A DNA stretch of 23,868 nucleotides from a virus, in the IMG/VR virus record IMGVR_UViG_3300017759_000084, positions 1 through 23,868 of that record; one strand, given 5' to 3'. Below are positions 1 to 23,868 of the stretch, one piece after another (within the stretch, counting starts at the first letter, position 1; every line of letters starts with the position of its first letter). The notes beneath the pieces were generated by a model that saw only the letters and a program-made list of their open reading frames with translations, searched no databases and was not told the origin of the DNA. A program made the translations under genes and the position numbers.

Positions 1-627
1 AGCGGCGCAGAAGACCAAGTGTATTTGTCTGTAAAGAGAACTATAGACGGCAGCACAGTGCGGCATATTGAGCATCTGACAACTATAGATTTCGGGGATG
101 ATGTGGGTGATGCTTTCTATGTGGATAGCGGCCTTACATACAGCGGCAGCGCAACAACAACAATCACTGGTCTGAACCATCTTGAGGGGGAGACTGTTGC
201 TATTCTGGCTGATGGCGCAGCCCACGCCGACAAGACTGTTAGTGGCGGCAGCATTACGCTAGATAGAAGTTCCTCGAAGGTTCATGTTGGCTATAGCTAC
301 TCGTCTATTGTAGAGACATTGCGCATGGAAGCTGGCGCAGACGATGGGATTGCGCAAGGCAAGATTAAGCGTATTCACGGCGTGACTGCGCGGTTCTTCA
401 AGTCTGTGGGCGCTGAGATTGGACCAGACACAAACAACTTAGACCGCCTACCATTCCGTGATAGTAGTATGGACATGGATACGGCGATTCCGTTGTTTAC
501 TGGGGATAAAGAAATATTCTTTCCGTCTGGGTATGACAATGACGCGCGTGTGGTTATTAGGCAGTCACAGCCCCTGCCTATGACAGTGTTAGCGATTATG
601 CGGAGGTCAAATACATTCGATGCTTGA
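1..627 (+). CDS. Tail nozzle/stabilisation-type structural protein, C-terminal part (5' end outside window)
   Basis: The reading frame is open from base 1, so this is the C-terminal ~208 residues of a longer gene; the GTG at 19 is internal and is not chosen as a start. Visible segments are LTYSG, ITGLNHLEGETV, ILADGAAH and a VHVGYSY turn followed by TLRMEAG. This LEG-V-x-V-LADG signature is typical of the C-terminus of large phage tail proteins placed between the tail tubes and the ejection proteins, usually annotated as tail tubular B-like, stabilisation or FCCH-domain proteins. It overlaps the next gene by 8 bases. Position directly before gp13-gp16-like genes fits a tail-tube/nozzle role in the virion. 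Family assignment is from memory of motifs; the exact name is uncertain. Confidence 0.72.
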   Translation, partial: SGAEDQVYLSVKRTIDGSTVRHIEHLTTIDFGDDVGDAFYVDSGLTYSGSATTTITGLNHLEGETVAILADGAAHADKTVSGGSITLDRSSSKVHVGYSYSSIVETLRMEAGADDGIAQGKIKRIHGVTARFFKSVGAEIGPDTNNLDRLPFRDSSMDMDTAIPLFTGDKEIFFPSGYDNDARVVIRQSQPLPMTVLAIMRRSNTFDA

Positions 628-1042
628 TGTAGGTTATTTCCAGAAGGGTGACATTGAGGAGATTGAGTTAGAGTACGAGATGTCTCCGGCAGAAAAAGCC
701 AGCTTTGAGGGTTATGAAAACATAGTCGGCTTTACCGCTAGGAAAGATGGCAAGATTGTGATGATGGGCGGGGTGCATGTTATGTGGCAAGGCGTAGGCG
801 AAGGATGGATGGTTATGTCTAAACATGCTTATTCAATGCCTAAAACTGTTGCTAGATATGCGGATGAGTTCTTTGGTGTTATTATGGACGAAGCAAATAT
901 CCAGCGTATGCAGGCAAGCATCAATGCTACTGACCCACGCTCTGTACGGTTTGCCCGTTGGCTGGGCTTTGAGAACGAAGGCTTGATGCGCAAGTACGGG
1001 CCGGATGGCACAGATTATTATAGAATGGCGAGAGTATCGTAA
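620..1042 (+). CDS. GNAT-fold protein, T7 gp13-like (internal virion protein A position)
   Basis: This 140-residue protein has a GNAT-like layout: an N-terminal helix with an acidic patch (EIELEYEMSP), central strands (IVGFTARKDGKIVMMGGVHV), and a C-terminal NATDPRSVRFARWLGFENEG segment. The last resembles the N-x-x-S-x-x-x-x-x-LGF-x-x-EG signature of acetyltransferases. T7 gp13 has almost the same length (138 residues), and phages with this organisation carry a GNAT-like gene just before gp14. It may be a virion-assembly factor that kept the fold without activity, or a true acetyltransferase. The ATG lies inside the previous gene (8-base overlap), and the stop overlaps the next start as TAATG, so translation is probably coupled. 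Confidence 0.75.
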   Translation: MLDVGYFQKGDIEEIELEYEMSPAEKASFEGYENIVGFTARKDGKIVMMGGVHVMWQGVGEGWMVMSKHAYSMPKTVARYADEFFGVIMDEANIQRMQASINATDPRSVRFARWLGFENEGLMRKYGPDGTDYYRMARVS

Positions 1043-1542
1043 TGACCATAGCAACCGCAGCAGTAGTAGCAAGTTCGGTCCTTGGTTTTAAGGGCAACAT
1101 GCAGGCAGCTAAGACTGCGCGGCAGGTTGGCGACTTTAACGCAAAGATGGCCGAGAACGAGCGTGTGTTGCTACTGCAACGCAAGGCCGCAGAAGAAGCC
1201 GCTCTTCGACGCAACTCTGACCGTTTGCAGGCAACGCAGCGCGTAGCAACTGCTGCGTCTGGTATACAGATGTCGGGAAGCCCCCTAGAAGCATTGCGTG
1301 ATGCAAAGTTTAACACTGAGGTCGATTCACTCAAAATACAATATGCCGCAGACATAGAGGCTACAGCAAAAGAAGCAGAAGCAGCAATGTCTAGGGCGCA
1401 GGGGAGAGCGCAATCAGCAGCTTACAGAACTGCTGCATACGGCAGCATCTTGTCTGGCGCGTCCTCGTATCAACAGTATCAGCAGCAGCAAGATACGTTT
1501 GCATTACAACAAAAATATTATGATAGAAAAATTGCGGAGTAG
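1042..1542 (+). CDS. Internal virion protein B, T7 gp14-like ejection protein
   Basis: A 166-residue protein with a weakly hydrophobic N-terminus (ATAAVVASSVLGFKG) followed by a long Ala/Gln/Glu/Arg-rich helical body, a conserved-looking SGIQMSGSPLEAL segment, and a Gln-rich tail (QQYQQQQD). The SGI-x-x-SGSP motif before a long helix is typical of gp14-like internal core proteins, which enter the host outer membrane during genome ejection. T7 gp14 is 196 residues. It starts at an ATG sharing an A with the upstream TAA, and gp15-like follows after 2 bases. Its place in the gp13-14-15-16 order supports the call more than sequence alone. Confidence 0.8.
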   Translation: MTIATAAVVASSVLGFKGNMQAAKTARQVGDFNAKMAENERVLLLQRKAAEEAALRRNSDRLQATQRVATAASGIQMSGSPLEALRDAKFNTEVDSLKIQYAADIEATAKEAEAAMSRAQGRAQSAAYRTAAYGSILSGASSYQQYQQQQDTFALQQKYYDRKIAE

Positions 1543-1544
1543 AT

Positions 1545-4226
1545 ATGCCTAAGATTCCTCTCTATGCAGAAGGCGCTGGTTCGCTCGTAAAGTCTCCGGT
1601 GGGGCAAACAGGGCCACGGGCTTCTGTTGCTGCGTTTACAGCCCCGTCACAGGCTTTGATTGGGCTTGGACAGCAGGTAGGCAAGGCAGGTCTAGCATAC
1701 GCAGAAGGCAAGCAGCGTTTTGAGGCGCAAAAAGCAAAGATTGATTTTGATTTTGCAATGGCTGAAAAGCAGGCAGAGGACAAACGCATTGTGTCAGAAG
1801 AAGCAGATGCCGCTGTGATGGCTACCTCTGCGTTTCTTGAGCAAAACCAAGACACAGACACAACAGCATTTAACGCAAACTTTGACACGCACAGAGAAAC
1901 TTTATTAGAGGGCTTACAGTCCAAAAACTATACAAAGCGCCGCTTAGACCTTGTGACCAATGCAATTAACAACAGCATTAGAGCGCAACGCAGCACTGGT
2001 GCTAACCGCGCGTTTGACAGAGGGCAGTTTGCTAGAAAAACAGCGTCAGAATCCACAATAGAAACTGCTATACAACAAGCGGCTTTGTATCCAGAGATGC
2101 ACCCAGAGCGAGTGCGTCTTGAAACTATTATTAATGAAGAGTTTGTAGCCGCCTCTGGGTCAGGACTAAAGTTAAAGTACACGCAGAACGGCGTTACATC
2201 TCAGTTAGTATACCAAGACTATGCGCGACAGTTAGCTGCTGTGACTAATGACACGGATAGGGAGGCTATACTTGAATCTTTAAACAAAGACGCAAGGATT
2301 ACACAGCCTAGTCGTGAAAAACTGCAAGGTGATAGCAACGCAGCAAAATCACGCATCCGCGAGGCTAATGGTGAGTTTGCGTTAACAACAATAAACAGGG
2401 CCGAGATACCTTTAACAGAAACAGACGAAGTAAGGGACGCTATCCTTAACGATGGGGTCTACACATTTACTGACTCAAATGGGGAAAGCTCTTCAGTAGA
2501 TTTTTCTGTTTTCAAGGAAGGCGACAAAGGCGCACTCCTTACAGCTTTAACTAGGAACCAGAAAGACCTAGAGGATGTAGTCACTAACAATCAAATATTT
2601 ACTTTGCAAGACAGCTACGATTACGAGGCTGGCGTCGCAAGTGCCGTTAATGATGTTAACGCTATGTACACGCCAGAGAATAGGGCGCTGACAGGCAAAA
2701 GCGACGACCAGTTAGATGATGTAACTCTAACTCACGTTGCCAAGCTGCAAGCAGACGTAACAAATGCAATCGCAGAAGACGCAGTCACAGGCAATATGAT
2801 GCCTGAGCTGCTTGGCAGGCTGGATGCTGCTGAAGCCATATTAAACGCGCAGCTTGGAGGCAGGACACCGCTTTCAATGCGCCCAGGAACAGATGGCGCA
2901 ACCGCAGCAAAGATACTAAAAAGCATAGCCGTAGCGCGTAAGGACTTGCGAAAAGCCGCTAAAACAGACGCTACTATTGTTACTGGCGCTAATGTATTTT
3001 TAGCAGGTGACTTTGAGTTTATAGCCGACACTCTAAAGGAGCCAGAGGTTAAGGCTGTTGTAGACAATGTCATGGCGCAATATGCGGCGGATGTGCCTAA
3101 GCAAATTAGTTTACTGTCGCAAAATGACGCTAAGTACGAAAGGTTTGCTAACATATTAAATGCTCAAGCTAACCGCATGACAGACCCTAACTTTGACCCA
3201 GAGTCAGAAGAGGCAGCAGAGGTTTTTGCAGGTGTAGAGCTTTACAGGCAGATGAAGATTGCTGGTCAGGGCGTTGTGTCAAACCACGTTACAGACGATG
3301 AGAAAAAGATATACGAGTCTTATCTTACTCTTGAGCCGCATCGGGGTTCAGCGGGTGCGATACAGACTATCCAACAACAGCGCGACGACATACAAGTAGA
3401 TGCGTCTTATAAACTTGTTCAGGCCCAAGTAGAGTCTATCGCCGACTCGCAATCAGCAGAATATTCTTGGTATGAGTATATCCCTGGCCTTGGCAGAGAC
3501 GAGGAGTTTACTGTACAAGACCAATCGTCAATCATATCAGGCGTAAGAAAATTAACGAAGGAATACATTGCGTTAGGCGTTGGCGCAGAAAAGGCTGTTG
3601 AGTTAGCTGCGAAAGATTGGGGCGATGCGCATGTGCGTGTGCGTAACGTAATGATACCTAAGACTAGAGATTTACCGACAAATATTGAAGAAATGGCAAA
3701 CGCGGCTGTTAGCACAGTGTTAACTCGCTATCCAGAAATTTCAGAACAATACGAAAGTGACGAGCTTTCGATAGGTAATGTGCCAGGCACTACTGACCGC
3801 TGGTTATTGATTAGGGGCGGTGGACATCTTGTGCAATTAACAGACGGCACTATCCCTGAGTTTACCAAAGCAGAACTGATGGGGCTTATAGAAACCGAAA
3901 AGGCAGACGAAAAACTTATAAAGGTCGCAAAGATAGACGAAATCAACACGGTCAACAAAATAGAAACACAGTTCCGGTTGCGCACAGGGCCATTCGAGGG
4001 CATGGGGCGATACGAGGCAGAGGGATTAAAGCTGCGTCTGTTAAAGCCACACCGCAGTTTTAGGCTTACTTCAGAGGACTTAAAGGGCATACCTGCGGCT
4101 ATTGCAGAAAGACTGACGCCATCTGAAGCGGAAAAGGAGCTATTAGCACCAAACATCAGAGACCCGTTTTCTGGCAGCTTCTTTGGCGCTCGTATCCCGC
4201 TTGACCGTTTCGGAGGCTCTGAATGA
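1545..4226 (+). CDS. Internal virion protein C, T7 gp15-like ejection protein
   Basis: An 893-residue, almost wholly helical, charged protein without membrane segments or enzymatic motifs. The N-terminus (KIPLYAEGAG, then a helix rich in A, E, K and Q) is the usual opening of gp15-like proteins in marine podophages. T7 gp15 is 747 residues, so this one is longer. gp15-type proteins form the periplasmic part of the ejection conduit with gp16. The gene follows the gp14-like gene by 2 bases and overlaps the gp16-like gene by 4 (ATGA). Identity rests on size, composition and the invariant gene order; sequence similarity in this family is generally very low. Confidence 0.78.
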   Translation: MPKIPLYAEGAGSLVKSPVGQTGPRASVAAFTAPSQALIGLGQQVGKAGLAYAEGKQRFEAQKAKIDFDFAMAEKQAEDKRIVSEEADAAVMATSAFLEQNQDTDTTAFNANFDTHRETLLEGLQSKNYTKRRLDLVTNAINNSIRAQRSTGANRAFDRGQFARKTASESTIETAIQQAALYPEMHPERVRLETIINEEFVAASGSGLKLKYTQNGVTSQLVYQDYARQLAAVTNDTDREAILESLNKDARITQPSREKLQGDSNAAKSRIREANGEFALTTINRAEIPLTETDEVRDAILNDGVYTFTDSNGESSSVDFSVFKEGDKGALLTALTRNQKDLEDVVTNNQIFTLQDSYDYEAGVASAVNDVNAMYTPENRALTGKSDDQLDDVTLTHVAKLQADVTNAIAEDAVTGNMMPELLGRLDAAEAILNAQLGGRTPLSMRPGTDGATAAKILKSIAVARKDLRKAAKTDATIVTGANVFLAGDFEFIADTLKEPEVKAVVDNVMAQYAADVPKQISLLSQNDAKYERFANILNAQANRMTDPNFDPESEEAAEVFAGVELYRQMKIAGQGVVSNHVTDDEKKIYESYLTLEPHRGSAGAIQTIQQQRDDIQVDASYKLVQAQVESIADSQSAEYSWYEYIPGLGRDEEFTVQDQSSIISGVRKLTKEYIALGVGAEKAVELAAKDWGDAHVRVRNVMIPKTRDLPTNIEEMANAAVSTVLTRYPEISEQYESDELSIGNVPGTTDRWLLIRGGGHLVQLTDGTIPEFTKAELMGLIETEKADEKLIKVAKIDEINTVNKIETQFRLRTGPFEGMGRYEAEGLKLRLLKPHRSFRLTSEDLKGIPAAIAERLTPSEAEKELLAPNIRDPFSGSFFGARIPLDRFGGSE

Positions 4227-7200
4227 CACAGAGCTACAATAACCCTGGCAACATCCGCCCAGGTCAGAACTATGCTGGTGAAACTGGTGAGGTATACACT
4301 GGCACAGATGGCAGCGAGTACGTTGTTTTCGAGAGCCGTGAGCTTGGCGTCCGTGCCATGTTCATGGACTTTCGCACAAAGATTAAACGCCACAAAGGCG
4401 ACTTGGATGCGATATTTGCAGAGTATGCGCCGCCGGAAGATGACAATCCTACAGACCAATACGTTGCTTTTGTAAAGCAAGCGGTTGGCAAGTCAAATGT
4501 ATACGGCTCAGATTTAACAGAAGTTGTTAAGGCGGCGATTGCGTTTGAAAACGGGCCTAACTCTGCGCTAACAAAGTCTTACACAGCGCCTGCCGTGTTA
4601 GAAGAAGCCTATGCTTTGTCATCTGTGCAGCTTCCTAAAGATACAACGCTTGAACAGGCTAGAGCCGAGGTCTTTGGCGATACTCCTATTACGCCGGAAA
4701 ACAAAGAAACAATAATTGCTAGTGCATCTGCGCCGACAAAACAGCAGCGCACTGTTTCTGCAATAGCGCCTTCTGATGATGCACGGGCCAAGCGGGTACA
4801 GCGTCTAATTGATGCGGGGCAAGAAGACCCTATTAGCATTATAGAAGCCAGAAGCATTGCGAACCAAGACGTTGTTGACGCGCAGATAGAAGAAAACTTA
4901 GGCATATTGGAGCAACGGCAACAACCCACAGAAACCGTTGACGATACTACTGTTGATATCCTAGAGGAAAGACAGCAACCGCCTGCACCTGCTGCCGAAG
5001 AGGTGCAATTAGACCTTTTGGAAGAGCGCCAAGCCCCACAGGTTGCAGCACAAACAGAAACCGCCGCGCCAGAAATGCTTGAACGGGCAGCGCCGGAAGT
5101 CGCTGCATTACCACAGCCTGAAGCCGCTGCCGAAGTTGTTACAGAGCCGGAGCCGCCTGTGCAGGCAGAGACGTTCTTGCGGCCATCACAGCCTATATTT
5201 GCATTTGAGCGTCGTGCAGCAGAACGCGCGGCAAAAGCTGCACAGCCTACATTTTTTGAAGCTGTAGAGGCGTCTATAGATGAAGACTGGATGATGTCTT
5301 GGGCAATGCGGGAGCGAGAAGAGTTCCTGCCAGACGTAGACTTTTCACTCACGATGGAGGAGTACCAAAAGGCAACTGCTGGTTTGCCAGAAGAGTATCA
5401 CGGTTTTGTTGAAAATTCTGTTAGTTCAGCGCATCTGTCCTCATTGCGGCAAGAGGCTTTGCAGTCTTTTGAAAACGACAAGAAACTGGCTTCTTTGGGC
5501 TGGAAGGGTGTCGGCGTTAGGTTTGGCGTGGCTTTGTCAGACCCAGGTGCTATCGGCCTTAGTATTGCCACAGAGGGTGTTGCGGCTCCTTTGATATGGG
5601 GCAATAAACTATCAAGGCTGCAACGCGCGTTTAGAGGTGGCACGGCAGCGGCTGCAACAAATGCGATGATTGAGGGGTACATCGTAAGTCAGAACGCGGT
5701 CAAAGACCCTTACGACATCCTGTATTCAGCTAGTGCTGGCCTTGTTTTTGGCGGTGCGTTGTCTTCTTTTGGCAAGGGCGCAGAAGGTGATGAGTTTGAC
5801 AAAGCGCTTTCTAAGGTTGCCAAGGATGCGGACACAGCACAGCAGCATGAGGTTGTTACAGCAGTTAATAAAGAGATTGTCGGCGATGGCTCTGGCGAAA
5901 CCATTGAACGCTCAGTAGGTGCGGCTGAAAACCCGTTTGACAAGCCAGTACAAGTAGGAGAGCTGCGGGCGGATTTAGACGAGGCGCTTGATATTAGCGG
6001 AGAAAGGCAAGACCCAGCTATAGAAAAGCTGCGGTTCGATATGGCGGGGTTCTTGTTAGGCTCGAAGCAACCCACAGGAAACTTATTGGGCAGGCTGCTG
6101 CCGGAAGACCCTGTAGGGTTCCGCAAAGACCCGACGCAAGTCGTTGCCCCTAGTGCAGACCTCATAAAGACAAACGAATTTAAGGCCGTCCTAAATGATT
6201 ACTACGATGTAGTTAACCCAGCGTACAAAGAATGGTCTAGGTCAGAAGGGTTCACAGGCGTCACAGGTTATTTCAAAAGAACTATGAACTTGCCTCGCAG
6301 GCAGTTTATGGAGCTGGTAGCTGACGCTATCGAAAACCCTACATTGCCGTTTCACCCAGCAGTGCGTCGAGCCGCACAAAGGCAATCAGAGCTACAGCGT
6401 GACCTTCTTGGGAAGATGAAGGACTCAGGCGTCCGAGGCTCAGAGAACATTCCCGAAGATTTGACGTATTTTAGCCACCTTTGGGACTCATTTAAGTTTG
6501 GTGAGGCTACTCATCGTTACGGGGATGACGTTGTGCAAAACCTGCTAACTCGTTCCCTTATTAACGCGACGGACGAGTTAAACGAAGACGCTGCAAGCAT
6601 GATTGCAAAACACATGCTTGATAAAATTAGACGCAGTGAAGCAGGCATGGACTCTGGTGCGGCGAGATTGTTCACCACAGACCAAACAGAGTCTATGCGT
6701 AGTATTTTGGTTGAAGAAGAATTTATGACGCCAGAAGAAGCTGACCGTTTATTAGACTTGTTTCAGCGGCGTCCTGACGGCACCCCTGCAAGACTTAAAC
6801 GCAGACTGCGGTTTGATATGAACGAAACAGTTACTGCTTTCAATAAACAGACACAGACAGAAGAGGTGTTGCGGCTAAAAGATTTGCAAGAGCGAGACGC
6901 TGAACAAGTGTTTACATCTTACGCTGGAGGCATGTCCGGTAGAATTGCACTGGCGCGTGTAGGCATTAAAGACGAAACCACATTCAACAAAATGCTTAAC
7001 CAGAACTTAGCTGAAGCTGAATCAATGCTTGGCAACGCTGGTAAGCCCCGCGCAGAGAAGGAAAACCTTGTAGCCCAAACAATCTACAACGCGATAATTA
7101 ACAGGCGTATGCCTCTTGCGGCTGACCCAACTGGGGTTTACGCGAGGTCTACAAGGTTGCTTCAAGATTATAACTTTGTCCGTTTGATGAACCAGGTTGG

Positions 7201-8389
7201 CTTTACACAGATAGGCGAACTTGGCAACGCACTAAGCATTGGTGGAGTACGGGGTGTATTGCAGTCTGTGCCAGCGGTTAGGTCAATGCTAAAAAGGGCG
7301 CGTGATGGCAAGATAGAAGACCCTGTAATTCGTGATGTTATTGCGGCCACAGGGATTAGCGCCGACAGAAACATAAATCAGTCTATGAACAGGGCTGATA
7401 CTATTGGTGTGTTTAGTGAGGGTAGGGGCGATTGGATTGACAAGGCGTTATTTATGGCCGCGCCAGCAAAGCGTCTTACCGCAGACCTTTCTGGAATGGC
7501 CCCCGTTACTCTAATGCTTGAGCGTATAGCTGCACGTTGCGCTGTACAGACGATGACAGACCTTGCATTTAAGGCTAGGAAAATGTCTCGCAAGCGGCTG
7601 GCAGGCTTGGGCATGAGCGAAGAAATGGCAGAGCGGGTTCAGAGCCAGATACGCAAACACGCAGTCACACAGAAGTCACTGGTGTTCCGTAACTACAAAA
7701 TAAGGGACATTAACGCAAACGCATGGGATGATGCGGAAGCTCGTCATGTTTTCTTTGCCGCTATAAGCAGAATGACACGGCGGGGTATCCAGCAGAACGA
7801 TGTAGGAAACTTGAACCTTTATATGACCTCTACAATGGGGCAAGTCATAACTCAGTTTAGGTCATTTATGCTGGTATCTTGGGCAAAACAATTTTTGCAC
7901 AACGTAAAGGCTGCTGATTTCCGTGCCTTTGAAGCTATGATGGGGTCTGTGGCGTTTGCCAGCCTTGGCTACATGGCTCAGACGCAGGTAAACGCTCAGT
8001 TTAGAGACGACAAAGAGGAATATTTAGAAAAAATGTTGTCTATTGAGGCTCTAGGGAAGGCATCATTCCAGCGTAGCTCTTGGGCTTCTTTGTTCCCGTC
8101 CCTTGTGGACACAGGCGGGGCGTTTTTTACTGACGACCCTGTGTTTGCGTACCGCTCAACGGGGCTAGACACAAACCTCATAAGCGGCATACCAAGTGTG
8201 CAGCTAATATCTAAGGGCTTGGGTACTGCGCAAGCGGCATCACGTTCCTTGCTAAACCCAGACTTGCAGTTTTCGCAAGGTCAACAACGTGCATTAAACA
8301 CCTTGGTTCCGTGGCAAAACGCTATCGGCATAAAGAACGCGCTAAACAAACTGGTAGAGATGCGACCAGAGACAACGAAGGTACAGTAG
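4223..8389 (+). CDS. Internal virion protein D, gp16-like, with N-terminal lysozyme-like (NNPGNIR) domain
   Basis: This 1388-residue protein is close in size to T7 gp16 (1318). Residues ~1-125 form a compact domain opening with NNPGNIRPG and followed by VFESRELGVRAM, the signature of phage virion-associated muramidase-like domains; it would open the peptidoglycan during DNA entry. Residues ~226-290 hold four short LEERQ-P-type repeats in a Pro/Ala/Glu-rich linker. The remaining ~1000 residues are helical with scattered hydrophobic stretches (around AFASLGYMAQ near the C-terminus), as expected for a protein that inserts into the inner membrane. The ATG overlaps the gp15-like stop (ATGA). T7 gp16 has a transglycosylase at the same place, so the NNPGNIR domain is an alternative hydrolase module. 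Catalytic residues cannot be assigned by eye. Confidence 0.82.
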   Translation: MTQSYNNPGNIRPGQNYAGETGEVYTGTDGSEYVVFESRELGVRAMFMDFRTKIKRHKGDLDAIFAEYAPPEDDNPTDQYVAFVKQAVGKSNVYGSDLTEVVKAAIAFENGPNSALTKSYTAPAVLEEAYALSSVQLPKDTTLEQARAEVFGDTPITPENKETIIASASAPTKQQRTVSAIAPSDDARAKRVQRLIDAGQEDPISIIEARSIANQDVVDAQIEENLGILEQRQQPTETVDDTTVDILEERQQPPAPAAEEVQLDLLEERQAPQVAAQTETAAPEMLERAAPEVAALPQPEAAAEVVTEPEPPVQAETFLRPSQPIFAFERRAAERAAKAAQPTFFEAVEASIDEDWMMSWAMREREEFLPDVDFSLTMEEYQKATAGLPEEYHGFVENSVSSAHLSSLRQEALQSFENDKKLASLGWKGVGVRFGVALSDPGAIGLSIATEGVAAPLIWGNKLSRLQRAFRGGTAAAATNAMIEGYIVSQNAVKDPYDILYSASAGLVFGGALSSFGKGAEGDEFDKALSKVAKDADTAQQHEVVTAVNKEIVGDGSGETIERSVGAAENPFDKPVQVGELRADLDEALDISGERQDPAIEKLRFDMAGFLLGSKQPTGNLLGRLLPEDPVGFRKDPTQVVAPSADLIKTNEFKAVLNDYYDVVNPAYKEWSRSEGFTGVTGYFKRTMNLPRRQFMELVADAIENPTLPFHPAVRRAAQRQSELQRDLLGKMKDSGVRGSENIPEDLTYFSHLWDSFKFGEATHRYGDDVVQNLLTRSLINATDELNEDAASMIAKHMLDKIRRSEAGMDSGAARLFTTDQTESMRSILVEEEFMTPEEADRLLDLFQRRPDGTPARLKRRLRFDMNETVTAFNKQTQTEEVLRLKDLQERDAEQVFTSYAGGMSGRIALARVGIKDETTFNKMLNQNLAEAESMLGNAGKPRAEKENLVAQTIYNAIINRRMPLAADPTGVYARSTRLLQDYNFVRLMNQVGFTQIGELGNALSIGGVRGVLQSVPAVRSMLKRARDGKIEDPVIRDVIAATGISADRNINQSMNRADTIGVFSEGRGDWIDKALFMAAPAKRLTADLSGMAPVTLMLERIAARCAVQTMTDLAFKARKMSRKRLAGLGMSEEMAERVQSQIRKHAVTQKSLVFRNYKIRDINANAWDDAEARHVFFAAISRMTRRGIQQNDVGNLNLYMTSTMGQVITQFRSFMLVSWAKQFLHNVKAADFRAFEAMMGSVAFASLGYMAQTQVNAQFRDDKEEYLEKMLSIEALGKASFQRSSWASLFPSLVDTGGAFFTDDPVFAYRSTGLDTNLISGIPSVQLISKGLGTAQAASRSLLNPDLQFSQGQQRALNTLVPWQNAIGIKNALNKLVEMRPETTKVQ
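4898..5092 (+). repeat. Degenerate LEERQ-P repeats in the linker of the gp16-like protein
   Basis: Four in-frame copies of a short motif occur at residues ~226-290: LGILEQRQQP, VDILEERQQP, LDLLEERQAP and PEMLERAAP. They are spaced roughly 17-20 residues apart and joined by Thr/Pro/Ala/Glu-rich spacers. The repeats are imperfect at DNA level, so this is a protein-level repeat. They sit between the lysozyme-like domain and the helical body. Confidence 0.8.
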
Positions 8390-8433
8390 AAACAAGCCCT
8401 AAAATAATGTATAAGGACTCTAAGGAGTAAGAA

Positions 8434-11400
8434 ATGACCGTAAGCAGCACAACCACAAAGAATAGCTATTCTGGCAACGGCAGCACCACCGTATTTGCTT
8501 ACGGCTTCAAGGTGTTTGACGAGGATGACCTAACAGTTATCTTGCGTACTGACGCGACTGGCACAGAAACTGTGCAAACCAAGACAACCCACTACACTGT
8601 ATCAGGCGTAGGCAGCGCATCAGGCGGCAACGTAACTTTTGGGACAGCCCCTGCATCCGGCGTCACTGTGGTTATACGCCGTGCATCACCGCTTACACAG
8701 ACAACAGACTACACTCCTAACGACCCGTTCCCAGCAGCTTCACACGAAGACGCGCTAGACAACCTGACATTTATTGCGCAGCAGCAACAAGAAGAGATAG
8801 ACCGCGCTATTAAGCTGTCACGCACAAACACTATGACTTCAACAGAGTTTACTGTTGGTGCTACTGACCGTGCGAATAAAGTTTTGGCGTTTGACAGTAG
8901 CGGTGAGATTAGCGTAACGCAGGAGATTGGCACATTCCAAGGTAATTGGGCGGCTTCGACTGCCTATGCAGAGCGTGACTTGGTGAAGGACACCAGTACG
9001 AATAACATCTTTATTGTTAATTCTGCACACACAAGCTCTGGCTCTCAGCCTCTAACGACAAATACTAACTCTTCCAAATATGACTTGATTGTAGATGCTG
9101 CGTCAGCAACGACTTCCGCATCTGCGGCGGCAACATCGGCTACAGCGGCGGCTTCTAGCGCGACGGCGGCTGCTGCAAGTGAAACTGCTGCGGCAACGTC
9201 CGAGACAAATGCCGCTACCAGCGCGACAAACGCCGGAACAAGCGAAACCAATGCTGCAAATAGCGCCACATCTGCCGCATCAAGCGCCACAACAGCTACA
9301 ACAAAAGCATCAGAGGCATCCACATCGGCTTCCAATGCGGCAACCAGCGCAACAAGTGCGGCAACATCAGCTACCGCTGCCGCTACAAGTGCTACGGCTG
9401 CTGCGGCATCTCAGACAGCAGCGGCAACCAGTGCCACTAACGCGGCTACTTCTGCTACGACAGCCACAACGCAAGCCAGCACGGCTACCACAAAGGCGTC
9501 AGAGGCCGCTACAAGCGCCACCAATGCAGCGACCAGCGCCACATCAGCATCAACAGCACAGACCGCAGCTGAGACTGCCCAGACAGCGGCAGAAGCTGCA
9601 AAAACAGCGGCAGAGCTTGCTGCTGACAACTTTGACGACACTTACCTTGGCGCAAAATCTAGTGACCCAACGGTAGACAATGACGGCGATGCCTTAACCG
9701 CTGGTGATTTGTATTTTAATACAACCAGTGACCAGCTTAAATACTACACAGGCTCTGCGTGGGTAGCTATTGCTCCAGGTATTGCGAATGTGTCAGAGGA
9801 CACCAGTCCCCAGCTTGGCGGCAACCTGGACCTAAATAGCAACGACATCACTGGCACTGGCAACATTTCAACAACTGGTAGTGCAACATTTACCACTGCC
9901 GACAATGACGCACAGCTTACCCTTATATCCACAGATTCAGACGAAAATACTGGCCCAATGCTCTTGTTGGATAGGAACTCAAGCAGTCCAGCAAACAGCG
10001 ATATTCTTTCAAGAATTAAAACCACTGGCAGAAATAACGCTGGGCAAAGTTTTACCGCATCTCTTTTTCAAACAAAAATAAATGATGTTACCGATGGTGG
10101 AGAAGATGCAGAGTTTAAAATAGAAACAATGACAGCCGGAAGCGTTGTCAATCGTTTACATATTACTCCCAGTGAATTGGTAATAAATGATGGTAGCATA
10201 GATAGTGACTTCCGTGTTGAGTCTGACGGCAACGCCAACATGCTTTTTGTTGATGCGGGTAATGATAGAGTCGGCATCGGCACTGCGTCACCCGCAAAGC
10301 CATTAACAGTGGTTGGTGGAGATTTCAGCACTGTTTTGCTAGATAACTCCAACTCATCCCACGGCACACAAATTCTTTTTCAAGCAAATGGCGCAACCAA
10401 CTCGGGCGCAGACATTCAAATGTCTGACGCTGGTGGTATGAAAATTAGAACGCTTGCCGTTGAGCCTTTAAGTTTTCACACCTCCGCTTCCGCTGGTTCG
10501 CCATCTGAACATATGCGTATCGACACTAGCGGCAATGTGCTGGTTGGCAAGACGGCATCAGGCATTGCAAACAACGGTATCGAACTCCGTGCCAATGACG
10601 ATGTTCTGATAACCAAAGATGGTGCTACGGCTTTATATTTGAACCGTAAATCGAGTGACGGTGAGATAATAGAGTTCAGGAAAGACGGCACAGGGGTTGG
10701 CGTTATCGGCACTCAAAACTGGGGCATCGGCACTGCGTCACCAACATCATCAAGCGGTGGAAAACTACTAGCTATTGAAACCACTGCTAATGAACACACC
10801 AACTTAGTTTTCAACACTGCCAACACAGGTAGAAATGGCATTATCGAAGGACGCCGCACTGGACGTTCTGGTTCGGAACGATTTGCACAAATCAATATTC
10901 AGAACGACAGTGACAATGGAGAGATACGTTTTTATACTGCGGGTTCTGGGAGTGATGTAAGTGAGCGGGCCAGATTGGATAGTTCGGGCCGATTTGCTGT
11001 CGGTAAAGTGCCAGACGCAAACTTTAACATTGGCGTTGAGTTTAACCCTGCTGGATATTTGATAGCGAGTAACGCTAATGATAAAGCTGGTTATTTCAAC
11101 AGAAATACTGACGGTGAATTATTATCAATTCATCGTAGCAGCGCACAAGTCGGCAGTGTCAGTGTCACAACGTCTGGCACAACGTACAACACAACCTCAG
11201 ACATTCGCCTCAAGCAAGACATAGAACCTCTAGTCGCAACCGACAAGCTGATGGCTATGAACCCCGTGTCATACGCTTGGAAGGCTGACCCTGACGGCCC
11301 ACGCTCTATGGGCTTCATTGCACAGGAAATGCAAGAGGTGATGCCAGAGGCAGTAAGCACTGGCGATGACGAGGATGCGATGATGTCTATGGATTACGGA

Positions 11401-11493
11401 CGCATTACTCCGATATTGGTGTCGGCGTTGCAGGATGCTCACAGGAAAATCGAACAACTAGAACAGCGACTAGCTGATATGGAGGCTAAGTAA
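8434..11493 (+). CDS. Tail fibre with T7 gp17-type N-terminus, heptad shaft and C-terminal S74 chaperone
   Basis: This 1019-residue fibre has three visible parts. Residues 1-~135 resemble the T7 gp17 N-terminal virion-attachment domain (SYSGNGSTTVFAYGF, then HEDALDNL and QQQQEEIDRA). Residues ~221-400 are an Ala/Ser/Thr heptad shaft as in lambda Stf-like fibres. The rest is beta-rich, with a GDLYFNT...YYTGSAWV module, SPQLGGNLDLN, two GIGTASP motifs and a MRIDTSGN turn. The C-terminus is a Peptidase_S74 intramolecular chaperone: SDIRLKQDIEPL has the expected Ser922 and Lys927, followed by MGFIAQEMQEVMPEAV and a final coiled coil. In this family the chaperone trimerises the fibre and is then cut off just before the Ser. 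A clear AAGGAG site lies 7 bases before the ATG, after a 44-base gap. Confidence 0.93.
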   Translation: MTVSSTTTKNSYSGNGSTTVFAYGFKVFDEDDLTVILRTDATGTETVQTKTTHYTVSGVGSASGGNVTFGTAPASGVTVVIRRASPLTQTTDYTPNDPFPAASHEDALDNLTFIAQQQQEEIDRAIKLSRTNTMTSTEFTVGATDRANKVLAFDSSGEISVTQEIGTFQGNWAASTAYAERDLVKDTSTNNIFIVNSAHTSSGSQPLTTNTNSSKYDLIVDAASATTSASAAATSATAAASSATAAAASETAAATSETNAATSATNAGTSETNAANSATSAASSATTATTKASEASTSASNAATSATSAATSATAAATSATAAAASQTAAATSATNAATSATTATTQASTATTKASEAATSATNAATSATSASTAQTAAETAQTAAEAAKTAAELAADNFDDTYLGAKSSDPTVDNDGDALTAGDLYFNTTSDQLKYYTGSAWVAIAPGIANVSEDTSPQLGGNLDLNSNDITGTGNISTTGSATFTTADNDAQLTLISTDSDENTGPMLLLDRNSSSPANSDILSRIKTTGRNNAGQSFTASLFQTKINDVTDGGEDAEFKIETMTAGSVVNRLHITPSELVINDGSIDSDFRVESDGNANMLFVDAGNDRVGIGTASPAKPLTVVGGDFSTVLLDNSNSSHGTQILFQANGATNSGADIQMSDAGGMKIRTLAVEPLSFHTSASAGSPSEHMRIDTSGNVLVGKTASGIANNGIELRANDDVLITKDGATALYLNRKSSDGEIIEFRKDGTGVGVIGTQNWGIGTASPTSSSGGKLLAIETTANEHTNLVFNTANTGRNGIIEGRRTGRSGSERFAQINIQNDSDNGEIRFYTAGSGSDVSERARLDSSGRFAVGKVPDANFNIGVEFNPAGYLIASNANDKAGYFNRNTDGELLSIHRSSAQVGSVSVTTSGTTYNTTSDIRLKQDIEPLVATDKLMAMNPVSYAWKADPDGPRSMGFIAQEMQEVMPEAVSTGDDEDAMMSMDYGRITPILVSALQDAHRKIEQLEQRLADMEAK
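9095..9640 (+). repeat. Ala/Ser/Thr heptad-repeat shaft in the tail fibre
   Basis: In the fibre frame this stretch is almost only A, S, T, with regular N, E, K or Q, in a 7-residue rhythm (AATSATN, AATSETN, AAASQTA). A longer module, TTKASEA followed by TSA-x-NAATSATSA, occurs twice, at about 9297-9360 and 9486-9550, with many silent differences. This resembles the phage fibre repeat of lambda Stf-type shafts. Long open frames in other registers and on the opposite strand here are by-products of the composition. Confidence 0.85.
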
Positions 11494-12002
11494 TGGCTAA
11501 CTTTATTGGCCCAAGCACATGGAATCTAGGTGGTTCTGTGCGGCAAGTTATTCAAAATACCAGTGCTACCCGTTTTGGACATATTTCTGGAAGTTCACCA
11601 TCTGCTGTTCAAAACATAAATGTAACAATTACGCCAACTAGTAGCTCAAGCAAAGTGTTGGTTATTTTTAATGTCGTAGTTGGACACAATTCTATGGGTA
11701 ACTACCAATTTTACTTATACAAAAATGGTAGTTCGATTGGCTATAACGGTACATCAGGAGGTTCTTCTCCACAGGCTTCTGTTCCCGGCCCAGCAAGGAG
11801 TGAAACACCGCACGAAGCTCATCTTAAAACCCTGATGTTTTTAGACAGCCCAAGCACAACAAATTCAACGCTATATCAGCTTTATCATTCTGATGCTTGG
11901 GATGGCAGTACTGCGTATTTTAATCGTCCGTATTCTTTTGCCTCACACCAAGATGACGGCAATTATATGTCAACCATGATAGCAATGGAGATAGCGCAAT
12001 GA
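11493..12002 (+). CDS. Probable tail-fibre tip / accessory fibre protein
   Basis: A 169-residue beta-rich protein. It opens with a Gly/Ser-rich stretch and VRQVIQNTSATRFGH, continues with VTITPTSSSSKVLVIFNVV, and ends in STMIAMEIAQ. The ITPTSSSSK-hydrophobic pattern and the closing M-x-A-MEIA strand recur in small structural proteins next to fibre genes in marine phages. No signal peptide, Cys or catalytic motif is visible. The ATG shares its A with the TAA of the fibre gene, so the two are probably co-translated. The likely role is a receptor-contacting or fibre-associated protein; the function is inferred from context and fold style only. Confidence 0.6.
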   Translation: MANFIGPSTWNLGGSVRQVIQNTSATRFGHISGSSPSAVQNINVTITPTSSSSKVLVIFNVVVGHNSMGNYQFYLYKNGSSIGYNGTSGGSSPQASVPGPARSETPHEAHLKTLMFLDSPSTTNSTLYQLYHSDAWDGSTAYFNRPYSFASHQDDGNYMSTMIAMEIAQ

Positions 12003-12340
12003 TTACAAATGCTCATTATGATGCGCTGTTTTCTCTAAACCCATCTGTTCGTTGGGCCGAAGAAGATGGCGATAGCCTTGTTCCTTATGATGCCGATAAC
12101 AATCAAGTAAGTGACGTTAATTGGGATGCTGTAAATACTAAAGCAGCAGAGTTACTTGCGGCAACAAACCTGAGTTTCTTGCGAAAAGAACGTAATTCTC
12201 GCATTGCTGAAACCGATTGGTGGGCAAACTCTGACACTCCAGATATGACATCTGAGCAAACCACATATCGTCAAGCTCTCAGAGATATCACCAACTCATA
12301 TCAATCGCTGGACGATGTTGTCTGGCCCACCAAGCCGTAG
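11999..12340 (+). CDS. Tail assembly chaperone-like protein
   Basis: A 113-residue protein. Its C-terminal half (FLRKERNSRIAETDWWAN, then YRQALRDITNSYQSLDDVVWP) has the RN-x-x-I-A-x-TDW...YRQALRDI pattern of phage tail-assembly chaperones/fibre-assembly proteins (Phage_tail_APC type). The N-terminal half (DALFSLNPSVRWAE, VPYDADNNQVS) is less conserved. Such proteins are usually encoded next to the fibre whose folding they assist. The ATG overlaps the previous stop by 4 bases (ATGA). Confidence 0.72.
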   Translation: MITNAHYDALFSLNPSVRWAEEDGDSLVPYDADNNQVSDVNWDAVNTKAAELLAATNLSFLRKERNSRIAETDWWANSDTPDMTSEQTTYRQALRDITNSYQSLDDVVWPTKP

Positions 12341-12349
12341 GAGTAGAAA

Positions 12350-12706
12350 ATGGCTAACACATACACTTGGGACTTCCCAGCACTTGATGTTTGCAATGAG
12401 GCGCAGAACGGACACTCTGATTGCATCAAGACAATCCACTGGCGTCTAACTGCTGTATCTGACAGCGAGACAAATGCTGATGGCGAGGCACTAAATGTCA
12501 CAGCCTACGGCACTGCTGCTGTAGAAACACCAGACGAGGGTGACAGCGACTATGTTGCTTTCGATGACATCACAAAGGACTGGTGCAAGACAAAGACGCT
12601 AGAGGCTTTGGAAAAGACCGAAGCTGAAATGCAGACAATGCTTGATGAGCAGATGGCTGCTCTTGCCAACCCGCCAATGCGTCAAGCTGTTCCGGCTGGT
12701 TGGTAA
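12350..12706 (+). CDS. DUF7936-like conserved phage protein
   Basis: A 118-residue acidic protein starting with YTWDFPALDV, then IHWRLTAVSDS and ALNVTAYGTAAV, with DDITKDWC in the middle and a Glu-rich helix before a short PVPAGW-like tail. The YTW-F-PALDV...VHWRLT pattern is that of a widespread phage family of unknown function (DUF7936 as I recall it), commonly close to fibre genes. A good TAGGAGT ribosome site lies before the ATG, and its stop overlaps the following tiny gene (TAATG). A structural or assembly role near the fibre is possible; no enzymatic motif is seen. Confidence 0.7.
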   Translation: MANTYTWDFPALDVCNEAQNGHSDCIKTIHWRLTAVSDSETNADGEALNVTAYGTAAVETPDEGDSDYVAFDDITKDWCKTKTLEALEKTEAEMQTMLDEQMAALANPPMRQAVPAGW

Positions 12707-12876
12707 TGGCAAAGCCTACAGCCACATCTGTACAGGCCCAGATAGATACCCACGAAGCTGTATGTGCTGAACGCTGGAAAGAAACCATTCTGCGGATTAA
12801 GCGGATTGAACATATTATGATTGGGACTGCTGGCACGACGATTGTGCTTTTACTTAATTTGGTAATGAGCAACTGA
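12706..12876 (+). CDS. XhlA-like single-TM protein, candidate accessory holin (56 aa)
   Basis: A 56-residue ORF beginning MAKPTATSVQ. A soluble helix (AQIDTHEAVCAERWKETILR) runs through IKRIEHI into one hydrophobic segment (IMIGTAGTTIVLLLNLVM) at the C-terminus. The layout of a heptad-like helix rich in E/R and a KRIE box followed by a C-terminal TM is that of haemolysin XhlA-type lysis proteins. Its ATG shares a base with the previous TAA, and the next gene starts 1 base after its stop. Small size, membrane segment and position at the head of the lysis module support an auxiliary lysis role. XhlA assignment is by pattern only. Confidence 0.68.
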   Translation: MAKPTATSVQAQIDTHEAVCAERWKETILRIKRIEHIMIGTAGTTIVLLLNLVMSN

Positions 12877-12877
12877 T

Positions 12878-13060
12878 GTGGAAACGATTGTTGCTTTTGC
12901 GCTGTATGTTTTTGTAGATACCAAGCGGGTGCCAGAGGTCATGCGCTTTAGAAACATTGAGGAGTGTACTTTCTTTGCAAAGAAGCTACACGCCCAAGGC
13001 AAGAAGATTACTGCGTACTGCATCCCCGAAGCCGTTAGTAAGACTATGAAGGTGTACTGA
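12878..13060 (+). CDS. Small Cys-pair protein with hydrophobic N-terminus
   Basis: A 60-residue protein with a GTG start 1 base after the previous TGA. It has a hydrophobic opening (IVAFALYVFV), then MRFRNIEECTFFAKKL and a closing ITAYCIP; two Cys at 30 and 48. Similar short proteins recur in marine phage lysis regions, without known function. The layout matches that of the genes at 14197 and 20088 (hydrophobic start, first Cys near residue 30-37, second Cys near the end), suggesting exported or membrane-anchored proteins with one possible disulphide. Its stop overlaps the next ATG (TGATG). Confidence 0.6.
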   Translation: METIVAFALYVFVDTKRVPEVMRFRNIEECTFFAKKLHAQGKKITAYCIPEAVSKTMKVY

Positions 13061-13521
13061 TGATTGACCCTATCACGGCGTTTAGCGCAGTCAGTGCAGC
13101 TAGTGGCGCTATATCCAGCGCTATCAAGGCAGGCCGTGACTTATCGTCTCTTGGCGGTCCTATTGCCAAGTATGCTAAGGCAGAGGCCGAGCTGAACTTC
13201 GGCGCTACCAGAAAAAAGAACAGCATCTTTTCCAAGATGACTGGCGCTGAACAGGCTGGCATCGACGAGTTCTTCCGTAAAGAAGAGCTGGACAATATGC
13301 GCAAAGAGATGCGTTCAATCTTTAACCTTTATGGAAAACCTGGGCAATGGGAGCGGCTTCAGGCTGAGATAGCTAAGCAACGTGCATTGCAGAAAGAGGA
13401 GCTTGAACACAGGGCGAAGATGCGTGACAGACTAATAATGTGGACTGTGGTGCCTTTGATAGTAATAGCAGGCGCTGCGCTACTGTTTTATCTTGTTACG
13501 TTCTTGAAGAGCTTGAAGTAG
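13060..13521 (+). CDS. Conserved phage protein with C-terminal membrane anchor
   Basis: A 153-residue protein. The N-terminal ~25 residues are small and amphipathic (ITAFSAVSAASGAISSAIKAG). A basic central part includes ATRKKNSIFSKMTGAEQ and an FRKEELDNMRKEMRSIF helix, followed by YGKPGQWERLQAEIAKQR. A coiled-coil helix then leads into one strong TM (LIMWTVVPLIVIAGAALLFYLV) at residues ~124-147. Similar proteins occur next to holins in marine phages, and the function is unknown. A C-terminal-anchored coiled-coil protein in a lysis region could be a lysis regulator or an envelope-spanning factor, but there is no spanin lipobox. It overlaps its upstream neighbour (TGATG) and ends 1 base before the next start. 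Confidence 0.6.
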   Translation: MIDPITAFSAVSAASGAISSAIKAGRDLSSLGGPIAKYAKAEAELNFGATRKKNSIFSKMTGAEQAGIDEFFRKEELDNMRKEMRSIFNLYGKPGQWERLQAEIAKQRALQKEELEHRAKMRDRLIMWTVVPLIVIAGAALLFYLVTFLKSLK

Positions 13522-13522
13522 C

Positions 13523-13942
13523 TTGTCCACAAAGACCGGACTGGCTGGGGAGTTTATAGTCTGTTCATCAATCCTACAGCTAGAGGGTGACTGGAAGGTA
13601 GTCCACACACCCCAAGATAAGATAGACGTACTGGCTTTTGATGGTTCGTTTTTCTTGCGCGTAAGTGTAAAGACTAGCAAGATATCGTCGGACAAAGATG
13701 GCAGGAGGCCCAACTACCACTTTCAAAACGGCAGCGGCTCAAAGAAAAAGACACTGCCAAACACAGAGGAGATAGACATTGTGGCACACTGTTTTCTGGA
13801 TGACCGAAGGGTTGCGTATTACGCCGCCGAACAGGTGCGCCAGTACAGCCAAAGGCGTCCGTTGTGTTACGCCAATTCGCCGTCTTTTGAACAAGACACT
13901 TGGGACAGGGCGGTGCAGATTGTGCAAGGTAGGCTGAAGTGA
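13523..13942 (+). CDS. PD-(D/E)XK nuclease-like protein (resolvase fold)
   Basis: A 139-residue protein. A TTG start is chosen because the conserved N-terminal GLAGEF motif begins only five residues later; any downstream start would remove it. Residues GLAGEF (Glu10), IDVLAF (Asp35) and RVSVKTSK (Lys50) line up with the E...D...(E/Q)xK core of Holliday-junction-resolvase-like PD-(D/E)XK proteins of phages. The usual E/Q two residues before the Lys is replaced by Ser48, so catalysis may be altered. A C-terminal helix (EQVRQYSQRR) and DTWDRAVQIVQG follow. It is unusual to find it among membrane lysis genes. It may process DNA late or be a stray auxiliary gene. Confidence 0.65.
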   Translation: MSTKTGLAGEFIVCSSILQLEGDWKVVHTPQDKIDVLAFDGSFFLRVSVKTSKISSDKDGRRPNYHFQNGSGSKKKTLPNTEEIDIVAHCFLDDRRVAYYAAEQVRQYSQRRPLCYANSPSFEQDTWDRAVQIVQGRLK

Positions 13943-13993
13943 AGATGTGGGCCTTACATCAGAGGACAACTGAAGAGCAAGCGAGGATAAATC

Positions 13994-14197
13994 GTGGCAG
14001 AGTTAACAATGGAGCGCTTTCTCAAGTGGAAGATACTACCCCGCTTGATGATGATTATGATGTCAATATCGGCTTGGCGGGTAGTGGAGTGGTTCATGCT
14101 TATACCGGAGCCAACAAGCCAACAGGCAGCGCTGGTTAGCGTCGTAACGGGCGCTATGACAGGCGCTTTTGCCGTTTGGCTGGGGCATGAAAAGTAA
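13994..14197 (+). CDS. Two-TM small membrane protein, candidate holin
   Basis: A 67-residue protein with a GTG start preceded by GCGAGGATAAATC, a usable ribosome site. A basic, Met-rich first segment (RFLKWKILPRLMMIMMSISAWRVVEWFM) contains TM1. A short loop (LIPEPTSQQ) leads to TM2 (AALVSVVTGAMTGAFAVWLGHE). The VSVVTGAMTGAF-x-x-W core recurs in small proteins of marine phages, commonly unannotated; two TMs, a positively charged N-terminus and location by the lysis genes fit a class-II holin. An overlapping frame from 13939 lacks such features and was not chosen. The TAA overlaps the next ATG. Confidence 0.68.
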   Translation: MAELTMERFLKWKILPRLMMIMMSISAWRVVEWFMLIPEPTSQQAALVSVVTGAMTGAFAVWLGHEK

Positions 14198-14379
14198 TGC
14201 AGTGGATGCTTGTAATGGCTTTTGCCATAGGCTCAGGAGAGATTGACTACAAAATACACGCAATCAGCGACACGATGGCTGGCTGCTACTACGAGAAGAC
14301 ATTGCTTGATTGGGATGCGGATTACCCAGCTAACCAAGATGCTTTCTGCATCCGTGTAACAGAGGAGAATCTGCCGTGA
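14197..14379 (+). CDS. Small Cys-pair protein with hydrophobic N-terminus
   Basis: A 60-residue protein opening with a short hydrophobic stretch (MQWMLVMAFAIGSG), then an acidic body with ISDTMAGCYYEKTLL and ending QDAFCIRVTEE; Cys at 30 and 51. The N-terminus could be a short signal or membrane anchor. Comparable proteins (hydrophobic start, MA-x-C-aromatic, then A-x-CI near the end) are common and unannotated in marine phage lysis modules. The start overlaps the previous stop (TAATG), and its own TGA overlaps the GTG of the holin gene. No function is assigned. Confidence 0.58.
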   Translation: MQWMLVMAFAIGSGEIDYKIHAISDTMAGCYYEKTLLDWDADYPANQDAFCIRVTEENLP

Positions 14380-14753
14380 TACAGATGTTGATACCTGCTG
14401 TAACCGAGCTTGCTGGTGGCTGGCTCAAGGGCAAGGCGGCAGAGAAGGCTGCGAAGAGCCAAGTAAAGGTAGCCAAGGCAGAAGCTGAGGCGGAGGTCAT
14501 GCGCGTAGCTGCCACACACGAGGCAGGCTGGGAGAAGGTGATGGCCGAGGCCAGCAAGGATAGCTGGAAAGACGAGGCCTGGACAATTTTGTTTATAGCC
14601 ATTATCGCCATGTGCTTTATTCCCCCTCTACAGCCATACGTCGAGCGCGGCTTCGATGCCCTTGCCCGTACGCCGTCATGGTTCCAGTGGGCGATGTATG
14701 CTAGTATAGGTGCGTCATTTGGATTGAGGGGCTTGAACAAGTTAAAGCGATGA
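14376..14753 (+). CDS. Holin, GTA-type three-TM family (GTA_holin_3TM-like)
   Basis: A 125-residue protein (GTG start overlapping the previous TGA). It has a small hydrophobic N-terminus (MLIPAVTELAGGWL), a long Ala/Lys/Glu helix, then DEAWTILFIAIIAMCFIPPLQPYVERGF as the second TM and WFQWAMYASIGASFGLRGL as the third. DEAW-T..., the P-x-x-QP-x-V-x-x-GF loop and the closing ASFG-R are the usual signature of the three-TM holin family first described from gene transfer agents of alphaproteobacteria. It would form the lesions that release the endolysin encoded at 15212. This is the best holin candidate in the window. Confidence 0.83.
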   Translation: MIQMLIPAVTELAGGWLKGKAAEKAAKSQVKVAKAEAEAEVMRVAATHEAGWEKVMAEASKDSWKDEAWTILFIAIIAMCFIPPLQPYVERGFDALARTPSWFQWAMYASIGASFGLRGLNKLKR

Positions 14754-14947
14754 GAAAGCCAGTAAAGCGCAAAACAAAGTCACGGGTAAACGAGGCTGGT
14801 AATTACACCAAGCCTACCATGCGGAAAAACCTGTTCAACAAAATCAAGGCAGGTGGCAAGGGAGGCAAGCCTGGGCAGTGGTCAGCGCGTAAGGCGCAGA
14901 TGCTTGCCAAGCAGTACAAAGCTAAGGGTGGGGGATATAAAAACTGA
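14750..14947 (+). CDS. Small basic DUF5872-like protein
   Basis: A 65-residue, very Lys/Arg-rich protein without hydrophobic segments. It contains RVNEAGNYTKPTMRKNLFNKIKAG and ends KPGQWSARKAQMLA. The VN-AGNYTKP-MRK-LFN-IKA...KPGQWSARKAQ-LA pattern is that of DUF5872-type proteins common in marine phages. Function unknown; the charge suggests nucleic-acid binding, perhaps a virion or packaging-associated protein. The start overlaps the holin stop (ATGA), and its own stop overlaps the next ATG. Confidence 0.75.
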   Translation: MRKPVKRKTKSRVNEAGNYTKPTMRKNLFNKIKAGGKGGKPGQWSARKAQMLAKQYKAKGGGYKN

Positions 14948-15207
14948 TGCCTATGAAGAAGTCACAGAGGAGTCTCCGTGCTTGGACCAAGCAAAAGTGG
15001 CGGACAAAAAGCGGTAAACCGTCTACTCAGGGCGCGAAGGCGACGGGCGAGAGATATCTCCCATCGGCTGCTATTAACGCTCTCTCTGCGAAAGAATACG
15101 CGGCGACCACTAGGGCAAAGAGAAAGGCTACGAAAGCGGGTAAGCAGGTGAGCAAGCAGCCCAAGAAGATTGCAAAGAAAACAAGAGCATACAGAAAGGT
15201 GAAGTAA
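14947..15207 (+). CDS. Small basic DUF5872-like protein (SLRAWTKQKWRTKSGKP)
   Basis: An 86-residue basic protein. The run SLRAWTKQKWRTKSGKPS, then GERYLPSAAINAL and EYAATTRAKRKATKAGKQ, ends in a Lys-rich KQPKKIAKKTRAYRK. This WT-KQKWRTKSGKPS...GERYLP...EYAATTR-KR pattern is a highly conserved but uncharacterised family in marine viruses and some bacteria, which I associate with DUF5872. No membrane segment or Cys is present. Cationic character and the tandem arrangement with the gene at 14750 suggest nucleic-acid binding. The endolysin gene follows after 4 bases. Confidence 0.75.
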   Translation: MPMKKSQRSLRAWTKQKWRTKSGKPSTQGAKATGERYLPSAAINALSAKEYAATTRAKRKATKAGKQVSKQPKKIAKKTRAYRKVK

Positions 15208-15211
15208 ATTC

Positions 15212-15658
15212 ATGCAACTTTCACAAAACTTCACGCTTCGTGAACTTACGAAAAGTCAGACCGCAGAGCGCAAGGGCATCCCTAACGAGCCTAACCAAGA
15301 CCATATAGATAACATGATTGACCTGTGCGACAAGATTCTCCAGCCTGTGCGGGACGAGTTTGGCGCTGTCACTGTTACATCTGGCTACCGCAGCCCTGAG
15401 CTGTGTGTGGCTATCGGCAGTTCGATGAACTCACAACATGCTAAGGGTGAGGCAGCAGACTTCGAGGTGGCTGGCGTATCAAATATGGTTGTGGCCCAGT
15501 GGATTGCAGACAACCTAGACTTCGACCAGCTTATTCTTGAGTGTTATACTGGTGGCAATACAGGGTGGATACACTGTAGCTATGCTCCAGAACCACGCAA
15601 CGAGACGCTTACATACGACAAGGCTAACGGATATAGACACGGTTTGATTGATGGCTAA
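15212..15658 (+). CDS. Endolysin: zinc D-Ala-D-Ala carboxypeptidase-like, peptidase M15 family
   Basis: A 148-residue single-domain peptidase. The opening LSQNFTLRELTKSQTAERK, then LQPVRDEFGAVTVTSGYRSPEL are M15_3 landmarks. The zinc site is visible as SQHAKGEAADFE (His76, Asp83) and WIHCSY (His121), with a likely catalytic Glu110 in DQLILECY. It would cut peptidoglycan stem peptides. No signal peptide is present, so it depends on holin holes. The ATG is preceded by a GGTGAAG site about 14 bases away. Position 0.5 kb after the three-TM holin fits the endolysin role. Confidence 0.9.
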   Translation: MQLSQNFTLRELTKSQTAERKGIPNEPNQDHIDNMIDLCDKILQPVRDEFGAVTVTSGYRSPELCVAIGSSMNSQHAKGEAADFEVAGVSNMVVAQWIADNLDFDQLILECYTGGNTGWIHCSYAPEPRNETLTYDKANGYRHGLIDG

Positions 15659-15959
15659 GACTCCTGCATGGCAACGTAAAGAGGGCAAGAACCCAAAGGG
15701 CGGTCTAAACGCCAAGGGCCGTGCATCTGCTAAGAAGCAGGGGATGAACCTGAAACGCCCTGTAAAAAGCGGGGACAACCCCCGTCGGGCATCTTTTCTA
15801 GCGCGTATGGGCAACATGAAAGGACCAGAGAGGAAGAATGGTAAGCCGACAAGGTTACTCCTGTCTCTCAGGGCATGGGGTGCAAGCAGCAAGGCTGACG
15901 CAAAGTCGAAGGCGGCAGCAATATCTAAACGTAACAAAAGAAAGAAAGGAAAAGCATAA
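15651..15959 (+). CDS. Small basic DUF6321-like protein
   Basis: A 102-residue protein. The ATG at 15651 is preferred over the TTG one codon upstream. The sequence KTPAWQRKEGKNPKGGLNAKGR, then RRASFLARMGNMKGPERKNGKPTRL and a final Lys/Arg-rich tail matches the pattern of the DUF6321 family in marine phages and cyanophages. It is strongly cationic, with no membrane segment. It overlaps the end of the endolysin gene by 8 bases and its stop overlaps the following 50-residue gene. Function unknown; possible DNA or RNA binding. Confidence 0.75.
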   Translation: MAKTPAWQRKEGKNPKGGLNAKGRASAKKQGMNLKRPVKSGDNPRRASFLARMGNMKGPERKNGKPTRLLLSLRAWGASSKADAKSKAAAISKRNKRKKGKA

Positions 15960-16111
15960 TGCCGATGGGGAAAGGGACTTACGGCTCCAAGCGAGGCCGT
16001 CCAGCAAAGAAGAAAGCAGCTAAGGCAGCTAACGGCAAGGGCTTGACTGCAAAGCAGAAGACTCTGCCACCTGCTTTGCAGAAAAAGATTATGAAGTCTA
16101 AGAAGCGCTAG
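15959..16111 (+). CDS. Tiny basic protein beginning MPMGKGTYGSKRGRP (50 aa)
   Basis: A 50-residue ORF whose ATG shares its A with the upstream TAA. It reads MPMGKGTYGSKRGRP, then a Lys/Ala run, and LPPALQKKIMKSKKR at the end. MPMGKGTYG followed by a Lys-rich stretch and a final LPP-LQK-I-KSKK is a recurring but uncharacterised small protein in marine phages, in my recollection. It contains an AT-hook-like RGRP. It is the last gene of the late transcript, and its TAG lies in the same CTAG as the stop of the convergent minus-strand gene. Confidence 0.72.
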   Translation: MPMGKGTYGSKRGRPAKKKAAKAANGKGLTAKQKTLPPALQKKIMKSKKR

Positions 16112-16227
16112 AACACACGGTGTATGCCTTTTGTGTAGCAGTCGATGCACTCTGTCTTCTTGTTAGCTAAAATAACCCAGCCACCCGTATCAATGCAGAC
16201 GCGGGTGGCGCAGTAATCACAGCTCAT
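16108..16227 (-). CDS. Cys-rich mini-protein (possible zinc ribbon, 39 aa)
   Basis: The preferred start is the ATG at 16227, inside the 3' end of the DnaA-IV-like gene (ATG...TGA overlap of 11 bases). The longer frame to 16308 only adds residues encoded by an out-of-frame read of that gene. The 39-residue product has MSCDYCATRVC, then GGWVILANKK and ECIDCYTKG, i.e. C-x2-C and C-x2-C pairs that could hold one zinc, plus an extra Cys11. It is the last gene of the minus-strand recombination operon. Zinc binding is inferred. Confidence 0.62.
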   Translation of the reverse strand: MSCDYCATRVCIDTGGWVILANKKTECIDCYTKGIHRVF

Positions 16228-16627
16228 GTATCGCAGCCCCGAACTCTTTTTCTTTGATTTTGTCGATTTCCTTGGCTGCCTCTTCCCAGATTTTTTCAAA
16301 GGCATCACTGCGCTCCCTCTTCGATAGGTTCATTGCGCTGCTATGGTCTCTGTTCAAGGTGATGCCCATCTGCACAAACCCGTATGGGGTGTTCTCCAGG
16401 CACAGCAGAACAAACAACTGCCGTGCGTCTACCTTTTCCTTGTTACGAGCGTGGCTGCGCAACTGCCCCAAGGTGTAGCCTGTCACCTTGGTCACAACAT
16501 TGATGATGTCGAATATCTCTAACTCGCGACAGTATTCTTTCCAAAACTTAGGTGAGCGCATACGCATACGCTCCCAGTTATTAGTAACCCTCTCTGCCTT
16601 CAGTATATGTAGCTGTGCTTGTGACAC
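16217..16627 (-). CDS. DnaA domain-IV-like DNA-binding protein (stand-alone)
   Basis: A 136-residue protein with a GTG start and a strong GGAGGGAAGAAA site before it. Residues ~38-105 align well by eye with DnaA domain IV: IINVVTKVTGYTLGQLRS matches the first helices, KVDARQLFVLLCLE matches the ARP-RQ-A-x-x-LA helix (Arg69), and LNRDHSSAMN (residues 91-100) matches the GGRDHTTV box-recognition motif. The AAA+ ATPase domain is absent. An N-terminal basic helix (~1-35) and a charged C-terminal helix flank it. It probably binds DnaA boxes or related sites and may act as a phage initiator, decoy or regulator. It lies between SSB-like/SSAP genes and the Cys-rich gene. Confidence 0.78.
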   Translation of the reverse strand: MSQAQLHILKAERVTNNWERMRMRSPKFWKEYCRELEIFDIINVVTKVTGYTLGQLRSHARNKEKVDARQLFVLLCLENTPYGFVQMGITLNRDHSSAMNLSKRERSDAFEKIWEEAAKEIDKIKEKEFGAAIHEL

Positions 16628-16790
16628 TTTCTTCCCTCCGTAAAACCTCTAGCCCTGCCTTCTGGCATTGTTGGGCTAACTCGAAATATTGTTTGGATGT
16701 CATGTCTTTGAAGTGACATGCCCCGTCTATTGATATTAGCAGCCCGTCATCACGGGCCGCTAACAGTATCATTTTGCTGATTGGTTCCAT
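16581..16790 (-). CDS. Small unknown protein of the recombination operon
   Basis: A 69-residue protein: MEPISKMILLAARDDGLLISIDGACHF, then MTSKQYFELAQQCQKAGLEVLRRE and a Thr-rich tail. It has no recognisable domain; one or two helices and a short beta segment are likely. The ATG shares a base with the TAA of the SSB-like gene (TAATG). Its last 47 bases overlap the DnaA-IV-like gene in another frame, so that its coding sequence contains the GGAGGG ribosome site of that gene, suggesting translational coupling. Confidence 0.55.
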   Translation of the reverse strand: MEPISKMILLAARDDGLLISIDGACHFKDMTSKQYFELAQQCQKAGLEVLRREESVTSTATYTEGREGY

Positions 16791-17125
16791 TAAAACGGAA
16801 TGTCGTCGTCCAAGCTCATCGCGCTAGGCGTGGCTGGTACATGCTTTTGCTGCATCGACTCGCCGACTTTCTTGAGACCTGGCTGAGATATGCCGTCGGT
16901 GATGCTGTCTGTGCCGTGATGCTCGACAATCTCTGATATCTGTACACCTAACGAGCCATCGTCGTTCTCGAAAGCGCGGATAGAGTACAGCCCATTGTGG
17001 CGGAAGTGTACATCAGCGGGTGAGCCATCCTTGTACGGAGTCCACTTGCTGTTGCTGTACTTTGCACCGCCATCGTCATTGGGAAAGATGCGCATTGTGG
17101 TTACTTTGTTGTATTTACGAGCCAT
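16790..17125 (-). CDS. SSB-like single-strand DNA-binding protein candidate (DDDIPF tail)
   Basis: A 111-residue protein: YNKVTTMRIFPNDDGG, then WTPYKDGSPADVHFRHNGLYSIRAFENDDGSLGVQISEIVEHH, a flexible Pro/Ser/Ala segment and a final SLDDDIPF. The acidic tail ending in DDDIPF is the diagnostic C-terminus of bacterial SSBs, through which they recruit partner enzymes. The body looks beta-rich and small, as for an OB fold, but I see no clear SSB core motif, so the fold is inferred. AGGAGATAGAC precedes the ATG. It is encoded between the annealing protein and the DnaA-IV-like protein, as an SSB would be. Confidence 0.62.
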   Translation of the reverse strand: MARKYNKVTTMRIFPNDDGGAKYSNSKWTPYKDGSPADVHFRHNGLYSIRAFENDDGSLGVQISEIVEHHGTDSITDGISQPGLKKVGESMQQKHVPATPSAMSLDDDIPF

Positions 17126-17134
17126 GTCTATCTC

Positions 17135-17836
17135 CTAGTTAAATTTGGCTTCTGCTTCTTGGAATAGGGCCATCATCAGGTTCGCACGTTCTGGGTTGCG
17201 TTCCTTTACCTGCTTCATAACGACCTTGTAGCTGTTGAAGGTTTCGTGGACCTTAGATTTCATCTTGCATTGGGACAGCTTAAACTTGATGTCCTTGTAC
17301 AACTCCCCGTCAATCTGGTCCTGTTTGTCTGCGGCATCCAACTGCTCCAATGTTTGGATGGGGTCAGGCACAGGGGGCGCAGCCTTCACAGCCGGAGGGG
17401 ACTGTGTGGGAGCAGGCGCGCCGCCCTGATTCGATGAGTTTAACGCTTCCTGCTTACGGGGTACAGCGTCCATTTCGTTTGCACTTGCGTATTCGCCTCC
17501 GGCAAGGCCAATGCTGGCTAAGGCACGGCCAATCGCAGATGTCTCGCAGTTCTCTAGCGCAGACGTTTTGTTGACGTTGCCTTGGCCTCTGATTTCTTCA
17601 GCCATTCCAGAGCCTACGACTCCGCCTTGTGTCATAGTTACAAGAGCCTGCACGACAACCCTCTGCCCGTCATCCACCAGTATTTTGGTTTCGATGCCAA
17701 GGTCCAGCCCGAACACAGACCTCATGGCCTCCATTCTGTGTACAACTTGCGTGTACTTCTTGCCGCCGCGCTGGGTTATGCCGTGGGTCTCGTGCAGCTT
17801 CTGCACCGCCGCCATTGCTTTTTGTAGTTCACTCAT
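17135..17836 (-). CDS. ERF/Rad52-like single-strand annealing recombinase
   Basis: A 233-residue protein. The N-terminal ~130 residues form the likely annealing domain: KKYTQVVHRMEAMRSVFG, VVVQALVTMTQGGVVGSG, then VNKTSALENCETSAIGRALA and GGEYASANEM. The ETSAIGRALA-x-x-G helix with a following ASA-E-M is a hallmark of ERF-like/Rad52-like annealing proteins of phages. A Pro/Ala/Gln-rich linker (~131-170) leads to a helical C-terminal domain. It would anneal resected ssDNA made by the exonuclease encoded upstream. The start overlaps the stop of the previous small gene (ATGA). ERF and Sak/Rad52 families cannot be separated by eye. Confidence 0.7.
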   Translation of the reverse strand: MSELQKAMAAVQKLHETHGITQRGGKKYTQVVHRMEAMRSVFGLDLGIETKILVDDGQRVVVQALVTMTQGGVVGSGMAEEIRGQGNVNKTSALENCETSAIGRALASIGLAGGEYASANEMDAVPRKQEALNSSNQGGAPAPTQSPPAVKAAPPVPDPIQTLEQLDAADKQDQIDGELYKDIKFKLSQCKMKSKVHETFNSYKVVMKQVKERNPERANLMMALFQEAEAKFN

Positions 17837-18018
17837 TGCTTATTCTCCATAGCAAATATCTTGTCGAAGACTTGGTCCATAGAACGGAACTCTTTGTTGT
17901 GAACGCCGTTCATCAGCTGGATGTGTTTAGTCAGGAACTCGACCTGGTTCTCAAGCCTGTCCATCTTGGCAGTCAGCTCGTCTATTGCCTGCGCGTGATA
18001 CTGTTCTGTCTCTGTCAT
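17833..18018 (-). CDS. Small coiled-coil protein
   Basis: A 61-residue hydrophilic protein with AIDELTAKMDRLENQVEFLTKHIQLM, a clear heptad helix, and HNKEFRSMDQVFDKIFAMEN after it. No domain is recognised. A very strong AGGAGGGGG site precedes the ATG, so it should be made in quantity. It overlaps the annealing-protein start by 4 bases. Likely an oligomerising partner protein; function unknown. Confidence 0.6.
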   Translation of the reverse strand: MTETEQYHAQAIDELTAKMDRLENQVEFLTKHIQLMNGVHNKEFRSMDQVFDKIFAMENKQ

Positions 18019-18027
18019 TGCCCCCTC

Positions 18028-18555
18028 CTATGCGGCTTTATAGTCTTCTGCTTCAAATCCAAAGCCACCAGATTTGCTCCATTTTACATTATTATCTCGG
18101 CCCCCGATAAGGGAGAAGTCATCGCACGAAAACCAGCACATCAACTTGCTATCCCAAAGCCCGTAATCTTCTACGTCTATACCGACTTCATCATCCTCCG
18201 AGTAAATTGTACCAAGCCACACATCGTTACCATACTCAGCCTTGGCATCAGCCTCGATTTTCTCAAGCTCTTCCTTCATAGACTCATATTCAGCTTGTGT
18301 GTAGTTGCCAATAAACTCCACGCAGATGTTCTCTGGGTCTTCACCTTGGGATGCAGACAATGCACTAGGTGACATATCGCCCATAGCCACGATAGCATAA
18401 GCCTCTTTGCTGGACGCTTCCTTAGCTTCGTACCGTTTTTTGATGAACGAACCAGCGGCCTCAAAAGATTCAAAGTCACCCAGAAACTTTTGGTCTGGGT
18501 AGTAACACGCATCTATAAATAGGTGATACCGATTCAATTCTGTTAGATTAATCAT
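18028..18555 (-). CDS. Acidic protein of unknown function
   Basis: A 175-residue protein. The ATG at 18555 is chosen because it overlaps the exonuclease TGA (ATGA) and follows a GGAGG site; the frame extends 33 codons further but only out of frame within that gene. It opens INLTELNRYHLFIDACYYPDQKF, continues with a helix (EAAGSFIKKRYEA), ICVEFIGNYTQAEYESMKEEL and a very acidic C-terminal part (EDDEVGIDVEDYGLWD, WFSCDDFSLIGG). I do not recognise the family. Acidity could mean a protein partner or a DNA mimic; there is no direct evidence. Confidence 0.6.
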   Translation of the reverse strand: MINLTELNRYHLFIDACYYPDQKFLGDFESFEAAGSFIKKRYEAKEASSKEAYAIVAMGDMSPSALSASQGEDPENICVEFIGNYTQAEYESMKEELEKIEADAKAEYGNDVWLGTIYSEDDEVGIDVEDYGLWDSKLMCWFSCDDFSLIGGRDNNVKWSKSGGFGFEAEDYKAA

Positions 18556-19442
18556 ATCCTCCAAGCCTCCTTTGCAATCTTGATGATATCGGGTCCGTGC
18601 CGCTGCGCTATCTGCGCAAAGTCCGGCTGGACCAAGCCGAACAGCGTCCTCCATGAGCCATTGGCTGCTTTCAGTAAGTTCTGGATGATAGTCCAGCGCA
18701 TTACTATCTCTTCGTACTTGCGCTCTAGGTTCTCTGTCTTCATCGCTTCGCAGTTTGTCTCGTCAACGATGTTAAAGCCAGCCGCTGTGACGTACAGCAA
18801 GGCAGGTTTGTCACCTGTTGCCTTCCAATACACTGCCTGCTGCATTAACTGCTGCTCAGTAGGCTCTGAGCGCGGCTTAGGCACACGCCAAGTACGGGTG
18901 CCATCCTTCTTTAGTGGGTTCCGTATCGGGAAAGAGCATTTAAGGTCAATTTGTTTGCCGTCACCGCAATAGTCTTGGTACAGCATGACAGGCACATCCA
19001 GCCTGTCGTCTTGATGCCACCGCTGGTACTCGCCTTCCAGCTCTCCGTCGCCAAAGTATTCATTGAGTCCATCAACAGCGTGTTTGCCCATCTCTCCAAT
19101 GTGTTCTTTAATTTCTTCGTACTCTTCAGCGTCCTTGCCGTCGTCCCATTGGCGCGGCATGTACGACATAAACTCTGTCATGCCATACCGGATAGCTTCT
19201 GGCAGGCCAAGCCCCTGCTTTCGCCCATAGATGGGGCTGTATTCGTGCAGCCCTACTGCATGGTCAGCTATCTCCTGCACAATCTGCCCTGCCCGTGGCC
19301 TTGCGCCAAACGGGAAGTTCATCTTGTATTCTTTGCGGAGATATAGCTTTAGGATATGCTCATCTAACGGCTGGGTGCCGCCAGATGCGCTGTTGTGCGT
19401 GGCCCCGAAAGACTCACGGTATGCGGGTACTTCAAATTCCAT
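18552..19442 (-). CDS. PD-(D/E)XK exonuclease (RecB/Cas4-like), partner of the annealing protein
   Basis: A 296-residue protein. The ATG at 19442 is preferred over the longer frame to 19532 because GGAGGGAACT sits directly before it. The N-terminal part has FGARPRAGQIVQEIADHAV, a motif-I-like helix. The core is VPVMLYQDYCGDGKQIDLKCSFP, giving Asp157, Asp166 and Lys168 in the D...(D)xK arrangement, followed by a QLMQQAVYWKATG helix typical of the RecB/PDDEXK_1 Q-x-x-x-Y motif, and ALLYVTAAGF. It probably resects dsDNA to feed the ERF-like protein, as in Exo-Bet style pairs. It is the first gene of the minus-strand operon behind the promoter at 19473-19501. Confidence 0.78.
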   Translation of the reverse strand: MEFEVPAYRESFGATHNSASGGTQPLDEHILKLYLRKEYKMNFPFGARPRAGQIVQEIADHAVGLHEYSPIYGRKQGLGLPEAIRYGMTEFMSYMPRQWDDGKDAEEYEEIKEHIGEMGKHAVDGLNEYFGDGELEGEYQRWHQDDRLDVPVMLYQDYCGDGKQIDLKCSFPIRNPLKKDGTRTWRVPKPRSEPTEQQLMQQAVYWKATGDKPALLYVTAAGFNIVDETNCEAMKTENLERKYEEIVMRWTIIQNLLKAANGSWRTLFGLVQPDFAQIAQRHGPDIIKIAKEAWRI

Positions 19443-19472
19443 AGTTCCCTCCGTTCTGTAGTTCCCAGAGCT

Positions 19473-19501
19473 GTAGTACCACCGACTTGCGCATGTGTCA
19501 A
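19473..19501 (-). promoter_or_regulatory. Sigma70-like promoter for the recombination operon
   Basis: On the minus strand a perfect TTGACA (19496-19501) and TACTAC (19473-19478, 3 of 6 to consensus) are separated by 17 bases, ending ~30 bases before the exonuclease ATG. The -35 is ideal, the -10 weak, which would suit activation or early expression. The same 80-base gap must also drive the plus-strand gene at 19522, for which only an isolated TATATA (19506-19511) is visible. Confidence 0.55.
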
Positions 19502-19521
19502 CTTTTATATAGGGTGAAGAT

Positions 19522-19719
19522 ATGACCACCATAATATTTACATTCGATGACGAGGTTGAATGCCCTGAATGTGGCGGCGAGGGCCGCTGCGAGTATGAGT
19601 TTGAGGTGATTGACCATATCAGAGGCGGCGAGATAGTCGGGCTGGTGCGCGAGTGCCGGATGTGTGAAGGCAGTGGTGTTATCTATGTCGAGGGAGACGT
19701 GGAGGATGACGAACAGTAG
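19522..19719 (+). CDS. DnaJ-like zinc-finger protein (two CXXCXGXG motifs)
   Basis: A 65-residue protein with two perfect DnaJ-type motifs, CPECGGEG (Cys14, Cys17) and CRMCEGSG (Cys45, Cys48), joined by an antiparallel-looking stretch. An acidic tail (VEGDVEDDEQ) follows. The pair of motifs would form a single zinc centre as in the cysteine-rich region of DnaJ; no J domain is present. Such miniature zinc proteins are common in phage, mostly unassigned. AGGGTGAAGAT precedes the ATG. It overlaps the resolvase-like gene by 14 bases, suggesting joint expression. Confidence 0.72.
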   Translation: MTTIIFTFDDEVECPECGGEGRCEYEFEVIDHIRGGEIVGLVRECRMCEGSGVIYVEGDVEDDEQ

Positions 19720-20095
19720 ACAGAAAGGTGCGGCATTTGAGCGCACCTGCGCCAATATGTTGTTTGATATCACTGGCCTGAAAGCCAAGAGAGACCTCGA
19801 ACAATATAGAGCTAGTGACCACGGTGACCTGATAGGTGTGCCTGGTTGGACTGTGGAGTGCAAACGCTACGCCAATGGCGTCACTTGGAAGCCTAGCTGG
19901 TGGGAGCAGTGCCTCTCTGCCGCCAAGGCCGCTGGGAATCAGCCTGTTCTGATATATAAGTATGACCGCTGCCCCATCCGATGCGTGGTAAGGATATCGT
20001 CCATTTCTCCTTACTACGAAGACAAGGACAACACGGCTGAGATTGATTTCGAGACATGGTGTATGCTGGTGGCTGAGGGGCTAGACAATGTTTGA
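19706..20095 (+). CDS. PD-(D/E)XK nuclease, Holliday-junction-resolvase-like
   Basis: A 129-residue protein; the start is the ATG at 19706 with AGGGAG nine bases before it. The upstream frame to 19664 lies inside the zinc-protein gene. The catalytic pattern is complete: KGAAFERTCANML (Glu12), SDHGDLIG (Asp41) and WTVECKRYAN (Glu51, Lys53). This E...D...ExK layout with a WWEQCLSAA helix is that of phage resolvase-like nucleases. It may trim recombination or replication branches before packaging. It overlaps the next gene by 8 bases. Confidence 0.78.
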   Translation: MTNSRQKGAAFERTCANMLFDITGLKAKRDLEQYRASDHGDLIGVPGWTVECKRYANGVTWKPSWWEQCLSAAKAAGNQPVLIYKYDRCPIRCVVRISSISPYYEDKDNTAEIDFETWCMLVAEGLDNV

Positions 20096-20309
20096 AACAG
20101 TCATAGCTATCTGCATCGCTCTTGATATCCACGGTGCGCCTGTGTCGCGCTGCTGGCTCAACAAAGAGGGTACTAGGTTTGAGAGTCCAGCCGCCTGCCT
20201 AGAATACGCGCAATGGAAAGAGGCTACCGTAGCTGAAGAGCTTATAGATGAGTACGGTGCGCCTCCGGTTGTGTCAGTCGTCTGTGGTCAGAGCGGCGAG
20301 GGTACTTAA
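20088..20309 (+). CDS. Small Cys-pair protein with hydrophobic N-terminus
   Basis: A 73-residue protein: a hydrophobic start (FETVIAICIALDI), then GTRFESPAACLEYAQWK, an acidic helix and VVSVVCGQ near the end; Cys at 9, 22, 37 and 66. The layout resembles the genes at 12878 and 14197. The start overlaps the resolvase-like gene; the last 36 bases overlap the 3' end of the methyltransferase gene on the other strand. Possibly exported; function unknown. Confidence 0.6.
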   Translation: MFETVIAICIALDIHGAPVSRCWLNKEGTRFESPAACLEYAQWKEATVAEELIDEYGAPPVVSVVCGQSGEGT

Positions 20310-21389
20310 AATCTGCGCCACAACATCTACAGTCCAGCCATTCCCCAGCATCTTGTACCGCTGAGTATTGCTGACGCCTTCGGTGTAGTTATCCGGCACG
20401 GTTTGTAATCGTTCACATTCAATTGGCGTTAGCTTCCGCCATGTGCTGTCTGATGTAGCTGTCTTGGGTTCAAGATTGCCGCCACTTGCTGCGCACAAGC
20501 TAGGTGCCTTGCCGTCGGGGTGGTATACCCTTCGATTGTAGCTGTGGCCTTTGATATCGGAGGCGTGTCCAGCAAGAACAAGTCCGGTTGTCTGCTCCTT
20601 ATCGGACCGCCCCTCATTCACAAGCATGGCCCATTCGTTGTCCCGTATGTCTTGTTGTGTTTGTTCAAATTTTAAGGGTAATTGTGTCTGCATTAATTTG
20701 GGCGCACCTGTTCGCCTGTCGCATTTAATGTAGTCACCTTGCCGCCCATTTTTAACGTATTCCATCGCGGATAAATTGCTTGCCTTGTCTTTCTCCTCAG
20801 ACACTAGGCATCCAGCACCCCTGTTTCGCTCAACAAAATTATTCGACATCACTGTAAAAGAGTCAGGGGTTTGCTCCAATATTTCTCGCATCACCACGCC
20901 TCGGTCTGCTGGAATATCAAAGGGGATGTTAGTCCAGTACAGGCGGTGTCGGTTCTGCGCCGATACCAGACTGCTATTAATAGCTACAGGCTCGACGCCC
21001 AGCATCTCGCTAATAACATCCTGGCTCTGCTGTTTCATGCGGACGTTTTCTAGCAGGAACCAGCGCGGCTGCGCCTCTCTCAGCAACCGCACATACTCAA
21101 AGAACAGTTTGCTTCGAGGGTCATCAAAGTCTAATTGCTTGCCAGCAAAACTGAACCCTTGGCACGGGCTGCCGCCGATAAGCAGGTCAATGCCCTCGCC
21201 CTCGAATGTCTCAGGCCATAGCACATCTTCAACCCCGCCAATGTGTATGATATCGGGCCAGTTTTTTCTGGCTATCTGGATGGCAAACTTGTCTACCTCG
21301 CTGGCAAAGTATCGGCGCGGTGTTATGCCGCACCTGTCCAGAGCAATACGCCCACAGGCCATTCCATCAAATAGCGACAATACATTCAT
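20274..21389 (-). CDS. C5-cytosine DNA methyltransferase, Dnmt3-like type
   Basis: A 371-residue enzyme. The ATG at 21389 is chosen because of GGAGGAAGAGAA before it; the frame extends to 21428 without a better site. Motif I VLSLFDGMACGRIAL binds SAM; GGSPCQGFSFAG carries the catalytic Cys76; LLENVRMK has the motif VI Glu114; AQNRHRLYW is motif VIII; LTPIECERLQTVPDNYT and RYKMLGNGWTVDVVA are motifs IX-X. The SLFDGMACG...SAQNRHRLYW style is that of Dnmt3-like phage enzymes. A target-recognition region lies between motifs VIII and IX. No restriction endonuclease gene is adjacent, so it is a solitary methyltransferase, probably protecting phage DNA or altering host expression. Confidence 0.93.
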   Translation of the reverse strand: MNVLSLFDGMACGRIALDRCGITPRRYFASEVDKFAIQIARKNWPDIIHIGGVEDVLWPETFEGEGIDLLIGGSPCQGFSFAGKQLDFDDPRSKLFFEYVRLLREAQPRWFLLENVRMKQQSQDVISEMLGVEPVAINSSLVSAQNRHRLYWTNIPFDIPADRGVVMREILEQTPDSFTVMSNNFVERNRGAGCLVSEEKDKASNLSAMEYVKNGRQGDYIKCDRRTGAPKLMQTQLPLKFEQTQQDIRDNEWAMLVNEGRSDKEQTTGLVLAGHASDIKGHSYNRRVYHPDGKAPSLCAASGGNLEPKTATSDSTWRKLTPIECERLQTVPDNYTEGVSNTQRYKMLGNGWTVDVVAQILSTLAALTTDD

Positions 21390-21411
21390 TTCTCTTCCTC
21401 CATTTTCTGTC

Positions 21412-21441
21412 TTGACATAGTTATCCACAGGTTATTAAAAT
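21412..21441 (+). promoter_or_regulatory. Strong sigma70-like promoter with DnaA box in the spacer
   Basis: The plus strand has TTGACA (21412-21417, 6 of 6), an 18-base spacer and TAAAAT (21436-21441, 5 of 6). Seven bases downstream lies the G at 21448, where the predicted RNA would start. The spacer contains a perfect DnaA box. It diverges from the methyltransferase gene, whose ATG is 23 bases away. Confidence 0.65.
21421..21429 (+). promoter_or_regulatory. DnaA box TTATCCACA
   Basis: A perfect match to the consensus DnaA box. It sits between the -35 and -10 of the plus-strand promoter, so a bound DnaA-like protein would compete with RNA polymerase. The phage itself encodes a DnaA domain-IV-like protein (16217-16627). 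Other sites seen in the window differ by at least one base and lie inside genes. Confidence 0.7.
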
Positions 21442-21458
21442 CTATAAGCAGAACAGCA

Positions 21459-21539
21459 ATGCGCCGCAGCAATCCACCGCAGTTCTGCAATCGCAATGAT
21501 AAACAAAAATCTTTTGATAAAAAGAAAGCGCTGCAATGA
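21459..21539 (+). CDS. Possible 26-residue basic peptide within the short transcript
   Basis: ATG to TGA, opening MRRSNPPQFC and ending DKKKALQ. It begins 11 bases after the predicted transcription start and ends one base before the terminator stem, filling the transcript exactly. There is no Shine-Dalgarno-like sequence before the ATG and the start lies within the 5' stem-loop, so it may not be translated. Composition is Lys/Arg/Asn-rich and hydrophilic. Confidence 0.3.
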   Translation: MRRSNPPQFCNRNDKQKSFDKKKALQ

Positions 21540-21540
21540 T

Positions 21541-21576
21541 GCTATGCACAGTAGCTGTGCATAGCTGTTTTTTTTT
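21541..21576 (+). terminator. Rho-independent terminator (11-bp stem, T9)
   Basis: GCTATGCACAG (21541-21551), loop TAG, perfect complement CTGTGCATAGC (21555-21565), then TG and nine T (21568-21576). Orientation is clearly plus strand; on the minus strand the stem is preceded by A9 but not followed by a T run. It ends the short transcript and could also stop run-on from the plus-strand genes at 19522-20309. Confidence 0.88.
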
Positions 21577-21580
21577 AGAT

Positions 21581-21754
21581 TTATTTTTCATCTAATTCTA
21601 CTGCTTGTAACAGCAGCTCTACTGTGCGGTTTATCGGCACCTCTCCGCTCTCGTAATAGCGAATGGTGCGCTCTGACAGGCCCAGCCTCTCTGCAAATGC
21701 CCGCTGGCTGTAGCCCAAGAACTCGCGCCTTTCTCTGAAAGTATCACCCGTCAT
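21581..21754 (-). CDS. Cro/C1-type (XRE) helix-turn-helix regulator, 57 aa
   Basis: The ATG at 21754 gives MTGDTFRERREFLGYSQRAF; the longer frame to 21841 lies within the upstream gene and lacks a start site. The protein is one XRE domain: FRERREFLGYSQRAFAERLGLSERTIRYYESG contains both HTH helices (SQRAFAERLG and SERTIRYYE). At 57 residues it is of Cro size, with no C-terminal oligomerisation or protease domain. It likely binds operators near the early promoters. It overlaps the preceding gene by 11 bases, and its end is 5 bases from the plus-strand terminator T run. Confidence 0.85.
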   Translation of the reverse strand: MTGDTFRERREFLGYSQRAFAERLGLSERTIRYYESGEVPINRTVELLLQAVELDEK

Positions 21755-21935
21755 GGCCTGTCCAGTCTGACCAAGCCGCTGATACAGTTTCCTGCTTGTA
21801 AGTATCGCGCGGTCTGCGCTTGCACATTGTGAACAGCTCATTGGCCTGCCTCTCTGCGTCGTCTAGGCTGTCAGTCTTTATGTGGAATGTTTGTTCCAGC
21901 GTCCCTTTAATGGTGACTATGTAGTCCTTTTCCAT
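21744..21935 (-). CDS. Small unknown protein upstream of the Cro-like gene
   Basis: A 63-residue protein: KDYIVTIKGTLEQTFHIKTDSLDDAERQANELF, then a basic KRRPRD stretch. The N-terminal part looks like a small beta-hairpin plus helix. GGAGGG lies nine bases before the ATG, a convincing site. It overlaps the Cro-like gene (11 bases) and is preceded by ~95 bases with three hairpins. No family recognised. Confidence 0.58.
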   Translation of the reverse strand: MEKDYIVTIKGTLEQTFHIKTDSLDDAERQANELFTMCKRRPRDTYKQETVSAAWSDWTGHDG

Positions 21936-21955
21936 TTGTTAGTCCCTCCATTTAA

Positions 21956-22036
21956 GGCCCGTGCAGGGCCGGTGATGCCTGACGGGTGGAATACCACCCG
22001 CCAAGCGGTTAAAGCCTGTCAGTGAGCCTTACAGGC
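21956..22036 (-). promoter_or_regulatory. Three consecutive stem-loops in an intergenic region
   Basis: Within 81 bases are three inverted repeats: GGCCC-GTGCA-GGGCC (21956-21970), CGGGTGG-AATA-CCACCCG (21983-22000) and GCCTGT-(11)-ACAGGC (22014-22036, overlapping the stop of the 40-residue membrane gene). None is followed by a T run on either strand, so they are not classic terminators. They may stabilise or process the minus-strand messenger, or be protein-binding sites. This is the only sizeable gap inside the minus-strand early cluster. Confidence 0.6.
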
Positions 22037-22151
22037 CGATAAAGTAGGCGAATAACTGCCATAGCCATGCCTCGCTGCCCATTAGCCCCCAAATTAGCAG
22101 GCCCATGACTAGCAGAAACAGCGCGTTGTTGAATATTTCGAGCTTGTCCAT
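22029..22151 (-). CDS. Tiny membrane protein (40 aa)
   Basis: The ATG at 22151, one base after the stop of the upstream gene and preceded by GCGGAGACAG, is chosen over the frame to 22247. The 40-residue product is MDKLEIFNNALFLLVMGLLI followed by WGLMGSEAWLWQLFAYFIGL: one clear TM and a second hydrophobic, Trp/Phe-rich C-terminus. Small early membrane proteins of phages often act on host envelope functions or superinfection; here no specific role can be read. Confidence 0.6.
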   Translation of the reverse strand: MDKLEIFNNALFLLVMGLLIWGLMGSEAWLWQLFAYFIGL

Positions 22152-22152
22152 G

Positions 22153-22368
22153 TTACTGTCTCCGCATGTGTGGCTTGCAATACTTATCGAAGAACGCACG
22201 TTCCAAGCGCTTGTATCGCGTCGGCTTGCCGCCTCGGTACTGGTCAAGCCAGCGGCGCCCGTGCTTGTCTGTGGTTGCGTATCGATTCGCCAGCCATGCG
22301 TTAATGCTTAGGTATCGGTCCGCATTGCGCTGCGCGTCCTGCGCTGTAATTGTGAAGTGTGGTTTCAT
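22153..22368 (-). CDS. Small basic protein of unknown function
   Basis: A 71-residue basic protein: MKPHFTITAQDAQRNADRYL, then INAWLANRYATTDKHGRRWL and a Lys/Arg-rich end (GKPTRYKRLERAFFDKYCK). It looks helical; the charge suggests nucleic-acid contact. The start has only a weak upstream GAGG about 12 bases away. It follows the 99-residue gene by 4 bases. Confidence 0.55.
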   Translation of the reverse strand: MKPHFTITAQDAQRNADRYLSINAWLANRYATTDKHGRRWLDQYRGGKPTRYKRLERAFFDKYCKPHMRRQ

Positions 22369-22372
22369 TTTT

Positions 22373-22672
22373 CTATGCCTCTATTTGTTTGTCGTTGTAG
22401 TAATCTTCCCAAGCGGTATCGCTCAAGAACCAGTCTTGGTCTATTTCTCGCTCCGCTTTTAGGTTGAATAGTCTCCGCTCGTATCGCCTCATGAGCGATA
22501 AAAGCTCTATTCTGTGTAATCTTTGGCAAAGCGCTACAGCGTCATTCAAGGTTACCCCCTCGGTTTTGTCTTGGGACTGCGGCACATAATGTTCTAGGCT
22601 GGTGAGAATCAGCTCTATATCTGTGTACGATAGAGTAACGTCTATCACTGGCTCATTGCGTTGTTTAATCAT
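22373..22672 (-). CDS. Unknown early protein, helical
   Basis: A 99-residue protein. The ATG at 22672 has AGGGAGCAAAACA before it, whereas the longer frame to 22744 reads through the gene upstream. It reads VIDVTLSYTDIELILTSLEHY, VTLNDAVALCQRLHRIELLSLMRRYERRLF, and an acidic end (DTAWEDYYNDKQIEA). No domain recognised; two or three helices with a charged C-terminus. Part of the minus-strand early cluster. Confidence 0.58.
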   Translation of the reverse strand: MIKQRNEPVIDVTLSYTDIELILTSLEHYVPQSQDKTEGVTLNDAVALCQRLHRIELLSLMRRYERRLFNLKAEREIDQDWFLSDTAWEDYYNDKQIEA

Positions 22673-22683
22673 TGTTTTGCTCC

Positions 22684-23451
22684 CTAGTGTGTGATGAATA
22701 CAACAGGCTTTGCTGATTGCCAGCAAGCCCCACAAGCTCCGCATGACTCCGCAAGAGTCGCCTCGCCTTTTTTGGCGTGCTGTCCTGTTTCTTTGCTAAT
22801 CTGCGTAGGACATACAAAGGCCCGTTTAGATGCCAGCATATCCCGTGCGCGGCTATCGTCATTGGATATGGCTGCAAAGCTATCGGTAAAAGAACCGCTG
22901 AAACGGACAGCAAAACGGATGCCGCAAGCTAGGCGGAGCGATAGCAACGCCTCACCAATAGCGCGTTCCTGGCTGTCAATAGCGTCCGGTTGATTTGCTG
23001 TGTAGCCATAAACATGCAACGCCGGAAACATGCCAAGCCATTTTGCCCATTGCGCAACGTATGCAGCAGAATAAAAGTCGCCCAATACATGTAACCGAAC
23101 AAGGAACCCTTGCGGATATTTGGCTTGATAGTGTGTCAAGTCTTGTTCTATCTGCTGAATAAGCGCGTCGTCTGCTTTATAGCGCGTCGCGTTCATCATG
23201 TTGTTCCCATAACAGTCTGCCCAATGAGCGCATGAGCGCGGGCAAGTAGCGCGTTCTTCCAGCGTCAATGTGAGAATGGGAAAGCCCTTCAGCTTGCCGC
23301 GCGTTACGCGCTTGCCAAGTTTTGTGTTTGTGCTGGCCTTCAATGCGCGTTCAGTCTTTGCCATGCCGTCGGCGACACTCTTAGCGCGTAGGCTATGGTA
23401 AACGGACTTTCCAGCGAGTACCGCCAGTTCGGTTTTGGTTAACTGTTTCAT
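22684..23451 (-). CDS. Gene-88-like (GP88 family) Cys-rich protein
   Basis: A 255-residue protein. Cys clusters stand out: CPRSCAHWADCYG (Cys70, Cys74, Cys80) and CPTQ...CGACGACW (Cys214, 237, 240, 243). Between them are LVRLHVLGDFYSAAYVAQW (His121, Asp125), GYTANQ and RFAVRFSGSF; it ends VVFITH. The pattern CP-x-x-C...DCYG / R-H-x-x-GDF / C-x-x-C-x-x-CW...F-x-x-H is that of the GP88 family, named from a mycobacteriophage gene, of unknown function. The two Cys groups suggest a metal or Fe-S site. GGGAG precedes the ATG, within a leader repeated before the next gene upstream. Confidence 0.8.
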   Translation of the reverse strand: MKQLTKTELAVLAGKSVYHSLRAKSVADGMAKTERALKASTNTKLGKRVTRGKLKGFPILTLTLEERATCPRSCAHWADCYGNNMMNATRYKADDALIQQIEQDLTHYQAKYPQGFLVRLHVLGDFYSAAYVAQWAKWLGMFPALHVYGYTANQPDAIDSQERAIGEALLSLRLACGIRFAVRFSGSFTDSFAAISNDDSRARDMLASKRAFVCPTQISKETGQHAKKGEATLAESCGACGACWQSAKPVVFITH

Positions 23452-23457
23452 TGCAAT

Positions 23458-23477
23458 GCTCCCGAATTGCGTTGTTG
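23458..23477 (-). repeat. Ribosome-binding leader repeat, copy 1 (before GP88 gene)
   Basis: GCTCCCGAATTGCGTTGTTG on the plus strand, filling most of the gap between two minus-strand genes. A near copy, GCTCCCGTTTGCGTTGTTG, lies at 23662-23680 before the next gene, at a comparable distance from its ATG. Both hold the minus-strand GGGAGC ribosome site. Confidence 0.7.
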
Positions 23478-23654
23478 TTATTTGCCGTATGTTTCATCGG
23501 ATTGCTCCGGCGTCAAGTCAAAGCGCCCGCAGGGTGATTTCGTGCGGTCTTCTATCCACACGCCATCATGTTCGAACCCGCCCTGCCGCTTTTCTAATGT
23601 GTCGATTAGGTCGGCCAACTCTTTTAGCTGGTCTGCAATTTCTTGATTAGTCAT
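23478..23654 (-). CDS. Small acidic coiled-coil protein, first gene of the early minus-strand operon
   Basis: The ATG at 23654 has GGGAGCTTGCACA before it; the longer frame to 23828 runs through the promoter region and was not used. The 58-residue product reads MTNQEIADQLKELADLIDTL as a coiled helix, then FEHDGVWIEDRTKSPCGRFDL and an acidic end. No family recognised. It is the first gene after the promoter at 23689-23717. Confidence 0.58.
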   Translation of the reverse strand: MTNQEIADQLKELADLIDTLEKRQGGFEHDGVWIEDRTKSPCGRFDLTPEQSDETYGK

Positions 23655-23661
23655 TGTGCAA

Positions 23662-23680
23662 GCTCCCGTTTGCGTTGTTG
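23662..23680 (-). repeat. Ribosome-binding leader repeat, copy 2 (before 58-residue gene)
   Basis: A near match to the element at 23458-23477, one base shorter with one further difference. It lies between the operon promoter and the first ATG. Confidence 0.7.
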
Positions 23681-23688
23681 ATGATTCA

Positions 23689-23717
23689 CATATAGGCAAG
23701 CATTGCCGCATGGTCAA
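23689..23717 (-). promoter_or_regulatory. Sigma70-like promoter of the early minus-strand operon
   Basis: On the minus strand TTGACC (23712-23717, 5 of 6) and TATATG (23689-23694, 4 of 6) are separated by exactly 17 bases. It is about 35 bases before the first ATG. The spacer holds a dyad (23695-23707) that may be an operator. Confidence 0.6.
23695..23707. promoter_or_regulatory. Operator-like dyad in the early promoter spacer
   Basis: GGCAA-GCA-TTGCC, a perfect 5-bp dyad with a 3-base centre between the -10 and -35. The overlapping 10-mer GCGGCAATGC (minus strand, 23700-23709) occurs again on the plus strand at 23851-23860. A Cro-size repressor is encoded at the end of the same gene cluster, so it is a candidate ligand. 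Confidence 0.5.
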
Positions 23718-23745
23718 GAGAAAAAAGCACACAATGCAAAAAAAG

Positions 23746-23774
23746 TTTACACTGTGGCTGCGCGTGTATATATT
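23746..23774 (+). promoter_or_regulatory. Possible divergent plus-strand promoter
   Basis: TTTACA (23746-23751, 5 of 6) and TATATT (23769-23774, 5 of 6) are 17 bases apart, pointing out of the window. A reading frame opens at ATG 23788 and is open to the window end (27 codons) but lacks a ribosome site. The region 23655-23868 otherwise holds no convincing gene. Confidence 0.45.
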
Positions 23775-23846
23775 AATAAGCAATTGAATGTATTGGATTG
23801 GGGATTGCTGGTGCATATCTGAACACACTCAGCGCGTTGTCGCGTT

Positions 23847-23864
23847 CCCTGCGGCAATGCAGGG
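23847..23864. other. Hairpin CCCTGC-GGCAAT-GCAGGG
   Basis: A 6-bp perfect stem whose loop contains part of the GCGGCAATGC repeat. It lies at the edge of the window, so its context on the right is unknown. No T run is visible within the window. Confidence 0.5.
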
Positions 23865-23868
23865 CCAA

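Follow-up and report, generated by a model that had tools for sequence, protein, structure and literature searches.

The locus described here lay in a 23,868-base IMG/VR fragment (the window, meaning the whole stretch of DNA that was analysed) from an uncultivated bacterial virus of marine or estuarine origin. Its upstream neighbour on the minus strand (20274-21391) encoded a C5-cytosine DNA methyltransferase (Pfam PF00145, E 1e-44). The usual downstream neighbour, also on the minus strand and convergent with the RNA (21581-21841), was a Cro-like HTH gene (Pfam HTH_31, E 3e-9) whose real start was probably internal, near 21754-21766. Between these genes was a self-contained noncoding promoter-RNA-terminator unit on the plus strand, with a conserved DnaA box in its promoter. 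This cassette was present as a single copy in the window, and there was one RNA-profile locus per genome examined; further profile matches in these genomes fell on this locus again, on the other strand.

A closely related contig of 34.9 kb (G001) had a podovirus layout. It encoded a nuclease and a DnaA-domain protein, together with one protein for single-strand annealing and one that was single-strand-binding-like, but its open reading frames included no evident polymerase or helicase gene. The lack of an evident polymerase gene implied that these phages depended on the host RNA polymerase and replisome. The G001 portal was 56-59% identical to the portals of HTVC010P-type Pelagibacter phages. 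The phages resembled HTVC010P-type podoviruses without polymerases of their own. However, the GC content of the window was 49% versus ~31-32% in HTVC010P-type isolates, so the host was probably another bacterium. The early genes were mostly on the minus strand.

Promoter, DnaA box and RNA

The promoter consisted of a -35 hexamer TTGACA (21412-21417), an 18-nt spacer (21418-21435) and a -10 hexamer TAAAAT (21436-21441), all on the plus strand. The spacer held a perfect DnaA box TTATCCACA (21421-21429), placed between -35 and -10 and contained in the 11-mer GTTATCCACAG (21420-21430). The start of the noncoding RNA, predicted from the -10 hexamer, gave a putative product of ~129 nt (21448-21576). 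It would end in an intrinsic terminator (21541-21576) with an 11-bp stem, formed by the arms GCTATGCACAG (21541-21551) and CTGTGCATAGC (21555-21565), a TAG loop and a T9 run (21568-21576). The promoter, box, spacer, stem and T9 proposed by an earlier sequence-only reading of this DNA were all found in place. Since the RNA end at 21576 preceded the end of the Cro-like frame at 21581, there was no overlap with the Cro-like coding sequence.

With 11 of 12 consensus bases, the promoter was the top match of its kind in 16000-23868, and the terminator was the top terminator-like site of the same region. However, neither kind of match was more numerous there than in shuffled sequence (7 promoter-like matches against a shuffle mean of 8.2, and 7 terminator-like matches against 8.0). 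Therefore, it was the quality and the conservation of these elements that counted and not their tally. In a separate part of the window (23730-23774), a minus-strand terminator-like site overlapped a plus-strand promoter-like site near the early/late gene junction.

TTATCCACA was the sole perfect DnaA box of the window, where 0.19 were expected from base composition, and the cassette box was the sole perfect one in most relatives as well. We estimated the chance of such a 9-mer falling inside an 18-nt spacer, on either strand, at ~8e-5. There was no DnaA-box cluster in the window; matches to the relaxed pattern TTWTNCACA occurred elsewhere only at 6532 and 7893. TTATCCACA belongs to the DnaA boxes that are bound best, and in E. 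coli the transcription of mioC and dnaA is repressed by DnaA (PMC5835720). Like these promoters, the cassette had a consensus DnaA box in a sigma-70 promoter region, here within the core promoter and conserved in relatives; unlike them, it was phage-borne, carried a single box between -35 and -10, and drove an RNA gene. The central position of the box between the two hexamers would most simply mean repression by occlusion.

The RNA itself matched no Rfam family at the gathering score, and permissive E-values returned weak, chance-level matches only. Moreover, no open reading frame was shared by the members: each distinct sequence had stops in all sense frames, and only some had open minus-strand frames. 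The sequence-only reading had noted no annotated gene family in the interval. A peptide product was rejected since no frame was open in all members; in particular, a 22-aa sense frame found in the window and in L102 was broken in L088. In L088, direct repeats with a 13-nt period formed a 38-nt inverted repeat, 89% complementary, within the RNA (2347-2469), and the miRNA matches obtained for this contig in Rfam merely reflected the long hairpin.

All RNA types were built alike, with a 5' segment followed by an A/T-rich centre and then by the terminator hairpin at the 3' end. The terminator stem showed compensatory changes across relatives, CACAG/CTGTG becoming CATAG/CTATG and GCTA/TAGC becoming GCAA/TTGC. 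Folded by itself, the window RNA was mildly better than shuffles (z -1.93). The pairing that the sequence-only reading had proposed between the first seven bases and an internal GTTCTGC was present in the window as a GCAGAAC/GTTCTGC hairpin (21448-21454 with 21482-21488, span 21448-21488, plus strand) but was absent in relatives. The 5' segment, AACAGCAATGC (21453-21463), could form 10 of 11 pairs with GCATAGCTGTT (21559-21569); in the window this pairing was weak, its z of -1.2 being no better than chance. The pairing was extended in types B-D, where this segment could pair with the distal arm of the terminator and the first U residues; in most members it was far better there than in shuffles (z ~-3 to -9), with -1.7 in L086.

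Conservation and exchange of neighbours

A search of IMG/VR with a promoter-with-box pattern returned 21 stretches, and the same RNA was present in 17 contigs. Together with the window, this made 18 contigs with 14 distinct cassettes, and the box was unchanged in all of them, suggesting that the timing of the RNA depends on sensing of host DnaA by these viruses. Because the box had been imposed by the search pattern, its conservation was checked by three routes that did not use it. Through Cro-like homology, the box was found in 12 of the 12 close-group contigs whose promoter region was covered. A pattern taken from the interior of the RNA reached 11 member contigs, each of which had the box (its 17 further matches were unrelated sequence), and the hairpin that terminates the other RNA type led to five contigs, again all with the box. 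The last two routes, which used neither box nor promoter, thus gave 16 members, and all 16 carried the box.

Among the 10 distinct sequences reached by box-free routes, the -35 hexamer (6/6), GTTATCCACAG (11/11) and the -10 segment (8/8) were invariant. In the same set, none of the 4 bases after GTTATCCACAG was invariant, and only 38 of 93 positions of the RNA body were (~60% varied). The probability of 11 invariant positions running by chance at ~40% invariance was ~4e-5, a rough value that ignores phylogeny. The sequence-only reading would have been refuted by relatives that did not conserve promoter, box and hairpins together; the relatives kept promoter, box and terminator hairpin together. 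This conservation was the strongest support for the cassette being real.

The same data bore on the possibility that DnaA is not involved and that some other protein reads the 11-mer, or that it is retained simply as promoter spacer. The use of other spacers by more distant, box-less relatives agreed with such a reading. We nevertheless considered it quite unlikely, given that the 11-mer included the best consensus DnaA 9-mer without a mismatch and that the flanking spacer bases were free to vary.

Beyond these viral contigs, blastn and tblastn searches of sequenced phages found no isolate with the cassette, the Cro-like protein or the DnaA-domain protein of the window, and the promoter pattern had no exact counterpart in bacterial genomes. 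The isolates HTVC010P, HTVC204P, HTVC106P and C72C1 had no DnaA box within a TTGAC-type promoter. The pattern also matched in an unrelated phage (L092, L100), where the same box lay in the spacer of a promoter that apparently served a protein gene. Upstream of that promoter were another two DnaA-like boxes (GTTATCCACAGGTTATCCACA).

The neighbours of the cassette varied, with at least five kinds upstream and three downstream. The methyltransferase was found upstream in the window and in L084, L087, L095 and L096. Its place was taken by an uncharacterised gene of 250-263 aa in L086, L089 and L103, by an HNH-like repeat protein in L091 and L099, by an acetyltransferase-like gene in L102 (the last two labels were read from the sequence alone) and by small plus-strand genes in L088. 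The downstream gene was usually Cro-like, with other genes in L086 and in L091, L095 and L099. Since the neighbours changed while the cassette stayed, it travelled as a piece. Moreover, a fixed antisense target was unlikely in those relatives where the downstream gene was not Cro-like.

A conserved promoter and stem-loop unit amid changing neighbours recalls the PeSL elements of T4-type phages. The cassette was similarly a compact intergenic promoter and stem-loop with shuffled neighbours. It differed in being present as one copy and not many, in its host sigma-70 promoter and DnaA box, and in that its promoter fed the stem-loop. The cassette might be transcription punctuation of this kind, insulating its neighbours and serving as a swap point for recombination, with an RNA that has no role. 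The diversity of neighbours around one conserved unit and the strong terminator at a convergent junction both speak for this explanation. However, the promoter fired into a terminator rather than into a gene, punctuation does not need an invariant 11-mer within the promoter, and the single copy stood against the many PeSLs of T4-type phages (PMC4503421). We regarded punctuation as highly improbable.

Relatives without the box and candidate readers

Phages with more distant Cro-like genes had a strong promoter in the same position or close to it, but this promoter lacked the box. It was followed by an RNA of similar inverted-repeat design whose centre was again rich in A and T. When only the RNA was used as a profile, one of these box-less relatives was recognised at E 1.4e-5 and others weakly. 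In their genomes, this near-consensus promoter was the sole one of its kind preceding an inverted-repeat RNA. In seven of them (L130, L127, L126, L125, L138, L131 and L123, minus strand), the -35 hexamer lay in the palindrome TTGACGGTCAA, which suggests a different operator at the same position. Others (L122, L129, L136 and L139-L141, minus strand) had a box-less RNA made of 14-nt repeats (AACTTGTTAAGCAT) behind a near-consensus sigma-70 promoter. The DnaA box thus appears to have been added by one clade to the regulation of an older RNA gene. Because the box-less relatives kept a comparable promoter-RNA unit, the function of the RNA did not need DnaA.

These relatives fitted a trans-acting small RNA or RNA decoy, in which the phage's most strongly transcribed unit of host type would yield an abundant structured RNA that acts on mRNAs of the host or the phage, or else on a protein of the host. 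DnaA would then provide only the timing, and the genomic position would be incidental. The changing neighbours, the near-consensus promoter kept in box-less genomes, and arms that evolved fast within a conserved architecture are all in line with a trans-acting RNA. On the other hand, no target was identified, and no conserved unpaired seed was common to all types. On balance, we judged a trans-acting role rather unlikely.

A DNA-level replication origin was also considered, in which the box, the AT-rich stretch and the inverted repeats would recruit the host replisome and transcription would activate or prime replication. The lack of evident polymerase genes in G001, the AT-rich centre that lay between repeats in all types and the uniqueness of the perfect box in most genomes were consistent with such an origin. 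However, there was one box and no cluster beside an unwinding region, box-less relatives retained the element, and the GC skew tracked gene direction and gave no origin signal. Furthermore, the idea that oop acts as a primer was dropped for lambda (PMC3985674). An origin was thus very unlikely, and the suggestion of a primer transcript made in the sequence-only reading was set aside on the same grounds of a single box without a cluster and of distant relatives that kept the RNA without the box. The other roles suggested there, replication timing or sensing of host DnaA, may still apply.

A further suggestion was that a DnaA-like phage protein reads the box. The window encoded a stand-alone DnaA domain IV protein (16217-16627, minus strand; Pfam Bac_DnaA_C, E 9e-10), a candidate second reader. 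It aligned with DnaA domain IV in PDB 3pvp (RDHSSAM versus RDHTTVM), a Mycobacterium protein-DNA complex. The identification as a DnaA domain held up. However, the protein was encoded by box-carrying and box-less relatives alike, with the RDH[ST][ST] recognition motif intact in the latter, so co-variation of box and protein was rejected and the protein could not be named as a dedicated partner of the box. Host DnaA would be the simpler candidate reader. HTVC204P gp23 was likewise annotated as DnaA. Searching viral contigs with the phage DnaA-domain protein gave no match, and the peptide patterns used were probably too specific.

A proposed phage small RNA behind a DnaA-repressible promoter

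The explanation we favoured, with a little less than even confidence, was that the cassette is a phage small-RNA gene, similar to lambda OOP, with a DnaA-repressible promoter that tunes the step from early expression to replication. In lambda, the promoter pO makes a short RNA opposite the early operon, adjoining the regulator gene cII, and boxes footprinted by DnaA lie just downstream of pO (PMC3985674); the oop-pO sequence also contains a LexA site (PMC5869508). Like OOP, the predicted RNA of the cassette was short, ran from a promoter of its own to an intrinsic terminator and faced an early regulator gene; its promoter region likewise carried a site for a host regulator. Unlike lambda, where the DnaA boxes are downstream, the box was within the core promoter. 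Moreover, OOP overlaps the 3' coding end of cII by 52 bases, whereas the cassette RNA had no such overlap and no sequence relation to OOP. In lambda, OOP lowers expression of the regulator through RNase III. At most, the cassette would resemble OOP in its action, and it falls outside that family.

According to this small-RNA model, the strong host sigma-70 promoter would yield a structured RNA of ~130 nt ending at the intrinsic terminator. We infer that DnaA binds within the core promoter, between -35 and -10, and blocks RNA polymerase, the regulatory sign being repression. Plentiful free DnaA would then keep the RNA off, and the RNA would come on once DnaA is withdrawn, for example because replicating DNA of the phage or the host takes it up or because the phage domain-IV protein competes for sites. 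The RNA would run against the Cro-like gene and, in the window, the methyltransferase, ending five bases before the Cro-like frame. By polymerase collision or antisense pairing, it may damp or separate early transcription through the locus, and the damped transcription would tune the early-to-replication step.

Promoters of some alphaproteobacterial phages are controlled by CtrA in lytic deferment (PMC9437464) and similarly read a host cell-cycle master regulator, though a different one. Against a role for DnaA, the motif scan in that study saw no positional enrichment of DnaA sites in alphaproteobacterial phages, but such a scan could miss a single site.

The most far-reaching version of the model would make the RNA a riboregulatory sensor of host replication status. 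Its transcription would be gated by free host DnaA and would set the early-to-replication switch, possibly helped by the phage copy of the DnaA DNA-binding domain. We considered this version unlikely. LexA is among the host regulators that phages are known to read, and some alphaproteobacterial phages read CtrA. A conserved, single DnaA site within the promoter of a phage RNA gene would add the replication initiator to these regulators. It would also provide a compact example, open to testing, of how a phage times itself to host replication, and the phages concerned are akin to the abundant marine HTVC010P-type podoviruses.
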